A DNA stretch of 64,000 nucleotides from Haloterrigena sp. KLK7. Its GTDB lineage: Archaea > Halobacteriota > Halobacteria > Halobacteriales > Natrialbaceae. Made by a program: the position numbers and the translations under genes. The notes below the pieces were generated by a model. That model saw only the letters and a list, made by a program, of their open reading frames with translations, made no database searches and had not been told where the DNA came from. The stretch's first letter is position 1. Each line of letters begins with the position of its first letter. Shown piece by piece: positions 1-64,000 of the stretch. The stretch covers positions 2,542,001 through 2,606,000 of the forward strand of contig NZ_CP149787.1 in the NCBI RefSeq assembly GCF_037914945.1. The letters run 5' to 3'.

Positions 1-200
1 GTGGCAACGCGGAATTGCCGCCCCCACCCAGCCGATTCGCTCGCGCAGTATTGTCGAGAGCCCTCGCTATCGCTCAGACACCCGACAGCGCGCCATCGCA
101 CGGCAGCCCCTCGGTCCGGAGTGGAACACTCCTGTGCAGACTGATCGATCGACCGTGTAAATCCAAAAGCATGTAACGACGGCCGAGAGTTCAATACAGC

Positions 201-1490
201 ATGGACGTCTCTATCATCGGCAGCGGCTACGTCGGCACCACCATCGCCGCCTGCCTCGCCGACCTCGGCCACGACGTACTGAACGTCGAGATCGACGAGG
301 ACATCGTCGCGACGATCAACGCCGGGGAAGCGCCGATCCACGAGTCGGGCCTCGAGGAGCGCATCGCCGAGCACGCGGGGACGACCCTCCGTGCGACGAC
401 GGACTACGACGAGATCCGCGGGACGGACGTCACCTTCCTCTGTCTCCCGACGCCCCAGACCGACGACGGCGGCCTCGATCTGGCACCGATGCGGGCCGGG
501 GCCGAATCGCTGGGGCGGACGCTCGCGGAGAAGGACGGCGACCACCTCGTGGTCGTCAAGAGCACGGTCCTTCCCAGCACTACGGAGGAGGTCGTCGGGC
601 CGATCCTCGAGGAGGAGTCGGGCCGCCGAATCGGCGACGGACTCGAGATCGCGATGAACCCCGAGTTCCTGCGGATGAGCACGGCCGTCGAGGACTTCCT
701 CGAGCCCGATAAGGTCGTGATCGGCGCCTCGAGCGAGGACGCCGCGGCGACCCTCCGGGAGCTCTACGCGCCCATTCTCGGGCGCGAGGAAACGGACCTC
801 GTCGAGACCGATATCCGGGAAGCGGAACTCATCAAGTACGCCAACAACGCCTTCCTCGCGTCGAAGGTCTCGTTGGTCAACGAACTCGGGAACATCGCGA
901 AGGAGTACGGCGCGGACGCCTACGAGGTGCTCGAAGCCGTCGGGCTCGACGACCGCATTTCCGACCGCTTCATGCGCTCCGGGCTGGGCTGGGGCGGCTC
1001 CTGTTTCCCGAAGGACGTCAACGCCCTGCGGGCCGGCGCCCGCGAGCAGGGGTACGACCCCGACCTGCTCGACGCCGTCGTCTCGGTCAACGACGAGCAA
1101 CCCCGCCGGCTCGTCGCCCTGCTCGGCGAGCACGTTCCGCTCGAGGGGGCCCGCGTCGCGGTACTGGGGCTGTCGTTCAAGCCAGGCACCGACGACGTGC
1201 GCAAGTCCCGCGCGCTCGACGTGATCGAACACCTGCGCGAGCGCGGCGCCGAGGTCGTCGCCTACGACCCGGTCGCGATCGAGAACGTCCGGCCGGACTA
1301 CCCCGAGATCGAGTACGCCGACTCCGCGGACGCGGCCCTCGAGGGGGCCGACGGCGCGGTCGTCGCGACCGACTGGCCGGAGTTCGACGACCTCGCGTTC
1401 GACGGGATGGCGAACCGGGTGCTGGTCGACGGCCGCCGGATCGACGTCGACCGAGACGCCCTCGAGGTTTACGAGGGGCTCACCTGGTAG
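201..1490 (+). CDS. aglM: UDP-glucose 6-dehydrogenase (AglM type)
   Basis: This 429-residue enzyme oxidises UDP-glucose to UDP-glucuronate with NAD, in the cytoplasm, supplying sugar for S-layer N-glycans. The N-terminus has the Rossmann signature GSGYVGTTIAACLA (residues 7-20). The middle carries the substrate-binding KYANNAFLASKVSLVNE stretch and the catalytic-cysteine motif GWGGSCFPKD. The C-terminal UDP-binding domain starts near GLSFKPGTDDVRKSRALD. The length is normal for the family. The gene aglJ lies downstream on the same strand, as expected for an agl neighbourhood. A GDP-mannose or UDP-ManNAc dehydrogenase is possible, but the aglJ linkage favours AglM. Confidence 0.9.
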   Translation: MDVSIIGSGYVGTTIAACLADLGHDVLNVEIDEDIVATINAGEAPIHESGLEERIAEHAGTTLRATTDYDEIRGTDVTFLCLPTPQTDDGGLDLAPMRAGAESLGRTLAEKDGDHLVVVKSTVLPSTTEEVVGPILEEESGRRIGDGLEIAMNPEFLRMSTAVEDFLEPDKVVIGASSEDAAATLRELYAPILGREETDLVETDIREAELIKYANNAFLASKVSLVNELGNIAKEYGADAYEVLEAVGLDDRISDRFMRSGLGWGGSCFPKDVNALRAGAREQGYDPDLLDAVVSVNDEQPRRLVALLGEHVPLEGARVAVLGLSFKPGTDDVRKSRALDVIEHLRERGAEVVAYDPVAIENVRPDYPEIEYADSADAALEGADGAVVATDWPEFDDLAFDGMANRVLVDGRRIDVDRDALEVYEGLTW

Positions 1491-1683
1491 CACCGATGCC
1501 GGAGTCGCTCGAGTCGGACCGGCGGACCGCGACGCGCGACGAGCCGTCTACGGTCGCCGTTATAACACGCGTATTACGCAATCAGTATCCTTTTGCGGCC
1601 GCGCACTGGAATGATCGTCGATGGGAAATGACGCGGTTCGCGCGGATGCGAGGCTCTCAAGCGGCGACGGTGAGGTCATCGCT

Positions 1684-2643
1684 ATGAGCCCCGAGACGCG
1701 GGAGATCGCTCCCGACGAAGTTTGCGTTCTCATTCCGACCCTCGACGAGGCGGCGACGATCGGCGACGTCATCGACGGCTTTCGCGAACAGGGCTACACG
1801 AACGTGCTCGTCGCCGACGGCGGAAGCGACGACGGCACCCGGGAGATCGCCCGCGACCGCGGCGCCCACGTCTTCGTCCAGTCGGGCGAGGGGAAAGGCC
1901 AGGCCGTCCGCGAGGCCATCGAGTACGTCAACGTCCCCTACGTGGTGATGCTCGACGGCGACGGGACCTACGATCCCGCCGACGTCGACGCCATGATCGA
2001 GCCCCTCTCGCGGGGGTACGAGCACGTGATCGGCAACCGGTTCGCCGATATGGACGACGACGCGATGAAGGCGTTGAACGGCTTCGGCAACCGGATGATC
2101 AACCGCTCGTTCAGCGTCATTCACGGCGCCGACTACGAGGATATCCTCTCGGGGTACCGAGCGTTCACCGTCGACTCGTTCGACCGGCTCTCGATCGACT
2201 CGGACGGCTTCACCCTCGAGACGGAGCTCGCCGTCGAGTGCGTCAAACACGGCGTCGACACGACCGTCGTGCCGATCAGTTACGGCGCCCGCCCCGACGA
2301 GTCGGAAACGAACCTCCACCCGATCAGGGACGGCGGCACGATCATCCTCGCACTGTACTCGCTGGCCAAGACGAACAACCCGCTGTTTTACTTCGGCAGT
2401 TTCGGCGTCGGGGGAATCCTCCTGGGCGGTGCGATCGCGTCGTACGTCCTCTGGGAGTGGGTGCAGTATCAGATCGGCCACGAGATCATGGCGCTGGTCT
2501 CCGCGGCCGCGATCTTGCTGGGCGTCCAGTTGCTCATCTTCGGCGTCCTCTCGGATATGCTTCTCTCGCTCCACCGCGAGCAGCGGCGCCGTCTCGAGCA
2601 GATCACCCGCAAGAGCCGCGAGCGAGACGACGACGGACGATAG
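1684..2643 (+). CDS. aglJ: S-layer N-glycosyltransferase AglJ (dolichol-phosphate sugar transferase)
   Basis: AglJ adds the first sugar of the N-linked glycan to dolichol phosphate at the inner face of the membrane. The protein is a GT2-family enzyme: it opens with CVLIPTLDEAATIGDVI, has the metal/nucleotide motif MLDGDGTYDP, and the acceptor loop SGYRAFTVDSF. Two hydrophobic helices near the C-terminus (about residues 235-255 and 265-290) anchor it in the membrane, followed by a basic tail. An ATG 63 nt further upstream is in frame, but I chose 1684 (MSPETREIAPDE) because the family begins shortly before the VLIPTLDE strand. The close linkage to aglM supports the assignment. Confidence 0.85.
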   Translation: MSPETREIAPDEVCVLIPTLDEAATIGDVIDGFREQGYTNVLVADGGSDDGTREIARDRGAHVFVQSGEGKGQAVREAIEYVNVPYVVMLDGDGTYDPADVDAMIEPLSRGYEHVIGNRFADMDDDAMKALNGFGNRMINRSFSVIHGADYEDILSGYRAFTVDSFDRLSIDSDGFTLETELAVECVKHGVDTTVVPISYGARPDESETNLHPIRDGGTIILALYSLAKTNNPLFYFGSFGVGGILLGGAIASYVLWEWVQYQIGHEIMALVSAAAILLGVQLLIFGVLSDMLLSLHREQRRRLEQITRKSRERDDDGR

Positions 2644-2649
2644 CGCGTC

Positions 2650-2979
2650 TCAAAAGGGCAACATCGAGCGGACCTGCTGGAAGACGCCGTTCGAGTTGTT
2701 CCGACGATACTCCTCGAACGGCCCGTGTAGAGCGTTCAACAGTTCCTGACGCGAGCGAAACTCCTCGGTGTCGACTTCCGCGAGCATCTCGCTCAGCGCG
2801 ACGTCGTTTCCGTGGACGTTGTACGGAATCCGCTCGTGGCCGAGTTCGGCCGCGACGTCGTCTTTCGTTGCCGGAAACGTCAGGTCAGCGTCCTTGAGAC
2901 GAGCGTCGACGGCTGCGATACCGAATTCGATACTCTCGGGTTCGTCGTCGTCTCCGCTCGAGGGTGGCCGGACTCCCAT
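2650..2979 (-). CDS. DUF5789 family protein
   Basis: This is a 109-residue soluble acidic protein of the haloarchaeal DUF5789 type, with unknown function. Its conserved features are a central ATKDDVAAELG segment, the motif IPYNVHGNDVALSEML, and a C-terminal helix with LLNALHGPFEEYRRN. The 3' end is only 6 nt from the convergent aglJ stop. The start at 2979 (MGVRPPSSG) is preferred over an in-frame codon at 3006, since the extra nine residues are not acidic and look non-coding. Confidence 0.7.
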   Translation of the reverse strand: MGVRPPSSGDDDEPESIEFGIAAVDARLKDADLTFPATKDDVAAELGHERIPYNVHGNDVALSEMLAEVDTEEFRSRQELLNALHGPFEEYRRNNSNGVFQQVRSMLPF

Positions 2980-3070
2980 ACGGTCGCGTAGCACGTCCGG
3001 CCGCAAAACCGCTACGAAGACGCCGGTGCAGTCGCGCTCTCAATCGCGACCGAACTCGCTGCTGAATCGG

Positions 3071-3142
3071 GGCAGAGCCGCGCTGCTGACCAGCGGCAGA
3101 GCCGCGCTCCTCATCCGCGGCAAGGCTCCGCTCCCGACTCGT
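3071..3142. repeat. Three degenerate 24-bp tandem copies
   Basis: Three adjacent 24-bp units start at 3071, 3095 and 3119. Each starts GGCA and keeps a (C)CGCT core; the first two share their first 15 bases and the third has diverged. The repeat sits in the spacer between two divergent small genes. I see no ORF or known element in it. Confidence 0.5.
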
Positions 3143-3193
3143 CGCAAACGACGCTCCCGACACGCATTTGTCGCCGGCGATGAAGACACCTGT

Positions 3194-3403
3194 ATGACCG
3201 AATATACCACGGTCTCGATCCCGAAGGATCTGGCAGACCGCGTCGAGGAGACGATCGACGGCACCAGCTTCCAGAGCACGAGCGATCTCGTCCGGTTCCT
3301 GCTCCGGAGCATCGTCATCCAGCACCAGAAGGAGGGCGAACTCACCGAAGCCGAGTTCGAAGAGATCACCGAACAGCTGCGCGGACTCGGCTATCTCGAG
3401 TAG
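3194..3403 (+). CDS. Ribbon-helix-helix (CopG-like) small protein
   Basis: This 69-residue protein begins YTTVSIPKDLADRVEETI, a beta strand plus helix typical of ribbon-helix-helix DNA-binding proteins. The second helix, STSDLVRFLLRSIVI, has the expected spacing. A charged C-terminal helix (EAEFEEITEQLRGLGYLE) follows. Such proteins usually bind DNA as dimers. The ATG at 3194 begins exactly at the conserved strand; the open frame upstream to 2768 crosses the antisense DUF5789 gene and is not believed. The target is unknown, and autoregulation is possible. Confidence 0.75.
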   Translation: MTEYTTVSIPKDLADRVEETIDGTSFQSTSDLVRFLLRSIVIQHQKEGELTEAEFEEITEQLRGLGYLE

Positions 3404-3639
3404 CCCTCGTCGTCGCTCTCGAGTCTCGGGTTTCGCTCCTCGCGCCTCGAGCTTCGGATCTCGAGTCACGGCTGTTACGTCCACACGCCTCGAGACGTCG
3501 CGCCACCGCTCGCTCGGTAGTCCCTCGAGGGCGAACAGCACGAGACGGATCGTGGAACCGCGATTACCACTACCCCGTCAGAACAGGCACGGTTATTATC
3601 AGCTTCGAGGCGGTAGCTAGCGTCGGAGGTCGAAGACAG

Positions 3640-3789
3640 ATGCCACACGTCCCGGACTTCCCATCGCCGTCGAACGACGACGATCGCGAGCCGGAGCGTC
3701 GAAGCATCATCGATCGAATAATCGGCAACGGACACGGGCCGACGAGCGCCGCACCGCGACCGGAACCGGTTCCGGCCTCGTTCTGGTAG
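3640..3789 (+). CDS. Possible small protein, 49 residues
   Basis: The ORF starts at an ATG with a Shine-Dalgarno-like GGAGGT at 3624-3629, and a T5 tract follows its stop by about 33 nt. The protein begins MPHVPDFPSPSNDDD, is polar and proline-rich, and ends in PVPASFW. No domain is recognised. The ribosome-binding site and downstream T-tract are the only support, so this is a tentative gene. Confidence 0.4.
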   Translation: MPHVPDFPSPSNDDDREPERRSIIDRIIGNGHGPTSAAPRPEPVPASFW

Positions 3790-3821
3790 CGGTCGCGGAC
3801 CCGCGGAGCGTTCGGATTCGA

Positions 3822-3826
3822 TTTTT
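3822..3826 (+). terminator. T5 tract, probable terminator
   Basis: A run of five T on the plus strand lies between the small ORF ending at 3789 and the convergent gene ending at 3844. Haloarchaeal termination commonly uses such T-tracts without a strong hairpin. Confidence 0.35.
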
Positions 3827-3843
3827 CTCGCCGACTGTCGCAG

Positions 3844-4269
3844 CTACTCGGTCAGCGACTGGTCCGGCGGTCGCGCGTCGACGATCTCGAGGGGCTGGCG
3901 CTGACCGCGCCGATCGAAGGCGCCGAACGACCGCTCGTCGAGTTCCCACGGCGGGACGGCGACGAAGATCACTGCCGCGAGATCGTCCCGCTTTGTGACC
4001 TCGAGTTCCCGGAGCGGGTGCGAGACGAACTGGCCCTGCGCCTGGCGGGCCGGCGTCGTGAGGTTGACACCGAAGACGGCGTTGAGGGCGTTGTCGGGAT
4101 CGGGAAGGAAGAAGTCCGTAAAGACCGGCGTCTCGGGCGACAGATCGGCCGTGGTCCCCTCGAGCTCGTCGGCGGGGGCGACCGAGACGCCGGTCGTCAC
4201 GCGGTCCGGATCGGCGTCGCTGGCCAGATCGAGGAGAACGTCGACGAGCGCCCGCGTGATGTAGACCAT
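3844..4269 (-). CDS. Conserved haloarchaeal protein, possibly degenerate JAB/MPN fold
   Basis: This 141-residue acidic protein starts VYITRALVDVLLDLASDADP and contains TPVFTDFFLPD and LAAVIFVAVPPWEL strands. The start-helix plus beta pattern is reminiscent of JAB/MPN (RPN11-like) proteins, but the zinc-binding HxH and downstream Asp are absent. A protease role is therefore unlikely and the fold assignment is inference only. The downstream neighbour on its 5' side (4419-5102) is on the same strand 150 nt away. Function unknown. Confidence 0.6.
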   Translation of the reverse strand: MVYITRALVDVLLDLASDADPDRVTTGVSVAPADELEGTTADLSPETPVFTDFFLPDPDNALNAVFGVNLTTPARQAQGQFVSHPLRELEVTKRDDLAAVIFVAVPPWELDERSFGAFDRRGQRQPLEIVDARPPDQSLTE

Positions 4270-4418
4270 GTATCCCTCGTAAGCACCGACCGTAGTTAGT
4301 TGTACGCCCCGCGGGCGTCCCGGTAACCGACGCTGAAACGCCGTGCAGTCGATCTACCCGCCGTGATCGGCCGGGAGAGCCCCGTCTCACGGAACGCTCG
4401 TACTTCGCTCGCACTCGC

Positions 4419-5102
4419 CTATATCGGGAGCAGCTGCCACGCCATCCCCGCGTACACCTGCGGCGCGCGCCGCCGGGCGTTCTCGAGGGCGTCCGCGAGC
4501 GCCGCCGGGGCGTCGGTCGCGATCCCGGGGCCGTGGCCGACGAGGATCCGCTCGGGCGAGAAGCCGCCCAGTTCCTCCCGCGGCGGGCGGAGTCGAGACA
4601 CCGGGTGGACGCCGAGGCGTTCGTTCCCGGCGCGGAAGAACTCGGCCGTGCCGACCGACTCGGGGACGACGAGCGTGCCGTCGTCGGGATCGTAGAGGGC
4701 GACCTCCTTCCAGAAGCGATTGTCGACGATCGTGTGTGCCTCGAGGCCGCTGTCGGAGAGCTCGTCCGAAAAGCGAGCGACGGGCGCGTCGAGGTCCTCG
4801 GTGACGCCCTCGAAGATCTGCGGGAGATAGACCGGCACGTTGTGCCGGTCGGCGATCGCTTCGGCGTCGCGCGTGTGGCGATCGAGCAGGACGACGACTC
4901 CCCGTACGTCGCCGAATTCGGCGACCAGTTCGTCGAGGCCCGCGGTATCGACGGGATCGACGAGCCAGACGTCGCCGTCGCGCTCGAGGGCGTGGCTCGC
5001 GCGTTGCATCTCCTCGTCGGGATGGGCGATCCAGCCGACGCCGCCGTCGAATCGGTCGATCTCCCGGAACTCGGTCGCGCGCTCGTCGACCTTGAGTGGC
5101 AT
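4419..5102 (-). CDS. Metallo-beta-lactamase-fold protein with degenerate metal site
   Basis: This 227-residue protein follows the metallo-beta-lactamase layout. A strand-loop reads VVVLLDRHTRDAEAIADRHN, where active enzymes have THxHxDH; one His and the Asp remain, while the other two His are replaced. Near the end, ILVGHGPGI corresponds to the last conserved His of the fold. A binding or residual hydrolase role is possible, but a standard two-metal centre is not. The start at 5102 (MPLKVDERATEF) was preferred because translation from 5183 would overlap the divergent VOC gene at 5176. Confidence 0.65.
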   Translation of the reverse strand: MPLKVDERATEFREIDRFDGGVGWIAHPDEEMQRASHALERDGDVWLVDPVDTAGLDELVAEFGDVRGVVVLLDRHTRDAEAIADRHNVPVYLPQIFEGVTEDLDAPVARFSDELSDSGLEAHTIVDNRFWKEVALYDPDDGTLVVPESVGTAEFFRAGNERLGVHPVSRLRPPREELGGFSPERILVGHGPGIATDAPAALADALENARRRAPQVYAGMAWQLLPI

Positions 5103-5175
5103 AGCGACGGCTACGGCCGCTGCGCGTAAAAGCGTAGGCAACGCCTCTATGTCGTCGCCCCGCGTACGTCCGGCC

Positions 5176-5859
5176 ATGCTCACCGGGCTGTCCTGGCTCG
5201 CCCTCGAGGCGAAGTACCTCGAGCCGGCGCGGTCGTTCTACGAGGAGACGCTGGCACTGTCCTGCACCGAGGAGCGCGCGGAGGAATTCGTCTTCGCCGC
5301 CGGCGAGACGGACCTCGTGGTTCGCCGGCCCGAGGCCGTCCCGCGGGGCGGGCTGCACACCCACTACGCGTTCTCGATCCCCGACGACGAGTACGACGAC
5401 TGGTGGGACCGCCTGAGCGCCCAGTACGACCTCGAGGAAGCCCAGTTCGGTCCCGCGAAGTCGCTGTACCTGTACGATCCCGACGGCAACTGCGTCGAAC
5501 TCGGCCAGCAGGGCGTCGAGGGGCCCGGTATCGACGGCATCTTCGAGGTCGTCCTCGAGGTCGAGGACCTCGATCACGCGGAGTCGTTCTACGCCGCGCT
5601 GGGGTTCGAGACGGTCGACGACGGCGACGCCCGCAAACGGGTCCGAATGAACGGTCCGATGGCCCTGGAGCTCTGGGAGCCCCACCTCGGCATCGCCGAC
5701 GCCCGCGGCGGCGTCCACGTCGATCTGGGGTTCGAGAGCACCGAACCGACCGCAGCGCTCGAGGCGGTCAGCGACCGCGTCAGTCACGTCGATCGCGTCG
5801 ACGACGAGGAAGTCGTCGTCAGGGATCCCGACGGCCATTTCCTGACGTTCACGACGTAG
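5176..5859 (+). CDS. Two-domain VOC (glyoxalase/bleomycin-resistance) family protein
   Basis: This 227-residue cytoplasmic protein consists of two VOC modules. Module one (about 1-112) ends in SLYLYDPDGNCVELGQQG, and module two (about 118-227) ends in VVVRDPDGHFLTFTT. The terminal DPDGxxxEL/T motif is the family hallmark, and paired modules usually build one metal site for a dioxygenase, isomerase or thiol transferase reaction. The substrate cannot be told. The gene is divergent from the MBL-like gene, with starts 74 nt apart. Confidence 0.8.
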   Translation: MLTGLSWLALEAKYLEPARSFYEETLALSCTEERAEEFVFAAGETDLVVRRPEAVPRGGLHTHYAFSIPDDEYDDWWDRLSAQYDLEEAQFGPAKSLYLYDPDGNCVELGQQGVEGPGIDGIFEVVLEVEDLDHAESFYAALGFETVDDGDARKRVRMNGPMALELWEPHLGIADARGGVHVDLGFESTEPTAALEAVSDRVSHVDRVDDEEVVVRDPDGHFLTFTT

Positions 5860-5894
5860 GGACGTGAGACCGTCGTGCGAGCCGACAGCGACCG

Positions 5895-7502
5895 CTACGC
5901 TCGACTGTCTGGCGGTTCTTCGCTGTCGGCTCGAGGCGGGCGAGTCAGTTCCGACTCCCGGGCCTCGGTGCGCGGAAGCGTGAAGTAGAACGTCGCGCCC
6001 TCGCCGGGTTCGGAGTCGACCCAGATGTCGCCGCCGTGGCGTTCGATGATTCGCTGACACAGCGCCAGTCCGATGCCCGAGTCCGATCCCTCCGCTGACG
6101 TGTGGGCGGTTTCGAAGACGTCGAAGATCCGCTCGGACTGCTCGGAATCGAGGCCGATTCCCCGGTCGGCGACCGCGAACTGCCACTCGTCGTCCGTCCG
6201 TTCGACGCTCACGTCCACGCGCGGGGGCTCGTCCCCGCTGTACTTGAGCGCGTTCGAGACGAGATTTCTGAACACCTGCGCGAGCTGATCCGCGTCCGCA
6301 GTCACCGTCGGGAGGTCGTCGACGGTGATCGTCGCGTCGGTCTCCTCGATCCGCGGGCGGAGGTCCGTGAGAACGTCGTCGAGGACCCCTTCGGCGTCCG
6401 TCGGCTCCAGCGGGTCCCCGCGAGTGGTGACGCGCGAGTATTCGAGGAGGTTATCGATCATCGCTCGCATCCGGTCGGCGCCGTCGACCGCGTAGTCGAT
6501 GAACTCCTCGGCGTCCTCGTCGAGGTCGTCCCGGTAGCGATCCTCCAGCAGCTGGAGGTAGCTCGAGACCATTCGCAGCGGTTCCTGCAGGTCGTGGGAG
6601 ACGGCGTAGGCGAACTGCTCTAAGCGCTCGTTCGACGCCTCGAGCTGTTCGACGCTCTCCGCCAGCTCCTGTTGGGTCCGTCTGAGCTCCGTCACGTCGG
6701 TGTACAGCGCGAACGCCCGCTCGCCCTCCTTCCCGACTTCGTACGGGATCACGCGAAGCTTGTAGTGCCCTCGCCCGTCGGGTCGGTCGACGGTGACCTC
6801 TCCCTGATAGATCTCGTTCTCCGCGACGTGGGTCGCCACCGCCGCTTCCGTCTCCGTCTCCCGGAGCGGGACGACCTCGAACAGGTTCTTGCCCTGGGCG
6901 TCCGCGCTCGTGTGGTCGACGAGGTCCTCGAAGACGGTATTGGCGCGATCGATCGTCGGCTCGCCGTCCGTGTACTGGATATCCGCGGCCGCGGACGGCG
7001 CGTTCTGGAACAGCGACTCGAACCGCTGCTTCTCGGTCCGGATCTCGTCCTCGATCGACTCGAGTTCCCGCGTCGTCTCCTCGAGGTCGGCGATAGATCG
7101 TTTCCGGCGGGCGGTTTCGAAGCCGACGAGGACGCCGGCCGTTCCCCCGACGAGCGCCACGAAGATCGCCTGGAACAGGACCACGTCGAACTCGATCATC
7201 GCCTCCGGTACCAGATACTGATGCGACGCGTATCCCCCGGATGCCAGCCCCGCGAGTACGTACCCGGCAACGGTATAGCGACCGATGATGCCGGCCCCGT
7301 TCGGCGCGTCGACGTTCGCGAGCGCGTAGTAGCCGATGCAGCCGAACGCGATCGAGAGCGCGACCAGCGACCACTGTCCGAGTATGGTCAACGCTAACCG
7401 CGCTTCGTGAATCCACACGTGATACGCGGAGACGACAAGCGAGAAGACGAAAATCGTCGCGACGACCGCGGTTCCGAGCCAGCTCGGAAAACGCCAGTCC
7501 AT
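5895..7502 (-). CDS. Membrane-bound PAS sensor histidine kinase
   Basis: The protein has four N-terminal membrane helices (about residues 10-30, 40-62, 75-95 and 105-128). A coiled-coil and a PAS domain follow (about 160-280). The HisKA domain contains AYAVSHDLQEPLRMV, with the phospho-accepting His near residue 303. The ATPase domain has the N box VFRNLVSNALKYSG (Asn near 417), DRGIGLD and GSDSGIGLALC. It probably phosphorylates a response regulator encoded elsewhere, since none is adjacent. The ATG at 7502 is preferred over an in-frame GTG at 7517; AGGTGG lies upstream. The ligand is unknown. Confidence 0.9.
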   Translation of the reverse strand: MDWRFPSWLGTAVVATIFVFSLVVSAYHVWIHEARLALTILGQWSLVALSIAFGCIGYYALANVDAPNGAGIIGRYTVAGYVLAGLASGGYASHQYLVPEAMIEFDVVLFQAIFVALVGGTAGVLVGFETARRKRSIADLEETTRELESIEDEIRTEKQRFESLFQNAPSAAADIQYTDGEPTIDRANTVFEDLVDHTSADAQGKNLFEVVPLRETETEAAVATHVAENEIYQGEVTVDRPDGRGHYKLRVIPYEVGKEGERAFALYTDVTELRRTQQELAESVEQLEASNERLEQFAYAVSHDLQEPLRMVSSYLQLLEDRYRDDLDEDAEEFIDYAVDGADRMRAMIDNLLEYSRVTTRGDPLEPTDAEGVLDDVLTDLRPRIEETDATITVDDLPTVTADADQLAQVFRNLVSNALKYSGDEPPRVDVSVERTDDEWQFAVADRGIGLDSEQSERIFDVFETAHTSAEGSDSGIGLALCQRIIERHGGDIWVDSEPGEGATFYFTLPRTEARESELTRPPRADSEEPPDSRA

Positions 7503-7728
7503 ACGATTGTTTGCCACCTGTATCAGTTATAAATTGGGACGAACGCCCCGCAGAGACTGTTTCACTCGGTTCCATGTCCCATACGAGCCGGATCCGTCGA
7601 ATCCGCGGACCCCCGTCTCCGACGTCCGGAGCGCTCCGACGAGCGCGCCCGCTGCCGGTCGGACGCTCCCGCAGACTGCAAGCCCGCTATTTATCGAATC
7701 CAGTGCTGTCCCAACAAACGGATCGCTC

Positions 7729-8226
7729 ATGAGCATCGACTCAACTGAAGACCTCTTCGTATCCGGCCTCAAGCACGCGTACCACACCGAACAACGCCTC
7801 GTCGACGCCCTCGACGAACTCGAGCAGACCTCCTCGAACGAGGAACTCAAGAGCGGGTTCGCCGAGCACCGCGAGGAAACGAAGACGCACATCGATCGCA
7901 TCGAGCAGGTGTTCGAACAGCTCGACGCCGACGCCGAGGCGGAGGAAGACCCCGTCGTCGAGGGGATGATTCAGGCCCACGAGGAGTTCATGGATCAGGA
8001 CCCGAGCGACGAGGCCTGCGACCGGTTCAACATCGCCGCCGGCCAGAAGTCCGAACACTACGAGATCGCCACCTACGGCAACCTCATCCCGATGGCCGAC
8101 CAGCTCGGGATGGACGACGCAGCCGACATGTTGGAGGAGACGCTACGCGAGGAGCAGGACGAACTCGACAGTCTCTCCAAGATGGGCGAGGAGTTCGACT
8201 ACGGCGAACTGGAAGCGTCGAACTGA
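7729..8226 (+). CDS. DUF892 (YciF-like) ferritin-like protein
   Basis: This 165-residue, highly acidic all-helical protein starts SIDSTEDLFVSGLKHAYHTEQRLVDALDEL, shown here only for its helix and carboxylate pattern (LKxAYxTExRL). Later conserved positions include HREET, the central AAGQKSEHYEIATYG helix and EETLREEQDEL. DUF892 proteins belong to the ferritin-like four-helix superfamily and are linked to stress protection. A TATA-like TATTTAT near 7688-7694 lies about 38 nt ahead of the ATG. The gene ends just before a T5 tract shared with the convergent gene. Confidence 0.85.
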   Translation: MSIDSTEDLFVSGLKHAYHTEQRLVDALDELEQTSSNEELKSGFAEHREETKTHIDRIEQVFEQLDADAEAEEDPVVEGMIQAHEEFMDQDPSDEACDRFNIAAGQKSEHYEIATYGNLIPMADQLGMDDAADMLEETLREEQDELDSLSKMGEEFDYGELEASN

Positions 8227-8256
8227 CGGCGTCGACCCGACCCGCGTGACCCGCGC

Positions 8257-8261
8257 TTTTT
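8257..8261. terminator. T5 tract between convergent genes
   Basis: The plus-strand T5 tract lies 31 nt after the DUF892 stop and 14 nt before the convergent DUF5779 stop. It probably ends the DUF892 transcript. Confidence 0.35.
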
Positions 8262-8274
8262 CTCGACCGCGAGA

Positions 8275-8565
8275 CTACAGCCGATCCGTGTCCACGTCGA
8301 CGCCCGGCGGCGTCACGAGCAGGAATCCGCGGAAGTGAACGAGGTTCCCGCCCGACTCCCTGATGTCGCGGGCGAAGCCGGCGGCCAGTTGGTTGACGTC
8401 GCCCTCGACGTTGAGGACGAGCACGTTCCCCTTCGAGACCGCCTCGAGCCACTCGTCGGCGGGCGTCGACCCGTCGAGCACCCCGAGGACGATACTGCCC
8501 TCGATCTCGAGTTCCTCGTCGATGTGTTCCTCGACGGTCCGGAGGTCGAGGTCGAAATCGCTCAT
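8275..8565 (-). CDS. DUF5779 family haloarchaeal protein
   Basis: This 96-residue acidic protein alternates strands and helices: TVEEHIDEELEIEGSIVLGVLDG, then EWLEAVSKGNVLVLNVEGDV, then GGNLVHFRGFLLVTPPGVDV. It matches the haloarchaeal family I know as DUF5779, whose function is unknown. No signal peptide or membrane segment is present. A perfect inverted repeat lies 39 nt upstream of its start. Confidence 0.7.
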   Translation of the reverse strand: MSDFDLDLRTVEEHIDEELEIEGSIVLGVLDGSTPADEWLEAVSKGNVLVLNVEGDVNQLAAGFARDIRESGGNLVHFRGFLLVTPPGVDVDTDRL

Positions 8566-8603
8566 AGGGGGTCGGTCGAACCGGGACGAGAAAAACGTTC
8601 GCC

Positions 8604-8685
8604 ATCAACCTTTTACTCTGCGGTCTGTCGCGCTGGCGGCAGCATAGCTGCCCCACAGCGCACCGTCCCTCGGTAAAAGGTTGAT
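8604..8685. repeat. 13-bp perfect inverted repeat with nested hairpin
   Basis: ATCAACCTTTTAC (8604-8616) and its exact complement GTAAAAGGTTGAT (8673-8685) flank a 56-nt interior. The interior contains a second palindrome, GGCAGC-ATA-GCTGCC (8638-8652). No ORF lies inside. The symmetry resembles a small non-coding inverted-repeat element or a paired promoter/operator region between the DUF5779 and ferritin-like genes. Confidence 0.6.
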
Positions 8686-8792
8686 CAAAAGCACGTCGTC
8701 ACCCCCTCGCCGCGCCGGTGGCGCGGTTTCGAGGGTTCCTCGGCCCGCTCGCTCACTCCGTTCGCTCGCGGTGACTATCGAATACGGACGGA

Positions 8793-9248
8793 TCAGTCCA
8801 TCGGGAACTCCTTCTGGAATCCGCGGAACTCGGTGCGGTGGGCCTCCTCGTCGGTGAGGATCGTCACCGCCACGTCCTCCGTGACGGGGTCGTTCGCGTC
8901 GTCGGCGGCCTCGATCAGCGATCGATACGTCTCGATCGCGTCGTTCTCGGCCTCGAGGACGCCCTCGATGACCGACTGGACGTCGGTGGTGTCTTCGGGG
9001 GGTTGGAGACTGTGTTGCTTGGCTTCGAACTGCTCGGAGCCCGGCGGCGACTCGTCGAGTTGCTTCAGGCGCTCCCCGAGTATCCGCGCGTGGTCGAGTT
9101 CCTCCTGGATGTCCTCCTCTAAGCTCTCTTTGACCTCCTCGGCGTGGATCCCGTCCAGCACGATCGCGTTCGAGAGGTAGTTCATCACGGTCTCGAGTTC
9201 GTCGTTGTAGGCCTCCGTCAGGAGGTCCGTGATCTCGTCGGTCGTCAT
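8793..9248 (-). CDS. Ferritin-like diiron domain protein
   Basis: This 151-residue four-helix protein has two carboxylate/histidine motifs, EELDHARILGERL and DEEAHRTEFRGF, plus Glu-rich first and third helices (AYNDELETVMNYLSNA and EAENDAIETYRSLIEAA). Together these provide ligands for a diiron site, as in rubrerythrin/bacterioferritin relatives. It lacks a rubredoxin domain. A role in iron or oxidative-stress handling is likely, in line with the DUF892 gene 0.6 kb away. Confidence 0.8.
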   Translation of the reverse strand: MTTDEITDLLTEAYNDELETVMNYLSNAIVLDGIHAEEVKESLEEDIQEELDHARILGERLKQLDESPPGSEQFEAKQHSLQPPEDTTDVQSVIEGVLEAENDAIETYRSLIEAADDANDPVTEDVAVTILTDEEAHRTEFRGFQKEFPMD

Positions 9249-9691
9249 GCCGGCCGACCTACCACAGCGAGCGGTAAAGACCTGCTACGCGCGCCTGCAT
9301 GACGCGTTTATGGACCCCCGACCGTTCGTCGCTGATCCACAGCGGTGCGCTGCGTTCGCCCGCACGATGCAACGCGACCGACGCACAGTTACGGACATAG
9401 ACGAATGGGCGCTAATAGGTCGGTATAATCGAAATGTTCGTCTCGGTTCCGATCAGGAGAGCGAGTTCTACCCAACTGTCAACCGACGAGCGCGCGCCAG
9501 CGATTCTCGAGCGTCAACGACTCGCGATCGGGGTCGACTCGGGTCGATCGCGGTCTCGCTGGCTCCCGATCGAAGTATGATAATAGGAGGTAATAGGACG
9601 AGGAAGGCCGTTGATGTCTTGCGGTTTTCGACCCCCGTCCGTTGACGTGGGTTGTGATGACTTCACACTCGAGGGTCGAGACAGCGGTAGC
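9249..9691. other. Gene-free leuA upstream region
   Basis: I see no credible gene in these 443 nt. The motif TAATAGG occurs three times (9413-9419, 9581-9587 and 9591-9597); the last two are spaced exactly 10 nt apart. They could be regulator contacts for leuA, but this is speculation. Confidence 0.3.
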
Positions 9692-9699
9692 TTTATATA
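9692..9699 (+). promoter_or_regulatory. TATA box of leuA
   Basis: TTTATATA is centred about 30 nt ahead of the ATG at 9727, the classic archaeal spacing for a transcript that begins within a few nt of that ATG. It sets an upper limit on where leuA translation can start. Confidence 0.75.
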
Positions 9700-9726
9700 C
9701 CTCGTCGCCCGTCGAATTCAGATACA

Positions 9727-10960
9727 ATGTCTTCACAAGACGATTCGTCCTCTGACACCAGTCAGGGGGGTCGAGTTCTTCCAGGGCACGTTAGATTCCA
9801 CTGACGAAATAGAGTCAGCACGTGTCTTCGATACGACCCTCCGGGACGGCGAGCAGTCGCCCGGAACTTCGTTCTCCTACGACGACAAACGGCAGATCGC
9901 GTCCATCCTGGACGACATGGGAACCCACGTTATCGAGGCGGGCTTCCCGGTCAACTCGGACGCGGAATTCGAAGCCGTTCGCGATATCGCGTCGTCGACG
10001 CAAACGACGACCTGCGGGCTAGCCCGCGTCGTCGATGCGGACATCGAGGCCGCACTCGATTCGGGTGTCGAGATGGTGCACACGTTCGTCAGCACCAGCG
10101 ACGTCCAGATCGAGGACTCGATGCACGCGACGCGAGACGAAGTCGTCGAACGCGCAGTCGAATCGGTCGAGCGCGTCACTGAGACGGGAACCACCTGCAT
10201 GTTCTCGCCGATGGACGCGACGCGAACTGACGAGCAGTTCCTGATCGAGATCATCGAGGCCGTCAGCGAGGCCGGCGTCGACTGGATCAACATTCCGGAC
10301 ACCTGCGGCGTCGCCACGCCGACCCGGTTCCGGGCCATGATCGAGAAGGTCTGTGCCCACACCGACGCGCGGATCGACGTCCACACCCACGACGACTTCG
10401 GGCTGGCCACCGCCAACGCCTTGGCCGGCATCGAAGCGGGGGCCGATCAGGCGCAGGTCTCGGTCAACTCCATCGGCGAGCGCGCGGGCAACGCCGCCTA
10501 CGAGGAGTTCGTGATGGCCGTCGAGTCGCTCTACCAGACCGACACGGGGATCGACACGACGCGCATCACCGAGCTCTCGAACGTCGTCGAGGAGAAGAGC
10601 GGGATGGCGACGCCGGGCAACAAGCCCGTCGTCGGCGACAACGCCTTCTCCCACGAGAGCGGCATCCACGCCGCCGGCGTCATCGAGAACTCCGACACCT
10701 TCGAGCCCGGCGTCATGACTCCGGAGATGGTCGGCGCCGAACGCCGCCTGATCCTGGGCAAACACACCGGCACCCACTCGGTACGGGAGCGCCTCGACGA
10801 ACTGGGCTTCGAGCCCACCGACGAGCAGGTCCGGGCGGTCACCCGCCGAGTCAAGGACTTCGGCGCCGAAAAGCGCCGCGTCACCGTCGACGACTTAGAG
10901 CGCTTCGCCGAAGAGGCCGGCGTCGAGCGCGAGTCCGGAGAGGAGGAGGTGCGCGTCTAA
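9727..10960 (+). CDS. leuA: 2-isopropylmalate synthase, apparent N-terminal frameshift
   Basis: LeuA condenses acetyl-CoA with 2-oxoisovalerate, the first committed step of leucine synthesis. The body shows RVFDTTLRDGEQSPGTSFS, the metal-binding HTHDDFGLATANALAG and SVNSIGERAGNAAYEE. There is no long C-terminal leucine-regulatory domain. The promoter-proximal ATG at 9727 reads MSSQDDSSSDTSQGGRVLPG and stops at TGA 9802-9804. The LeuA body, starting at VEFFQGTLDS, is in the +1 frame and has no ATG, GTG or TTG between the TATA box and the conserved domain. A one-base difference before or at the G6 run (9765-9770) would join the two frames. This may be a real frameshift, a base-call error or recoding. 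Citramalate synthase is an alternative. Confidence 0.8.
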
Positions 10961-11090
10961 GGGATGTCCTCCCCGTTTGCCACCCACCGCGAGCCCCTGC
11001 TGTCGCGCTCGAGCCGATCGACCAGCAAGACTTGCAAGCGCGCGAAAACTCGCAAGGGTTATGTCACTCGAGCGTCCTACGAGAACGATA

Positions 11091-11186
11091 ATGACGGTCC
11101 GCGCTTCGCTGTCGGCTCGCAGTCCGGTCGACACCAGCGCGCTCGCTCCGATTCGTATTGTAGGGGCGCCGACGCCCCACCTCTAG
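11091..11186 (+). CDS. Possible 31-codon leader ORF ahead of ilvB
   Basis: A short ORF (MTVRASLSARSPVDTSALAP onwards, ending PTPHL) lies in the long ilvB leader. A TATA-like GGTTATG sits about 30 nt upstream at 11057-11063, consistent with a leaderless start. About nine of its 31 codons specify Ile, Leu or Val. A GC hairpin covers its last codons. By analogy with bacterial ilv/leu attenuation this may be a regulatory leader peptide, but archaeal precedent is weak and it may be chance. Confidence 0.3.
   Translation: MTVRASLSARSPVDTSALAPIRIVGAPTPHL
11163..11178 (+). promoter_or_regulatory. GC hairpin over the leader ORF end
   Basis: GGGGCG-CCGA-CGCCCC forms a 6-bp stem with a 4-nt loop, 5 nt before the stop codon of the leader ORF. 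Its position would allow translation of the ORF to unfold it. Confidence 0.4.
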
Positions 11187-11283
11187 TACCTCGTAGCTCC
11201 GGACCCGAATTCGTCGCATCGTTCTCACAGCGACAGCAAATCCAGCAGATGACAGCATACCCGACATCCACAGCGATCGACAG

Positions 11284-11302
11284 CCGCCACGCGGCGGGAG
11301 GT
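11284..11302 (+). promoter_or_regulatory. Hairpin abutting the ilvB Shine-Dalgarno site
   Basis: CCGCC-ACGC-GGCGG (11284-11297) shares its last base with the strong ribosome-binding site GGAGGT (11297-11302), 5 nt ahead of the ilvB ATG. A strong site in a leader longer than 200 nt implies a leadered mRNA, unlike most genes here. Confidence 0.4.
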
Positions 11303-11307
11303 AATCG

Positions 11308-13128
11308 ATGAGCGAACGCGCAGCAAAGGTCACACAGGCAGACGAGGAGGAACAGGCCGACGATCAGATCACTGACAGCGCGGCTCCGGACGCGGCCCAG
11401 GAGATCGACGCCGAGTCCGAGTCGGAAACGACGCCCGAGCCCGTCACCAGCGGTGCCGAGGCGGTCGTCCGCGCGCTCGAGAACGCGGGCGTCGAGCACG
11501 CCTTCGGCGTGCAGGGCGGGGCGATCATGCCCGTCTACGACGCCCTCTACGACTCGGACATCTACCACGTGACGATGGCCCACGAGCAGGGCGCGGCCCA
11601 CGCGGCCGACGCCTACGGCATCGTCTCGGGGAAGCCGGGCATCTGCCTGGCGACCTCCGGACCGGGCGCGACCAACCTCGTCACGGGACTGGCGGACGCC
11701 GACATGGACTCGGATCCGCTCGTCGCCCTGACGGGGCAGGTTCCGACGGAGTTCGTCGGCAACGACGCCTTCCAGGAGACCGACACGACGGGCGTCACGA
11801 CGCCGGTCACGAAGAACAACACCTTCGCGAGCGACTCGGATCGCGTCGGCAACGACGTCAGCGAGGCGTTCGCCCTCGCCAGCGAGGGTCGACCGGGCCC
11901 GACGCTGGTCGACCTGCCCAAGGACATCACCAACGGCGAGACCGACCGCGAGCCCGACGCGCCCGCGGTTCCCGACACCTACGAGGTCCAGGAGCGGGCC
12001 GACGAGGAGCTCGTCGACGCCGCGGCCGAGCGGCTCGAGAACTCGAACAGACCCGTCATGCTGCTCGGCGGCGGCGTCATCAAGGGCGAGGCCAGCGAGG
12101 CCTGCCGGGAGTTCGCCATCGAACACGAGATTCCGGTCATCACCACGATGCCCGGTCTCGGCGCGTTCCCCGAGGATCACGAGCTGTCGCTCGAGATGGC
12201 GGGGATGCACGGCACCGGCTACGCCAACATGGCGATCACCCACTGCGACACGCTGATCGGGATCGGGACTCGGTTCGACGACCGCCTGACCGGCGGGATC
12301 GAGACCTTCGCGCCCGACGCGGAGCTGATCCACGTCGACATCGATCCCGCGGAGATCTCGAAGAACATCCACGCGGACTACCCGCTGGTCGGCGACGCCG
12401 AAACCGTCGTCGAGCAGCTGGCCGCGGCCGTCGACGAGTCGCCCGAGGCGACGAAGTGGCGCGCTCAGTGCCAGCAGTGGAAGTCCGACTACTCGATGGC
12501 CTACGACGCGCCCGAGGACGAGCCGGTCCAGCCGGAGTTCGTCGTCGAAGCCTTGGACGAGGCGACCGACGACGACACCATCGTGACGACCGGCGTCGGC
12601 CAACACCAGATGTGGGCCTGCCAGTACTGGACGTTCACCGAGCCCCGCACGTGGGTCTCGAGTCACGGGCTCGGGACCATGGGCTACGGGCTGCCGGCGG
12701 CGATCGGCGCCCGGATCGCGGCCGACGACGATCAGGACGTCGTCTGTATCGACGGCGACGGCTCGTTCCTGATGACGATGCAGGGGCTCTCCGTGGCCGT
12801 TCGCGAGAATCTGGACATCACGGTCGCCGTGCTCAACAACGAGTACATCGGGATGGTCCGACAGTGGCAGGACGCCTTCTTCGAGGGCCGCCACTCCGCG
12901 TCGGACTACCACTGGATGCCCGAGTTCGACAAGCTGGCCGAGGCCTTCGGCGCGGCCGGCTTCCGCATCGACGACTACGACGAGGTCGCCGACACCATCG
13001 AGGACGCGCTGGCCTACGACGGCCCCTCGGTGATCGACGTCCACATCGATCCCGAGGCCAACGTCTTCCCGATGGTGCCAAGCGGCGGCGACAACGGACA
13101 GTTCGCACTGACGGAGGATCAGCTATGA
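11308..13128 (+). CDS. ilvB: Acetolactate synthase large subunit
   Basis: This 606-residue ThDP enzyme makes acetolactate from pyruvate (valine/leucine) and acetohydroxybutyrate (isoleucine). After a 45-residue acidic extension, the PYR domain has AFGVQGGAIMPVYDAL and the activating Glu in MAHEQGAAHAADAYG. A central FAD-type domain follows, then the ThDP/Mg site CIDGDGSFLMTMQ...NNEYIGMVRQWQ. The N-terminal extension is typical halophilic surface sequence. Its stop overlaps the ilvN start in an ATGA arrangement, so the two subunits are translationally coupled. Confidence 0.95.
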   Translation: MSERAAKVTQADEEEQADDQITDSAAPDAAQEIDAESESETTPEPVTSGAEAVVRALENAGVEHAFGVQGGAIMPVYDALYDSDIYHVTMAHEQGAAHAADAYGIVSGKPGICLATSGPGATNLVTGLADADMDSDPLVALTGQVPTEFVGNDAFQETDTTGVTTPVTKNNTFASDSDRVGNDVSEAFALASEGRPGPTLVDLPKDITNGETDREPDAPAVPDTYEVQERADEELVDAAAERLENSNRPVMLLGGGVIKGEASEACREFAIEHEIPVITTMPGLGAFPEDHELSLEMAGMHGTGYANMAITHCDTLIGIGTRFDDRLTGGIETFAPDAELIHVDIDPAEISKNIHADYPLVGDAETVVEQLAAAVDESPEATKWRAQCQQWKSDYSMAYDAPEDEPVQPEFVVEALDEATDDDTIVTTGVGQHQMWACQYWTFTEPRTWVSSHGLGTMGYGLPAAIGARIAADDDQDVVCIDGDGSFLMTMQGLSVAVRENLDITVAVLNNEYIGMVRQWQDAFFEGRHSASDYHWMPEFDKLAEAFGAAGFRIDDYDEVADTIEDALAYDGPSVIDVHIDPEANVFPMVPSGGDNGQFALTEDQL

Positions 13129-13790
13129 AACGCGGATTAGAGGGCCCACCGCCGGAGGACCGACCGACCCCCGCGGGTCGACGCAACAAGCAGGGCATTC
13201 GCATCGACCCCGAGGTCGAAGCGACCCACGAGCCCCGGCGCACCGTCATCTCCGCGCTGGTCGAACACGAACCCGGCGTGCTCTCGGACGTCTCGGGACT
13301 GTTCTCGAGGCGGCAGTTCAACATCGAGAGCCTGACCGTCGGGCCGACGAAAGACGAGGACCGCGCGCGGATCACGGTCGTCGTCGAGGAGCCCGATCCC
13401 GGCATCGACCAGATCAAGAAACAGCTGCGAAAGCTGGTGCCGGTGATCTCGGTGCGCGAGCTCGAGCCCGACGCGATGCAGCGGGAGCTGGCGCTGATCA
13501 AGGTCGACGCCGACGATCCCGCACAGGTCCACGCCGTCGCGGACATGTACGACGCGACGACCGTCGACTCGAGTCCGGAAACGGCGACCTTCGAGATCAC
13601 GGGCGCCCGCAAGAAGATCGAGGCCGCGGTCGAGACGTTCGGCCAGTTCGGCATCCGCGAGATCTCGCGGACCGGGACGACGGCGCTCGCTCGCGGCACC
13701 GAGGAGACCGCGGCGCCCGTGAGCGCGACGGAATCGGCCGCCGACGAGGCGAACCACGACGAACCATACCAGACAGCTGACGATGACTGA
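13125..13790 (+). CDS. ilvN: Acetolactate synthase small (regulatory) subunit
   Basis: This 221-residue subunit binds the branched-chain amino acid effector and stimulates IlvB. The ACT domain near residues 40-115 contains [20 protein letters not shown] and [10 protein letters not shown]. The second half carries [14 protein letters not shown], a typical IlvN C-terminal signature. The C-terminal tail is unusually long and acidic. The ATG at 13125 overlaps the ilvB stop, and the 3' end overlaps ilvC by 8 nt. Confidence 0.93.
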
Positions 13791-14841
13791 CGAATTCACC
13801 ACCGACATCTACTACGACGACGACGCAGACGTATCGACGCTCGACGACGAGACCGTGGCCGTGCTGGGCTACGGGAGCCAGGGCCACGCCCACGCGCTGA
13901 ACCTCCACGACAGCGGCGTGGACGTGGTCGTCGGCCTGCGGGAGGGGTCGTCCTCGCGCTCGGCCGCCGAAGCCGACGGCCTCGAGGTCGCGACGCCGGC
14001 CGACGCCGTCGCCCAGGCCTCCTACGTCTCCGTGCTGGTCCCCGACACCGTTCAGGCCGACGTCTACGAGAACGACATCGAACCCAACCTCGAGGAAGGA
14101 GATACGCTCCAGTTCGCCCACGGGCTGAACATCCACTACAACCAGATCCAGCCCCCCGAGGGCGTCGACGTGACGATGGTCGCGCCGAAGAGCCCAGGCC
14201 ACCTCGTCCGCCGCAACTACGAGAACGACGAGGGGACGCCCGGCCTGCTGGCGATATATCAGGACACGACCGGCGACGCCGAGGAGCGCGCCCTCGCGTA
14301 CGCGAAGGGAATCGGCTGTACCCGCGCCGGCGTCATCGAGACGACGTTCCAGGAAGAGGTCGAGTCCGACCTCTTCGGCGAGCAGGCCGTCCTCTGTGGC
14401 GGCGTCACCTCGCTGGTCAAACACGGCTACGAGACGCTGGTCGACGCGGGCTACTCGCCCGAAATCGCCTACTTCGAGTGTCTCAACGAGCTCAAACTGA
14501 TCGTCGACCTGATGTACGAAGGCGGGAACATGGAGATGTGGAACTCCGTCTCCGACACCGCCGAATACGGCGGTCTCACCCGCGGTGACCGGATCGTCGA
14601 CGATTCGGTTCGGGAGAACATGGAAGAGGTCCTCGAGGAGGTCCAGAACGGCGAGTTCACGCGCGAGTGGATCGTCGAGAATCAGGCCGGTCGACCGAGC
14701 TACACCCAGCTTCGGAACGCCGAGCAGAACCACGACATCGAGGAGGTCGGTGAACGGCTGCGCGGCCTGTTCGCCTGGGCCGAGGAGGAAGCGGAAACGG
14801 AAGAAGAAGACGAGTCCGTCCAGGTGGAGGCGGACGACTGA
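13783..14841 (+). CDS. ilvC: Ketol-acid reductoisomerase, class I
   Basis: IlvC isomerises and reduces acetolactate to 2,3-dihydroxyisovalerate with a nicotinamide cofactor and Mg. The N-terminal Rossmann segment reads [19 protein letters not shown]. The knotted C-terminal domain shows the metal ligands in the [10 protein letters not shown] and [20 protein letters not shown] stretches. At 352 residues it is class I with an added acidic tail ([19 protein letters not shown]). The overlap with ilvN indicates one operon. Confidence 0.95.
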
Positions 14842-14854
14842 TCGACAACGACCA

Positions 14855-15121
14855 ATGAGCAACAACGAACCGACGACAGACACGATGGCTGACGTCAGCC
14901 ACACGAACCCCTACACCGGAGAGACGGTCGGGCGGCTGTTCAGTCGCGGTCCGACGGTCGCCACCGACGGTGGCCGAGACGCGACGGAGCCCACCGAACG
15001 CACAGACGACGAACCGAACGACACGATGGCGGACGTGGATCACACGCCGCCACAGGACGCCGAGGACGCGAACCGCGTCTTCGAGCGCGGACGGGACCAC
15101 CCCGTAGAGGACGAGGAATGA
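14855..15121 (+). CDS. Small haloarchaeal protein with internal duplication
   Basis: This 88-residue acidic protein sits between ilvC and leuC and overlaps the leuC start (ATGA). It contains the same block twice: [15 protein letters not shown]...GRLFSRG and [15 protein letters not shown]...NRVFERG, about 45 residues apart. The shared pattern DTMADVxHTxP...RxFxRG suggests two copies of one short binding motif. No enzyme motif is visible. Its place inside the operon hints at a role with the Ilv/Leu enzymes, but this is inference. Confidence 0.75.
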
Positions 15122-16539
15122 GCGAGGGCACACTGTACGACAAGGTCTGGGATCGACACAAAGTTACGACGCTGCCGACCGGACAGGACCAACTGTTCAT
15201 CGGCCTCCACCTCATCCACGAGGTGACGAGCCCGCAGGCGTTCGGGATGCTCCGCGAGCGCGACCTCGAGGTCGCCTACCCCGAACTGACCCACGCGACG
15301 GTCGACCACATCGTCCCGACGGCCGACCAGTCCCGGCCCTACGAGGAGGACGCGGCCGAGGAGATGATGGCCGAACTCGAGGAGAACGTCCGCGAGGCGG
15401 GCATCGAGTTCTCCGACCCGACGACGGGCGATCAGGGGATCGTCCACGTCATCGGACCGGAGCAGGGACTGACCCAGCCCGGCAAGACGATCGTCTGCGG
15501 GGACTCCCACACCTCCACCCACGGCGCCTTCGGCGCGCTCGCGTTCGGCATCGGGACCTCCCAGATCCGGGACGTGCTCGCGACGGGGACCGTCGCCATG
15601 GAGAAACAGAAGGTCCGCAAGATCCAGGTCGACGGCGAGCTCGGCGACGGCGTCGAGGCCAAGGACATCATCCTCGAGATCATCCGCCGACTCGGCACCG
15701 AGGGCGGCGTCGGCTACGTCTACGAGTACGCCGGCGAAGCCATCGAGTCGCTGGGTATGGAGGGTCGGATGTCGATCTGTAACATGTCCATCGAGGGCGG
15801 TGCCCGCGCGGGCTACGTCAATCCCGACGAGACCACCTACGAGTGGCTCGAGGAGACGGACTACTTCCAGGAGAACCCGGAGAAGTTCGAGGAACTCAAG
15901 CCGTACTGGGAGTCCATCCGCTCCGACGAGGACGCCGAGTACGACGACGTCGTTCACATCGACGCGAACGAACTCGAGCCGGTCGTCACCTGGGGGACCA
16001 CGCCCGGACAGGGCGTCGGTGTCACCGACCCGATTCCGGCACCCGAAGACCTGCCCGAGGAGAAACAGGACACGGCCCGACGCGCCCAGGAACACATGCG
16101 CGTCGAGCCCGGCGACACGATGGAAGGCTACGACATCGACGTGGCCTTCCTCGGCTCCTGTACGAACGCCCGCCTGCCGGACCTGCGACGCGCCGCCCGG
16201 ATCGTCGAGGGCCGAGAGGTCGCCGACGACGTCCGCGCGATGGTCGTCCCCGGCAGCCAGCGCGTCCAGGAGGCCGCCGAAGAGGAAGGGCTGAAGGACA
16301 TCTTCGAGGAAGCCGGCTTCGAGTGGCGCAACGCCGGCTGTTCGATGTGTCTCGGCATGAACGAGGACCAACTCGAGGGCGACGAGGCCTGCGCCTCCTC
16401 CTCGAACCGGAACTTCGTCGGCCGCCAGGGCTCGAAGGACGGGCGGACCGTCCTGATGAACCCGCGGATGGTCGCCGCGGCGGCGATCACCGGCGAGGTC
16501 TCTGACGTGCGCGATCTGAAGGAGGTGAACCTGGCGTGA
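15118..16539 (+). CDS. leuC: 3-isopropylmalate dehydratase large subunit
   Basis: LeuC with LeuD isomerises 2- to 3-isopropylmalate using a [4Fe-4S] cluster. The aconitase-type active-site stretches are [20 protein letters not shown], the first cluster cysteine in [14 protein letters not shown], and the other two in [11 protein letters not shown]. The 473-residue length fits. The start overlaps the preceding small gene, and the stop overlaps the leuD GTG. Homoaconitase is the main alternative, made unlikely by the leucine operon. Confidence 0.94.
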
Positions 16540-17171
16540 GCGACGAAGTCGAGATTCCGGAAGTGAACTACGTCTCCGGCTCGGGCGTCCCGATTCGGGG
16601 CAACGACATCGACACCGACCAGATCATCCCGGCGCGGTTCATGAAGGTCGTCACCTTCGACGGACTGGGCGAGTTCGCGTTCTTCGACGTCCGGTTCGAC
16701 GACGACGACAACCCCAAGGACCACCCGATGAACGAGGAGCGCTTCCAGGACTCCTCGGTGATGGTCGTCAACAGCAACTTCGGCTGTGGCTCCTCGCGCG
16801 AGCACGCGCCCCAGGCCCTGATGCGCTGGGGCATCGACGCGATCATCGGCGAGAGCTTCGCCGAGATCTTCGCCGGCAACTGTCTGGCCCTCGGCATCCC
16901 GACCGTCACGGCCGACAGCGAGACGATCCAGGACCTGCAGGACTGGGTCGACGAGCACCCCGACGGCGAGATCGACATCGACGTCGAGGCCGAGGAGGTC
17001 ACCTACGGCGGGCAGACGATCGACGTCACCGTCGACGACGCCCAGCGCAAGGCCCTCGTTGAGGGCGTCTGGGACACGACGGCGCTGATGAAGTCCAACG
17101 CCGGCGCGGTCGCCGAGTTGGCCCGGGAACTGCCGTACGTCGACGACGCGGCGATCCCCGAAGCCGAGTAA
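16536..17171 (+). CDS. leuD: 3-isopropylmalate dehydratase small subunit
   Basis: LeuD supplies the swivelling substrate-recognition domain of isopropylmalate isomerase. Hallmarks are [16 protein letters not shown] near the start and [17 protein letters not shown]. The protein has 211 residues, somewhat longer than bacterial counterparts. It starts with GTG in a GTGA overlap with the leuC stop, so expression is coupled. A T5 tract (17196-17200) after the stop probably ends the operon. Confidence 0.94.
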
Positions 17172-17195
17172 CGCGCTCGAGGCGCTCGTTCGCCG

Positions 17196-17200
17196 TTTTT
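17196..17200 (+). terminator. T5 tract after leuD
   Basis: Five T residues 25 nt past the leuD stop, followed by more T-rich sequence, form a likely terminator for the ilv-leu operon. Confidence 0.4.
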
Positions 17201-17358
17201 CCGTTTACGAAAACCGGACAGAGACGTCTCGACCGTCCGTTCGTCCGGCAGGGGTCCTCGCTCGAGCGTCCGAAGTCGAGCGATTCGCTATCATACCGGA
17301 AGCGGCAGACCCGTGCCGGCACCGCTACCGCTTTCGGCGCCAGTCCGCAACGTCAGGT

Positions 17359-18273
17359 ATGTCTCGGAACCGCGATATCGCGATGTTTCTGTCCTTGGCC
17401 GTCCTGTGGGGATTCTCCTTTCCGGCGATTTCGGTCGGCCTCGAGTCGCTCCCGCCGTTGCTCTTCGCGGCGGCTCGGTACGATATCGCAGCGGTCCTGC
17501 TGCTGGCCGCGGCCGTCGTCCGGGTCGAGCGGTGGCGCCCGACCGCACGGAACGATCTGGCGGCCGTCGCGGGCGGCGGCGTCTTCCTCATCGCCGGCAA
17601 CGGCCTCCTCTTCCTGGGCCAGCAGACGGTCCCCAGCGGCGTCGCCGCGATCCTGCAGGGACTGGTCCCGATCCTGACCGCGCTGTGGGCGATTCCGCTG
17701 CTGGGCGAGCGGCTCACGGGGCTCGGAGCCGTCGGCGCCGCCGTGGGCTTTCTCGGCGTCGGACTGGTCGTTCAGCCCGATCCCGGTAATCTACTGGCGG
17801 GCGACACCGCCGCGCGGCTGCTCATCGTCGGCCAGGTGTGCAGCGTCGCGCTCGGCGGCGTCCTCATCCAGCGGGCCGGCCCGACGCTCGAGCAGCTCCC
17901 GCTGGTCGGCTGGTCGATGCTCGTCGGGGGCCTCGTCCTGCACACCGTGAGCCTCGGTACCGGCGAGTCGCTCGGCGCCGCCGTGATCGGTCCCGTCTCG
18001 CTGACCGCCCTGCTCTACCTCGGCGTCTTCGCGACCGCCCTCGCCTTCATGCTCTACTTCACGATCCTCGAGGAACACGGCGCGTTCGAGGCGGCGCTGA
18101 TCGGCTACCTGGTGCCGATCGTCGCGACGATCGCCGGCGTCGTCCTGCTCGACGAGTCGGTCGGCTCGCTGACGGTCGCCGGCTTCGCGCTGGTCGCCGT
18201 CGGCTTCGCCCTGCTCAAGCGCCGAACCATCGCCGACGCGGTGGGGCTCTCGAGCGGCGTCGGCAGTCCGTGA
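17359..18273 (+). CDS. EamA-family (DMT superfamily) transporter
   Basis: This 304-residue membrane protein has about ten hydrophobic helices in two EamA repeats. The first begins FLSLAVLWGFSFPAISVGLE, and the second contains GVFATALAFMLYFTILEEHG followed by EAALIGYLVPIVATIAGVVLLDE, the family's end-of-repeat pattern. Such carriers usually export amino acids or metabolites. Its position between leuD and leuB raises the idea of amino-acid export, but the substrate is unknown. Confidence 0.85.
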   Translation: MSRNRDIAMFLSLAVLWGFSFPAISVGLESLPPLLFAAARYDIAAVLLLAAAVVRVERWRPTARNDLAAVAGGGVFLIAGNGLLFLGQQTVPSGVAAILQGLVPILTALWAIPLLGERLTGLGAVGAAVGFLGVGLVVQPDPGNLLAGDTAARLLIVGQVCSVALGGVLIQRAGPTLEQLPLVGWSMLVGGLVLHTVSLGTGESLGAAVIGPVSLTALLYLGVFATALAFMLYFTILEEHGAFEAALIGYLVPIVATIAGVVLLDESVGSLTVAGFALVAVGFALLKRRTIADAVGLSSGVGSP

Positions 18274-18334
18274 CGCGTCGTCGCGTAGGGGCTCGTCGAG
18301 CGGACTCGCGTCGCTGATGCCGTAGCGGCGCCGC

Positions 18335-21079
18335 CTATCGGTCGTCAGTGGCTCCCGCGTCGGCGTCCGCGACGAATCGCCCGGCAGTCAGTATTCCGCC
18401 GATCGTTCCCGCGATTCCGGCCGGGACGCCGAAGCCGGGGGTGCCGTCGTCTGCACCGGTATCGCCGCCGGCTTCGTCCGTCTCGTTCGTCTCGTCCGTC
18501 TCGTTTGAATCCTCCTCGTCATCCACGCCGTCCTCGTCGTCCGTCCCGTCCGTTTCGTTCTCGGTGACGATCGCCAACTCGTCGTCGACCTCGAAGGAGC
18601 CCTCGAGACGGAGATCGCGAGACGATCGGCCGACGGCGACGTCGAAGGCTCCGGGTTCGACGACCCACTCGCCGTCGTCCGCGTCGTAGAACGCGAGATC
18701 GTCGCGGTCGACGCGGAGCGTCACTCGCTCGCTCTCGCCGGCGGTCACGGAGACCTTCTCGATCGCGGCGAGCTCTCGCTGCGGGCGGTCGACGCTCGCG
18801 TCGACGTCACTGACGTACAGCTGGACGGCCTCTCTCCCGTCGCAGTCGCCGTCGTTTGCGACGGTGAGGGAGACGTCGAGGCCGTCGTCGTCCGCCGCCA
18901 GCTCGAGGTCCGAGTACGCGAACTCGGCGTACGACTCGCCGTGGCCGAAGGGGAACAGCGGCTCGATGTCGCGTTCGTCGAAGTGACGGTAGCCGACGAA
19001 GACGCCCTCGTCGTAGTGCACCGTCCCGTCGACGCCGGGGTACGCCCGCGCGTCGTTGGGGACGACGTCGATCTCGCCCGGAAGGTAGTCCTCGAGGTCA
19101 CGCGCGAACGTTACGGGCGACTTTCCGGACGGCGTCACGCGTCCGAACAGGAGGTTCGCGACGGCCGTTCCGGCCTCCTGACCGGGGAACCAGAGCTGGA
19201 GGATCGACGGGACCGAATCGACCCACGGCATCGCGACCGGCGATTCGGTGTTGAGGAGGACGACGGTCTCGTCGTTCGCGTCGGCGACCCGCTCGACGAG
19301 CGCGTTCTGGTTGCTCGGGAGCGCGAACTGCACGCGGTCGTCGCCGTAGGTGGTGTTCGACTGCGCGAGAACGACGGCCACGTCCGCGTCGCCGGCGGCC
19401 GCGACCGCGTCGTCGAGGGCGGCGGGCGGGTTCCACTCGAGCCGGACGGGCGAGCCGCCGACCGCTTCGACGCGGACGTCGTATTCGACCCCTTCCTCGA
19501 GGTCGACCGCGGTCCGGACGGTGTTCGGACCGGCGAACCCGCCGCCCAGGTTCTCCGTCACGACGTCACCGTCGACGAAGAGGGTACTCTCCCCCTGGCT
19601 GGTGAGCGCGAATCCGAACGAGCCCGACTCGGGTGCGGTTACCGTCCCTTCCCAGACGGCGGCCCCGGCGTCGCCGTCGAAGTCGACGGCCGAGACCGAT
19701 CCGGTCTCGGTCGGTTCGCCGTCGACGTCGTCGCCGTCGTAGTACTCGGAGGCGAACCCGTCGTCGGCTTCGATGAGCTCTCGACGGTCCGTCTCGACGG
19801 CCGTCACGTCGACCTCCGTCCCGACGACCTCCTCGATCCCCGCGACGGGCCCGCGACGGCGGATAGCTGGGACGGCGTCGCTCCCGCCGACGCTGTTCTC
19901 GAACTCCTCCGGGGACGGCCCGACGAGCGCGATGTCGTCGATCTCGGCCTCGTCCAGCGGGAGGACGTCGTCCTCGTTTTGCAGGAGCACCGTCCCCTCC
20001 TCGGCCATCCGCTCGGCGAGGTCGAAGTGCTCGTCGGTCCCGTGGGCGGGCTCGCTCCCGATCCGGTCGCCCTCGAGCGCGCCGATTTCGGCCTGCGACC
20101 GCAGCGTGCGACGGACCATCTGGTCAACGACGGACTCGTCGAGGTCGCCGGCTTCCACGGCCTCGGCTAGCGTCTCTCCGAAGTACTCCGCGCTCGGCAT
20201 CTCCACGTCCAGACCGGCCTCGGCGGCGTCGACCGTGCTGTGGGTGCCTCCCCAGTCCGAAACGACGAACCCGTCGAATCCCCACTCGTCTCTGAGCACG
20301 TCGGTCAGCAGTTTCGGGTGTTCCGAGGAGAACGTCCCGTTGATCCGGTTGTACGCCGGCATGACCGCACCGGCGTCCCCCTCCGTGACGCCGGCCTCGA
20401 ACGGCGGGAGGTAGATCTCGCGGAGCGCCCGTTCGCCGACGCGCACGTCGTGTTCCGACGTCGAATAGTAGTCGTAGACGTCCCCCGTCGACCGCGTCTG
20501 GTTGTACGCGACGAAGTGTTTCAGCGTCGCGACGACCCCCTCCGACTGCACGGCGCCGGTGTACGCCGCGGCCATCCTCGAGGCGAGGTACGGGTCCTCG
20601 CCGTAGGTCTCGCCGGCGCGGCTGTGCAGCGGGACTCTGAAGGTATCCATCGACGGCCCGAGGAGCACCGAGACGTCGAGGGCCTTCGCCTCGCGGGCGA
20701 TCGCTCTCCCCTCCGATTCGATCAGCGTCGGATCGAACGTCGACGCCGCCGCGATCGGATGCGGAAAGTCCGTCGCGGGCTCGGCGGCGACGACCCCGGT
20801 CGGCGAGTCCGCCATCCCCATTCCCGGGACGTCGAGCCGTTCGACGCCCTGCAGATAGCCGGCGATCCCCTCCGGACCGCCGTCGGCGCCATGGGTCCGA
20901 CTCACCTTCTCCTCGAGCGTCATCTCCTCGACGATCGATGCTGGGTCGTCCTCACCGGCCGCGACACTCCCTGCACCGACCGTCCCGAATAACAGGCTCG
21001 TCGATGCCAGGGCGCCGGTTTTCAGTGCGGTTCGTCGGGTAAGTCGCGCGTCCGAACGCGATCGATCATCCTCCATCAT
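18335..21079 (-). CDS. Secreted GH3 beta-glycosidase with PA14 domain and PGF-type C-terminus
   Basis: This 914-residue hydrolase acts outside the cell on beta-linked oligosaccharides. It carries a Tat signal (LTRRTALKTGALASTSLLFG, residues 13-32). The GH3 barrel has KHFVAYNQTR (188-197) and the nucleophile Asp275 in FDGFVVSDWGG. A PA14-like insert lies at about 445-560, followed by the GH3 C-domain and a fibronectin-III-like tail. An Asp/Glu/Thr-rich linker (about 840-885) precedes TPGFGVPAGIAGTIGG, which resembles a PGF-CTERM archaeosortase anchor. A cellobiose- or xylobiose-type substrate is likely but unproven. Confidence 0.9.
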   Translation of the reverse strand: MMEDDRSRSDARLTRRTALKTGALASTSLLFGTVGAGSVAAGEDDPASIVEEMTLEEKVSRTHGADGGPEGIAGYLQGVERLDVPGMGMADSPTGVVAAEPATDFPHPIAAASTFDPTLIESEGRAIAREAKALDVSVLLGPSMDTFRVPLHSRAGETYGEDPYLASRMAAAYTGAVQSEGVVATLKHFVAYNQTRSTGDVYDYYSTSEHDVRVGERALREIYLPPFEAGVTEGDAGAVMPAYNRINGTFSSEHPKLLTDVLRDEWGFDGFVVSDWGGTHSTVDAAEAGLDVEMPSAEYFGETLAEAVEAGDLDESVVDQMVRRTLRSQAEIGALEGDRIGSEPAHGTDEHFDLAERMAEEGTVLLQNEDDVLPLDEAEIDDIALVGPSPEEFENSVGGSDAVPAIRRRGPVAGIEEVVGTEVDVTAVETDRRELIEADDGFASEYYDGDDVDGEPTETGSVSAVDFDGDAGAAVWEGTVTAPESGSFGFALTSQGESTLFVDGDVVTENLGGGFAGPNTVRTAVDLEEGVEYDVRVEAVGGSPVRLEWNPPAALDDAVAAAGDADVAVVLAQSNTTYGDDRVQFALPSNQNALVERVADANDETVVLLNTESPVAMPWVDSVPSILQLWFPGQEAGTAVANLLFGRVTPSGKSPVTFARDLEDYLPGEIDVVPNDARAYPGVDGTVHYDEGVFVGYRHFDERDIEPLFPFGHGESYAEFAYSDLELAADDDGLDVSLTVANDGDCDGREAVQLYVSDVDASVDRPQRELAAIEKVSVTAGESERVTLRVDRDDLAFYDADDGEWVVEPGAFDVAVGRSSRDLRLEGSFEVDDELAIVTENETDGTDDEDGVDDEEDSNETDETNETDEAGGDTGADDGTPGFGVPAGIAGTIGGILTAGRFVADADAGATDDR

Positions 21080-21370
21080 AGTTCAACCGCGATCGTTTAC
21101 AAGGATGTTAATAAAAATTCATGGTGGGTTGAGCATAGTTGACAATAGTCGCGGAGATATCGATCCGCTGCCGACATGATTTAAGGTAGCCGGGGAGTTA
21201 TTTGACGGAAATCGCGGGTATCGGCGGCGGCCGAACGTCCGATATTCCGCGGGCCGCGGGTCGGGCGCGCGGTGGCCGAGTCGGGGACGCCCGCCGGAGC
21301 ACCGATCGCCGGCGGTCTCCCGGGTCGCGGTATCGATACCCTCTTTTCGGCCGGCCAGAGACTATCTGTC

Positions 21371-22351
21371 ATGACTCACGAAATCGCCGTCATCCCGGGC
21401 GACGGAATCGGGCAGGAAGTCACCCCCGCCGCGGTCGAAGTCCTCGAGGCCCTCGAGATCGACTTCGAGTTCGTCGAGGCGGACGCGGGCGACGCAGTGA
21501 AGGAGGAGACGGGCGAGGCGCTCCCCCAGGAGACCTACGATCTGGCGGCGTCGGCCGACGCGACGCTGTTCGGCGCGGCCGGCGAGACCGCGGCCGACGT
21601 GATCCTGCCGCTCCGGACGGCGGTCGACTCGTTCGTCAACATTCGACCCGCCAAGGCGTACCCGGGTATCGACGCCGTCCGACCCGAGACGGATCTGGTC
21701 TTCCTCCGCGAGAACACGGAGGGCGTCTACTCGGGAATCGAGGACCGACTGACTCGGGACGTCTCGACGCTCACTCGCGTCGTCACCGAGTCCGCTTCGG
21801 AGCGACTCGCCGAGTTCGCCTGCGACTACGTCTCGGGCGACGAGCACGACGGCTTCACGATCGCCCACAAGGCCAACGTCATGCGCGAGACGGACGGCCT
21901 CTTCCGCGACACCGTCAAATCCGTCGCCGACGAGAACGGCGTCGAGACCGACGAGGTGCTGATGGACGCCTTCGCGACGCGGGTCTGTCTCGACCCCGAG
22001 CAGTTCGACGTCGTCGTCTGCCCGAACCTCGCGGGCGACGTGCTCTCCGATCTGGCCGCGGGCCTCGTCGGCGGTCTCGGCCTCCTGCCCTCGGCCAACG
22101 TCGGCCCCGAGCGCGGCCTGTTCGAACCCGTCCACGGCACCGCGCCCGACATCGCCGGCGAGGGCGTCGCGAACCCGGCCGCGACGATCATCTCCGCCGC
22201 GATGCTGCTCGAGTATCTCGGCTACGACGAGGAGAGCGAGGCCGTCCACGCTGCCGTCGAGGACACGCTCGAGAACGGCCCCCGGACGCCGGATCTGGGC
22301 GGCGACGCCTCGACCGAGGACGTGACCGAGGCGATCATCGAACGACTCTAG
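21371..22351 (+). CDS. leuB: 3-isopropylmalate dehydrogenase
   Basis: LeuB oxidatively decarboxylates 3-isopropylmalate, the third leucine-specific step. The 326-residue protein begins [20 protein letters not shown] and has the substrate/metal sites [23 protein letters not shown] and [21 protein letters not shown], then [21 protein letters not shown]. It is separated from leuCD by the transporter and the GH3 gene and must have its own promoter in the 291-nt upstream gap. Isocitrate or homoisocitrate dehydrogenase is less likely given the locus. Confidence 0.92.
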
Positions 22352-22635
22352 CGGCGACGCGGACGGATCCGATCGTCCCGACCGACAAATCGATCAGATT
22401 CGATCAGAGTCCGGCATATTCTTACTCGGGTGCGAATTAGTCGTTCGGAACTGGCGTCGATCAGGGATTTTTTGGCCGTACGATCGAGCTACCGGTCGCG
22501 ATTCGAGGCCTAGGGCGATCCGAACTTCCGCCTTCGAGTTAAATACTCTCTATCTACGCAGAAACAAACGGCTATTACAGCATAAACAAATAAAACCGTG
22601 CAGAACGCAGAGAGATCCGAAGACCAGCCAGGCAC

Positions 22636-23409
22636 ATGTTACCCGAACAGCGCAAACGGACGATCGTCGAGCTCGTGTCGGACCGGGACGGCTGCTCCGT
22701 CGAGGAACTGGCCGCCGAACTCGACGTCTCGAAGGCGACGATCCGGCGGGACCTGGACGATCTCGAGGAGGAACGCCTCGTCGAGCGGTCCCACGGCGGC
22801 GCCGTCCCGGTGACGGCGGTCGGACGCGAGGAGACGTACGTCCAGAAGGAAGTCCAGAACCTCGAGGCGAAGGCCGCGATCGGCGAGCGCGCCGCGACCG
22901 AGATCCACGACGGCCAGGTCGTCTTCTTCGATTCGGGGACGACGACGATGCAGGTCGCGAAGCGATCGCCGGCCGACACGGCGTTCATTCCGGTGACGAA
23001 CTCGCCGCTGCTGGCCCTCGAGCTCGGGAAGAACGCCGACGACGTCAAACTCACCGGCGGGACGCTTCGCCACCGGACGCGGGCGCTCGTCGGCCCGAGC
23101 GCGGAGGCGTTCATGGACCGGACGAACTTCGATCTGCTCTTTCTGGGGACCAACGGCGTCACCGGCGACGGGAGTCTGACGACGCCGAACGAGGACGAAG
23201 CCCGAATGAAGGAGCTGATGGTCGAGGGGGCCGAGCGGGTCGTCCTCGTCACGGACGAGACCAAGTTCGGCGAACAGAGCTTTATCCAGTTCGCGTCGCT
23301 CGACGACGTGGACGTGCTGGTGACCGACGCCGAGCCGACCGGCGAGGTCGCGGAGGCCTGTGCGGCGGCCGACGTGACCGTCGGCGTGGAGGTGCCGGAT
23401 GATCGCTAG
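22636..23409 (+). CDS. glpR: DeoR/GlpR-family regulator of fructose and glycerol metabolism
   Basis: This 257-residue regulator has an N-terminal winged HTH (CSVEELAAELDVSKATIRRD, about 17-36). A DeoR sugar-phosphate sensing domain follows, with VFFDSGTTTMQVAK, TNSPLLALELG and FLGTNGV. In Haloferax GlpR represses pfkB and related genes in the absence of fructose or glucose. Here it leads the fructose operon and overlaps pfkB by 11 nt. An inverted repeat ahead of ptfC is a candidate target. Confidence 0.9.
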   Translation: MLPEQRKRTIVELVSDRDGCSVEELAAELDVSKATIRRDLDDLEEERLVERSHGGAVPVTAVGREETYVQKEVQNLEAKAAIGERAATEIHDGQVVFFDSGTTTMQVAKRSPADTAFIPVTNSPLLALELGKNADDVKLTGGTLRHRTRALVGPSAEAFMDRTNFDLLFLGTNGVTGDGSLTTPNEDEARMKELMVEGAERVVLVTDETKFGEQSFIQFASLDDVDVLVTDAEPTGEVAEACAAADVTVGVEVPDDR

Positions 23410-24307
23410 CGTGACGCTCAACCCCGCGGTCGACTACACGGTCGAACTCTCCGAACCGCTGACCGACGGGGCCGTCGCCCGCTCCGACGAGCACCGCTAC
23501 GACGCGGGCGGGAAGGGGATCAACGTCTCGAAGTACCTGAGCGAACTCGGCATCGAGACCGTCGCGACCGGCGTCGCCGGCGGCTTCCTCGGTCGCTTCC
23601 TCCTCGAGCGACTCTCCGCGACGGCGATCGAGGCCGACTTCGTCGAGATCGACGGCGAGACGCGGCTCAACACCACGCTCCTCGGCCCCGACGGCGAGTA
23701 CAAGATCAACCAGAACGGTCCCCGGATCGCCTCGCCGGCGATCGAGGAGATCGTCGACACGCTCCGGGAACACGACCCCGAGACGGTCGTGATCGCCGGC
23801 AGCCTGCCGCCGGGGACCGGTCCCGAGACGATCGACCGCGTGGCCGCGGCCGGCCCCTGGGAGACGGTCGTCGACGTCGGCGGAGCGACCCTCGCCGACC
23901 TCGAGGCCGAGTACGCGCTCTGCAAACCCAATCACGAGGAGCTCGCGGCGGCGACGGGATGGCGAGTGGACGACGTGCAATCGGCGATCGCGGCCGCTGA
24001 GGAGCTTCAGACGGCCGGGTTCGACCGCGTCGTCGCCTCGCTGGGCGCCGACGGCGCGATCATGGCGACGCCCGACCGGACGCTGCACGCGCCGGCGGCG
24101 GACGTCGAGGTGGTCGACACCGTGGGCGCGGGAGACGCCCTCCTGTCGGGCGTGCTCGCCGCTCGCGCCCGTCAGGAGTCGGACGCGGTCGCGCTCAGAT
24201 CGGGCGTCGCCGTCGCCTCCCGCGTGGTCTCGGTGTCGGGGACGCGAGCGCCGCCGTTTACGGGATTCCGGGACGAACGCGAGTCGATCAGCGTCTCCGC
24301 GTACTGA
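23399..24307 (+). CDS. pfkB: 1-phosphofructokinase (PfkB family)
   Basis: This kinase converts fructose-1-phosphate from the PTS to fructose-1,6-bisphosphate. The 302-residue ribokinase-fold protein begins ASVTLNPAVDYTVEL and has GGKGINVSKYLSELG and the catalytic DTVGAGDALLSGVLAA, with Asp as base. It overlaps glpR by 11 nt in another frame. A separate kinase substrate such as tagatose-6-phosphate is conceivable, but the PTS neighbours decide for fructose-1-phosphate. Confidence 0.9.
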   Translation: MIASVTLNPAVDYTVELSEPLTDGAVARSDEHRYDAGGKGINVSKYLSELGIETVATGVAGGFLGRFLLERLSATAIEADFVEIDGETRLNTTLLGPDGEYKINQNGPRIASPAIEEIVDTLREHDPETVVIAGSLPPGTGPETIDRVAAAGPWETVVDVGGATLADLEAEYALCKPNHEELAAATGWRVDDVQSAIAAAEELQTAGFDRVVASLGADGAIMATPDRTLHAPAADVEVVDTVGAGDALLSGVLAARARQESDAVALRSGVAVASRVVSVSGTRAPPFTGFRDERESISVSAY

Positions 24308-24337
24308 CTGCTACCCCGAATATCCGATCGTAACTAT

Positions 24338-24377
24338 GTTTCGAATACGTTCGATCTAAAACAAACATATTCGAAAC
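24338..24377. promoter_or_regulatory. 10-bp inverted repeat, candidate GlpR operator ahead of ptfC
   Basis: GTTTCGAATA (24338-24347) and its exact complement TATTCGAAAC (24368-24377) are separated by 20 nt, so the two TTCGAA cores are 30 bp apart, about three helical turns. They lie in the pfkB-ptfC gap, 42-81 nt ahead of the ptfC ATG. Binding by GlpR is an inference. Confidence 0.55.
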
Positions 24378-24418
24378 CACTTTTGCAGGCGCTGTCGAAG
24401 GACTTCGGCAGAGATAGC

Positions 24419-25597
24419 ATGGAAAACGATGTAGAATCACGACTCCGCGCCCATCTCCTCTCGGTCAAGGAGGACCTGATGACGGGCGTGTCGTTCATGA
24501 TCCCGTTCGTGACGATCGGCGGGATCTTCCTCGCGCTCGCGTTCATGGTCGCGGAATTACCGGGAACGGCCGGTAGTACCGAGACGGTGTTCGAGGAGAC
24601 GGGCTCGCTCGCGTGGTACCTGGCCCAGATCGGCGACCTCGGGCTGACGATCATGATCCCCGTGCTGGGCGGTTACATCGCGTACGCGGTCGCGGACAAA
24701 CCCGGACTCGCACCCGGCTTCATCCTCTCGTGGGTGATCCAGCAGGAAGCGGTCATCGAGGCCGCCGGGCTGGTCATCGGCTTCGAGGCCGACGGGGCGG
24801 TCGCCGGCTTCCTCGGGGCGATCGTCGCCGGCCTGCTCGCGGGCTACGTCGCCCGCTGGATGAAGGGCTGGTCGGTGCCGTCGGTCGTCGCACAGATGAT
24901 GCCGATCCTCATCATCCCCGTCTTCACGACGCTACTGCTCGCCCCGGTCGTCATCCTCGGTCTCGGGGTCCCGATCGCCATCCTCGACGACGCGCTGACG
25001 TCCGCGCTCGAGGGCATGCAGGGGTCGAACGCCCTCCTGCTCGGGGCGATCCTCGGCGGGATGATGGCGGTCGACATGGGCGGCCCGATCAACAAGGTCG
25101 CCTACGTGTTCGGGACCGTCCTCGTCGCGGACCAGATCTTCGCGCCGATGGCCGCCGTGATGATCGGCGGGATGGTCCCACCGCTGGGCCTCGCGCTCTC
25201 GAACTTCATCGCGCCCGAGAAGTACTCCGCGGAGATGTACGAGAACGCGAAGGCGGCCGTTCCGCTCGGCCTCGCGTTCATCACGGAGGGGGCGATCCCC
25301 TACGCCGCCGCCGATCCGCTCCGGGTCATCCCGTCGGCCGTCCTCGGCAGCGCGACGGCCGGCGCGGCCGCGCTCTGGTTCGGCGTGACGATGCCGGCGC
25401 CCCACGGCGGTCTCTTCGTCGTGATCCTCTCGAACAGCGCGCTGCTGTTCCTCGCCTGCATCGCGCTCGGTACGATCGTCACGGCGACGGTCGCCACGCT
25501 GATCAAGCCCGACTACCACGAGCGCGTCGCCGGCGCCGAACCCGCGAAGTCCGCGACCGACGCGAGCCAGACGAACGCAGGACAGACGAACGACTGA
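24419..25597 (+). CDS. ptfC: Fructose PTS permease, EIIC component
   Basis: This 392-residue membrane protein transports and presents fructose for phosphorylation by EIIB. It has many hydrophobic helices, and the family motif region MMAVDMGGPINKVAYVFG and FITEGAIPYAAADPLRVIPS (with the conserved GAIPF/Y-like turn) mark it as fructose-class EIIC. The A and B domains are encoded separately downstream. The start at 24419 (MENDVESRL) replaces a longer in-frame one at 24383, which would begin only 6 nt after the operator-like repeat. Confidence 0.9.
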   Translation: MENDVESRLRAHLLSVKEDLMTGVSFMIPFVTIGGIFLALAFMVAELPGTAGSTETVFEETGSLAWYLAQIGDLGLTIMIPVLGGYIAYAVADKPGLAPGFILSWVIQQEAVIEAAGLVIGFEADGAVAGFLGAIVAGLLAGYVARWMKGWSVPSVVAQMMPILIIPVFTTLLLAPVVILGLGVPIAILDDALTSALEGMQGSNALLLGAILGGMMAVDMGGPINKVAYVFGTVLVADQIFAPMAAVMIGGMVPPLGLALSNFIAPEKYSAEMYENAKAAVPLGLAFITEGAIPYAAADPLRVIPSAVLGSATAGAAALWFGVTMPAPHGGLFVVILSNSALLFLACIALGTIVTATVATLIKPDYHERVAGAEPAKSATDASQTNAGQTND

Positions 25598-25642
25598 CTA
25601 CCCGACGCGATCCCCACCGTTCAACACCATAGCGATCATACC

Positions 25643-26113
25643 ATGACTGTGTCCGAACCCGCAATCGACGCCGTACTGACCCGCGAACTGATCACGCTCG
25701 AGGAACCGCCCGCAGAGAAGGCGGCCGCGATCGAGTTCCTGCTCGACCTCGCGGTCGACGCCGGCCGCGTCGACGACCGCGAGGCGGCCCTCGAGGCACT
25801 ACTCGCCCGCGAGGAGGAGACGACGACCGGCGTCGGCATGGGAATCGGCATCCCGCACGCGAAGACCGACGCGGTCGCCGAGCCGACGATCGCCTTCGCC
25901 CGCTCCTCGGCCGGCATCGACTTCGACGCGATGGACGACCAGCCGGCGACGCTGCTGTTCATGCTGCTCGTCCCCGCCGAGGGCGGTGAGGACCACCTCG
26001 AACTCCTGAGTTCGCTCTCGCGGGCCCTGATGCACGACGACGTCCGCGAGCGCCTCCACGAGGCCGAGTCGAAGGCGGCGATCGAGGAGACGATCACGGA
26101 GGCGGTCGCGTGA
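25643..26113 (+). CDS. ptfA: Fructose PTS EIIA component
   Basis: This 156-residue soluble phosphocarrier accepts phosphate from HPr on His72 in GMGIGIPHAKTDAV and passes it to EIIB. The remaining fold (FDAMDDQPATLLFMLLVPAE, HLELLSSLSRALM) matches fructose/mannitol EIIA. Its TGA overlaps the ptsH2 ATG (TGATG), giving translational coupling. Confidence 0.9.
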   Translation: MTVSEPAIDAVLTRELITLEEPPAEKAAAIEFLLDLAVDAGRVDDREAALEALLAREEETTTGVGMGIGIPHAKTDAVAEPTIAFARSSAGIDFDAMDDQPATLLFMLLVPAEGGEDHLELLSSLSRALMHDDVRERLHEAESKAAIEETITEAVA

Positions 26114-26397
26114 TGGAGCGCACCGTCACCGTGGTCCCCGAGGACGGGCTCCACGCGCGACCGGCCGCGAAGTTCGTCGAAACGGCGACCGAGTTCGACG
26201 CCGACGTGCGGGTCGCCCCGACCGACGGGGACGCGGTCGACGCGGCGAGCATGCTGGCCGTGACCAGCCTCGGCGTCGCCAGCGGCGAGGACGTCCGGCT
26301 GATCGCCGAGGGCGACGACGCCGAGGCGGCGCTCGACGACCTCGAGGAACTGCTCTCGACGCCCGAGACCGAGTCCGAAGCCGAACCGGAGACCTGA
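26113..26397 (+). CDS. ptsH2: HPr phosphocarrier protein
   Basis: This 94-residue HPr has the phosphorylated His14 in EDGLHARPAAKFVE and the second HPr signature around ASMLAVTSLGVASGE. A Glu-rich tail (TPETESEAEPET) is a halophilic addition. ATG 26113 is used rather than the GTG at 26110, because HPr proteins start close to the first strand. It shuttles phosphate from PtsI to PtfA. Confidence 0.9.
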   Translation: MERTVTVVPEDGLHARPAAKFVETATEFDADVRVAPTDGDAVDAASMLAVTSLGVASGEDVRLIAEGDDAEAALDDLEELLSTPETESEAEPET

Positions 26398-26401
26398 ACC
26401 G

Positions 26402-28123
26402 ATGGCCGCCAACGAGTCCGCACCGCGATCGCACGAGGGAACCGGCGTCACGCCGCTGTCCGGCGTCGGCAGCGCCGTCTGGTACGATCCGAACGCCGAC
26501 CTCGAACTCGAGGCGCCGCCGGCGGCCGAGGCCGTCGATCCGGACGCCGAACGCGAGCGGTTCGCGGACGCCCGCGACCGCGCCCGAGCGGAACTCGAGC
26601 GCGAGCGCGAGCGGACCGCCGAGCGCGTCGGCGAGGAGGAGGCCGCGGTGTTCGACGCCCACAAGCAGTTCGTCGACGATCCGCAGATCACCGACGGCGT
26701 GGAGGCGGCCATCGACGACGGCCTGCCCGCCGAACACGCGGTCGAGGACGCCTTCGAGGACCCCATCGCGCAGTTCGAGGGGATGGACGGCCGGATGGCC
26801 GAGCGCGCCGACGATCTCCGCGACGTCCGGGACCGACTGCTGCGGCTGCTCACCGACGCGGATCGCGTCGACCTCGCCTCGCTGTCGACCGGCTCGATCC
26901 TGCTCGCCGAGCGGCTGACGCCCAGCGACACCGCCCAGCTCGATCCCGACCGCGTCGCCGGCTTCGCGACGGTCGAGGGCGGCCGGACCTCTCACGCCGC
27001 GATCTTCGCCCGTTCGCTGGGGATCCCCGCCGTCGTCGGCGTCGGCGACGACCTCGAGTCGATCGACGGCGGCGCCGACGTGCTGGTCGACGGGGAGGAC
27101 GGCGCGGTGATCGCCGATCCGACGCCCGACCAGCGCGAACGCGCGGCCGGCGGCCGCGACGTCGACGTTCGCGAGGAGCCGGTCGAGACGGCCGACGGAC
27201 GCTCCGTCGAGGTCGCCGCCAACGTCGGCACCCTCGCGGAACTCGAGGGCGCCGTCGCGCAGGGCGCGGACGGGATCGGCCTCTTCCGAACCGAGTTCCT
27301 CTTTCTCGACCGCGAGGCGCCGCCCGACGAGGACGAGCAGTTCGAGGTCTACCGCGAGGCGCTCGCGGCGTTTCCCGAGGGCCGAGTCGTCGTGCGGACG
27401 CTCGACGTCGGCGGCGACAAACCGATCCCCTACCTCGAGACCCCCGACGCGGAGAACCCGTTCCTCGGCCAGCGAGGGATCCGACGCTCGCTCGGCCCGG
27501 ACGCCGACCTCTTCGAGACGCAGCTCCGTGCACTGTTGCGGGCGGCCGCCGCCGAGCCGGGGACCCTCTCGGTGATGTTCCCGATGGTGGCGACCGTGCC
27601 GGAGCTCGAGGCGGCCCTCGAGACGGTCGAGAGCGTCGCCGCCGACCTCGACTCGGCGGGCGTCGAGTACGAGACGCCGGAACTGGGCGTGATGATCGAG
27701 ACGCCCAGCGCCGCCTTTACGGCCGAGGAACTGGCCGAGCGCGTCGACTTCCTCAGCATCGGCACGAACGACCTCACCCAGTACGTGATGGCCGCCGCCC
27801 GGGAGAACGAGCGCGTCGCCGACCTCCGCGATCCCTGCGAGCCGGCGGTCCTCCGCGCGATCGAGCGCACCGTCGCGGCCGCGGCGGCCGGCGACGCCTG
27901 GGTCGGCATGTGCGGCGAGATGGCCGGCGACCCCGACCTGACGCCGCTGCTGGTCGGGCTGGGGCTCGACGAACTCAGCATGAGCGCCGTGACGATCCCC
28001 GAAGTGAAGGCCGCGATCGCCGACCTCGAGACCGACGACGCCGAGTCGCTCGCGAACCGGGCGACGGACGCGGCCACGAGAACGACCGTTTCCGAGCACG
28101 TCAACACCACCACAGACCAATGA
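26402..28123 (+). CDS. ptsI: PTS enzyme I (phosphoenolpyruvate-protein phosphotransferase)
   Basis: Enzyme I takes phosphate from PEP and donates it to HPr. The 573-residue protein has the active His198 in EGGRTSHAAIFARSLGIPAV. The PEP-binding barrel contains GIGLFRTEFLF, VVRTLDVGGDKP, LGVMIETPSAA, FLSIGTNDLTQY and the catalytic Cys region in AWVGMCGEMAGD. It is the only EI in the window and serves the fructose system. Its TGA overlaps the ptfB ATG. Confidence 0.93.
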   Translation: MAANESAPRSHEGTGVTPLSGVGSAVWYDPNADLELEAPPAAEAVDPDAERERFADARDRARAELERERERTAERVGEEEAAVFDAHKQFVDDPQITDGVEAAIDDGLPAEHAVEDAFEDPIAQFEGMDGRMAERADDLRDVRDRLLRLLTDADRVDLASLSTGSILLAERLTPSDTAQLDPDRVAGFATVEGGRTSHAAIFARSLGIPAVVGVGDDLESIDGGADVLVDGEDGAVIADPTPDQRERAAGGRDVDVREEPVETADGRSVEVAANVGTLAELEGAVAQGADGIGLFRTEFLFLDREAPPDEDEQFEVYREALAAFPEGRVVVRTLDVGGDKPIPYLETPDAENPFLGQRGIRRSLGPDADLFETQLRALLRAAAAEPGTLSVMFPMVATVPELEAALETVESVAADLDSAGVEYETPELGVMIETPSAAFTAEELAERVDFLSIGTNDLTQYVMAAARENERVADLRDPCEPAVLRAIERTVAAAAAGDAWVGMCGEMAGDPDLTPLLVGLGLDELSMSAVTIPEVKAAIADLETDDAESLANRATDAATRTTVSEHVNTTTDQ

Positions 28124-28578
28124 AATTCGTCGCAGTAACGTCCTGTCCGACGGGTATCGCACACAGCCAGATGGCGGCCGAAAACTTGGAACAGACCGCG
28201 ACCGATCTCGGCCACGAGATCGACGTCGAGGTCCAGGGCGCCATGGGCCAGGAGAACGAGCTCTCGAGCGACGCGATCGCCGAGGCGGACGCGGTGATCA
28301 TCGCCGCGGACACGTCGGTGAACCGGGACCGCTTCGAGGGCAAACCCCTCGTCAAGGCGCCGGTGAAAGACGCCGTCAACGACGTCGAGAGCCTCATCGA
28401 GCGAGCGATCGCGGAAGCCGACGGCGGGAGTGCGGCCTCGACCGCCGAATCGACCCAGCCGACGGCGTCGACCGACGCGAGCGATTCCGGCGCCGAGTCG
28501 ACCGAGTCCGGGACCCCCCGTCGCGGCGGCGATCCCTCGAAGGGACTGTTCGCCAGACTCAAGCGACTCCTCTCCTGA
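28120..28578 (+). CDS. ptfB: Fructose PTS EIIB component
   Basis: EIIB transfers phosphate to incoming fructose, giving fructose-1-phosphate. The phospho-accepting Cys9 sits in VAVTSCPTGIAHSQMAAE, the fructose EIIB signature. The domain ends near residue 100, after which a Ser/Thr/Ala-rich linker leads to a short basic amphipathic end, GLFARLKRLLS, that could dock to the membrane or to PtfC. ATGA overlap with ptsI. Confidence 0.9.
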   Translation: MKFVAVTSCPTGIAHSQMAAENLEQTATDLGHEIDVEVQGAMGQENELSSDAIAEADAVIIAADTSVNRDRFEGKPLVKAPVKDAVNDVESLIERAIAEADGGSAASTAESTQPTASTDASDSGAESTESGTPRRGGDPSKGLFARLKRLLS

Positions 28579-28685
28579 GCGGGGCCGAGCTGTCGGTCAG
28601 TCGCCGTCGTTCGTTTCGACGATCCGCCGCGGGGACGGCTTCTGCAACACCGACACCTATCACACTCGCCGTGATATCCCGGCTC

Positions 28686-29771
28686 ATGCCTCGAGACGAC
28701 ACCCTCACCGGTATCGAATCGCACGTCGCCGACACCGACCGCCTCGAGACCCACTACCTCGAGACGGCGACCCCGAACGGGGTCGCCGAGGCCGACGGAA
28801 CCGTCGTCTTCATCCACGGGAACGTCTCCTCGTCGCGGTTCTTCGAGGACGTGATGACGGACCTACCGTCCGGATATCACGCCATCGCACCGGATCTGCG
28901 GGGGTACGGCGATTCGGAGGCGAAAGGGGTCGATGCGACTAACGGCCTCGGAGACTTCGAGGGGGACCTCCGCGCGCTGTTTTCGGAACTCGACCTCGCC
29001 GACCCCCTGACGCTGGTCGGCTGGTCGAACGGCGGCGGCGTCGCGATGCGATACGCGATCGATAACCCCGACGCGGTCGCGAACCTCGTCCTGGTCAACC
29101 CGCTCTCGCCGTACGGCTTCGGCGGGACGAGAGACGAGGAGGGAACGCCGTGTTTCGACGACTACGCCGGCTCCGGCGGCGGGCTGGGCAACGAGGAGTT
29201 CGTCGCCGGACTCGCCGAACGGGACCGCGGCGAGGAGGGACAGTCCTCGCCGCGGAAGGTCCTGCGGACGTTCTACGTCGATCCGAGCTACGTCTTCGAC
29301 GAGGAGCGCGAGGAGTCGTATCTGACGGGGATGCTCGATACCGTCACCGGCGACGAGAACTACCCCGGCGACGCGACCGAGAGCGAGAACTGGCCCGGCG
29401 TCGCGCCCGGCGAGAACGGCGTGAACAACGCCATTTCGCCGAAGTACTGCTCACTCGAGGAGATCACCGACATCGATCCGGAGGAGAAACCGCCCGTCCT
29501 GTGGATCCGCGGCGACTCGGACCAGATCGTCTCCAACGAGTCCGTCTTCGACGTCGGGACGCTCGGCCGAATGGGGCAGATTCCCGACTGGCCCGGCGAG
29601 GACGTCTTCCCGCCCCAGCCGATGGTCGACCAGACCCGCGCCGTCCTCGAGGACTACGCCGATTCGGGCGGCGAGTTCGAGGAGGTCGTCTTCGGGAACA
29701 CCGGGCACGCGCCCCACGTCGAAGTGCCCGGGGACTTCCGCGACGAACTCGAGGGCGTTCTGGAGGGGTAA
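28686..29771 (+). CDS. Alpha/beta hydrolase
   Basis: The protein has the nucleophile elbow LVGWSNGGG (Ser), the oxyanion segment VFIHGNVSSSRFF, a likely acid in WIRGDSDQIVSN and the catalytic His in GNTGHAPHVEVPGD. A cap domain of about 120 residues lies between Ser and Asp. It is a soluble enzyme of the haloalkane dehalogenase/esterase-like group with unknown substrate. The ATG 28686 (MPRDDTLTG) fits better than 28671. The 3' end is 24 nt from a convergent gene. Confidence 0.85.
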   Translation: MPRDDTLTGIESHVADTDRLETHYLETATPNGVAEADGTVVFIHGNVSSSRFFEDVMTDLPSGYHAIAPDLRGYGDSEAKGVDATNGLGDFEGDLRALFSELDLADPLTLVGWSNGGGVAMRYAIDNPDAVANLVLVNPLSPYGFGGTRDEEGTPCFDDYAGSGGGLGNEEFVAGLAERDRGEEGQSSPRKVLRTFYVDPSYVFDEEREESYLTGMLDTVTGDENYPGDATESENWPGVAPGENGVNNAISPKYCSLEEITDIDPEEKPPVLWIRGDSDQIVSNESVFDVGTLGRMGQIPDWPGEDVFPPQPMVDQTRAVLEDYADSGGEFEEVVFGNTGHAPHVEVPGDFRDELEGVLEG

Positions 29772-29795
29772 CGGCGGGGAGTCGAGCGGATCCGT

Positions 29796-30650
29796 CTAGG
29801 CTTCCGCCTCCGCTTCCACTCCGTCGGCTTCCGCTTCGTCCGCTTCCGCCTCGTCGCGTTCGCTGCGCATCGTCCGGAGCGTCGAGAGGCCGCGTTTTCG
29901 GGTGACCCCCTTCGAGAGGCGGACGCCGTCGAAGGTCCCCGCCCAGGATTCCTCGCTCACGCCGAGATGGTCCATGTAGTAGGCGAAGGCGCCGAGCCAC
30001 GCCAGGACGGCCGAGAGGACGAGAAACGAGAGCACCGAGACGACCGTCGACGGGCCGACGGCGCCGGCGGTGATCCCGGCGGTAACGTAGACGAGCGCGG
30101 CGATCACCATGAGAACGGTGATCGTCGCGAACATGTCGTTGACGGCCGTCACTCGCGCGTTGTACTCGATCCAGCGGCCGTAGCTGCGGAGCAGGCGCTC
30201 CTCGAACGGCGCCGTCTCGGCTCGCGCCTCGGGGGCGACTCGAGCCGACGCGAGCCCGACCTCGACGGCGTCGGTGTCGATACCGCCCCGGAGGTTCGAC
30301 GCGGTATAGGTCACCCCGGCGAGCCCCGTCGAGACCAGCAGGAGCACCCCGCCCGCGATCGTAAAGAGGTTCACGAAGGCCATGACGTGGATATCGGTCT
30401 GGAAGACGATCGAGCCGCCGGTGACGACGAGCCCGATCAACAGGAGGTTCGCCTTCAGGATCTCGATGGCCTTGGCGTCGATCTCCTGGAAGCGCTCGAC
30501 CTGATAGTCGAAGGTCCGCTGGAGCTCCTCGCGGGCCACGGCGACCGTCTCCGCGTCCAGTTCCCCACCGTCGCGATTCGCATCGGTCGTCGGAACGCCG
30601 ATCGCTCCCTCGGGCTCGTCCGATCCGTCCGTCCCCTCCCGACCGCTCAT
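29796..30650 (-). CDS. Four-helix haloarchaeal membrane protein, PycTM-like layout
   Basis: After a polar start, a helix RTFDYQVERFQEIDAKAIEI leads into two membrane segments (LLLIGLVVTGGSIVF and LFTIAGGVLLLVSTGLAGV). After a cytoplasmic stretch come two more (ATITVLMVIAALVYVTAGI and VVSVLSFLVLSAVLAWLGAF). The tail is an EA-rich acidic repeat. The xDxKAxxIL helix followed by 2+2 membrane segments resembles the transmembrane effector family of Pycsar defence, but no nucleotide cyclase is adjacent, so this is only a fold suggestion. The TATA box TATTTAG at 30680-30674 is 27 nt from ATG 30650, which fixes this start. Confidence 0.7.
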   Translation of the reverse strand: MSGREGTDGSDEPEGAIGVPTTDANRDGGELDAETVAVAREELQRTFDYQVERFQEIDAKAIEILKANLLLIGLVVTGGSIVFQTDIHVMAFVNLFTIAGGVLLLVSTGLAGVTYTASNLRGGIDTDAVEVGLASARVAPEARAETAPFEERLLRSYGRWIEYNARVTAVNDMFATITVLMVIAALVYVTAGITAGAVGPSTVVSVLSFLVLSAVLAWLGAFAYYMDHLGVSEESWAGTFDGVRLSKGVTRKRGLSTLRTMRSERDEAEADEAEADGVEAEAEA

Positions 30651-30673
30651 GGGACAGGGCATCCACCGGAACC

Positions 30674-30680
30674 CTAAATA
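30674..30680 (-). promoter_or_regulatory. TATA box for the four-helix membrane protein
   Basis: On the minus strand TATTTAG is centred 27 nt from the ATG at 30650, as in leaderless haloarchaeal genes. An ATG at 30662 would lie upstream of the expected transcript start. Confidence 0.6.
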
Positions 30681-31325
30681 GTCACGCGTTCCCGCTCGGT
30701 TCGTCTCGCACTCCCGCGATTCGTTCCGTCGGGCTCGAGAACGCAGTCAGACCGACGCGTTCTGACCGCGCTCGTCGACTCCAGCAGCGGCTAGGAAATT
30801 ATGCTAAGTCGCGTATGTGTAGACAATACTAACGGATTACTATCATAAATGGGTGCCAGTATTCGATACCTCGAAGAACCTCTTGTGATTCCATTCACGC
30901 TCGAGCGCTCTGACCGATCCGTACCCGAATTGTGCGACGGAAAGCGGTTTGACGGCCGCAACGATGGCATAGCGGAACGGATAGATCTTCGGAACTCAGT
31001 CGCGATCGGTCGGTTCTGTTCGACTTGCTCGTCGTCGATTGAAACCGGAATAGAGGGGCTGGGGCGCCAGGTAAGGGCGTTCCGTCCGTTTTCGATTGCG
31101 GGGAGCTGAGAGTTTAGCCGCGACTGACGATCCCAGCGCTCGGCGAACCAGCGTCGAGTAATCTGAATAGATCGTATCGTATTCGAATGATAGTATAGGA
31201 TCTATCATATCGTGCACTATTTGTCACTCAATCGGCCGATGCGTGATCGCGATGTGAACGCGAGCGACGCCACCGAAGACCGGAGAACGGACCGCGGTCG
31301 ACCGTCGACCTCGCTGATTCCGGAA
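30681..31325. other. Mostly gene-free spacer with lower GC
   Basis: This spacer precedes the membrane protein gene and follows the MFS gene. It holds the possible coding remnant at 30843-30995 and a 7-bp inverted repeat, ATGATAG (31187-31193) with CTATCAT (31202-31208), which could be an operator or terminator. I see no complete gene. Confidence 0.4.
30843..30995 (-). pseudogene. Possible 3' gene remnant (ends EVSNTGTHL)
   Basis: On the minus strand a 50-codon open stretch without a start codon encodes IYPFRYAIVAAVKPLSVAQF, then GYGSVRALEREWNHKRFFEV and SNTGTHL before a stop. The composition looks like real protein, with about two thirds G/C at third positions. In the same frame a TGA at 30996-30998 joins it to a further open stretch up to 31217. 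It may be the end of a decayed gene. I do not recognise the family. Confidence 0.3.
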
Positions 31326-32552
31326 TCAGTCGTTCGGCTGCGTCGCGGACGGCGCGTCCGGCGTCGCGCGCCGTCGCAACGCGACGAAAGCGAACAGGGC
31401 CATCAGCGCGAACCCGAGGACGCCGATCGCCAGCAGCGCCTGTCCGGTTCCCAGCCGCGAGATCAGCGGCTCGGCCGCGATCGGCGAGACGAACATACCG
31501 AGGAACTGCGTCGTCGTGACGCCGCTGAGGGCCCGTCCGCGGTACCGTTCGGTGACCCGCGCCGCCACCCAGTAGTTTATCGTCGGCGTGAGCAGTATGA
31601 GCCCGGCGCCCGCGATGACGATCCCGACGACGATGATCCAGTAACTCTCGGTCACGCTGGCGACGACGAACCCGATCCCGGCTGCGGCGAAGATACCGGC
31701 GATGATCCCGATGGGACTGAACCGCTCGCGGAGGCGATCGAAGTTCAGCGACACGAGGCCGGCGACGACCGAGACGATCGCGATCGCGATCCCGGTCATC
31801 GTGCCGCCGACCGACGTCACGGTCTGCAGGTAGAACGGGATCTCGACGTTGATCTGGTTGTATCCGATCATGCCGATGAACATTGTCAGGTAGACCCCGG
31901 TCAGGAACGCGAGCGGCAGTTCGGCGAGAATCTCCCGCAGTTCGGCGACCGACGGCAGCGAGGAATCGCTCGCGGTGTCGACCTCCGGTTCGTCGACGAA
32001 GCGGACGACGAGCGGAAGCATGAGGAGCGCGACGAGGTACGTGAGAAAGACGATCCGCCAGTTGAAGTCGGCCAGAACCCCGCCGGCGACCATGGCGACT
32101 GCGGCGCCGAACGGCATCATGGCTCCCTGCCAGCCCATCACGGTCTCCCGACGCTTGCCCGAGAAGTAGTCCGCGATGAGCGTCGTGACGCTGACCATGA
32201 TCCCGGCGACGGCGATACCGAGGAAGACCCGGGTCCCGAGGATCAGGTACAGCGAATCGAGGAAGTAGGCCGAACTGGGCCCGATTCCGTAGATGATCAT
32301 CGAGACGATCAGAACGCGCTTTCGCCCGTAGCGGTCGACGAGCACGCCGATGATCGGCGCGAAGATGGCGATGATCAGCCCGGTCAGCGTACTGACGAGC
32401 TGGGCGAGGACGCCGGCGTTAGACACCGACGAGAACGCCGCTTCGATCGCCGGTAACACCGGATTGACGATGCCACCGGAGAGCGCGGGCAACGTCGCCG
32501 CCAACAGGAGCGTCGCGATCGTCGCCCACGGCGTCGCATCTCGGTTCGTCAT
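31326..32552 (-). CDS. Major facilitator superfamily transporter
   Basis: This 408-residue protein has 12 hydrophobic helices. The loop 2-3 signature appears as GVLVDRYGRKRVLI, and a matching half-repeat, FDRLRERFSPIGIIAG, lies in the second half. A central cytoplasmic loop (VDEPEVDTASDSSLPSV) divides the halves. It resembles drug/sugar exporters of the MFS. Position near GH3 genes suggests a carbohydrate link, but the substrate is unknown. The upstream region contains tandem hexamers ATTAAC (32742-32753). Confidence 0.88.
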   Translation of the reverse strand: MTNRDATPWATIATLLLAATLPALSGGIVNPVLPAIEAAFSSVSNAGVLAQLVSTLTGLIIAIFAPIIGVLVDRYGRKRVLIVSMIIYGIGPSSAYFLDSLYLILGTRVFLGIAVAGIMVSVTTLIADYFSGKRRETVMGWQGAMMPFGAAVAMVAGGVLADFNWRIVFLTYLVALLMLPLVVRFVDEPEVDTASDSSLPSVAELREILAELPLAFLTGVYLTMFIGMIGYNQINVEIPFYLQTVTSVGGTMTGIAIAIVSVVAGLVSLNFDRLRERFSPIGIIAGIFAAAGIGFVVASVTESYWIIVVGIVIAGAGLILLTPTINYWVAARVTERYRGRALSGVTTTQFLGMFVSPIAAEPLISRLGTGQALLAIGVLGFALMALFAFVALRRRATPDAPSATQPND

Positions 32553-32741
32553 GACCGCATCACTCCGTCAGGTAGCGTCCAGCCGATCGATTGCGCGTCA
32601 GGTCGTTCCGAGTCGCTCCGACGGCGAACCGGTCGTCCGTTTGAACAGCTATTCGATCCGATAGCAATCGCTTCAGTAGTCGTATCTGACATTGTTGGAT
32701 CCCCCGTGTGCCTGGTACTCTATCCCAGCGTGTAGAAAACA

Positions 32742-32753
32742 ATTAACATTAAC
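32742..32753. repeat. Tandem ATTAAC hexamers
   Basis: Two abutting ATTAAC copies lie in an AT-rich patch between the MFS start and the universal stress gene end. They may mark a regulator or promoter element; no further support. Confidence 0.25.
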
Positions 32754-32839
32754 TATAGTAAAGCATTACGGTTGCGGAGAACCGATCCGTTAGCTGCGTG
32801 TCCCAGGCAGTGCCGTTCGATCCGTCCGTGCGCAGCCCC

Positions 32840-33355
32840 TCAGTCGTCGCGAACGAACGTGACCGGACACGGCGCCGAGAGCAAGACGTCCTGCGCGACG
32901 CTCCCGAAGACGACTTTGTCCGTCGGCGACCGGTGTCGGCCGCCGATAACGATCCGGCCGGCGTCGATTTCGGTCGCGAGCGTGACGATCGTGTCTCCGG
33001 GCTCACCGACGACACCGCGTACCTCGGCCGTGACGCCGGCGTTCTCGAGACGATCGACGGCGGCCCGGACGGTTCGGTGTCGGGCGACGACATCGTCGAC
33101 GTCGCCCTCCGCGTCGCCGATTTCGGAGCGATTCAGGACGTCGTCGTACTCGTCGTCCGAGAGTACGTACGGTCGGTGTCGTCCGGCGATCGGGAACGCG
33201 CTCTCCGAGGTCGGCGTCGCTTCCTCCGGAATCGCGTGTGCGACCGTCACGGTCGCATCGGCCGGTTCGGCGATCTCGATTGCGGCGGCCGTCAACTGTT
33301 CGATGCGGGCCTCGTCGCGATCACTGACCGCGAGGAGTATCCGTTCCAGTGGCAC
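32840..33355 (-). CDS. Universal stress protein (UspA family)
   Basis: This 171-residue single-domain Usp begins LERILLAVSDRDEARIEQL and ends in the nucleotide-binding pattern IVIGGRHRSPTDKVVFGSVA followed by CPVTFVRDD, equivalent to GxxGxxGSVxxxVL...PVxVV. The GRHR variation replaces the first Gly of the usual loop, so ATP binding is uncertain. It stands 136 nt from the 3' end of the next GH3 gene, on the same strand. Confidence 0.87.
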   Translation of the reverse strand: MPLERILLAVSDRDEARIEQLTAAAIEIAEPADATVTVAHAIPEEATPTSESAFPIAGRHRPYVLSDDEYDDVLNRSEIGDAEGDVDDVVARHRTVRAAVDRLENAGVTAEVRGVVGEPGDTIVTLATEIDAGRIVIGGRHRSPTDKVVFGSVAQDVLLSAPCPVTFVRDD

Positions 33356-33491
33356 GGACCGTCGTACTCAGTTCGACGGCAAAAGGGTACGCTTGGTCAC
33401 AAACGATGCCGCAGAGAGGGATGTCGGATCAGTGCGGACGTCGCGTCGCGGAGAGCGACGCCGAACTGTGGCCGGGAGTCGGGACTCGAGA

Positions 33492-35591
33492 CTACACGTC
33501 CACGTCGAACGTCGCCCGCACGTCCCGCGAGGAACGGCCGACGAGAACGGTGTTCGTTCCCTCCGCGACCGTCCAGCCGTCGCTCTCGTCGTAGTACGCG
33601 AAGTCGTCGCGCTCGACCGAGACGCGGACCGTCGTCTCCTCGTCGGCCTCGAGCGAGACCGTCTCGAAGCCGACGAGCTCGCGCTCGGGCGTCGGAACCG
33701 GTGCGGCCGATCTGTCGGCGTACACCTGAACGACCTCCGTGCCGGCTCGCTCGCTCGTATTGCGGAGGTCGACGGCGACCTCGAATCCGTCGGCGGTCTC
33801 GCTGAGAGTCGCGTCGTCGTACTCGACGGACGCGTACGACAGGCCGTGTCCGAACGGGAACAGCGGGTCGACGTCGTGCTCGTCGAAGTAGCGGTAGCCG
33901 ACGAAGACGCCCTCGTCGTACCTGGCCACTCCGTCCACGCCGGGGAACGCTTCCGCCTCGGCCGTCGGGTAGTCCGCGGGCGAGCGACCGAACGTGACCG
34001 GGAGCCGACCGCCCGGATCGGCGTCGCCGTACAGGACGGCCGCCAGCGCCTCGCCGTCGGCCTGACCCGGATACCAGGTCTCGAGGACGGCGTCGACCGA
34101 CTCGAGCCACGGCATCTCCACGGGACCGCTGGTTCGGAGGACGACGACGGTCCGGTCGGCGACGTCGGCGACGGCCGAGACGAGTTCGTTCTGGTCGCCG
34201 GGGAGTTCGATGTGCTCGCGGTCTTTGAACTCCGTGGCGTCGTCCTGGGCGACGATCACCGCGCAATCGGCGTCGTCGGCGGCCGCCACCGCGTCGTCGA
34301 TGCTCGCGCTCGCGTCCGCGCCGTCGTCGCTCTGCCCGTCCCCGTCGTCGAAGAACGACGATTCGACGATCGGGGGCACGCCGCGTTCGAACGCGAGGTC
34401 GGCCGCTCGCTCGGCCAGCCCCTCGCGCGGACTGGTCTCGGTGATCGGCGTCACCTCCGAGGAGCCGCCGCCGCCCAGCTTGGCGGCGTCGGCGTTGGGA
34501 CCGATCAGCGCGATCGAGTCGGACTCCTCGAGGGGCAACGCGCCGTCGTTGGTCAACATAACGGTCCCCTCGACCGCGATGTCGCGGGCCAGACGGCGAT
34601 GTTCCGGCGTGTCGAGTTCGCCTTCGCGCGCGTCGTCGTCGAAGCGTCCGACCGACTCCATCAGCTTCAGGAGGCGCTCGATCTTCTCGTCGAGAACCGC
34701 CTCGTCGACCTCGCCGGCCTCGACTGCCTCTCGGAGCGGCTCGCCGAAGTAGGCCGGCACGTCCGGGAGGGGCGGCAGTTCTCCGCCCTCGTCGTCGGGC
34801 GCGTCTATCTCGTCCGCGGTCTCGCCCGGCAGATACGCCTCGAGTTCGACGCCCGGCATCTCGATGTCGAGGCCGGCCAGCGCCGCGTCGACGGTGCTCC
34901 GGGTGCCCCACCAGTCGGAGACGACCGCGCCGTCGAACTCCCACTCGTCTTTCAGCACGTCCGAGAGGAGTCGCTCGTGATCGCTCATGTGAACGCCGTT
35001 GACGCGATTGTACGCGGTCATCAGCGACGAGACGTCGGCCTCTTCGACCGCCGCCCGGAACGCCGGCAGGTAGATCTCGTGCAGCGCCCGCTCGCTCAGT
35101 TCGGCGCTCACCTCGTAGCGGTTCGTCTCCTGGTTGTTCGCGACGTAGTGTTTGACCATCGCCGCGACGCCCGCGGACTCGATTCCCTCGATGGTCCCGA
35201 CGCCCATCCGGGCAGTGAGTCGCGGATCTTCGCTGTAGTATTCGAAGTTCCGGCCGCCCTGCGGCGTCCGAACGATGTTGACTCCCGGACCGAGCACGAC
35301 GTCCTGATCGTGGGCGGCCGCTTCCCGACCGAGTGCGGTGCCGAACCGCCGGGCCAGGTCTGGGTTCCACGAGGACGCGAGTGCGATCGACGAGGGGAAC
35401 GCGGTCGCCGCTTCGCCCATCGCTCGCACGCCGAGGGGGCCGTCGACCATCGTCAGCGGCGGGATGCCGACCCGGTCGTTGCCGGGCACGTAGCCGGTCG
35501 CCTTCCCGTCCGGATCGAGCGATCCGTGGACGAGTTCGATCTTCTCTTCGAGCGTGAGCTCGTCGACGAGTGACGTACGCTGAGACTCCAT
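33492..35591 (-). CDS. GH3 beta-glycosidase, cytoplasmic
   Basis: This 699-residue GH3 enzyme hydrolyses terminal beta-glycosides. The barrel has GVRAMGEAATAFPSSIALAS, VKHYVANNQE (147-156) and the nucleophile Asp226 in EFDGAVVSDWWGTRS. The C-terminal alpha/beta sandwich and fibronectin-III-like domain (PFGHGLSYASVEY to the end) are complete. No signal peptide is present, so it acts inside the cell. ATG 35591 is preceded by GGAGGAG ten nt upstream. A TTATAAAT promoter element and the palindrome GAATCGATTC (35630-35639) lie further upstream. Confidence 0.92.
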   Translation of the reverse strand: MESQRTSLVDELTLEEKIELVHGSLDPDGKATGYVPGNDRVGIPPLTMVDGPLGVRAMGEAATAFPSSIALASSWNPDLARRFGTALGREAAAHDQDVVLGPGVNIVRTPQGGRNFEYYSEDPRLTARMGVGTIEGIESAGVAAMVKHYVANNQETNRYEVSAELSERALHEIYLPAFRAAVEEADVSSLMTAYNRVNGVHMSDHERLLSDVLKDEWEFDGAVVSDWWGTRSTVDAALAGLDIEMPGVELEAYLPGETADEIDAPDDEGGELPPLPDVPAYFGEPLREAVEAGEVDEAVLDEKIERLLKLMESVGRFDDDAREGELDTPEHRRLARDIAVEGTVMLTNDGALPLEESDSIALIGPNADAAKLGGGGSSEVTPITETSPREGLAERAADLAFERGVPPIVESSFFDDGDGQSDDGADASASIDDAVAAADDADCAVIVAQDDATEFKDREHIELPGDQNELVSAVADVADRTVVVLRTSGPVEMPWLESVDAVLETWYPGQADGEALAAVLYGDADPGGRLPVTFGRSPADYPTAEAEAFPGVDGVARYDEGVFVGYRYFDEHDVDPLFPFGHGLSYASVEYDDATLSETADGFEVAVDLRNTSERAGTEVVQVYADRSAAPVPTPERELVGFETVSLEADEETTVRVSVERDDFAYYDESDGWTVAEGTNTVLVGRSSRDVRATFDVDV

Positions 35592-35777
35592 TCCTATCGC
35601 TCCTCCGTGTGGTGCATACAGTACGTACGGAATCGATTCATGATTTATAATACTACGTCCTCCGGGAAATATCTCCCGTTCGCTCCGGGACGCGATCGCG
35701 GACACCGAAGCGACACCGTTCACGCGTTGTTCCCCGTGGACGCAACCTATTTGGATCGTCACGATAACACTGTATTG

Positions 35778-35855
35778 ATGGTACAACGAGCAGTACTCGA
35801 GTTCCGAGCGCGTTTCGGGCAGCGACGGGCCGACCGGAGAGGTGGGCGAGCGTGA
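35778..35855 (+). CDS. Possible 25-codon upstream ORF
   Basis: A short ORF (MVQRAVLEFRARFG...) begins at ATG 35778, about 28 nt after a TATTTGG TATA-like box (35748-35754). Its TGA overlaps the GTG start of the next gene (GTGA). It could be a leaderless upstream ORF that couples translation to that gene, or chance. Confidence 0.25.
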   Translation: MVQRAVLEFRARFGQRRADRRGGRA

Positions 35856-36214
35856 CTGACGACGATCCCGACCGATCGACCCCGGACGACGGTTCCGAGT
35901 CGACCGACGCGGAGTACGCGAAGTTCTGGGTGAACACGGAGGACGACGAGTACGAGCCCGTCGACGTCACCAACGTCAAAGAGGAGTGGGAGAACCTCAC
36001 GATCTATCTGCCCGAGGAACTCCGCGACGAGATCGAACTGGCCTTTCGGGAGACCAGCTACGAGTGCATGCGCGCCGAGAACTACGATCTCCAGAAACTG
36101 CGCGACTTCTATCCGCTGTTGATGGTGCTCGGACTCGAGAGTCTCGAAGGTATTGAAGGTACTGACATCACCGATATCCTCGCCTACAGCGCCGCCGAAT
36201 ACGAGTTCGAGTGA
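35852..36214 (+). CDS. Conserved acidic haloarchaeal protein
   Basis: This 120-residue protein starts with GTG. A disordered acidic N-terminus is followed by a conserved core with EEWENLTIYLPEELRDEIEL and LRDFYPLLMVLGLESLEGIE. The LTIYLPEELRDEI stretch recalls a strand-helix of ribbon-helix-helix or antitoxin proteins, but the rest does not match well. Function unknown. It is divergent from the GH3 gene at 35591, sharing a 190-nt promoter region. Confidence 0.7.
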   Translation: MTDDDPDRSTPDDGSESTDAEYAKFWVNTEDDEYEPVDVTNVKEEWENLTIYLPEELRDEIELAFRETSYECMRAENYDLQKLRDFYPLLMVLGLESLEGIEGTDITDILAYSAAEYEFE

Positions 36215-36296
36215 ACTCGAGCGGCTCCCGACGCGGCGTCGATCCCGGCCGTAGCGACACCGTCTCAGCTAGTCCCGCGATCCGCCACAGAGTCTT

Positions 36297-36330
36297 ACGA
36301 GCGTATGTTTGTAAATTACAGTACGCTCGT
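36297..36330. terminator. 9-bp inverted repeat after the 120-residue gene
   Basis: ACGAGCGTA (36297-36305) and TACGCTCGT (36322-36330) are exact complements around a 16-nt AT-rich loop. The position 80 nt after a stop codon suggests a terminator or an operator. Confidence 0.35.
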
Positions 36331-36989
36331 CGTCGATGGGACACCGAGACGGATCTGTGAGTACTGAACGAAATACTCTCAATACCGCGGTGGTCAGCCC
36401 GATCTCGCGGCGGACCGTCGTCGAGGCTGTCCGATTATTATCTGATATACGCTTATATCGGGAAAGATATGATATCTAAACGTTATTTACTAGCTTAGAT
36501 CCCAAAGCGGGGACAGATGGGAGTATACTCCGCAATAAGGAGATAATAGAAAGCACTCCCGTTTACTACCTGCGTATTTATATTTTCGATATAGAAGTGA
36601 AATAATAGTCTACTGGCGTCTGAACGATGATATATGCTCTTAGATCGGGTTTTAGTGGGCTCCATCAACTACAACTATTTGTATTCTGAGTATATCGATC
36701 TACTCTATCTTATCTTACTATTATTCACTGGGGTGGCACCGATGAAGCGCGGGTTCGCCACTTGCCCGTGGCTGGTGTCGGACCGACGACGTCGACGGGC
36801 CGGTATCGATCGCGATGAGTCAGCGGCGAGGGTGGTCCGCTCGGAACTGGCGAGACCGACCCTCCGCTTCGGGCTCATCGACGGACCGCGTCGGAGACTC
36901 TCGAGGACGCGCGACACTGCGTATCGTTCCACTGCGCCGGTAACGCGTGCCAACAACTGTTAATAGGCGACTCACGAACGTGCGCTCGA
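36331..36989. other. AT-rich island without clear genes
   Basis: From 36421 to 36720 I count 112 G/C in 300 nt (about 37%), far below the rest of the window. It contains a small palindrome GATATA-CGCT-TATATC (36444-36459) and several TATA-like runs. One 109-codon ORF (36634-36963) starts in it but reads into unrelated GC-rich sequence and is not convincing. The region could be a regulatory zone for the GH3 gene at 36990 or a remnant of foreign DNA. Confidence 0.5.
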
Positions 36990-39245
36990 ATGGTCGACGA
37001 GGGGACTCCGACGTACGAAGACAGCGACGCGTCCATCGACGAGCGAGTCACTGCGCTGCTCGAGCGGATGACGCTCGCGGAGAAGACGGGACAGTTGACC
37101 GGCGTCTTCTCTTCCGACGCGCGTGCCGACCCCTACGGGAGTCACACGCTCAAGGACCTCGAGTCGCTCGTGCGCGAGCGGGGAATCGGGTGGGTCACGC
37201 CGTTCGCGACCGGCTTCTCGAGGCACAACAGTCCGGCCGTCGTGCCGCGGATCGCGAACCGGTTGCAGCGGATCGCCCGCGAGGAGACCAGGCTCGGAAT
37301 TCCGCTGCTCGTTCCGGTCGACGCGGTCCACGGGCACGCGAACGTGGCGGGGGCGACCGTCTTCCCGCACAACCTCGGCATGGCGGCGACGTGGAGCCCG
37401 GACCTGGTCCGGCGGGCCGCCCGCGTGACGGCGACCGAGATGCGCGCGACCGGCGCGACGGTCAACTACTCGCCCAACGCGGACGTCGCCAGGGAGCCGC
37501 GGTGGGGGCGCACCTACGAGACCTACGGCGAGGCTGCCCACCTCGTCGGCGACCTGGCGAGCGCGGAGATCGAGGGACTGCAGGGCGGCGACGGCGCCGG
37601 GCTCGCGGACCCGACGGCGGTCGCGGCGACCGCCAAGCACTTCCCGGCCTACAGCACTCCTCGGCGGGGCGAGGACGCGGCCCCGAACGACGTCTCGATG
37701 AGCACGCTCCGCCGCGTGTTCGTCCCGCCGTTCGAGCGCGCGATCGACGCCGGTGCGACCGCAGTGATGCCGTCGTACAGCTCCGTCGACGGCGAGCCGA
37801 TCCACGGGTCGCGGCGCTTCCTGACGGGGCTGCTGCGCGAGGACCTCGGCTTCGACGGACTCGTCCTCTCGGACTGGCACGGCGTCGCCTTCCTCCACGG
37901 CCAACACGGGACCGCGCCGTCGCTGCGGGACGCGGTCGACCAGGCGACGCGGGCGGGGCTCGACGTGGCATCGATCGGCGGCCGGGAGTACGCGGACCTG
38001 CTGGTCGACCTGGTCGAGGACGGCGCGATCGACGAGGCGCGACTCGACGAGAGCGTCCGCCGAGTCCTCGAACTCAAGTTCCGGCTCGGGCTGTTCGACG
38101 ACCCCTACGTGAACCCGAGCGAGGGCCGAACCGTGGTCGGGCGGGACGCCCACAGAGACCTGTCGCTGGCGTGTGCGCGCGAATCGATCGTCCTCCTGCA
38201 GAACGACGGTGAGACGTTGCCGTTCGGCGACGGCGTCGACGAACTGTTGGTGACGGGACCGAACGCCGACTCCCTCGACGCCCTCTGTGGCGGCTGGACC
38301 GTCGCCGGCCTCTCGGCCGACCACGGGACGACGGTCCGCGACGGTCTCGAGACGGTCACCGACGCGGCGACGACGGTCGAATTCGAGCGGGGCGCGTCGA
38401 TCGGAGCGACCACTGATTCGGACCTCGACGCGGCAGCGGACGCCGCGTCGACCGCGGACGCGGCCGTCGTCGCGCTCGGCGAGAACTGGTACGTCCACGA
38501 GTTCGGGCCCGAATCCGTGACGGGGCCGACCGACGAGTTCCCGACGCGGAGCCGGCTCGAACTCCCGCGGGCGCAGACGCGACTGCTCGAGCGCGTCGCC
38601 GAGACGGGAACGCCGACCGCGCTGGTCGTCGTCGCCGGACGGCCCGTGGCGATTCCCGAGGAGTCACGGCTCGCCGACGCCGTAGTGATGGGGTTCTATC
38701 CGGGGTACGAAGGCGGCCGAGCGATCGCCGACGTCCTCGTCGGCGAGACGAACCCCGCCGGGAGACTGCCGATCTCGATGCCGAAATCGGTCGGCCACCT
38801 ACCGACGGTTCACGACCACGCTCCGTCTCCGCGGCCGCTCGGCGAGGACGCCCACCCGCCCGCGTACGATCCGCTGTTCGCGTTCGGGCACGGACTGAGC
38901 TACACCGAGTTCGAGTACGAATCGATCTCCTGTGCGACCGATCGCCTCGACCCCGCGGACGATCTCGAGGTGTCGGTGACCGTCGCGAACCGCGGCGACC
39001 GCGCCGGCACGGAGGTCGTCCAGGTCTACCTCCGCGACGTCGTCAGCTCCCGGGTGACGCCGGTTCGAGAACTGGTCGGATTCGAACGACTCTCGATCGA
39101 ACCCGGCGAGCGGCGGGACGCGACGGTGACGCTCACCCCGTCCGATCTGGGCGTCGTTCACTCGGACGGGACGACCGCCGTCGAACCGGGCCGATTCGAG
39201 GTGACGAGCGGGGGACGCTCGCTCGAGTTCACCGTCACGGACTGA
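36990..39245 (+). CDS. GH3 beta-glycosidase (bglX-like), cytoplasmic
   Basis: This 751-residue enzyme belongs to the BglX/xylosidase branch of GH3. The N-terminal RVTALLERMTLAEKTGQLTG is the family opening. The barrel has VPVDAVHGHANVAGATVFPH, AKHFPAYSTPRRGED and the nucleophile Asp295 in GFDGLVLSDWHG. The C-terminal domain ends with the GH3 fibronectin-III-like part (FAFGHGLSYTEFEYE onward). No signal peptide. It differs clearly from the GH3 enzyme at 33492 in motif wording, so it is not a recent duplicate. Confidence 0.92.
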   Translation: MVDEGTPTYEDSDASIDERVTALLERMTLAEKTGQLTGVFSSDARADPYGSHTLKDLESLVRERGIGWVTPFATGFSRHNSPAVVPRIANRLQRIAREETRLGIPLLVPVDAVHGHANVAGATVFPHNLGMAATWSPDLVRRAARVTATEMRATGATVNYSPNADVAREPRWGRTYETYGEAAHLVGDLASAEIEGLQGGDGAGLADPTAVAATAKHFPAYSTPRRGEDAAPNDVSMSTLRRVFVPPFERAIDAGATAVMPSYSSVDGEPIHGSRRFLTGLLREDLGFDGLVLSDWHGVAFLHGQHGTAPSLRDAVDQATRAGLDVASIGGREYADLLVDLVEDGAIDEARLDESVRRVLELKFRLGLFDDPYVNPSEGRTVVGRDAHRDLSLACARESIVLLQNDGETLPFGDGVDELLVTGPNADSLDALCGGWTVAGLSADHGTTVRDGLETVTDAATTVEFERGASIGATTDSDLDAAADAASTADAAVVALGENWYVHEFGPESVTGPTDEFPTRSRLELPRAQTRLLERVAETGTPTALVVVAGRPVAIPEESRLADAVVMGFYPGYEGGRAIADVLVGETNPAGRLPISMPKSVGHLPTVHDHAPSPRPLGEDAHPPAYDPLFAFGHGLSYTEFEYESISCATDRLDPADDLEVSVTVANRGDRAGTEVVQVYLRDVVSSRVTPVRELVGFERLSIEPGERRDATVTLTPSDLGVVHSDGTTAVEPGRFEVTSGGRSLEFTVTD

Positions 39246-39269
39246 GCCGAGCCGACCGCTCGCACCGAC

Positions 39270-40058
39270 TCAGACGATCTCGAGCGCGTCTCGATCGGCG
39301 CCGGCGAGTTCGACCAGGGCGTCGGCCTCGAGCGGGTGACACTCGCCGGGAACGACGAGCAGGTGCAGCGGATCGCCGAACTCCCGCTCGGCGAGTTCCG
39401 ACATGGTTCCGGCTGCGACGAGCGGGTCGGGGCTGCCCGCGCGGGCGACGACGACGCCGACGAGGTCCGGGTACTCCGCCGCGAGGAGTTCGGCGCCGAC
39501 GTCGGCGGTCATGTACTCGTCCTCGTCGGTCAGTTCGTGTCCGACCTTGATATCGAGGTAAACGACCGTGTGGTGGCCGTCCTCCCGGTTCGCGTCGATG
39601 GTGTCCGTGACGCTGGCGGGGAGGCCGTCCGCGCCGTGGGCGTACGGGAACGGGAGGGTCGTCGCCTTCCCGAAGCGGTAGTTCTGGAGCCCGGTCAGGG
39701 AACTGGCGGCCGTCTGGGCCGTGACGCCGTGGACTACCCGCGTCTCGATCCCGCGGTCGTGGGCCCGCAGGCGCAGATCGACGTGGGTCGTCGAGATCAT
39801 CGTATCGCCCGCGGTCAGAAAGACCACGTCCTCGCTCTCGGCGGCCTCGAGGATGTTGTCGGGGTGCTGTTCGACGCCCGCGCGGTCGCGGACCTCGATT
39901 TCGACGTCGTGGGCGGACTCGAGGTCGTCGACGGTCGCGCCGAGCAGCTTGCTGGTGTAGAACTCGGCGTAGGCGCGGTCGGCGTTCCGGAGGGCGTCCC
40001 GGCCCTCGACGGTGATCGACTGTTCGTCGTAGAGGCCGAGGCCGATGAAGGTGAGCAT
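39270..40058 (-). CDS. dphB: Diphthine synthase
   Basis: DphB methylates the modified histidine of translation factor aEF2 using S-adenosylmethionine. The 262-residue protein starts MLTFIGLGLYDEQSITVEG, with the tetrapyrrole-methylase-like fold motifs FLTAGDTMISTTHVDLRLRA and VHGVTAQTAASSLTGLQNYR. These are diagnostic of DphB. The gene is essential-type housekeeping in archaea. Confidence 0.93.
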   Translation of the reverse strand: MLTFIGLGLYDEQSITVEGRDALRNADRAYAEFYTSKLLGATVDDLESAHDVEIEVRDRAGVEQHPDNILEAAESEDVVFLTAGDTMISTTHVDLRLRAHDRGIETRVVHGVTAQTAASSLTGLQNYRFGKATTLPFPYAHGADGLPASVTDTIDANREDGHHTVVYLDIKVGHELTDEDEYMTADVGAELLAAEYPDLVGVVVARAGSPDPLVAAGTMSELAEREFGDPLHLLVVPGECHPLEADALVELAGADRDALEIV

Positions 40059-40124
40059 GGGCGCTCGTAGTATCAGCGTCCGGAATACGCTTTCGAGACG
40101 GCGATCGTCGATCGCGACGTCCGC

Positions 40125-40328
40125 TCAACGGAGCCGTCGGTACGCCCGCAGGAGCAGCGACGCGACCGTTCCGATGCCGGGGATCCGCGAGGAGAGGGCG
40201 GCCGCGACGAGGAGCACCAGGCCGCTCCCGCGGTGGCCCTTCGAGAACTCCCGTACCGCGTCTATCAGGGTCGTCACGACGCCGACCTTCTTCATCAGTC
40301 CCGATCGATCGCCTGTTGTCGACGACAT
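40125..40328 (-). CDS. Small haloarchaeal membrane-associated protein
   Basis: This 67-residue basic protein has a single hydrophobic segment (SGLVLLVAAALSSRIPGIGT) and ends in a basic LLLRAYRRLR tail, suggesting an N-terminus facing one side and a positively charged C-terminal anchor. The start at 40328 (MSSTTGDRSG) is preferred over 40385. Function unknown. Confidence 0.55.
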   Translation of the reverse strand: MSSTTGDRSGLMKKVGVVTTLIDAVREFSKGHRGSGLVLLVAAALSSRIPGIGTVASLLLRAYRRLR

Positions 40329-40418
40329 GGTATCGGGCTGGACGACGCTCGCGACGGGGAAAATACGGCGGGTTGCGCCTGCCACGCAGCGGGCGGATGC
40401 GCTCCTACTGACTGGGCT

Positions 40419-40877
40419 TCAAAAGCCGATGTGGGACGTCGAGGCGGGACCATCGTCACCCTCGTTGTCGTCGATCCCGCCCTCGCCGACGAACGTGAAC
40501 TCGTCGTCGGTGAGCACGACCCTGCCGTCGTCTCGCACCGAGATCTCGACCGACGGGAGCGTCGTGTCGGCGGCCTCGCCGTTGTCGCAGTAGCCCGAAC
40601 AGGAATCGAACATCGAGCCGTGTTTCGGACAGATAATCTGGCCGTCGCGCATCGGGACGCCGCGACCCGTATCGAAGCGCTGGGCTTCGTGCGTACAGCG
40701 GTTGATCCACGCCTCGACGCCGCCGTCGGTCGCCGGCCGACCGCTCGTCGAGCCGTGCTCGCCGCTGTCCTCGCAGGGAACGAGAATCACTTCGTCCAGT
40801 TCGCCGTACCGGTCCCGCACCGTGAACAGCCACGATCCCTCCTCGCGGACCGTCTCCGCGGTCGTCAGCTCTCGCAT
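40419..40877 (-). CDS. Rieske [2Fe-2S] protein
   Basis: This 152-residue protein has the two Rieske boxes NRCTHEAQRFD (Cys61, His63) and CPKHGSMFDSCSGYCDNG (Cys83, His86), which ligate a 2Fe-2S cluster. No membrane helix is seen, so it is a soluble Rieske ferredoxin of the type that feeds electrons to oxygenases or nitrite reductases. Extra Cys residues (SCSGYC) could form a disulfide. It is divergent from trm5. Confidence 0.85.
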   Translation of the reverse strand: MRELTTAETVREEGSWLFTVRDRYGELDEVILVPCEDSGEHGSTSGRPATDGGVEAWINRCTHEAQRFDTGRGVPMRDGQIICPKHGSMFDSCSGYCDNGEAADTTLPSVEISVRDDGRVVLTDDEFTFVGEGGIDDNEGDDGPASTSHIGF

Positions 40878-41003
40878 ACCGACCAGTACCGGCGGCGACC
40901 TGAAAACCTTCACTCCGACGGTCGCGGCTCGAGTCTCGATCGACGGCGTCCGGCGGCGCGGCGAAACGTCAGCGTTACGGCGACTCGTCGGCTTCGTCCG
41001 GGT

Positions 41004-41984
41004 ATGGAAGTGCCGTGCGTCCGCGTGCCGCGCGAGGAGGGGGAAGCCACGCGTCAGCGACTCGCGGACGCGGACCTGATCGACGACGAGTACGAACTGA
41101 CCGTCGACGACGGCAGTCTCTATCTCCCGGTCACCGATCCCGACGCGGTTCCCGAGGGGTTCGCGGTCGTCGCCCGACCGCTCGAGGAACGCGAGACGCA
41201 GACGACGCCCGCCGACCTGCTCGGCTTCGAGCCGTCCTACGAACGCCTGGGCCGCGCGGCGCTGCTCGACGAGGACGACGACGGGCGCGCACGCGAGATC
41301 GCCGACGCGATCGTCGCGTCGGATCTGCCCCTCGAGACGGTCCTGAACAAGCAGTCGAAGGTGAAAGGGGAGACGCGGATCCGCGACTGGGCCCTGCTGG
41401 CCGGCGAGAACACGGAGGTCGTCCACCGCGAGTACGGCTGCGAGTTCCTGCTGGACCTCGCGGAGGTGTACTTCTCGCCGCGACTCGCGACCGAGCGCAA
41501 CCGAGTCGTCGAACAGGTGACCGCGGGCGAGCGCGCCTTCGACATGTTCGCCGGCGTCGGCCCGTTCGTGATCCCCGTCGCGAAACGCGGCGCGGACTGC
41601 GTCGGCGTCGACGTCAACGACGCGGCGATCGACTACCTGCGAGAGAACGCGCGCCGCAACGGCGTCGAAGACAGGGTGACGGCGATCCGTGATGACGTCC
41701 GCGAGGTAGCGCCCGAGTACGAGGGCTGGGCCGACCGTATCGTGATGAACCTCCCCCACAGCGCCGACGAGTTCCTCGAGGCCGCCGTCACCGTCGCGGG
41801 CGACGACTGCGTGCTCCACTACTACGACATCCAGCACGAGGACGACCCGTTCGGCCCGGGCGAGCGGGCGATCCGCGAGGCCGCCGAACCGGCGTACGAC
41901 GTTTCAGTGGAGACGGAACGGGTCGTTCGCTCCTACGCGCCCCACGAACTGAACGTCTGTCTGGACGTTCGACTCGAGCGCTGA
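41004..41984 (+). CDS. trm5: tRNA (guanine37-N1)-methyltransferase Trm5, archaeal type
   Basis: Trm5 methylates G37 next to the anticodon, preventing frameshifts. The 326-residue protein has the SAM-binding FDMFAGVGPFVIPVAKRG, the NLPHSADEFLEAAV catalytic motif, and the upstream KVKGETRIRDWALLAGENTE stretch typical of archaeal Trm5. The start ATG 41004 begins MEVPCVRVPREEGE, the known D1-type N-terminus. It lies just before tRNA-Thr. Confidence 0.92.
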   Translation: MEVPCVRVPREEGEATRQRLADADLIDDEYELTVDDGSLYLPVTDPDAVPEGFAVVARPLEERETQTTPADLLGFEPSYERLGRAALLDEDDDGRAREIADAIVASDLPLETVLNKQSKVKGETRIRDWALLAGENTEVVHREYGCEFLLDLAEVYFSPRLATERNRVVEQVTAGERAFDMFAGVGPFVIPVAKRGADCVGVDVNDAAIDYLRENARRNGVEDRVTAIRDDVREVAPEYEGWADRIVMNLPHSADEFLEAAVTVAGDDCVLHYYDIQHEDDPFGPGERAIREAAEPAYDVSVETERVVRSYAPHELNVCLDVRLER

Positions 41985-42078
41985 CTCGAAGGTACGGGAG
42001 TCAGTCCCACGAGAAGATCGATTCGCAACCCTTATGGCTGGTATCGGCCCTACGAATAAACGCGCACTCCGAAGGTGT

Positions 42079-42152
42079 GCCGGTGTAGCTCAGACTGGCA
42101 GAGCGAATCCTTCGTAAGGATTAGGTCGAGGGTTCAAATCCCTCCACCGGCT
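42079..42152 (+). tRNA. tRNA-Thr (anticodon CGT)
   Basis: A full cloverleaf can be folded: acceptor GCCGGTG/CACCGGC (42079-42085 with 42145-42151), D stem GCTC/GAGC, anticodon stem AATCC/GGATT with loop TTCGTAA, and T stem GAGGG/CCCTC with loop TTCAAAT. The anticodon CGT at 42113-42115 reads ACG (threonine). The discriminator base is T. CCA is not encoded. Confidence 0.95.
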
Positions 42153-42204
42153 TTTTGCTGCGAACAACACGTGAGCAGCAACAGCCGTCGAGGGATTTGA
42201 ATCA

Positions 42205-42223
42205 GGGAGAGCTTCGCTCTCCC
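42205..42223 (+). terminator. 8-bp perfect hairpin after tRNA-Thr
   Basis: GGGAGAGC-TTC-GCTCTCCC forms an 8-bp stem with a 3-nt loop, 53 nt past the tRNA. Just before it, GAGGGATTTGAA (42190-42201) is the exact complement of tRNA bases 42133-42144. The region may be a terminator or a recombination remnant. Confidence 0.45.
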
Positions 42224-42235
42224 AGTGGTCCTCAC

Positions 42236-42252
42236 AATCCCCCCACCGGCTT
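42236..42252 (+). repeat. Near-copy of the tRNA-Thr 3' end (att-like)
   Basis: Sixteen of 17 bases match tRNA positions 42137-42153 in the same orientation; the single difference is C for T in the CCCTCC stretch. Direct copies of a tRNA 3' end are the usual footprint of integrase-mediated insertion, but only about 80 bp lie between the copies and no integrase is present. Confidence 0.5.
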
Positions 42253-42504
42253 GTCTTCTGCGACGAGCGTCACGTGCGGAGCGACGCACGTCTTCTCCAC
42301 TGGCTTTCTTCCTTCGGTTCAGTTCGGATTCCGATATCCACCACAGTCGAACCCTCGTCGGCGAACGTCTCGGCACTGCCAGTTGCTCCTCTCGAGTGCG
42401 CGGTACGTCCCGCATGCTGCGGTTTTGAGAATACGTTCAGCGAGTATCGCGACGAACGAACGCGGACTGACGCCGGAGAGTACGGTGGTCGGGATCGGGA
42501 GTTC
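42253..42504. other. Gene-free spacer after tRNA-Thr
   Basis: I see no gene, repeat or promoter that I can defend in this stretch between the duplicated tRNA end and the transporter gene. Confidence 0.3.
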
Positions 42505-43269
42505 TCAGAGGACCCCAATGATGAACGCCAGCCCCATGCTCACCAGCACCGTCGCTGTCAGCAACGGTAGGTACGGCGTGTATCGCTCGACCGTTTCGCG
42601 GTGGCGTTCATAGCCCGCGATCAAGAGGAGCGTCGGAATGAGGATTGCGATGATAACTACCAGCGAGTAAACCAGCATCAATTCCACGCAGTAGGCCGTC
42701 CCCGTACAGATCGCCAGAATTTGAATCGGCTCCTCGTGGGCAAAGCCCAGAAGGAGGGCGGTCGTCCCGAGGGCCATCAATCCCCGGTCAGCGTCTTCGT
42801 CGCTCAAATGGCGATGTCCGCCGCTGAACAGTCGCTCCCGTATCCGAGTCAGTATCCCGCGCTGGGAGGGGGCTCCCGAACGGCCGTAGTCGCGTGAACG
42901 ATCGTGTTCGTGCGTGTGCGTATGGGCGTGCTCGCGGTGAGACCCGTCGTGAGCGTGATCGCGTGCCGTTCCGTGCCCGCCGGTCCGATACTCGTGAATT
43001 CCCAGTAGAACGAGTAGCGTTCCTGCGAGATATCGCATCCACGGGCCTTCGGCGAACGCAGCGAAGCGACTGAACCAAAAGTACGCCAGTACCAGTACGA
43101 CGCTACTAATCAGATGTCCGACCCCGAGAATGAGGCCCGCTACCGTCCCGTAGAGCCACGTCGGCGAGCGATTCAACCCGTAGGTCGCAGCGATCGGCCA
43201 CCCGTGGTCCGGGAGCACGCCGTGGACGAATCCGATCGTAACGACACCCGCAACGAGGCCGATATCCAT
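42505..43269 (-). CDS. Nickel/cobalt transporter, NicO/RcnA-like, with His-rich loop
   Basis: This 254-residue membrane protein has about six helices. The first carries FVHGVLPDHGWPI, a metal-binding HxxxxDH-type motif as in nickel/cobalt permeases. A central cytoplasmic loop is rich in His (HGTARDHAHDGSHREHAHTHTHEHD). A second conserved acidic/His site is LLGFAHEEPIQIL. The start at 43269 (MDIGLVAGVV) was chosen over 43371. The divergent nikR gene argues for nickel as the substrate; uptake versus efflux cannot be decided. Confidence 0.82.
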   Translation of the reverse strand: MDIGLVAGVVTIGFVHGVLPDHGWPIAATYGLNRSPTWLYGTVAGLILGVGHLISSVVLVLAYFWFSRFAAFAEGPWMRYLAGTLLVLLGIHEYRTGGHGTARDHAHDGSHREHAHTHTHEHDRSRDYGRSGAPSQRGILTRIRERLFSGGHRHLSDEDADRGLMALGTTALLLGFAHEEPIQILAICTGTAYCVELMLVYSLVVIIAILIPTLLLIAGYERHRETVERYTPYLPLLTATVLVSMGLAFIIGVL

Positions 43270-43394
43270 ACGGAATTCTCCGGAGAGACGGCACAAAAAT
43301 GCTGTTAGCACCGATTGGCGGGAATCGTAATACCCAGTCAGCGTGACAAACCACAGCGCCCATTCGTTCACCCCGCTAACTCCGGTGTAAACAG

Positions 43395-43781
43395 ATGCGT
43401 ACCAGTTTCAATATTCCGGATGACTTGCTCGCGGAGTTCGATCAGACGTGGCAGACTGAGGGCTTCGACTCTCGCTCGCGAGCAGTCCGGGAAGCGATGC
43501 AGGAGTATATCGAGGCCCATATCGAACTCGAAACGGTCTCGGGTGACGTGACTGCTGCACTCGCGTTCGATTATCAGCACGAGCGCGTAATCCGCGAGCT
43601 CCACGACGTTCAACACGACTTTCAGGACGTGATTACGACGACAAGCCACACGCACGAAGGGGATTGGTGTCTGGAAACGGTTTTCTGTCGCGGCGAGGCG
43701 GCTCGAGTTCGCAAACTCGCGTATCGACTCCGCGATTTTGACGCTGTGGGGCAGGTGAAAGTCCTGTTACTTCGGTCTTGA
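43395..43781 (+). CDS. nikR: NikR-family nickel-responsive regulator
   Basis: The N-terminus is a ribbon-helix-helix (MRTSFNIPDDLLAEFD, then SRSRAVREAMQEYIEAH). The ACT-like metal domain carries the NikR ligands His74 (QHDF), His85 and His87 (TSHTHEGD) and Cys92 (WCLETVFCRG), in the correct spacing. It should repress or activate in response to Ni(II). It is divergent from the transporter at 43269, and the 125-nt gap must hold the operator. The length of 128 is typical. Confidence 0.9.
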   Translation: MRTSFNIPDDLLAEFDQTWQTEGFDSRSRAVREAMQEYIEAHIELETVSGDVTAALAFDYQHERVIRELHDVQHDFQDVITTTSHTHEGDWCLETVFCRGEAARVRKLAYRLRDFDAVGQVKVLLLRS

Positions 43782-43826
43782 ATAGACCCGTCGTTCCCGT
43801 TCAGAGTGATCGGTCGCCGGTGTGAA

Positions 43827-44070
43827 CGATCGCTCGATGGGATTTTCGGAACCGCTTCCACCGCGTCGTGAACGGCCAGAGTGAGGAGGTTGAACGCATT
43901 CCAGAGCGCTGACGGGGTCGGAAGCGGGTCGTCTCGGTCGAAGACGACGGAACCGGTATCGGACTCGCGTTCTGTGAGCGGATCGTCGAACCACACGAGG
44001 GGAAAGATGAGTCGAAAGCGAACCGAACAGCGGCTCGACGTTCACGGTTCCGCTGTCGCCGGCCGAGTGA
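43827..44070 (+). pseudogene. Decayed histidine kinase ATPase domain
   Basis: The plus strand preserves kinase fragments in order: DFRNRFHRVVN (N box), SVEDDGTGIGLAFCERIVEP (G2 box), and, one frame over, SGSTFTVPLSPAE followed by TGA at 44068-44070, the usual kinase C-terminus. An in-frame TGA at 43910-43912 and a frameshift with loss of roughly ten residues separate them. The HisKA part is missing. It is a remnant of a sensor kinase, probably a relative of the intact one at 5895. Confidence 0.6.
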
Positions 44071-44215
44071 CACGCAAAGCCTCCAGATACTGCCGTCTCC
44101 GAACCCGGTACCCGTCGCATCCCGTGACAGCGACCGCGTTCGGACGGCGGACTCGAGGAATCCAAACCCGCGTGAAGGCAGAGACCACAAGGCACGTCGG
44201 ATCGTTGCACGGTTT

Positions 44216-44740
44216 ATGTGTGCGTCGTCGGAATACACCCCGCTCGACGAGACCGACCGCGAAATCCTCCAGATCCTGCAGCGTGACGCGCGCAACAAGA
44301 CGGCGGTCGCGATCGGAGAGCAAATCGGCGTTTCGGACGGGACCGTTCGAAACCGGATCGGCAACCTCGAGCAGCGAGGGATCATCGAGGGCTACGTTCC
44401 GATCATCAACTACGAAGAAGCCGGCTATCAACTCGAGATCCGTATCACGTGTACGTCCCGGATCGTCAACCGGCAGGAATTGGCGGACGAGGCGCTCCAG
44501 ATAGAGGGTGTGGTCGAAGTGCAAGAGTTGATGACCGGTCGAGAGAACATCGAGGTGACGGCGGTCGCCCCGAAACACGACGACGTAACGCGCGTCGCAC
44601 AGACGCTCGACGAACTCGGCCTCCAGGTGGAGAGCGAAGAACTCATTCGACACCACTACTTTCGACCGTTCAACCACTTCGGGACCGAATCCGTAGTCGA
44701 CGACGAAGGTGAGGCCGACGCAGACCACGAACTCTCCTGA
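44216..44740 (+). CDS. Lrp/AsnC-family transcriptional regulator
   Basis: This 174-residue protein begins with the AsnC-type HTH (LDETDREILQILQRDARN and AIGEQIGVSDGTVRNRIGNL) and has a RAM-like ligand domain (GVVEVQELMTGRENIEVTAVA). The C-terminus EELIRHHYFRPFNHFG is an extension found in haloarchaeal members. The effector is unknown. The tandem repeats 40-90 nt downstream of its stop could be a target for it. Confidence 0.88.
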   Translation: MCASSEYTPLDETDREILQILQRDARNKTAVAIGEQIGVSDGTVRNRIGNLEQRGIIEGYVPIINYEEAGYQLEIRITCTSRIVNRQELADEALQIEGVVEVQELMTGRENIEVTAVAPKHDDVTRVAQTLDELGLQVESEELIRHHYFRPFNHFGTESVVDDEGEADADHELS

Positions 44741-44777
44741 CCGACTCGCTCAGTGCCGGTTTTGATACGCGTAACCC

Positions 44778-44826
44778 AATGCGATTTAGATAACCGAATC
44801 CGAATGCGCTTAGATAATCGGAATGG
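44778..44826. repeat. Two 24-25-bp tandem imperfect repeats
   Basis: Copies at 44778-44802 and 44803-44826 share AATGCG, CTTAGATAA-like and CGGAAT-like cores with one indel and a few mismatches. The 25-bp period and the position 45-90 nt upstream of a TATA box suggest regulator contacts on the small-gene promoter. Confidence 0.5.
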
Positions 44827-44867
44827 ATGGCCCAAATCGATGAGATAATAGAATCGTACAGAAAGAG

Positions 44868-44874
44868 TTTATAA
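44868..44874 (+). promoter_or_regulatory. TATA box for two small genes
   Basis: TTTATAA is centred 27 nt ahead of ATG 44898, the textbook leaderless spacing. Confidence 0.65.
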
Positions 44875-44897
44875 CGGCTGAACGGATTGATGGTGGT

Positions 44898-45038
44898 ATG
44901 GAACGTCGCCAGCACTCGCTTATGCGGACCATCGTACATCCGGGCCACTCGGTTGCCGTCGAAAGCGACGAGGCTGTTCGGGCTTCCGAGGGGACTACCG
45001 ACGAGTTCGCGGAGATCGAACCAGCGACGGCCGACTGA
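44898..45038 (+). CDS. Small leaderless protein, 46 residues
   Basis: The ORF begins MERRQHSLMRTIVHPGHSVA and ends in an acidic tail (DEFAEIEPATAD). Codon use is G/C-biased at third positions. The upstream TATA box and the following zinc-ribbon ORF 11 nt away support a real small operon. The protein has no recognisable domain. Confidence 0.55.
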   Translation: MERRQHSLMRTIVHPGHSVAVESDEAVRASEGTTDEFAEIEPATAD

Positions 45039-45049
45039 TCGGTAGTCGT

Positions 45050-45181
45050 ATGAACACGTACATCGAGTGTGACGAGTGCGGATTCGTGCTCCTCTCGGAA
45101 AGCGCTTCCAGTCCGCTCCCGAAGCGGGTCGATTCGTGCCCGGGCTGCGGTGGAACGAGTTTTCGATTCACCGCGGACTGA
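45050..45181 (+). CDS. Tiny zinc-ribbon protein, 43 residues
   Basis: Two CxxC knuckles, IECDECGFVLL and DSCPGCGGTSF, are 27 residues apart and form a classic zinc ribbon. Such haloarchaeal microproteins (HVO_-type small zinc finger) are often regulatory or interaction modules. Start ATG 45050 follows the preceding small ORF by 11 nt, so both probably share the TATA at 44868. Confidence 0.7.
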   Translation: MNTYIECDECGFVLLSESASSPLPKRVDSCPGCGGTSFRFTAD

Positions 45182-45658
45182 GCGCCAGTCCGGCGGCACC
45201 CGTGGCCGGAATACCGATACGATGCGACTCGAGTGAGTGTCTCTGTGCCTATTTGCGTCACGTTCGTGCGCCATCGAACACTAAACACCAAACTTGTTTG
45301 GGATTACAATCTTCCCGATCGGGGGTCTAGAAGTGATCGCCGGCGATCCGGACGGAAAATCCGGGTTCGCTCATCACGACTGGCCGCTCGCAGCGGTCAC
45401 TCGTGGACATCATCCACTTCTGACCGATCAGTGACGCGACCCCTGCGTCGAGAGCGATCGCTCCCGTCTCGAGTCGTCGGTTCGTCTCCGGGTGTTCGTC
45501 TCCGATACCCCCTCTATCGCTCCATCAAGGTTTTGATAAATTAGCCGAACGCGCGAAATCATGTCACTTTCGAGATGGTGCCATTACCTGTGAATAATGA
45601 TTAGAAATACCGCCGGCTGCGCCCGGTCTGTGGTGTGTGAGACCGCATCTCAATTACC
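45182..45658. other. Gene-free spacer
   Basis: About 480 nt between the zinc-ribbon ORF and the next operon's TATA box contain no supported gene or repeat. Confidence 0.3.
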
Positions 45659-45665
45659 TTTATAT
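45659..45665 (+). promoter_or_regulatory. TATA box of the HTH-SDR operon
   Basis: TTTATAT lies 29-32 nt ahead of ATG codons 45691 and 45694, which fits a leaderless transcript. Confidence 0.6.
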
Positions 45666-45690
45666 CTCGGTTCGTTGGCGTCGTCCATGG

Positions 45691-45909
45691 ATGATGTCCA
45701 CGAGCGAACACCAGCCGACAGTACCGGAGGAAATCGACGCGCCGCAGACTAAACTCGTCTATCTCTCACTTCTGGTACTCGAAGAGGCGACGGTGTCCGA
45801 ACTCCAGCGACTGCTCGGATTATCGAAACTTACGCTCCTCCCGATTCTCCGATCGCTCGTCGCAGACGACCGCGTTCGGTCCACGGAGGTCGGATATGCC
45901 TGTCGGTGA
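45691..45909 (+). CDS. Winged-helix DNA-binding protein, small
   Basis: This 72-residue acidic protein is little more than a winged HTH: TKLVYLSLLVLEEATVSELQ, recognition-helix region LLGLSKLTLLPILRSLVA, and wing DDRVRSTEVGYA. It leads an operon with a 203-residue partner that overlaps it by 14 nt. It probably regulates this operon. ATG 45691 or 45694 could be the start; both fit the TATA spacing. Confidence 0.7.
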   Translation: MMSTSEHQPTVPEEIDAPQTKLVYLSLLVLEEATVSELQRLLGLSKLTLLPILRSLVADDRVRSTEVGYACR

Positions 45910-46507
45910 GTTCGAATCCCCCTTCGCGCCGATCGTCGATACCGATCCGGACGCGAGTCTCCGGATCGACTGTTACGTCCGTGCGACCGTTCCGCCGGCC
46001 ATCACGGCGACCATCGACGAGGTCGTCGAACGGCTCCGGACTCTCGACGAACGCGACGTGATCGACGACCATCGAGTGACCCACTGGCCGCCCGAGTACC
46101 GCTCGGCCACCGACTCGACCGGTGAAAACGGATCGTCCCGCGACGAACTCGTCGCCGAGTTCGAACGCTGGGCCGCCCGTAACGGCCACTCGCTCGAGCC
46201 GGCCTTCCGTCGGCAGGCGGTTCCGCCGTCACCGCTCGACGTCGGGGCCGACGAACCGCGGGAGCGAGTCCGGGTTCCGGTCATCGCACTGGCGATCACC
46301 GAGGACGACGCGGCGCCCGCGGACGCCGTCGAAGCGGACGCGGCGTCGCTTCGGGGCGTCGTCCCGTACACGGAACGGCCGTCGGCGGAGCGTTCGCGGA
46401 CGTACACCGTCAACGATCTGCTCGCGACCGTCGAAACGAGCGCGGACGCCTCTCGCCCGGAGACGCGCCAGCGCGAGGGGCCGACACCGGTGGAGGGGCG
46501 CCAATGA
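45896..46507 (+). CDS. Conserved haloarchaeal protein, partner of the HTH protein
   Basis: This 203-residue protein has an N-terminal alpha/beta half (LRIDCYVRATVPPAITATID, ERLRTLDERDVIDDHRVTHWP) and a C-terminal half with VRVPVIALAITEDDA and the end TYTVNDLLATVETSADA. It resembles haloarchaeal proteins often found beside small HTH proteins, but I cannot name a function. It overlaps the HTH gene and the SDR gene (ATGA), so the three are translated together. Confidence 0.6.
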   Translation: MPVGEFESPFAPIVDTDPDASLRIDCYVRATVPPAITATIDEVVERLRTLDERDVIDDHRVTHWPPEYRSATDSTGENGSSRDELVAEFERWAARNGHSLEPAFRRQAVPPSPLDVGADEPRERVRVPVIALAITEDDAAPADAVEADAASLRGVVPYTERPSAERSRTYTVNDLLATVETSADASRPETRQREGPTPVEGRQ

Positions 46508-47304
46508 GCGCGGAGACGACCAACCGGCCGGCCGACCTCGAACTCCCGGCCCGCCAGCCGCTCGCGGGGCGAACGTGTCTGGTGACCGGCGGCTCGCGCG
46601 GGATCGGACGCGGCATCGCTCGCGAGCTCGGTCGGTACGGCGCGACCGTGATCGTCAACTACCGGTCCTCGGAGGCCGACGCCCACGCGGTCGCCGACGC
46701 GATCACCGAGGCCGACACCGACGGGACGGCCCATCCGGTGCAGGCCGACGTCACCGATCGCGACGCGGTCGACGAGATGCGCGAGGCGGTCGTCGACGCG
46801 TTCGGCTCGATCGACGTCCTCGTCAACAACGCGGGAATCACCGCCGATCGCACGTTCGCGAACATGACCGCCGAGGACTGGCACCGCGTCGTCGACGTCT
46901 CGCTCAACGGCGCGTTCAACTGCACGAAGGCGTTCTACGACGACCTCGCGGCCACCGACGACGGCCGGATCATCAGCGTCTCGAGCGTGATCGGCAAACA
47001 GGGCAACGTCGGCCAGGCCAACTACGCCGCGGCCAAGAGCGGTCTCTTCGGCTTTACCCGGTCGCTCGCGCTCGAGCTGGCCGGGACTGGAACGACGGCG
47101 AACTGCATCGCGCCCGGCTTCACGCGGACGGAGATGGTCGAAGCGCTCCCCGAGGACGTTCGGGACGACCTGCGCGGGGACATCCCGCTCGAGCGGTTCG
47201 CGACCGTCGAGGAGATCGCCGGGCTCGTCCGCTATCTCGCTCGCGAGGAGTCCGGGTACATTACCGGCGAAGTGATCGACGTCAACGGCGGCATCGACCT
47301 CTGA
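46504..47304 (+). CDS. Short-chain dehydrogenase (FabG/PhaB-like 3-oxoacyl reductase)
   Basis: The Rossmann start is CLVTGGSRGIGRGIARELG. NNAGITADRTF and the catalytic Ser-Tyr-Lys (SVSSVIGKQG, then NYAAAKSG) follow. The C-terminus (ESGYITGEVIDVNGGIDL) is typical of 3-ketoacyl-ACP/CoA reductases. In haloarchaea such enzymes often act as acetoacetyl-CoA reductases for polyhydroxyalkanoate, but no pha gene is in the window, so the substrate is open. ATG overlaps the previous stop. Confidence 0.85.
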   Translation: MSAETTNRPADLELPARQPLAGRTCLVTGGSRGIGRGIARELGRYGATVIVNYRSSEADAHAVADAITEADTDGTAHPVQADVTDRDAVDEMREAVVDAFGSIDVLVNNAGITADRTFANMTAEDWHRVVDVSLNGAFNCTKAFYDDLAATDDGRIISVSSVIGKQGNVGQANYAAAKSGLFGFTRSLALELAGTGTTANCIAPGFTRTEMVEALPEDVRDDLRGDIPLERFATVEEIAGLVRYLAREESGYITGEVIDVNGGIDL

Positions 47305-47690
47305 GCGGCGGGTCGGTATCGGATCGGTTGCTCTGGTGGGTGGCCGTCCGATCCCGACGACCGATCGCCGACCGGACGGCGATCCCCGCGGCCCGTGCCT
47401 CGATGACCGCGGGGCAGTACCGCCGTTCCCGTTGCAACCCGGCGAACCGCGATGTCACCCCGCGACCGCGACGGCCGCACACCGGAGCTACCGGTGCAGT
47501 CGGAGCTAGCGCAGGCCCCTTCAAAGCGCTTGAGAGCGTGTGCACGAGGGCTGCACAGTCGCGGCGATCGGCCGTCCGAGCGCGAGTCTGCTGTCGAACT
47601 CCCGAGCACCGCTACTGGCGGGGACCGCTGTGGAGCGCGAGACGGGATTCATCGGCACTTATTACAACGCGGACGATGGTCTAGCGGTCC
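47305..47690. other. Gene-free spacer
   Basis: This 386-nt GC-rich gap before the flavoprotein gene holds no ORF I believe in and no clear promoter. Confidence 0.25.
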
Positions 47691-49112
47691 ATGACGGACA
47701 CCTTTGTGATCGTCGGCGGCGACGCGGCGGGAATGGCCGCGGCGAGCAAGGCTCGACGCGAGGACTCCGACCTCGAGATCGTCGTCTTCGAGAAGGGGGA
47801 GTGGGTCTCCTACGGCGCCTGCGGGCTGCCCTACTACGTCAAAGGCGAGATCCAGTCGCTCGAGGCGCTGGTCTCGGTCACGCCCGAGGAGTTCCGCGAG
47901 GAACGCGACATCGATCTCCGGACCGGTCACGAGGTCGTCGCGATCGATCCCGACGACCGGACGGTCACCGCCGTACGCGACGGCGACGAGGTCGTCCAGT
48001 CGTACGATCACCTGCTGCTCGCGACGGGCGCGGAGTCGATCGTCCCGCCGATCGACGGCGTCGATCTCGAGGGCGTCTACACGCTCGGGTCGATGAGCGA
48101 CGGGAAGGAACTCCGGGAGTACGTCGCGCGAGCGCGGGACAGCGAGGACCTCCAGCAGGCCGACCGGGGGCCGGCCTGTCGGTACCTCGAGGACTGTACC
48201 GGCCCGGTCGGCGTCGTCGGCGGCGGCTATATCGGCATCGAGATGGCCGAGGCGCTGGCGGCGAACGGATTCGAGGTCCACCTGTTTCAGCGCAGCGACC
48301 GCGTCCTGACGGGGTTCAGCGAGGCGACCAGCGAGGCGGTGGCCGACCACCTCCGCGACCGCGAGGTCGTCGTCCACCTCGGCAGCGAGGTGCGGGAACT
48401 CGCGGACGACGGCGACGGTACCGTCGAGGCGGTCGTCACTGCGGCCGATCGAGTACCGGTCGAGGCGGCGTTGATCGGCACCGGCGTGCGACCGCGGACG
48501 GGTCTCGCCGAGGACGCCGGGATCGAACTGGGACCGACGGGCGCAATCGCGGCCGACGCCTATCGGGAGACGAACGTCCCCGACGTCTACGCCGCGGGCG
48601 ACTGCGCGGAGGCGACCCACGTCGTGACGGGCGAATCGACCTACGTCCCGCTGGCGCTGACGGCCAACCGACACGGCCGCGCGGTGGGACAGACCGTCAC
48701 CGGAACGCCAACGGAGGGCGGCGGCGTCGCCGGCACGGCCGCCGTCAAGGCCTTCGACGTCGAGGCGGCCCGGACCGGTATCCTCGATCGCGACGAGGCC
48801 CGCGAGGCCGGGTTCGATCCGGTCAGCGAGACGATCACGGCGAAGTCCCGCGCGGGCTACTATCCCGACGGCGGCGACGTGACCGTCACGCTGACCGCCG
48901 ACCGCGATTCGGGGCGCGTGCTCGGCGCCAGCCTCGTCAGCGAGTACGGCGAGGGCGCCGTCCACCGGAGTCACGCGGTCGTCGGCGCCCTCGAGGCGAG
49001 TGCCACCGTCTTCGAACTGGAGAACTACGACCTCGCGTACGCCCCGCCGTTCAACACGACGTGGGATCCCGTGCTCGTCGCCGCGAAGGTCCTCGGCGGG
49101 GAACTGCGGTGA
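47691..49112 (+). CDS. CoA-disulfide reductase / NADH oxidase-like flavoprotein
   Basis: This 473-residue FAD enzyme begins FVIVGGDAAGMAAASKARRE and has the single redox cysteine in VSYGACGLPYYVKGE, the mark of CoA-disulfide reductase, NADH oxidase and peroxidase relatives. The NAD site is GVVGGGYIGIEMAEALA and the FAD-binding VYAAGDCAEATHVVTGE follows. The dimerisation domain includes the EYGEGAVHRSHAV stretch. Haloarchaea use CoA as a small thiol, so CoA-disulfide reductase is plausible. Confidence 0.85.
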   Translation: MTDTFVIVGGDAAGMAAASKARREDSDLEIVVFEKGEWVSYGACGLPYYVKGEIQSLEALVSVTPEEFREERDIDLRTGHEVVAIDPDDRTVTAVRDGDEVVQSYDHLLLATGAESIVPPIDGVDLEGVYTLGSMSDGKELREYVARARDSEDLQQADRGPACRYLEDCTGPVGVVGGGYIGIEMAEALAANGFEVHLFQRSDRVLTGFSEATSEAVADHLRDREVVVHLGSEVRELADDGDGTVEAVVTAADRVPVEAALIGTGVRPRTGLAEDAGIELGPTGAIAADAYRETNVPDVYAAGDCAEATHVVTGESTYVPLALTANRHGRAVGQTVTGTPTEGGGVAGTAAVKAFDVEAARTGILDRDEAREAGFDPVSETITAKSRAGYYPDGGDVTVTLTADRDSGRVLGASLVSEYGEGAVHRSHAVVGALEASATVFELENYDLAYAPPFNTTWDPVLVAAKVLGGELR

Positions 49113-49205
49113 CGCGCCGGAGAAGCGGCGGTGGTCGCCCGAGAGAGTCAGTAACAGTGAATCCGTGCCTTCGAGTGGCGGTCGTTCGCTGCCGTCGCGG
49201 AGACG

Positions 49206-49733
49206 TCACTCGTCTCCTTCGACGATGACCGGACCGCGATCGCTCTCGTCCGTTCCCCCGACCAGTCGCTCGATCTTGTCCTCGCTCAAGTCGTCGATGA
49301 CGTCCACGGCGTCGCTCATCCACGTGTACAGCCCGAGTTTGAACTGTCGACGGACCGCGTCCGCCGATCGGTGCGAGTAGACGTTCACCCGGCCGCCGTT
49401 CGAGAGCACGCGGGAGCGCTTCTCGATCATCCCCAGATCGACCAGGTGGTTGAGGTGGCGGGTGACGACGCTTCGGTCTCGATCGACCAGCCCCGTGAGT
49501 TCGTCGACCGTGAGCTCGTCCTCGGACATCAGGTGTCGACAGACCTCGAGCTCCGTCTCGGAGATATCGAACACGGCCCGCATGAGATGCGTTTCGTCGG
49601 GCGATTCGACGGGAACCCTGTCCTCGACCTCGTCCATCGAATCCCCGCAACAGGTCGGCGCCGCCGACGCCAGCTGATACTCGCCGCACGACTGGCAGGT
49701 GTAGACGGCGGGTTCGGGCTCGGGAGATGCCAT
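49206..49733 (-). CDS. HTH regulator with N-terminal zinc ribbon
   Basis: The first 35 residues hold cysteines in YTCQSCGEYQL and PTCCGDS, a likely zinc ribbon. A winged HTH follows (LTVDELTGLVDRDRSVVTRH, NHLVDLGMIEKR) with an ArsR/TrmB-like wing. The tail (MSDAVDVIDDLSEDKIERLV) is acidic. It is probably a transcription factor that senses metal or redox state through the cysteines. It is near the CoA-disulfide-reductase-like gene, transcribed convergently. Confidence 0.8.
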   Translation of the reverse strand: MASPEPEPAVYTCQSCGEYQLASAAPTCCGDSMDEVEDRVPVESPDETHLMRAVFDISETELEVCRHLMSEDELTVDELTGLVDRDRSVVTRHLNHLVDLGMIEKRSRVLSNGGRVNVYSHRSADAVRRQFKLGLYTWMSDAVDVIDDLSEDKIERLVGGTDESDRGPVIVEGDE

Positions 49734-49927
49734 CGGTCTCGATACATCGCCCCCGAAGTAAAGCCTTTCAACCGCCGCTGAGTGGAGCGGCGGAACGTCG
49801 CTCCGACCGATACGTTCCGTCGATTCGCCCGTCTCATGCGGTCGGTATCGGTGACTGGCTCCCCGTTTTCAGCGAACGTTTGCTACCTGCCCACAGTCAA
49901 CAGGGGATCGATAGAGCACGAGCGGTC

Positions 49928-50284
49928 TCAGAACGTGATGACCTCGTACCCGTCGTCGACGAGCGTTCGAACGCTCGGATGTCCCTCGTTCTCGTCGATG
50001 CGCACGACCCCGGCGTTTTCCACGGCCTCGTCGGCCCCGAACGCGCCGGCGCAGTAGTCGCAGACGGCCACTTCGTCGTGAACCGACCGATAGAGATCGT
50101 GGTAGTCGTGGTCCTCGTCCTCGAGCGCTTCGATCCACCGCGTACCGGCGCCATCGAAGATCAGCGCCAGATCGTCGCCGGCCGTCTCGGCGAACTCCCT
50201 GGCCGCCTCGAGGCCGTTGACCATCCGACCGGTGTCGGCGTGCGATTCGGTGCCCGCGAGGATGATTACTGCTGCGTCGACCAT
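49928..50284 (-). CDS. DsrE-family-like protein, copy 1
   Basis: This 118-residue alpha/beta protein starts VDAAVIILAGTESHADTGRM and has VCDYCAGAFGADEAVENAG and IDENEGHPSVRTLVDDGYEV. The NGLEAAREF...LIFDGAG pattern resembles DsrE/DsrF-like sulfur-relay proteins. Two cysteines in CDYC may be functional. It is a paralogue of the gene at 55889, about 76% identical by my alignment. A TATA-like CCCGTTTTA (50320-50312) stands about 28 nt ahead of the ATG, as in the other copy. Confidence 0.75.
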   Translation of the reverse strand: MVDAAVIILAGTESHADTGRMVNGLEAAREFAETAGDDLALIFDGAGTRWIEALEDEDHDYHDLYRSVHDEVAVCDYCAGAFGADEAVENAGVVRIDENEGHPSVRTLVDDGYEVITF

Positions 50285-50727
50285 TTCCTCTCTGCCTATT
50301 GCGTGGCGGCATAAAACGGGACGGCGGGAGTGTGCGCGCGGTGCCGAACGGCCTGAACGTGACCGTCTCGAGGGACTTCACGGGATCCGCCGGCGACCGA
50401 CTTCCGAGAGCGGTATCGCGCGTTCCGTCCGCGAGCCGTCGATCCGTCGGTGGTGCCGGGACTCGCCCTTCTCGACCGTCGATTCCGTCGTCCCGCGCCT
50501 CCTCATCTCGATGGGTCGTGGAGTCAGTACCGGTCGGTCTCCCTTCCGTTCGTAATCAAATACGCGACGATCGACCGGGATTAGTCTCTAAGTCCGGTGA
50601 AGAGGAGAGTCATCGCTACGATCGTATCGTGATCGTAGCGCCGTCCCGAAGACAGAGGCGGATTCAGCGCGGTTCGAGGCTTCGCTCTAGTGGTCTTCGG
50701 AGACGGAAATCGGAGCGGAGTTGTTCG
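50285..50727. other. Gene-free spacer with a 10-bp inverted repeat
   Basis: No gene is supported. The inverted repeat CGCTACGATC (50614-50623) with GATCGTAGCG (50631-50640) and a 7-nt loop lies 88 nt after the carbonic anhydrase stop, so it may end that transcript or mark a remnant. The DsrE promoter lies at the left end. Confidence 0.4.
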
Positions 50728-51309
50728 TTATTCCGAGACACGCGTATTGACTTGCTCGGATACTCGTTCACCGGGACGGCGGAGAGCGCCGCTTTCGACT
50801 TCGTAGACGTACCCGTGGACGGCGACCTCGTCGGGGATGAGCGGATGGTCCTCGAGGTAGTCGATCTGGGCCCGGCACGCCTCGTCGATGTCGTCGGTCA
50901 TCGAGACCCACTCGGCGATCGAGGCGTCGCCGATATCCAAACCGGGAAGTGCGGGATTGAGATCGATATCGTCGAGACTCCCGCCGGCGGCGGCCTCGAG
51001 CCCGTCGACGACGGCCTCGTCGGGTGCGCTCATCATGCCGCAATCGGTGTGATTGACGACGATGATCTCCGTCGTGTCGAAGAAGTTCGTCGTCAGCGCG
51101 GCGCTCCGGACGACGTCGTCGGTCACTTTCCCGCCGGCGTTTCGGAAGATCTGGGCGTCGCCGAGGGAAATTCCGAGCGCTTCTTCGATCGGAATTCGTT
51201 CGTCCATGCACGCGATGACCAGCAGCTGCTTGTCCGTGGGGATCCCGTGCCGGCGGCGGCGCGCCCAGTCGTCCCGCCGATCGACTCGCTCTTCGATCGA
51301 TTCGAACAC
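50728..51309 (-). CDS. Beta-class carbonic anhydrase
   Basis: This zinc enzyme interconverts carbon dioxide and bicarbonate in the cytoplasm. The zinc site is Cys34-Asp36-Arg38 in IACMDERI and His87...Cys90 in NHTDCGMM, the beta-CA signature, with the FRNAGGKV and VHGYVYEVESG motifs. The 193-residue length is normal. A TATA-like ATATAGTG lies upstream near 51370. Divergent from the monooxygenase gene. Confidence 0.9.
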   Translation of the reverse strand: MFESIEERVDRRDDWARRRRHGIPTDKQLLVIACMDERIPIEEALGISLGDAQIFRNAGGKVTDDVVRSAALTTNFFDTTEIIVVNHTDCGMMSAPDEAVVDGLEAAAGGSLDDIDLNPALPGLDIGDASIAEWVSMTDDIDEACRAQIDYLEDHPLIPDEVAVHGYVYEVESGALRRPGERVSEQVNTRVSE

Positions 51310-51608
51310 CTGTCCGGATTCCGGCTCGGAGCGGTCAATCGGGTCCCCATACGGTATGTGTTACACTATATCACCCATCACGGTTGGCGTTACGGCAACC
51401 ACCGCCACCACATCACCGAGGGGAATGTCCCGCTGAGTGAACAGCGGTCGTTTCGGAGGCCCCAATCGGTCGCGATCCGCGTCCATCCGACCCTCCCGGA
51501 AGTCGTCACCTCCGCGGCAGGCGGAGCACACAATCCACCGATCACGTAATGTGCGACCGGTGCACGACCGGGACAGAACTTTGTGGCTCGTCGGTCGAGG
51601 TGAGTGCG

Positions 51609-51914
51609 ATGCTCGTTATCCACGCGACGTTTCCGATCGATCCGGATCGACGCGACGAGGCCCTCGAACTCGTCGAAGAGTTGGCCGAAGACTCCCGTGA
51701 GGAAGACGGCGTCGTCGACTATCGGGTCGCGACGGACGTCGGGGATCCGAACGTGTTTCGATTCTTCGAACGATACGAGGACGAAGCCGCCTTCGGTTCG
51801 CACGCGGAGACCGACCACTTCGAGGCGTTCGAGGCGGCGCTCCCGGATCTGCTCTCGGGCGAACCGGACGTCACCCGATTCGACGTCGAGTCGGCGTCGT
51901 CAGTCGAACTGTGA
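51609..51914 (+). CDS. Antibiotic biosynthesis monooxygenase (ABM) domain protein
   Basis: This 101-residue dimeric ferredoxin-like fold protein begins MLVIHATFPIDPDRRDEALE and has DSREEDGVVDYRVATD, FRFFERYEDEAAFGSH and FEAFEAALPDLLSG, in the ABM (YgiN-type) order. Such proteins act in quinone or heme-like oxidation or stress. ATG 51609 begins right at the first strand; an earlier ATG at 51549 adds a cysteine-rich stretch that does not fit the family. Confidence 0.85.
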   Translation: MLVIHATFPIDPDRRDEALELVEELAEDSREEDGVVDYRVATDVGDPNVFRFFERYEDEAAFGSHAETDHFEAFEAALPDLLSGEPDVTRFDVESASSVEL

Positions 51915-52293
51915 CCGCCGAGACGCGTCGCTCTCGCTCCCGATCGGGATCCGTAGCCGCGACGGACTCGTTACGCTCTCCCGGCCGTGACAGCGGCCAG
52001 GTTCCCGGATCGGGTTCCCGAACACCGGCACGGTCGTCGGCCGGATGAAAGCGGGATGCCGATCCTCGGCTGTTCCCGCGAGGATCGGCCGGCGTGCTCT
52101 TTTCCACCGGCCTCCGCCGCCCTCGAGTACGAACCCGAATTCGTTTGGTCGTTATCGAACAGTGTATTCAGGCATCGATCGAGCGTTTCACGCTATGCGC
52201 GGGCCGCTTTTTTCCCGCTAGTACCCGAACGATGCGGTATGTGCAACGGGTCACCTGTCGGTTCCGCCGCCGTCCGCACCGCGGGTGATATCG
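51915..52293. other. Gene-free spacer
   Basis: This spacer between the ABM gene and the glucoamylase carries no supported ORF, repeat or clear TATA box. Confidence 0.25.
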
Positions 52294-54162
52294 ATGGCTG
52301 AACCTGACGCGTATCCGCCGATCGAATCCTACGGCGTCGTCGGAAACCTCGAGACCTGTGCGCTCGTCGGGCCGAACGGATCGATCGACTGGTTCCCGTT
52401 CCCCCACCTCGAGTCGCCGAGCGTCCTCGCGGCGGTCCTCGACGCCGAGCGCGGCGGGCGGTTCCGGATCGCCCCGACCGATTCGTTCGAGACGGACCGG
52501 CGGTACGTCGACGACACGAACGTCCTCGAGACGGCCTTCGACACCGACGACGGGATCGTGACGGTAACTGACTTCCTGCCGCCGGCCGGCCGAACCGACC
52601 ACCCGAAGAAGGTCCTCTACCGCAAGCTCGCCTGCGCGGACGGAACCGTCGACCTCGAAGTCGACCTCGAGCCTCGATTCGATTACGGGCGCGCGGAGAC
52701 GTCGATCGAGTCCGTCGAGAAGGGCGTCCTCGCCGAGGGCGACGAGGAACGGACGCTGCTCGAGAGCCCGATCGACCTCGAGATCGAAGAGGGCCGAATC
52801 ACCGGCCAGCTCTCGCTCGAGGCCGGCGAGACGGCGTGGTTCCTGCTCCGGTGTACGGGCGCCGAAGAGGCGAACACGGACCCCGAGGCCGCGCTCGAGG
52901 AGACGCTCGAGTTCTGGACCGACTGGGCGCACAGCTGTGGTCCGGGAGACGACTGTGCCTTCGAGGGGCCGTGGCACGACGTCGTCGTTCGCTCCGAACT
53001 CGTCCTCAAACTCCTCACGCACGCCGAGTCGGGGGCCATCGCCGCCGCGCCGACGACCTCGCTGCCGGAGGACATCGGCGGCGTTCGGAACTGGGACTAC
53101 CGATTCAACTGGCTGCGCGACGCCGGCTTCACCGTGCAGGCGCTGATGAACCTCGGCACCGTCGAGGAGGCCACCGACTACTTCGACTGGTTCATGGATC
53201 TCTGTCAGGCCGACGATCCGGCGGCGATCCAGCCGCTGTACGGCCTTCACGGCGATTCCGATCTCGAGGAGCGGGAACTGGAGCACTTCGAGGGCTATCG
53301 CGGCTCCCGTCCCGTCCGGATCGGGAACGAGGCCGCCGATCAGCGCCAACACGACACCTACGGGGAACTCCTGTTGGCCGTCGACGAGATGCACCGGCAC
53401 GGGCGGGAACTGGACGCCGACGAGTGGGATCGGATCCGCGATATCGTCGAGTACGTCCGCGAGATCTGGGACGAACCCGATGCGGGCATCTGGGAGGTCC
53501 GCGGCGGGAACGACCACTTCGTCTTCTCGAAAGTGATGTGCTGGGCCGCCCTCGATCGGGGGATCGCCATCGCGACCGACGGCGACCACGACGCGCCGCT
53601 CGAGGACTGGCGGGAGGGCCGCGAGCGGATCAGGGACGACGTCCTCGAGAACGGCTACGACGAGGACGTCGGCGCGTTCGTCCAGTCCTACGGGTCGGAC
53701 GCGCTCGACGCGACGGGACTGTTGCTTCCGCTCGTCGGCTTCCTCCCCTTCGACGACGATCGCGTGCGGGGAACGATCGACGCGACCGAGGCGACGCTGG
53801 TCGAGGACGAGGTGTTCGTCCGGCGGTACGACGGCGACGACGGGCTCCCGGGCGACGAGGGCGCGTTCGTCCTCTGCTCGTGCTGGCTCGTCGACGCGCT
53901 CGCGCTCTCCGGGCGCATCGAGGAGGCGCAGTCGCGGTTCGAGACGCTGCTCGAGTACCTGAACCCCCTCGGTCTGGTCGCCGAAGAAATCGATCCCGAA
54001 ACGGGTGCCCACCTCGGGAACTTCCCGCAGGCGTTCAGTCACATCGGGATCGTCAACAGCGCCCTCTATCTCGGCTATATGCGAGGCCACGAGACGCCCG
54101 GTCCGGCGCCGATGGGGATTCGCCTCGGCGAGCCGATCGGGCTCCCGAGCGAGATCCCCTAG
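52294..54162 (+). CDS. GH15 glucoamylase-like glycoside hydrolase
   Basis: This 622-residue protein is a cytoplasmic GH15 (glucoamylase/trehalase-like). An N-terminal beta-sandwich (ESYGVVGNLETCALVGPNGS to about 270) is followed by the (alpha/alpha)6 barrel with GVRNWDYRFNWLRDAGFTVQ. The acid Glu lies in GIWEVRGGNDHFVFSKVMCW and the second Glu in GLVAEEIDPETGAHLGNFPQ. No signal peptide is seen. GTG 52285 is in frame, but ATG 52294 is the likely start. Substrate is probably alpha-glucan or trehalose. Stop abuts the convergent cupredoxin gene. Confidence 0.9.
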   Translation: MAEPDAYPPIESYGVVGNLETCALVGPNGSIDWFPFPHLESPSVLAAVLDAERGGRFRIAPTDSFETDRRYVDDTNVLETAFDTDDGIVTVTDFLPPAGRTDHPKKVLYRKLACADGTVDLEVDLEPRFDYGRAETSIESVEKGVLAEGDEERTLLESPIDLEIEEGRITGQLSLEAGETAWFLLRCTGAEEANTDPEAALEETLEFWTDWAHSCGPGDDCAFEGPWHDVVVRSELVLKLLTHAESGAIAAAPTTSLPEDIGGVRNWDYRFNWLRDAGFTVQALMNLGTVEEATDYFDWFMDLCQADDPAAIQPLYGLHGDSDLEERELEHFEGYRGSRPVRIGNEAADQRQHDTYGELLLAVDEMHRHGRELDADEWDRIRDIVEYVREIWDEPDAGIWEVRGGNDHFVFSKVMCWAALDRGIAIATDGDHDAPLEDWREGRERIRDDVLENGYDEDVGAFVQSYGSDALDATGLLLPLVGFLPFDDDRVRGTIDATEATLVEDEVFVRRYDGDDGLPGDEGAFVLCSCWLVDALALSGRIEEAQSRFETLLEYLNPLGLVAEEIDPETGAHLGNFPQAFSHIGIVNSALYLGYMRGHETPGPAPMGIRLGEPIGLPSEIP

Positions 54163-55596
54163 TCAGCCCTCGATTTCGATTCCGCCCCGCATGCTCCGGG
54201 GATGGACCTGACAGTAGTACTCGCTCATCTCCTCGCTGGCGGTGAACGTCACTGACTGCGTGGCCCCCTGTTCGCGGACGAGTTCGGACGCGAGGAGGTC
54301 CTCCCCGTTCGCGTCCTCGATCGCGAAGTTGTGCTGGAGCCCGTCGCCGTTCTCCCAGACGAGCGCGCACTCGGTTCCCGCCTCGAGTTGCAGCGTCGGG
54401 TTCGCCTCGCCCGCGATGGCGTCGGGCGCCGCGCCCTGCCACGCCGACGCCTCGCCGATCAACTGGAAGTCGGCGTCTCCGCCCGCTGATTCCGCGGCGT
54501 CCGACGCCTCCCCCTCGGCCTGTCCGGGGAACTCCCAGTCGTCGAACGGCCCCGCGACGATCTCGTCCTGTTCCCACATCGCGTGGATGAACGGCTGGGT
54601 CTCGCCGTTCGGCAGTTCCATCGCGGTCGGCACTGGGTCGTAGACGGGGCCATCGGGGGTCGGCCTGATCGGTAGGACGACGCCGTGGGTGTGGTGGACC
54701 TGCCCCGCGATCGTCCCGTCCGGCGCGAGCGGCAGCTCCTCGTCTACGGCCATGCGGTATCGCTCGTCGCGGACCGTCTGGGTCGTCATGAAGTGGATGA
54801 CGCGGAACCCGTCCTCGGTGGCCAACTCACCGTTGACGTGGACGTTACCGACGCCCCACGACGCGCCGTAGGTGTACACTCGGGGAAACAGCGGCGATCC
54901 GGTCCCCGTGATCCCGTGGAGCCAGCCGCCCGACAGCACGCCACCGCCCGTCTCGTAGCCCGGAATCGGTGGTTGCACGACGTGGTCGTGGTCGATTTCG
55001 TACTCGTTGCCCGCCGGATCGGTGAACTGCGCCTCGATGGTGACCGCGTCGGACGTATCGCCCGGCTCCCCGGGGAGGTCGTACGGCTGTCGGTCCCCGT
55101 AGGTGACCTCGAACGCGCCGCTGGTCACCTCGGCCTCGTCGCTGTACAGCGTCGGTTCGGTGAACGTCTCCCGGGCGATTCCGTCGGACGCTTCGATCGG
55201 TTCGCGGGCCGCCTCGGGCGCCGCGACCAGCGGCGGGAGGTCCTGCAGGAGCTGCGGGATCGCCTCGTCGAGCGGTTCCGGCAGTCCCTTCGCCCGTTCG
55301 ATGCGCGCCTCGAGCAGGTCAGTCCCTCGCCGCGGATTATCGGGCGTTCCGAACACCTGCGGGCTCAGTCGCCGCTCGCCAGGCAGCACCCAGTAGACGG
55401 CGTTGCCCGGCTCCTGTCGCACCGTGACGTCGCGACCCGTGTCGGCGGTTCCGTCGCTCTCAGTCTGCTGACCGACCGTCGATCTGTTCGATGCCGCCCC
55501 GACGCCGCTCACGAGCGCACCGAGGGTCGTCGCGCCGCCGGCCGCGAGCACCGATCGCCGCGCCACGCTATCGTTCGACGCGTTCTCTCTCGTCAT
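54163..55596 (-). CDS. Tat-exported protein with C-terminal cupredoxin (plastocyanin-like) domain
   Basis: The N-terminus has a Tat motif (SVARRSVLAAGGATTLGALV), so it is exported folded. The large middle (about 60-340) has no clear family, with GNAVYWVLPGERRLSPQVFG and GYETGGGVLSGGWLHG. The last 110 residues form a blue-copper domain: His in GLQHNFAIED, then Cys, His and Met in EYYCQVHPRSMRGGIEIEG. It probably carries electrons or copper on the outside of the cell. A membrane anchor is not seen. Confidence 0.8.
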   Translation of the reverse strand: MTRENASNDSVARRSVLAAGGATTLGALVSGVGAASNRSTVGQQTESDGTADTGRDVTVRQEPGNAVYWVLPGERRLSPQVFGTPDNPRRGTDLLEARIERAKGLPEPLDEAIPQLLQDLPPLVAAPEAAREPIEASDGIARETFTEPTLYSDEAEVTSGAFEVTYGDRQPYDLPGEPGDTSDAVTIEAQFTDPAGNEYEIDHDHVVQPPIPGYETGGGVLSGGWLHGITGTGSPLFPRVYTYGASWGVGNVHVNGELATEDGFRVIHFMTTQTVRDERYRMAVDEELPLAPDGTIAGQVHHTHGVVLPIRPTPDGPVYDPVPTAMELPNGETQPFIHAMWEQDEIVAGPFDDWEFPGQAEGEASDAAESAGGDADFQLIGEASAWQGAAPDAIAGEANPTLQLEAGTECALVWENGDGLQHNFAIEDANGEDLLASELVREQGATQSVTFTASEEMSEYYCQVHPRSMRGGIEIEG

Positions 55597-55888
55597 TTGT
55601 TACCACACCTAGTCCGTGGGAATCGGCGGAATGAAAGGGACGAATCGTTGTGGCACGGCAAGCGCTCACTCCCGTAAGGCTTTAGACGGAGTTTCGCGCG
55701 AGCGGGCGACCTAAGTCGCGATTGGAACGACTAATCCGATCTTATCGGTTCGAACGTCGGTGGGATCGACGTTCCGGGAGACGGTTCAGAACGCGACGAA
55801 CAGTGACGATGGCGTCGAACGAACGTCGATCCGCGCCCGTCGCGCTGGACCGAAGTGCGCCCCGAAAACGGTGCCCTCGATGGCGGCG

Positions 55889-56245
55889 TCAGTACGTGAT
55901 GATCTCGTAGTCGTCGTCGACGAGCGACCGTATACTGGGATGGCCGTCGTTCTCGTCGATGCGCACGAGGCCCGCGTCCTCGACTGCGTCGTCGGCATCG
56001 AACGCACCGGCGCAGTAGTCACAGACGGCGGCTTCGTCCTGGACGGACTGATAGAGGTCGTGGTAGTCGTGGTCCTCGTCCTCGAGTTCTTCGACCCACT
56101 GCGTGCCGGCGCCGTCGAAGATGAGCTCGAGTTCGTCCGCCTCGTTGTCGGCGAACTCCTTGGCCGCCTCGAGGCCGTTGACCAGTCGACCGGTGTCCGA
56201 GTGCGATTCGGTGCCCGCGAGAATAACGATGGCTGCGTTTACCAT
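55889..56245 (-). CDS. DsrE-family-like protein, copy 2
   Basis: This 118-residue paralogue of the gene at 49928 differs at 28 positions by my count and keeps all motifs (ILAGTESHSDTGRLVNGLEA, VCDYCAGAF, IDENDGHPSIRSLVDD). The promoter element CCCGTTTTA and 5' flank are also alike: TAAAACGGG on the plus strand is at 56273-56281, 28 nt from the ATG. It was therefore duplicated with its promoter. Confidence 0.75.
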   Translation of the reverse strand: MVNAAIVILAGTESHSDTGRLVNGLEAAKEFADNEADELELIFDGAGTQWVEELEDEDHDYHDLYQSVQDEAAVCDYCAGAFDADDAVEDAGLVRIDENDGHPSIRSLVDDDYEIITY

Positions 56246-56337
56246 TGCACCTGAACGCAGGCCACCTGCGCGTAAAACGGGCCGGCGACCGTGTGCGTGC
56301 AGTGCAATATCGCCGCCGGTACCGCGTACCGCTCCGT

Positions 56338-57816
56338 CTAGTGGTCGTGATTGTGATCGTGATCGTGACCGCCGCGGGTGAACTGCCCCGAGAACGCCCG
56401 CTGGACGACCTCCGAGAGCGCGGGGTGGATATGGACCGACTCGCGGATGTCGCGGACCGTCCCCGAGCCGGCCGTCATCGCGACGACGACCTCCTCGATC
56501 AGGTTCGACGCGTCGGGACCGACGATGTGACAGCCCAGGATCTCGCCCTCGAGGGAGACGAGCGGCTTGACGACCCCCTCCGCCTTCATCGCGCTCCCGC
56601 GTGCGGTGTCCCCGTATCGGTAGGTCCGCTTGGCGTACTCGCGGTCGGCGGCCCGCAGTTCCCGTTCGGTCGCACCGACGCCGGCCACCTCGGGCGAGGA
56701 GAAGACGGCGAAGGGAATCGCCGAGTAGTCGACCGGCTCGAGGTCGTCGCCGAAGAGATTGCGCGCGACGGCCTGCGCTTCGTGATTGGCGTTGTGTTTG
56801 AGGAGGTACTCGCCGACGATGTCACCCAGCGCCCAGACGCCCTCGGCGCTCGTCCGCAGGTACTCGTCGGTCTCGACGAACCCCAGGTCGTCGGTCTCGA
56901 TCCCCGCCGCGTCGACGTTCAGCGTGTCGGTGTTCGGCACGCGCCCGGTGGCGACGAGCAGTTCGTCGCCGGTGACGGTGACGCGCTCGGCCGTCCCCTC
57001 CCCGCTCTCGGGCTCCGGATACGGGGTCGGCTCTGCTTCCGATTCCGGTTCGGCGTCGGGATACGGTCGCGCTTCGACGGTCACCTCGCCGTCCGATTCC
57101 GAGACCGCGGTCGCCTCGCACCCCGTGTACACGTCGAACCGATCGGCGAAGCGGTCGGTGAATTCGGCGGCCACCTCCTCGTCGGCGTCGGGCAACAGGT
57201 ACGGTCGCCGCCCGATCACCGAGACGTCACTGCCGAACGTCCCGAAGAACTGGCCCAGTTCCGCGGCGATGTAGCCGCCGCCGATCACGACGAGGTGGTC
57301 GGGTCGCTCCTCGAGCTGCAGCGCCTCGCGGCTGGTGAGGTAGTCGACGTCCTCGAGGCCGTCGACCGCCGGGACGCCGGGCCGAGTCCCGGCCGCGACG
57401 AGGACCGTCTCCGCGGTCAGGCGCTGCCCACCGTGGTCGTCGCCCGAGAGTTCGATCGTTCGGTCGTCGACGAACCGACCCTCCGCCTGATAGAGATCGT
57501 GCCGCGAGGACGACTCGAGCCCCCGGCGGATCGATTCGGAACTCTCCTCCACGTCCTCGTTGACCTCGCGGACGATCTCCTCGAAGGCGACGTCCTCGAC
57601 CGACGCCTCGATGCCGAACTCCTCGGCGCGCTCGACGGTCTCGAGGACCTCCGCGCGGTACAGCAGCTGCTTCGAGGGGATACAGCCGCGGTTGAGGCAG
57701 GTGCCCCCGAGCCGTCCCTTCTCGACGACGGCGACCGACTGCCCGCGCTGGGCGGCCGCGTTCGCGACGTCGAGTCCCGACCCCGAACCGATGACCAGGA
57801 AATCGTACTCCTCCAT
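56338..57816 (-). CDS. Dihydrolipoyl dehydrogenase-like FAD disulfide oxidoreductase
   Basis: This 492-residue enzyme begins DFLVIGSGSGLDVANAAAQR and has the CxxxxC redox pair in GGTCLNRGCIPSKQLLYRA. The NAD domain is VVIGGGYIAAELGQFFG, the FAD signature VWALGDIVGEYLLKHNANHE, and the dimer interface ends SVHIHPALSEVVQRAF. A His-rich tail (HDHDHNHDH) suggests metal binding. A roughly 25-residue Glu/Pro insert (EPESEAEPTPYPEPE) lies in the NAD domain. It could be a lipoamide, mercuric or other disulfide reductase; lack of an N-terminal metal domain makes MerA less likely. Confidence 0.85.
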   Translation of the reverse strand: MEEYDFLVIGSGSGLDVANAAAQRGQSVAVVEKGRLGGTCLNRGCIPSKQLLYRAEVLETVERAEEFGIEASVEDVAFEEIVREVNEDVEESSESIRRGLESSSRHDLYQAEGRFVDDRTIELSGDDHGGQRLTAETVLVAAGTRPGVPAVDGLEDVDYLTSREALQLEERPDHLVVIGGGYIAAELGQFFGTFGSDVSVIGRRPYLLPDADEEVAAEFTDRFADRFDVYTGCEATAVSESDGEVTVEARPYPDAEPESEAEPTPYPEPESGEGTAERVTVTGDELLVATGRVPNTDTLNVDAAGIETDDLGFVETDEYLRTSAEGVWALGDIVGEYLLKHNANHEAQAVARNLFGDDLEPVDYSAIPFAVFSSPEVAGVGATERELRAADREYAKRTYRYGDTARGSAMKAEGVVKPLVSLEGEILGCHIVGPDASNLIEEVVVAMTAGSGTVRDIRESVHIHPALSEVVQRAFSGQFTRGGHDHDHNHDH

Positions 57817-57971
57817 GTCTCGGAGTGGGGCTCCGGTCGTAATGAAGGGCCGGCCGGAATGCACGGAGAATGCACACGCAGTCGGACCTCGACTGAGCGT
57901 GCGTCGTGTCGCTAGCGCATCGAACCGGTCGCGGAGAGGGTCGCCGAGACCGAGGCCGACACGCTCGAGCA

Positions 57972-58676
57972 CTACACCAGCGCCGAGAGCGCGAGGGCGA
58001 CGGCGACGCCGAAGACGGGGTAGTCCAGCCGCGAGAGCGACAGCGCGGGCAGCGTCGGATTCCAGGCGAAACACCGCGCCTGCATGGCGAGCGCGAGGCG
58101 ATCGGCCCGGTCGAACGCCCGCGAGAGACCGAGCAGTCCCAGCGTGCTCGCCCGCTCGGTCGCGCTGCGCTCGTCGCCCAGCCGCGCCGCCATCGCGTCG
58201 CGGATCGTCCGCAGGTCCGCCTGCAACACCGGGAGAAAGCGGAAGACGAGCGCGACGCCGACGCCGAGCAGCTGGCCGGGCTTCCCGGGGATCGTCCGCT
58301 GGATCGCGGCTCGAGAGTCCCGGACCGTCGTCGAGCGGACGTACGCCGCGCTGACGAGCAAGACGAGCAGGACGCGGTAGCTCGCCCGCGCGGAGGCGAG
58401 GCCGTCCGCGGGGTCGATCCAGGGCGGACCGAACGTGAGCGCCGCGAGCACCGGCGCGAGCGCGAGAAAGCCCAGTGCAAAGCGATAGGCGGAGAGCGTC
58501 TCGAGCAGCGGGACTCGAGCGGCGAGCAGGATCGCCGCGGTGACGGCGGTGAGCGCGACCAGCGCCCGTGGGCTCGTGTGGGCCAGCGCGGTCGCGGCGA
58601 ACCCGAACTGGACGGCCAGCTTCGAGCGGGGATCGAGCCGGTGGGCGAGCGTGTCGTCGGGATCGTAGCTGAGCAT
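57972..58676 (-). CDS. bioN: ECF transporter transmembrane component (EcfT/BioN)
   Basis: This 234-residue membrane protein couples the ATPase to BioY for biotin import. It has five or six hydrophobic helices. The EcfT signature includes AMAARLGDERSATER (with the ARG-type motif as AMQARCFAWNP later). Its gene follows ecfA and bioY on the same strand. The cobalt variant CbiQ is excluded by the bioY linkage. Confidence 0.85.
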   Translation of the reverse strand: MLSYDPDDTLAHRLDPRSKLAVQFGFAATALAHTSPRALVALTAVTAAILLAARVPLLETLSAYRFALGFLALAPVLAALTFGPPWIDPADGLASARASYRVLLVLLVSAAYVRSTTVRDSRAAIQRTIPGKPGQLLGVGVALVFRFLPVLQADLRTIRDAMAARLGDERSATERASTLGLLGLSRAFDRADRLALAMQARCFAWNPTLPALSLSRLDYPVFGVAVALALSALV

Positions 58677-58680
58677 CGTC

Positions 58681-58775
58681 GGTAGCGGTGGCGGTTGCGA
58701 TGGCGGTGACGGCGACGGCGATCGTCGTCGATAGCGGTAGCAGTGGCAGTGGCGGTGATCGTCGCTCTGCGGGCG
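58681..58775. repeat. Low-complexity GGYGGT-rich spacer between ecfA and ecfT
   Basis: The 100-nt gap between the two genes consists of GGTGGCGG-, GGCGAC- and GGCAGTGG-like units, a simple-sequence stretch on the plus strand. No ORF is claimed. Confidence 0.4.
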
Positions 58776-58776
58776 G

Positions 58777-59481
58777 TCAGACGTCCGGCACTCGAACCTC
58801 GAGGGCCGACAGCGCCTCGAGCGCGCGGTCGGGCGCGTCGTCGACGGCGACCGCGCCGTCCCGCATGGCGACGATGCGGTCGGCCGGGTCGAGCACGTCC
58901 CGGAGGTCGTGAGTCGCGAGCAGGATTCCGGTCCCTTCCCCGGACAGCGCCTCGAGTCGCGAGAGGACCGATCGTCGAGCGGGATCGTCGAGCCCGGTGA
59001 ACGGTTCGTCCAGGACGAGATGGGTCGGTTCCATCGCGAGCGCGCCGGCGATGGCGACGCGGGACTGCTCGCCCCCCGAGAGCGCGTCGATCCGCTCGTC
59101 GCCGCGGCCGGTCATGTTCACGGCCTCGAGCGCGTCCGCCACGCGGCGGTCGATCTCGTCGCGCTCGAGGCCGAGGTTCTCCGGGCCGAAGGCGACGTCG
59201 GCGCCGATCGTCGCGGCGACGAACTGGTCGCGCGGGTGCTGGAAGACCATGCCGACGCGCGAGCGGGCGGCGACGAGGTCCTCGGTGACCGGTGTGCCGT
59301 CGACCAGCACCGCGCCCGAGTCGGGCGTCACCAGCCCGTTGCAGTGGCGCAGCAGGGTCGTCTTGCCGCTCCCGTTGGCGCCCGCGAGGACGACGAACTC
59401 GCCGTCGTCGATGGTCAGCGAGACGTCCTCGAGGACCGGGACCTCGTCGAAGGCGTAGGTGACGGACCGAAACTCGATCAT
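58777..59481 (-). CDS. bioM: ECF transporter ATP-binding protein (EcfA/BioM)
   Basis: This 234-residue ABC ATPase powers biotin uptake. It has Walker A GANGSGKTTLLRHC, Q loop VFQHPRDQF, signature LSGGEQSRVAIAGALA, Walker B HLVLDEPFTGLD and switch His in LATHDLRDV. A single ATPase gene suggests homodimers. It lies between bioY and ecfT. Confidence 0.9.
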   Translation of the reverse strand: MIEFRSVTYAFDEVPVLEDVSLTIDDGEFVVLAGANGSGKTTLLRHCNGLVTPDSGAVLVDGTPVTEDLVAARSRVGMVFQHPRDQFVAATIGADVAFGPENLGLERDEIDRRVADALEAVNMTGRGDERIDALSGGEQSRVAIAGALAMEPTHLVLDEPFTGLDDPARRSVLSRLEALSGEGTGILLATHDLRDVLDPADRIVAMRDGAVAVDDAPDRALEALSALEVRVPDV

Positions 59482-59521
59482 CGCGCCCTCGCTGACGGGG
59501 TCGACGGCGTCGCTCGAGCGA

Positions 59522-60109
59522 TCACGATCCGACCGGCTCGAGTCGCCCGCTCTTCACGATCGCGATCGCGGCGGCCATCTTGACCAGTTCGGCGGGGACG
59601 AACGAGAGCGCGTAGACGGTGATCGCCTCCCAGGGCTCGAGGGCCTGGAGCCAGGCCGCGTAGGCCGTCCCCATGGCGTAGATGAGGATCGTCCCGGCGA
59701 CGAGCGCGCCGACGACGATCGGCAGGGGGACGTCGGCGGGGTTCTGGAGGTCGGTGCCCCGGTGAACGACGGCGCCGATCAGCGCCGCCGCGAGCGGGTA
59801 CGACCAGAGGTAGCCCGCGGTGTTTCCGACGAGGGGGCCGAACCCAGCCTCCATCCCCGAGAAGATCGGGAGTCCGGCCGCACCGGCGGTCAGATAGCAG
59901 AGCATCGAGATCGCTCCCCAGACCGGCCCCAGCACGAGGCCGGCGAGGAAGACGAACAGCACTTGTAGCGTGATCGGCGCTGGCGAGAACGGGTACGGGA
60001 TCGTCACGAATATCGACGCCCCGACCAGCGCCGCCAGCACCGCCGCGCGAGCGAACTGGCGGACGACGTCCCCCTCGACGAGATCGACGGACTCTCGGTT
60101 CGTTGCCAT
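59522..60109 (-). CDS. bioY: Biotin transporter substrate-binding subunit BioY
   Basis: BioY binds biotin in the membrane. The 195-residue protein has six helices, with the conserved PYPFSPAPITLQVLFVFLAG, GLPIFSGMEAGFGPLVGNTA and GYLWSYPLAAALIG motifs. The start at 60109 (MATNRESVDL) follows a TATA-poor promoter that overlaps a BirA-type inverted repeat. It leads the three-gene transporter operon, so biotin probably represses it. Confidence 0.9.
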   Translation of the reverse strand: MATNRESVDLVEGDVVRQFARAAVLAALVGASIFVTIPYPFSPAPITLQVLFVFLAGLVLGPVWGAISMLCYLTAGAAGLPIFSGMEAGFGPLVGNTAGYLWSYPLAAALIGAVVHRGTDLQNPADVPLPIVVGALVAGTILIYAMGTAYAAWLQALEPWEAITVYALSFVPAELVKMAAAIAIVKSGRLEPVGS

Positions 60110-60122
60110 ACCACACCGATTC

Positions 60123-60154
60123 TCGTAAACCAAGTTCAACACTTCGGTTTCCGA
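60123..60154. promoter_or_regulatory. BirA-type biotin operator upstream of bioY
   Basis: TCGTAAACC-N14-GGTTTCCGA agrees with the known BirA operator TTGTAAACC-N(14-16)-GGTTTACAA at 8 of 9 and 7 of 9 positions. The halves are complementary at 8 of 9 positions. The site lies 14-45 nt upstream of the bioY ATG on the minus strand, at the core promoter. The BirA consensus is from bacteria; its use here is inference. Confidence 0.6.
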
Positions 60155-60429
60155 GACGGGGCCGATCCGCTGTCGTCTCCGCGGAGCGGGACGGATGCCG
60201 ATCGGGCGGGAGGAGCCGAAACAGTCCGCTTCCTATTTGGAAACAGACACTCCGAGCTGGATCCGTCGCGATCGCGGGCGAAGCGCGTCCGAAATACCCG
60301 CCCCGTCGAGAGCGCCGCTCCGGCGGAATACGCCCCGCTCGAGGCGGAGTAATCGTGGATTGTATTCGATTCCTAACCGAAACGACCCGCGGGCCTTATG
60401 CGCTCTTTCGCTCCCGTGATAGAAAGCTG
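60155..60429. other. Gene-free spacer
   Basis: No ORF of note. A TATA-like CTTATG at 60396-60401 stands about 30 nt ahead of the ATG at 60430, the possible basic ORF leading the repeat protein gene. Confidence 0.3.
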
Positions 60430-60615
60430 ATGTCATCCGTACGTAGGCGGTTCGGACCACGGCGCGATCGGGAACCGAGACGAAGCCAGCGATCGACTCG
60501 CGAACGGTGGGGACGCGACGGTCGCACGGACCGTTCGAACCGCGATCGCCGCTCGGACCGGTGGGAGCGCAATCGCCGCTCGAGGGGACGGGGCGGCGGG
60601 AGCGTCGAGCCATGA
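60430..60615 (+). CDS. Possible basic Arg-rich ORF overlapping the repeat protein
   Basis: This 61-residue ORF (MSSVRRRFGPRRDREPRRSQ onward) is about 40% Arg, unlike the acidic proteome. It has a TATA-spaced ATG and ends in an ATGA overlap with the large protein gene. It may be a translated leader or only a G/C-rich shadow; the latter is a serious possibility. Confidence 0.25.
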   Translation: MSSVRRRFGPRRDREPRRSQRSTRERWGRDGRTDRSNRDRRSDRWERNRRSRGRGGGSVEP

Positions 60616-63600
60616 ATCGGCGTCGAGGAGCGGCCGTTGCAGTGCTCGCCGTCGCCGCGCTGCTGGTCACGAGCGCGGTGGCGCTGCCGCTGCTCGGCGG
60701 CGGTGTCGTCCCGTTCGAGGGCAGCGAGAGCGCTCCCGGCGGGGGAGACGGCGAAACGACGGATATCGCCGCTGCAGACAGTGTAGCCGCCAGCCAAGAC
60801 GATGGCAGCGGAAGTACGGATTCCACCGCCGCGGACGCGGCGGATCGAGAACCCGTGCGTGCGAGCCAGTCGGCCGCGGACGGCGAGTTAGTGTCGTTCG
60901 ACGCTGCGACGGAATCGGCCACGACCGACGCGGAGGCGACCGCCGACGCTGACGCGAGCGCCTCGCTCGCACAGGAACAGACGACGGCCGTCGAGGCCGG
61001 CGTCGACGAGGGGATGGAACTGGCCCAGCAGCAGGGCGTCGAGGTGACCCAGGAACAGCGCGCGGCGGCCGTCGAGGCCGCCAGTCAGTCGGTCGCCCAG
61101 CACCAAGCGGCCGACGCCGAGCAGATTCAGGCCGCGACGGCCGGCGCGGTCCACGGCTCGCTGATCCAGTCCCAGGACGCCGAGATCGAACAGCTCCAGT
61201 CCGCGATCGGCGGCGCGACCGACGGCGCGCTCGCCCAGTCGCAGACGGTCTCGGCGAGCCAGATGCAGAGCGCGACGTGGGGGGCGACCCACGGCGCCCT
61301 CGCGCAGAAACAGCACGCCGACGTCGACCAGATTCAGGTCGCCACGCGCGGGGCCGCAGCGGGGGCGTGCCGGGAAGCGGGCGATAGCGACGTTCGGGAC
61401 CCCCCGAAGACCCAGGAGGCCGCGCAGGGGGCGGCCTACGGCGTCCTCGAGCAGTATCAGAAGATCACCGTCGAACAGCGCCAGCGGATCACGCTCGAGC
61501 ACGTCCAGCACGCGGCGGCCGGCGCGTCCGCGGGCGCACTCGAGGGGAGCACCGCGGCGGCCCTCGAGGGCGAACAGGGCCAGGAGATCACCGTCGAACA
61601 GCGCCAGCGCGTGAACATCAAGCAGGTGCAGAAGGCCGCCACGGGCGCCGCGAAGGGCGCGCTCGTCCAGCGTCAGGAGGTCACCGTCGAGCAGACCCAG
61701 GCCGCGGCCCGCGGGGCGGGCAGGGGTTCGCTGACGCAGCTCCAGACCGTCAGCGTCGAACAGGTCCAGCGGATCTCGATCAGCCAGATCCAGGAGGCCT
61801 CCTTCGGCGCGGCCAAGGGCTCGATTTACCGGAGCCAGTCGGCCACGGTCGAGCAGATTCAGGCGGCGGCCGACGGGGCCGCGGGCGGCGTGCTGGTTCA
61901 GCACCAGGAGATTTCGATCAGCCAGATCCAGTACGCCGCGGTCGGCGCGTCCCAGGGAGCGATCGAGTCGGCGGTCCAGTACCAGATCGCCGATATTCAG
62001 CAGATTCAGGCCGCCGCGTTCGGCGCCGGCGAGGGGTCGGTGCTCCAGCAGCAGGTCGTCGATATCACGCAGGTCCAGCGGCTGGCGTCCGGCGGTGCCA
62101 GCGGCGCGCTGAGCCAGTATCAGTCGGCGACCGTCGAGCAGATCCAGATCGCCGCCAGCGGCGCCACGCAGGAGACGGCCCGCGTCGTCCAGTACCAGCG
62201 GATCAGCGTCACGCAACTGCAGGTCCTGACCCAGGAGACCGCGTCCGACGCCACCGCGTACGCGGTCCAGCAGGAGATCGACGATATCACCGAAATCAGG
62301 CAGTACGTCGAGGACGCGGCCGAGGATCGCGCCGACGAGATCGACGAACTCGAGGGAACGGCGTCGATTACGTTCGCCGACCGGGAAGGCGACGGCGAGA
62401 CGGTCGCCGTCGACGAGGTCGACCTCTCGGAGGGCGGCTTTGTCGCGATCTACGCGGCCGACGCCGTCGCCGATCCGGGCGCCGTTCTCGGGACCTCGAG
62501 CGCCCTCGAGGCCGGGACCCACTCCGACGTCGAGATCGACCTCGAGGAGCCGATCGAGGAGGACCAGCCCCTCACCGCAGTGGTCCACCACGATACGAAC
62601 GACGACGGAACGTTCGAGTACGGCGATACCGACGGGGCGGAGGACGTCCCGTACGTCACCGACGCCGGCGTGCCGGTGCTCGATACGGCGTTCGTCTCGG
62701 TCGGCGACGAAGTACAGGGACCGCAGGAACCGGCCGAGCCGAACGCGACGCTCTCAGTGAGCGATCAGACCGGCGACGGCGAGACCCTGACCGTCGACGA
62801 AGCGAGCGCGACCGTCGACTACACCGTAACGGCGACGGCCAATGAGTCGACGGCCGAGAGCCAGTCCTTCGAGGCCAACGAGACGGTGACGGACCTCGAA
62901 CTCGACCTCGAGCCGCCGCTCGAGGCAAATGCGACGGTCGACGTGGCCGTCATCGACGAGAACGGGACACCTCTCGAGAACGAGACGGTCGAGTACGCGG
63001 TCGACGGGGCGGGCGACGATGTCGCCGACAACGCTGACGAGGCCGAGGGAATGCTCGCGGTCACGGACTACGAAATCGACGTCGGCGAGGGTAACGCCGG
63101 AGACGAATACGTCACGATACAGAATAACGGCGACATCGCGATCGATCTCTCCGGCTGGACCATGCAGGATCGCTTCGAAGACGGCGTCGTCGATTCGCTC
63201 GGCTGGGAGCCATTGACGTTCCCGGATGGCTTCGTCCTCGAGCCCGGTGAGGAAGTAACGATCGTAACAGGTCCAGGCAACGACACCGCTGATACGCTCT
63301 ACTGGGGCCACGAGTCGCCAGTCTGGAATACCTCCAGCGACGAGGTCATCGTTCTCGACGAAGACGAAGATGTCGCCCTGCAGGAACAGATCGAAGCCGA
63401 CCAGCCGAACGAATCGGCGGCCACGCTCAACGTGTCGGATCAGACGGGCGACGGCGAGACGCTCGTCGTCGACGAGGCGAACGCGACCGTCGACTACCGG
63501 GTCACCGCGACCGACGAGAACGGCACGCAACGCGGGGAGAGCGATCTCTTCGAGGCCAACGAGACCGCCGAACTCGAGTCGCTCGACCTCGAGCCGCCGC

Positions 63601-64000
63601 TCTCCGAGAACGCGACGCTCGAGGTCGCCGTCACTGACGAGAACGACACGGCACTGGCGAACGAATCCGTCGAGTACACGGTCGACGGCGATCCGGCGAC
63701 GTTCGAGGCGACGTTCCCCAGTTGTTCGCAGGCCGAGGTGACCGGTTCCTTCGAGGAGGGCGACACGATCATCGTCGGGACCGCGTTCTACGAGAGCGGC
63801 GGCTTCGGCAACTCGATGGGCGAGTACGCCGTCACCGTCGGCGAGGACGTCCCGGCGCCGTTCGAGGGGACGCTCACCTACGAGACCGGTGACGACTTCA
63901 CCGTCGCCGAGACGGCCGACGGCGCGACCGTCACGGTCCCCGAGGGCGATACGGGCGCCGTGATCACCGGCTTCGCGTCGCCCGACGCGACGCCGGGATC
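60612..64000 (+). CDS. Giant exported glutamine-repeat protein, 3' end beyond window
   Basis: The gene is open from ATG 60612 to the window end (over 1,129 codons, no stop). Residues 1-25 (MNRRRGAAVAVLAVAALLVT) form a Sec-like signal or anchor. A low-complexity acidic/Ala region follows (about 35-140). Then come about 16 glutamine-rich repeats (residues about 145-558). A DUF7282-like domain follows (about 582-698, ITFADREGDGETVAVDEV...HHDTNDDGTFEYGD). Two copies of a beta domain (VSDQTGDGETLTVDEA... and VSDQTGDGETLVVDEA..., about 708-801 and 931-1026) flank a lamin-tail-like domain (about 813-922, YVTIQNNGDIAIDLSGWTMQ). Likely a surface or adhesion protein; function unknown. Confidence 0.85.
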   Translation, partial: MNRRRGAAVAVLAVAALLVTSAVALPLLGGGVVPFEGSESAPGGGDGETTDIAAADSVAASQDDGSGSTDSTAADAADREPVRASQSAADGELVSFDAATESATTDAEATADADASASLAQEQTTAVEAGVDEGMELAQQQGVEVTQEQRAAAVEAASQSVAQHQAADAEQIQAATAGAVHGSLIQSQDAEIEQLQSAIGGATDGALAQSQTVSASQMQSATWGATHGALAQKQHADVDQIQVATRGAAAGACREAGDSDVRDPPKTQEAAQGAAYGVLEQYQKITVEQRQRITLEHVQHAAAGASAGALEGSTAAALEGEQGQEITVEQRQRVNIKQVQKAATGAAKGALVQRQEVTVEQTQAAARGAGRGSLTQLQTVSVEQVQRISISQIQEASFGAAKGSIYRSQSATVEQIQAAADGAAGGVLVQHQEISISQIQYAAVGASQGAIESAVQYQIADIQQIQAAAFGAGEGSVLQQQVVDITQVQRLASGGASGALSQYQSATVEQIQIAASGATQETARVVQYQRISVTQLQVLTQETASDATAYAVQQEIDDITEIRQYVEDAAEDRADEIDELEGTASITFADREGDGETVAVDEVDLSEGGFVAIYAADAVADPGAVLGTSSALEAGTHSDVEIDLEEPIEEDQPLTAVVHHDTNDDGTFEYGDTDGAEDVPYVTDAGVPVLDTAFVSVGDEVQGPQEPAEPNATLSVSDQTGDGETLTVDEASATVDYTVTATANESTAESQSFEANETVTDLELDLEPPLEANATVDVAVIDENGTPLENETVEYAVDGAGDDVADNADEAEGMLAVTDYEIDVGEGNAGDEYVTIQNNGDIAIDLSGWTMQDRFEDGVVDSLGWEPLTFPDGFVLEPGEEVTIVTGPGNDTADTLYWGHESPVWNTSSDEVIVLDEDEDVALQEQIEADQPNESAATLNVSDQTGDGETLVVDEANATVDYRVTATDENGTQRGESDLFEANETAELESLDLEPPLSENATLEVAVTDENDTALANESVEYTVDGDPATFEATFPSCSQAEVTGSFEEGDTIIVGTAFYESGGFGNSMGEYAVTVGEDVPAPFEGTLTYETGDDFTVAETADGATVTVPEGDTGAVITGFASPDATPG
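61044..62285 (+). repeat. About 16 tandem Gln-rich repeats, period 23 residues
   Basis: The typical unit, such as VEQIQAAADGAAGGVLVQHQ plus three residues, is 23 residues: x-x-Q-[IVL]-Q-x-A-x-x-G-A-x-x-G-A/S-L-x-Q-x-Q-x-x-x. Several copies have exactly 23 residues, while others carry 2-20-residue insertions. The spaced Gly/Ala positions resemble helix-packing motifs, and the Gln pairs repeat at fixed distances at the unit ends. DNA copies have diverged, so this is an old array. Confidence 0.8.

Follow-up and report, generated by a model that had tools for sequence, protein, structure and literature searches.

A BirA-like operator over the bioY promoter of haloarchaea

The biotin transporter locus and its probable operator

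Three successive minus-strand genes of the window (the whole 64,000-nucleotide stretch of Haloterrigena sp. KLK7 that was analysed) match Pfam BioY, ABC_tran and CbiQ, so that the originally predicted gene order, bioY-ecfA-ecfT, is correct. The first, bioY (59522..60109), encodes a biotin ECF transporter S component of 195 aa (PF02632, E 1.6e-36); in the same presumed operon follow an ecfA-type ATPase (58777..59481), for which the best NCBIfam model is an ECF ATPase scoring below its cut-off, and an ecfT-type transmembrane component (57972..58676; Pfam CbiQ PF02361, with NCBIfam CbiQ below cut-off). On this domain content, the row of BioY, ABC ATPase and CbiQ-type membrane protein is a biotin ECF transporter. 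Divergent from bioY, a large frame on the plus strand (60507-64000), in which a motif of the VEQIQxAAxGAxxGxLxQ type recurs, runs out of the window.

The BirA-like operator occupies 60123..60154, exactly the position originally reported, and is defined by the sequence itself together with the bioY promoters of relatives. Its half-sites (60123-60131 and 60146-60154) flank a 14-bp spacer (60132-60145), the letters on the window strand being TCGTAAACC-AAGTTCAACACTTC-GGTTTCCGA and the reading on the bioY strand TCGGAAACC-N14-GGTTTACGA. A gap of 13 nt separates it from the bioY ATG (60109, minus strand). At three or fewer mismatches there is one such place only in the 64 kb, reported on both strands because it is near-palindromic, while 100 shuffles gave a mean of 0.04 matches. 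Searching the 4.64-Mb genome with the symmetrical form TCGTAAACC-N14-GGTTTACGA at the same threshold returned three places and a backward control none; these lie at bioY (one mismatch), at bioB (one mismatch) and, with three mismatches, within a frame of about 700 codons.

Aligning 63 bioY promoter records, restricted to those with a 14-nt spacer, gives a logo in which several half-site columns reach 2 bits, and a CGAA and an AT-rich TT-A-W block stand between the halves. In the window, the BRE-like CGAA (60143..60146, minus strand; columns C9-G10-A11-A12) overlaps the last base of the upstream half-site, and the TATA-like TTGAA (60135..60139, minus strand; AT-rich columns 16, 17, 19 and 20) lies within the operator spacer. 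The operator thus covers the BRE/TATA-like region, bearing out its predicted placement at the bioY core promoter. Of the haloarchaeal motifs proposed in PMC4983044, the BRE, CGAAA, is matched by the bioY CGAA, and the TATA, TTWT, roughly by the AT-rich TT-A-W block. The same paper gives 72% of Hfx. volcanii protein-coding transcripts as leaderless (PMC4983044); the TATA-like block lies some 27 nt ahead of the bioY ATG, a position that would fit a leaderless bioY transcript.

The BirA protein encoded by the same genome

A search for a birA with an N-terminal HTH found one: a single BirA match is present in the genome, at C1:2669270-2670205, encoding 312 aa with HTH_11, BPL and BPL_C domains, each above the Pfam cut-off. 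The N-terminal winged HTH scores 48 bits with HTH_11 against a cut-off of 25, and the catalytic and C-terminal BPL domains are recognised above cut-off by PF03099 (59.2 bits), PF02237 (57 bits) and TIGR00121. The NCBIfam biotin-repressor domain, TIGR00122, matches under its cut-off (50.5 vs 70 bits), as do the NCBIfam models for full-length bifunctional BirA. There are two PF03099 matches in the genome, one of them this BirA; the other is weaker and reads as a lipoate-ligase-like ORF.

Among solved structures, the protein aligns, HTH included, with chain 1bia over query residues 11-296 and with 3v7c/8eni over residues 16-303; all are bifunctional BirA chains, the former of E. coli and the latter of S. 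aureus. Its putative recognition helix is SRAAVWKQIDGLRDAG, a stretch that is close to SRAAINKHIQTLRDWG, the sequence aligned with it in the bifunctional BirA chain 8f8u. When the search is limited to the first 75 residues, NiaR-type repressors (E 1.7e-5) rank highest among the solved structures, followed by BirA chains (E 0.004-0.03), and the top solved match to the whole protein is a ligase that aligns only from residue 77.

Conservation of the operator upstream of bioY

The level of operator conservation was studied in a panel of 76 genomes, comprising 53 of 61 genomes (this one included) and 23 further ones. These provide 78 bioY records, as one record (L099) duplicates another (L046, from G048) and one genome (G012) has two bioY genes. 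By BirA type the panel divides into 67 genomes with an HTH-bearing BirA, six with an HTH-less BirA and three that were set apart (G050, G401 and G332), the presence of the HTH in the 67 being judged by the extent of the protein match to BirA. Genomes in the second panel (26 for BirA, 42 for bioY) were picked for unusual or missing BirA matches and are not a complete set of the unusual ones, so that the 67 and six genomes do not form a random sample. In each record the interval running from 120 nt before the bioY start to 60 nt after it was scanned for two half-sites separated by spacers of 13-15.

A site with at most five mismatches in 18 positions is found in 67 of the 78 records, a level that shuffled half-sites reach in approximately 0.9% of 3120 tests. 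By genome, the site is present in 65 of the 76 examined when G332 is counted, and in 64 of the 67 that have both bioY and an HTH-bearing BirA; hence the operator is kept across orthologous bioY promoters, the comparison that had been suggested as a check. Its geometry is similarly constant, with the spacer being 14 nt in 64 and the start lying at -44 or -45 in 53 of the 67 site-bearing records. Eleven bioY loci from named organisms, some of which seem to be in the panel already, all have the operator with one to three mismatches; they include Haloterrigena salina, Natronorubrum, Natronolimnohabitans, Natrinema ejinorense, Natrialba chahannaoensis, Halostagnicola, Natrarchaeobius and a Natrialbaceae MAG.

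Three genomes, G041, G043 and G060, encode an HTH-bearing BirA and yet have no site at bioY. Two of these, G041 and G060, keep the site at bioB, and the bioY promoter of G043, a genome that is 81% complete, keeps the left half-site only. In another incomplete genome (G397, 85% complete; record L061) the match to the HTH of BirA and that to its ligase part fall in different frames, as if the gene were frame-shifted, yet the bioY site is present.

A second probable operator at bioB and other candidate sites

The search for further sites also met with success, since a second site in this genome lies on bioB, whose product is identified as BioB by TIGR00433. This site has one mismatch and lies over the start codon, the right half-site beginning at the last base of that codon. 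The operator is found at the start codon in all 35 strong bioB matches among the 61 relatives, with one to four mismatches, and in 32 of the 35 it has the identical place and a 14-nt spacer. A TATA-like tetramer (from a loose list of six) occurs within the 13 nt preceding the left half in 34 of 35 cases, and the mean AT content of these 13 nt is 75%, as against 39% further upstream. The right half is coding in part and may owe some of its conservation to protein constraint; the cleaner evidence therefore comes from the left half, which has one to three mismatches in nine positions in all 35 and is the less perfect of the two.

No operator was found upstream of birA in this genome, where the best candidate has seven mismatches, or in its 3.5-kb biotin-carboxylase stretch, where the best has six. 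In some archaea the BirA regulon takes in carboxylase or birA genes, but such co-regulation is optional and not defining. Of the places outside bioY and bioB among the matches listed, 14 were looked at, 13 of them in relatives and one in this genome, and all have three mismatches. Frames of at least 100 codons contain 13 of the 14, which were rejected as likely chance matches in coding sequence; the exception is L134, and L129 and L132 are ambiguous. Also among the matches listed is a site with two to three mismatches at L035:1501-1532, which recurs in near-identical sequence in G007, G013, G027, G028 and G029. In this genome its counterpart falls within a long coding frame, and what is conserved there is probably the protein; recurring coding sites of this type serve as a warning of false positives.

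Joint absence of the HTH domain and the operator

Six genomes combine bioY with an HTH-less BirA: G333 and G373 (genus g93), G201, G157 and G360 (genus g78), and G054. In each the BirA match does not begin until close to the ligase domain, and Pfam shows no HTH. None of the six has the operator at bioY, the best candidates having seven to nine mismatches. Comparing 64 of 67 genomes with an HTH-bearing BirA to none of six with an HTH-less one gives a Fisher exact p of 4.9e-7, a value that ignores shared ancestry and includes a second panel picked for odd BirA matches. In a ligase-domain tree of 27 rows, the HTH-less label requires three changes, or three to four in bootstraps, with a single change in 0% of 200 bootstrap trees; the best-supported branches of this tree force just one.

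Two further genomes with an HTH-less BirA, G038 and G051, have no bioY match. A survey of 391 genomes for BirA, in which up to five candidates per genome were scored at E 1e-20, left 16 with no BirA match among the matches listed, and 14 of these were also without a bioY match. This agrees with Halorhabdus utahensis, described in PMC3102087 as being without both BirA and bioY. As regards the three genomes set apart, G332 (L109) has no BirA or PF03099 match, its bioY match is short and its operator decayed, as if the biotin pathway were in the course of being lost; in G050 BirA is diverged, with only a weak HTH-like match under the cut-off, and there is no bioY site; and G401, which is 82% complete, has neither a BirA match nor a bioY site.

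Other candidate inverted repeats were observed in the bioY promoters of both HTH-less genera. In g78, GACGTT-CCGT-AACGTC lies just upstream of bioY in G201 (L100), with a similar repeat in G157 (L105) and a weaker version in G360 (L104), and it is possible that a replacement regulator acts there. In g93, GAACC-ACAG-GGTTC, which is unlike the BirA site, is found in L088 (G333), and one base off in L089 (G373). An inspection by eye of five bioY neighbourhoods, using a rough gene finder, revealed no shared gene for a replacement regulator near bioY in the HTH-less genera; in G360 alone a DtxR-like start, again read by eye, adjoins bioY.

Interpretation of the palindrome

The palindrome can with high confidence be read as the operator of BirA, the biotin-protein ligase that doubles as a repressor; judged by sequence, the same biotin-sensing repressor that serves bacteria very probably docks there. 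Matches with three mismatches do occur inside genes, as would be expected if the resemblance had arisen by chance, but the shuffle expectation of 0.04 in the window and the occurrence of a site at bioY in 65 of the 76 genomes leave chance with a negligible probability, and we consider it refuted by conservation. It could also be supposed that the sequence is merely a strong core promoter with a palindromic look, as some of its conserved columns are BRE- or TATA-like. However, the most conserved columns sit in the half-sites, the palindrome recurs at a different position, the start codon, in all 35 strong bioB matches, and the bioY promoters of the six HTH-less genomes are without it. The logo and the site data from bioY and bioB thus lead us to reject a core promoter alone as a very improbable explanation.

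A site does not by itself identify the protein that binds it, and a biotin regulator unrelated to BirA, the GntR-family BioR, exists in bacteria (PMC4554459). Accordingly, another haloarchaeal regulator of biotin genes might use the palindrome, with the HTH of BirA a bystander. Against this, the palindrome fits the BirA consensus in both sequence and spacing (PMC545781), and the site is missing from all six bioY-bearing genomes in which BirA has no HTH, making the involvement of a different regulator improbable.

Proposed mechanism and significance

Bacterial BirA dimerises when driven by biotinyl-AMP, binds DNA and represses transcription. If haloarchaeal BirA behaves as its bacterial family does, then with ample biotin, and with the biotin-accepting carboxylase already loaded, it would keep its biotinyl-AMP and dimerise, each N-terminal winged helix of the dimer settling on one half-site. 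When biotin is scarce it would be monomeric, and biotin uptake and synthesis would be on. The step blocked would, judging from position, differ between the two genes: as the bioY operator spans the BRE/TATA-like region, a BirA dimer there would exclude TBP and TFB, while at bioB, where a TATA-like sequence immediately precedes the operator and the operator covers the start codon, it would exclude RNA polymerase.

A broader reading can be put forward tentatively, as a possibility that may well not hold in full: one bacterial-type ligase-repressor would act on eukaryote-like core promoters across haloarchaea through two blocks, of TBP/TFB at bioY and of the start site at bioB; the HTH would have been lost several times, each time with the bioY operator absent where bioY remains; and another regulator might have taken over in g78 and g93, acting on the other inverted repeats in the bioY promoter.

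That the haloarchaeal bioY case is an ordinary instance of a regulatory switch common to two domains of life is well supported by these sequence comparisons. A repressor and operator recognisable on both bacterial promoters and archaeal TBP/TFB promoters offer a chance to see a bacterial-type switch on eukaryote-like machinery, for which the natural genomes with an HTH-less BirA are ready-made controls. Haloarchaeal genetics also gains a predicted biotin-repressible promoter.

Comparison with known systems

Rodionov and colleagues, in 2002, reportedly predicted the BirA regulon for bacteria and archaea, and are said to have found that the presence of the HTH correlates with that of sites, BirA being the first regulator whose signal proved to be conserved across the two domains. 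bioY is a member of this regulon. The BirA consensus in print, TTGTAAACC-[N14/15]-GGTTTACAA, with bioB among its targets (PMC545781), and the title of Rodionov, Mironov and Gelfand (2002, Genome Res), which claims a BirA signal conserved in Eubacteria and Archaea, make the haloarchaeal operator a further member of the known regulon. The originally noted likeness to the bacterial site stands, the haloarchaeal form being one base per half-site away from the consensus as given in PMC545781: position 2 is C (83%) and position 31 is G (94%), where the published bases are T and A. No description of a haloarchaeal BirA operator was found in the titles and opening lines of abstracts among the literature matches listed. 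The present analysis adds that HTH and operator are absent together, that the operator takes up two different positions on its promoters, and that a clean test is available.

With the BirA regulon the haloarchaeal system has in common the regulator architecture, the palindrome core GTAAACC/GGTTTAC, the N14 spacing and biotin genes as targets; it differs in the promoter that carries the operator, which here is archaeal and BRE/TATA-like. Ligases that have the N-terminal domain and ligases that lack it are described as mixed over the prokaryotic tree, with both forms in Halobacterium (PMC3199775). The S. aureus-type BirA (3v7c, whose sequence is common to 8eni) is alike in its alignment along residues 16-303 of the query, HTH included, the haloarchaeal protein having 312 aa and its membership coming from sequence alone. 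E. coli BirA is a bifunctional ligase-repressor, and between bioA and bioB of E. coli K-12 lies TTGTAAACC-N16-GGTTTACAA. This operator and the haloarchaeal one are both inverted repeats and hold the half-site core in common; by contrast, the spacer is 16 nt in E. coli and 14 nt here, and the E. coli operator belongs to a bacterial promoter, the haloarchaeal one to a promoter of the TBP/TFB type.

Follow-up and report, generated by a model that had tools for sequence, protein, structure and literature searches.

The window analysed here is a stretch of 64,000 nucleotides from Haloterrigena sp. KLK7. Towards its end a gene on the forward strand encodes a large protein with a tandem repeat array in its N-terminal half. 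The ATG at 60612 agrees with the start region of the orthologs. The initial annotation had seen only the part of the gene that lies in the window; the genome sequence yielded the full gene of 1,481 residues, whose frame continues for 1,059 bases after the last in-frame codon of the window (stop ending at 65057, window numbering). BioN-, BioM- and BioY-like genes at 57972-60142, which we take to be a biotin uptake cluster, are divergent from the array gene and adjoin it. The features of the locus are the following.

59522-60142, reverse strand: BioY-like biotin transporter component, the divergent neighbour (named from sequence knowledge)
60612-63998, forward strand: part of the repeat protein gene inside the window, its frame uninterrupted up to the last codon (residues 1-1129 of 1,481)
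60612-60686, forward strand: N-terminal signal-type hydrophobic segment MNRRRGAAVAVLAVAALLVTSAVAL (hydropathy; retained in orthologs)
60687-60947, forward strand: low-complexity acidic stretch, weakly conserved (29% median pairwise identity over residues 1-112)
60948-61043, forward strand: N-terminal array cap (AVEAGVDEGMELAQQQG...), conserved alongside the array in those relatives that were inspected
61044-62285, forward strand: repeat array, residues 145-558 (motif statistics, ortholog alignment)
61464-61487, forward strand: insert ITVEQRQR, residues 285-292 (ortholog alignment, unit analysis)
61587-61610, forward strand: insert ITVEQRQR, residues 326-333 (ortholog alignment, unit analysis)
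61749-61772, forward strand: insert VSVEQVQR, residues 380-387 (ortholog alignment, unit analysis)
62286-62360, forward strand: C-terminal array cap, ITEIRQYVEDAAEDRADEIDELEG region (alignment, AlphaFold2 model)
62361-62696, forward strand: DUF7282 domain (PF23951), residues 584-695 (Pfam, E 6.7e-35)
63072-63374, forward strand: Lamin Tail Domain (PF00932), residues 821-921 (Pfam)

Hydropathy peaks at 2.58 over residues 7-25, the sole transmembrane-like segment in the window protein. A signal segment as found in exported haloarchaeal surface proteins is predicted there, also in the orthologs, and export of the array protein is indicated by this N-terminus. A C-terminal anchor was not found by hydropathy in the window protein. 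The C-terminal part contains putative Ig-like stretches, for which Pfam gave a sub-threshold Big_1 match only, and the Lamin Tail Domain lies between them. Among the named aligned orthologs the Lamin Tail Domain region is covered by L059 only, a distribution that suggests patchy domain gain; a search of PHROGs gave a match over this region only. Net charge per 100 residues (medians over relatives) is about -3 for the array and about -25 for the C-terminal remainder. Such a near-neutral array of 400 residues is unusual in an otherwise strongly acidic halophile protein and bears on the extracellular structures of halophiles. Directly upstream of the ATG, at 60523-60582, lies a 27-base tandem repeat of 2.2 copies. 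A targeted search of the own genome revealed a single array locus and partial matches to the C-terminal modules: proteins L002-L005 align to the C-terminal part at 35-45% identity, three of them over DUF7282 and one over residues 927-1126.

The array consists of 15 clear units and one degenerate last unit of about 23 residues each, with the consensus QIQ-x-AA-x-GA-x-x-G-A-L-x-Q-x-Q-x-V-x-V-x. Units start with their first Q (or K/H) at residues 147, 171, 194, 217, 240, 266, 297, 338, 361, 392, 415, 438, 464, 487 and 510, the degenerate unit at 535. Most are spaced by 23 residues, some by 26 (+3) or 31 (+8) and a few by other distances. The +3 unit spans residues 438-463 and an irregular unit approximately residues 251-283; the three inserts of eight residues, which interrupt the period, duplicate the extended half of the unit only. 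Composition of the array is skewed (Q 17%, A 20%). Compared to 5,000 composition-preserving shuffles of the array residues, three motifs are far in excess: QxQxAxxG with 11 occurrences (0.4 in the shuffles on average, 4 at most), AxxGAxxG with 13 (0.25 on average, 3 at most) and QxQ with 30 (12 on average, 24 at most). The array is 28% identical to itself at a lag of 23 (z = 11.1); additional peaks stand at lags 72, 46, 54, 31 and 8. Tandem repeat finding at the DNA level missed the array, because its units are too diverged in DNA. Shuffle statistics, lag-23 peak and signal-type N-terminus uphold the initial annotation in its claim of a repeat array in an exported protein, and the array is real and conserved; it is probably an extracellular building element, not sequence noise. 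That the irregular unit (approximately 61363-61440) arose from a frameshift or a sequencing artefact was considered and rejected, since the pattern GAAAGA..EAG....PK.QEAAQGAAYG is kept in all aligned orthologs.

The initial annotation, made from the letters alone, knew of no named repeat family with this pattern, and this was borne out in Pfam, NCBIfam and the PDB sequences. The array alone had no match in Pfam or NCBIfam, nor in the PDB sequences by single sequence or by profile, and four full-length relatives had none in NCBIfam. A search of 46 aligned arrays against Pfam returned two matches only, one to TSP3 and one to a stray viral family, each in a single member. A hit to a described repeat family, which had been named as the result that would overturn the claim, was thus not found for the array in these libraries. 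Literature searches on 23-residue archaeal repeats, DUF7282 and Gln-rich haloarchaeal adhesins retrieved nothing on the array, and the literature searched holds no mention of DUF7282 or PF23951. By sequence comparison, the array is a widespread haloarchaeal repeat family without a name in the libraries searched.

Array relatives are present in 103 of 125 genomes of Natrialbaceae, in 122 of 392 genomes of the order sample and in 109 of 391 genomes of the class sample. Outside the order none was found: a phylum sample of 393 genomes contained 20 with a match, each of them from this order. A pattern scan of named genomes gave 45 loci, all haloarchaeal (Natrialbaceae, Halorussus, Haladaptatus, Halosimplex, Halorarius), with two patterns that were derived from Natrialbaceae and are no fair test of bacteria. 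The haloarchaeal search which the initial annotation had proposed found relatives across haloarchaea, and a haloarchaeal source of the array is supported. The closest named relative is that of Haloterrigena salina (91%). Several Natrialbaceae genomes (genera g2 and g10) are without the array gene, which is therefore dispensable there. A mobile or phage origin was rejected: no phage record matched in tblastn, no relative was found in viral contigs and two plasmid records only contain relatives, annotated as hypothetical protein.

In other haloarchaea the array is joined to different modules. Halorussus relatives combine it with Thr-rich stalks and repeated DUF7282, the Halorarius relative with bacterial TSP3 repeats and CAP, and the Halosimplex relative with a right-handed beta helix. 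A C-terminal anchor is present in some relatives (e.g. L079, L082), and some of the Halorussus proteins end in a C-terminal hydrophobic segment followed by a basic end, as do haloarchaeal surface proteins. Natrialbaceae copies are mostly without a C-terminal anchor, and the protein could therefore be released. In flanking modules and acidic tails the array proteins resemble the haloarchaeal surface proteins built of Ig-like, CARDB and DUF7282 modules with Thr-rich stalks; unlike the known surface modules, the N-terminal array is undescribed in Pfam or NCBIfam. Judged from the attached modules, the signal-type N-terminus and, in some relatives, the Thr-rich stalks and C-terminal hydrophobic segment, a surface or extracellular role is favoured.

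Within Natrialbaceae every column of the arrays can be aligned, also in the irregular unit (EAG....PK.QEAAQGAAYG) and in the inserts of eight residues, and both array length and unit order are fixed or nearly so. The gene occupies a single syntenic position there, next to bioY, bioM and bioN. Median pairwise identity is highest in the array (70%), followed by DUF7282 (61%) and the other conserved modules (53-56%), as compared to 29% for residues 1-112. Comparison of the window with Haloterrigena salina gave a Ka of 0.047 and a Ks of 0.169 (Ka/Ks approximately 0.28). At unit positions 4, 7, 11 and 15 the residues vary from unit to unit, but any given unit retains its own in 38 orthologs. Entropy at positions 4, 7 and 15 is about 1.1-1.5 bits within units versus 3.3-3.6 pooled, and at position 11 it is 0.9 versus 3.3. 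In distant relatives unit-by-unit matching is ambiguous past a few early units, and collinearity is therefore claimed for Natrialbaceae only. Repeat arrays of surface proteins often alter their copy number fast. Here unit order, inserts and length are kept across genera of Natrialbaceae, which points to a structure in which every unit matters.

Regarding the fold, conservation suggests that the unit has two halves, AAxGAxxG being helix-like and QxQxVxVxQxQ extended. Among 333 distinct canonical units, collected with a pattern that fixes Q16, Q18 and largely G8 and G12 and so partly imposes the entropies there, conservation varies with a helical period at positions 4-15 (P = 0.035) and with period two at positions 16-23 plus 1-4 (P = 0.002). 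An alignment-based profile with hand-placed units gave the same alternation. The best of five AlphaFold2 models of the window array (46 sequences) has one helix per unit (pLDDT 82.7, pTM 0.80); it is the only confident one, the other four reaching pLDDT 53, 47, 43 and 31. For the Haladaptatus array mean pLDDT was 49.1, helices with a pLDDT above 70 lying for the most part within the first 150 residues or so. Neither prediction contains strands. The proposal that the AxxGAxxG spacing suits close helix packing thus stands in part, conservation and the better AlphaFold2 model being helix-like but the AlphaFold2 prediction not reproducible. Disorder without repeating contacts, which the initial annotation had named as counting against an ordered array, is likewise not seen in the AlphaFold2 model of the window protein, with the same restriction on reproducibility. 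Foldseek revealed no clear structural relative (query-normalised TM of at most 0.27 among the rows listed). With VIA-align, no listed row was a convincing relative; the best, to the designed flat repeat 8ugc, has a Z of 11.2 and an rmsd of 8.7 and falls among the values which the tool gives for unrelated helical repeats.

We propose, with a probability of about one half, that the array is a fixed-length extracellular solenoid in an exported haloarchaeal protein, serving as scaffold or spacer. The N-terminal half would form a solenoid of approximately 16 units, followed by DUF7282, Ig-like, Lamin Tail Domain and acidic tail modules. Each unit would contribute an Ala/Gly-rich helix (about Q1-L14) and an extended amphipathic stretch (Q16-x-Q18-x-V20-x-V22), and units would stack through their face of small residues and through Gln positions that line up; the latter could form ladders should the extended halves pair up as strands. 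Such a solenoid could position the C-terminal modules at a defined distance, on the cell surface or close to it; alternatively, solenoids could assemble laterally into an extracellular scaffold. In a halophile, the near-neutral array would fit a surface that packs against itself, against a partner or against sugar. From these data we infer the fold of the array protein, its location at the surface, its self-association and its role as a scaffold.

Among known systems, alpha-solenoids (TPR, HEAT, TAL effector, designed 8ugc) resemble the array in having tandem helical units that are predicted to stack side by side. The array differs from them in its single predicted helix per 23 residues versus two per approximately 34, and no significant sequence match was found; a two-helix unit of about 31-47 residues, as in the TPR, HEAT and TAL type, is not what its 23-residue unit provides. 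Leucine-rich repeats share a unit of 20-30 residues and possibly strand plus helix, but the array has no LxxLxLxxN pattern, and an LRR model is absent from the Pfam matches of the window array and of the 46 aligned arrays. The beta-helix of the ice nucleation protein (INP) of Pseudomonas borealis is a large exposed repeat array as well, for which an internal glutamine ladder has been proposed (PMC3196904); according to that 2011 paper no PDB entry then held a glutamine ladder. The array differs from INP in unit and sequence, strands are not predicted, and it is restricted to haloarchaea in the samples searched.

This comparison bears on a different fold for the array, a solenoid of alpha/beta or all-beta type. 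In such a solenoid the QxQxVxVxQxQ segments would be strands in a parallel stack with internal Gln ladders, and AAxGAxxG would form a turn or short helix. We consider this fold possible, if somewhat doubtful. Besides the ladder proposed for INP, the extended half speaks for it, as conserved positions alternate strictly with variable ones there. So do the linkers from Q18 to the next Q1, which measure only 5, 7, 13, 15 or 21 residues (491 distinct units), all odd and thereby keeping strand parity, while the hinge after G12 changes in length by +3, +2, +5 and -1; these insertion and linker counts are dominated by few shared events, so that the parity argument rests on few independent insertions. 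The hydrophobic position 2 and the Ala content, on the other hand, fit a helix from Q1, and neither AlphaFold2 prediction has a strand even though, for perfect repeats, a tendency of AlphaFold2 to err towards beta-solenoids is reported (PMC11795689). Because the reported bias runs towards beta, it does not explain the helical answer. A rather improbable further reading is that the array represents a haloarchaeal class of solenoid in which the 23-residue unit combines helix and strand and the Gln residues form one continuous ladder. The unit-specific residues exposed on it would then make up an ordered, conserved recognition surface for an extracellular polymer.

The poor reproducibility of AlphaFold2 and the biased composition would also be expected of a flexible low-complexity spacer without repeating contacts. 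Unit-specific residues kept at fixed unit positions across orthologs, the low Ka/Ks and the fixed length and order within Natrialbaceae argue against such a spacer, and we regard it as quite improbable. Biotin capture for the adjacent bioYMN transporter is hardly credible: the array gene stands head to head with bioY, bioM and bioN in nearly all Natrialbaceae loci with contigs reaching there, but outside Natrialbaceae no BioY match lies near array genes, weak BioM-like ABC matches (approximately 30-38%) occur in three loci only, and the modules of the protein are structural, not binding-protein folds.

Apart from the solenoid proposed for the window protein, some other Natrialbaceae genomes hold second array proteins. 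Those in L102, L104 and L114 have acidic tails and an N-terminus that looks twin-arginine-like by eye, and mainly 26-residue units are used in L104 and L114. The distant relatives L077-L083 contain very regular units, several with N-x-T/S sequons at unit positions 21-23, where the array of these relatives may be N-glycosylated.
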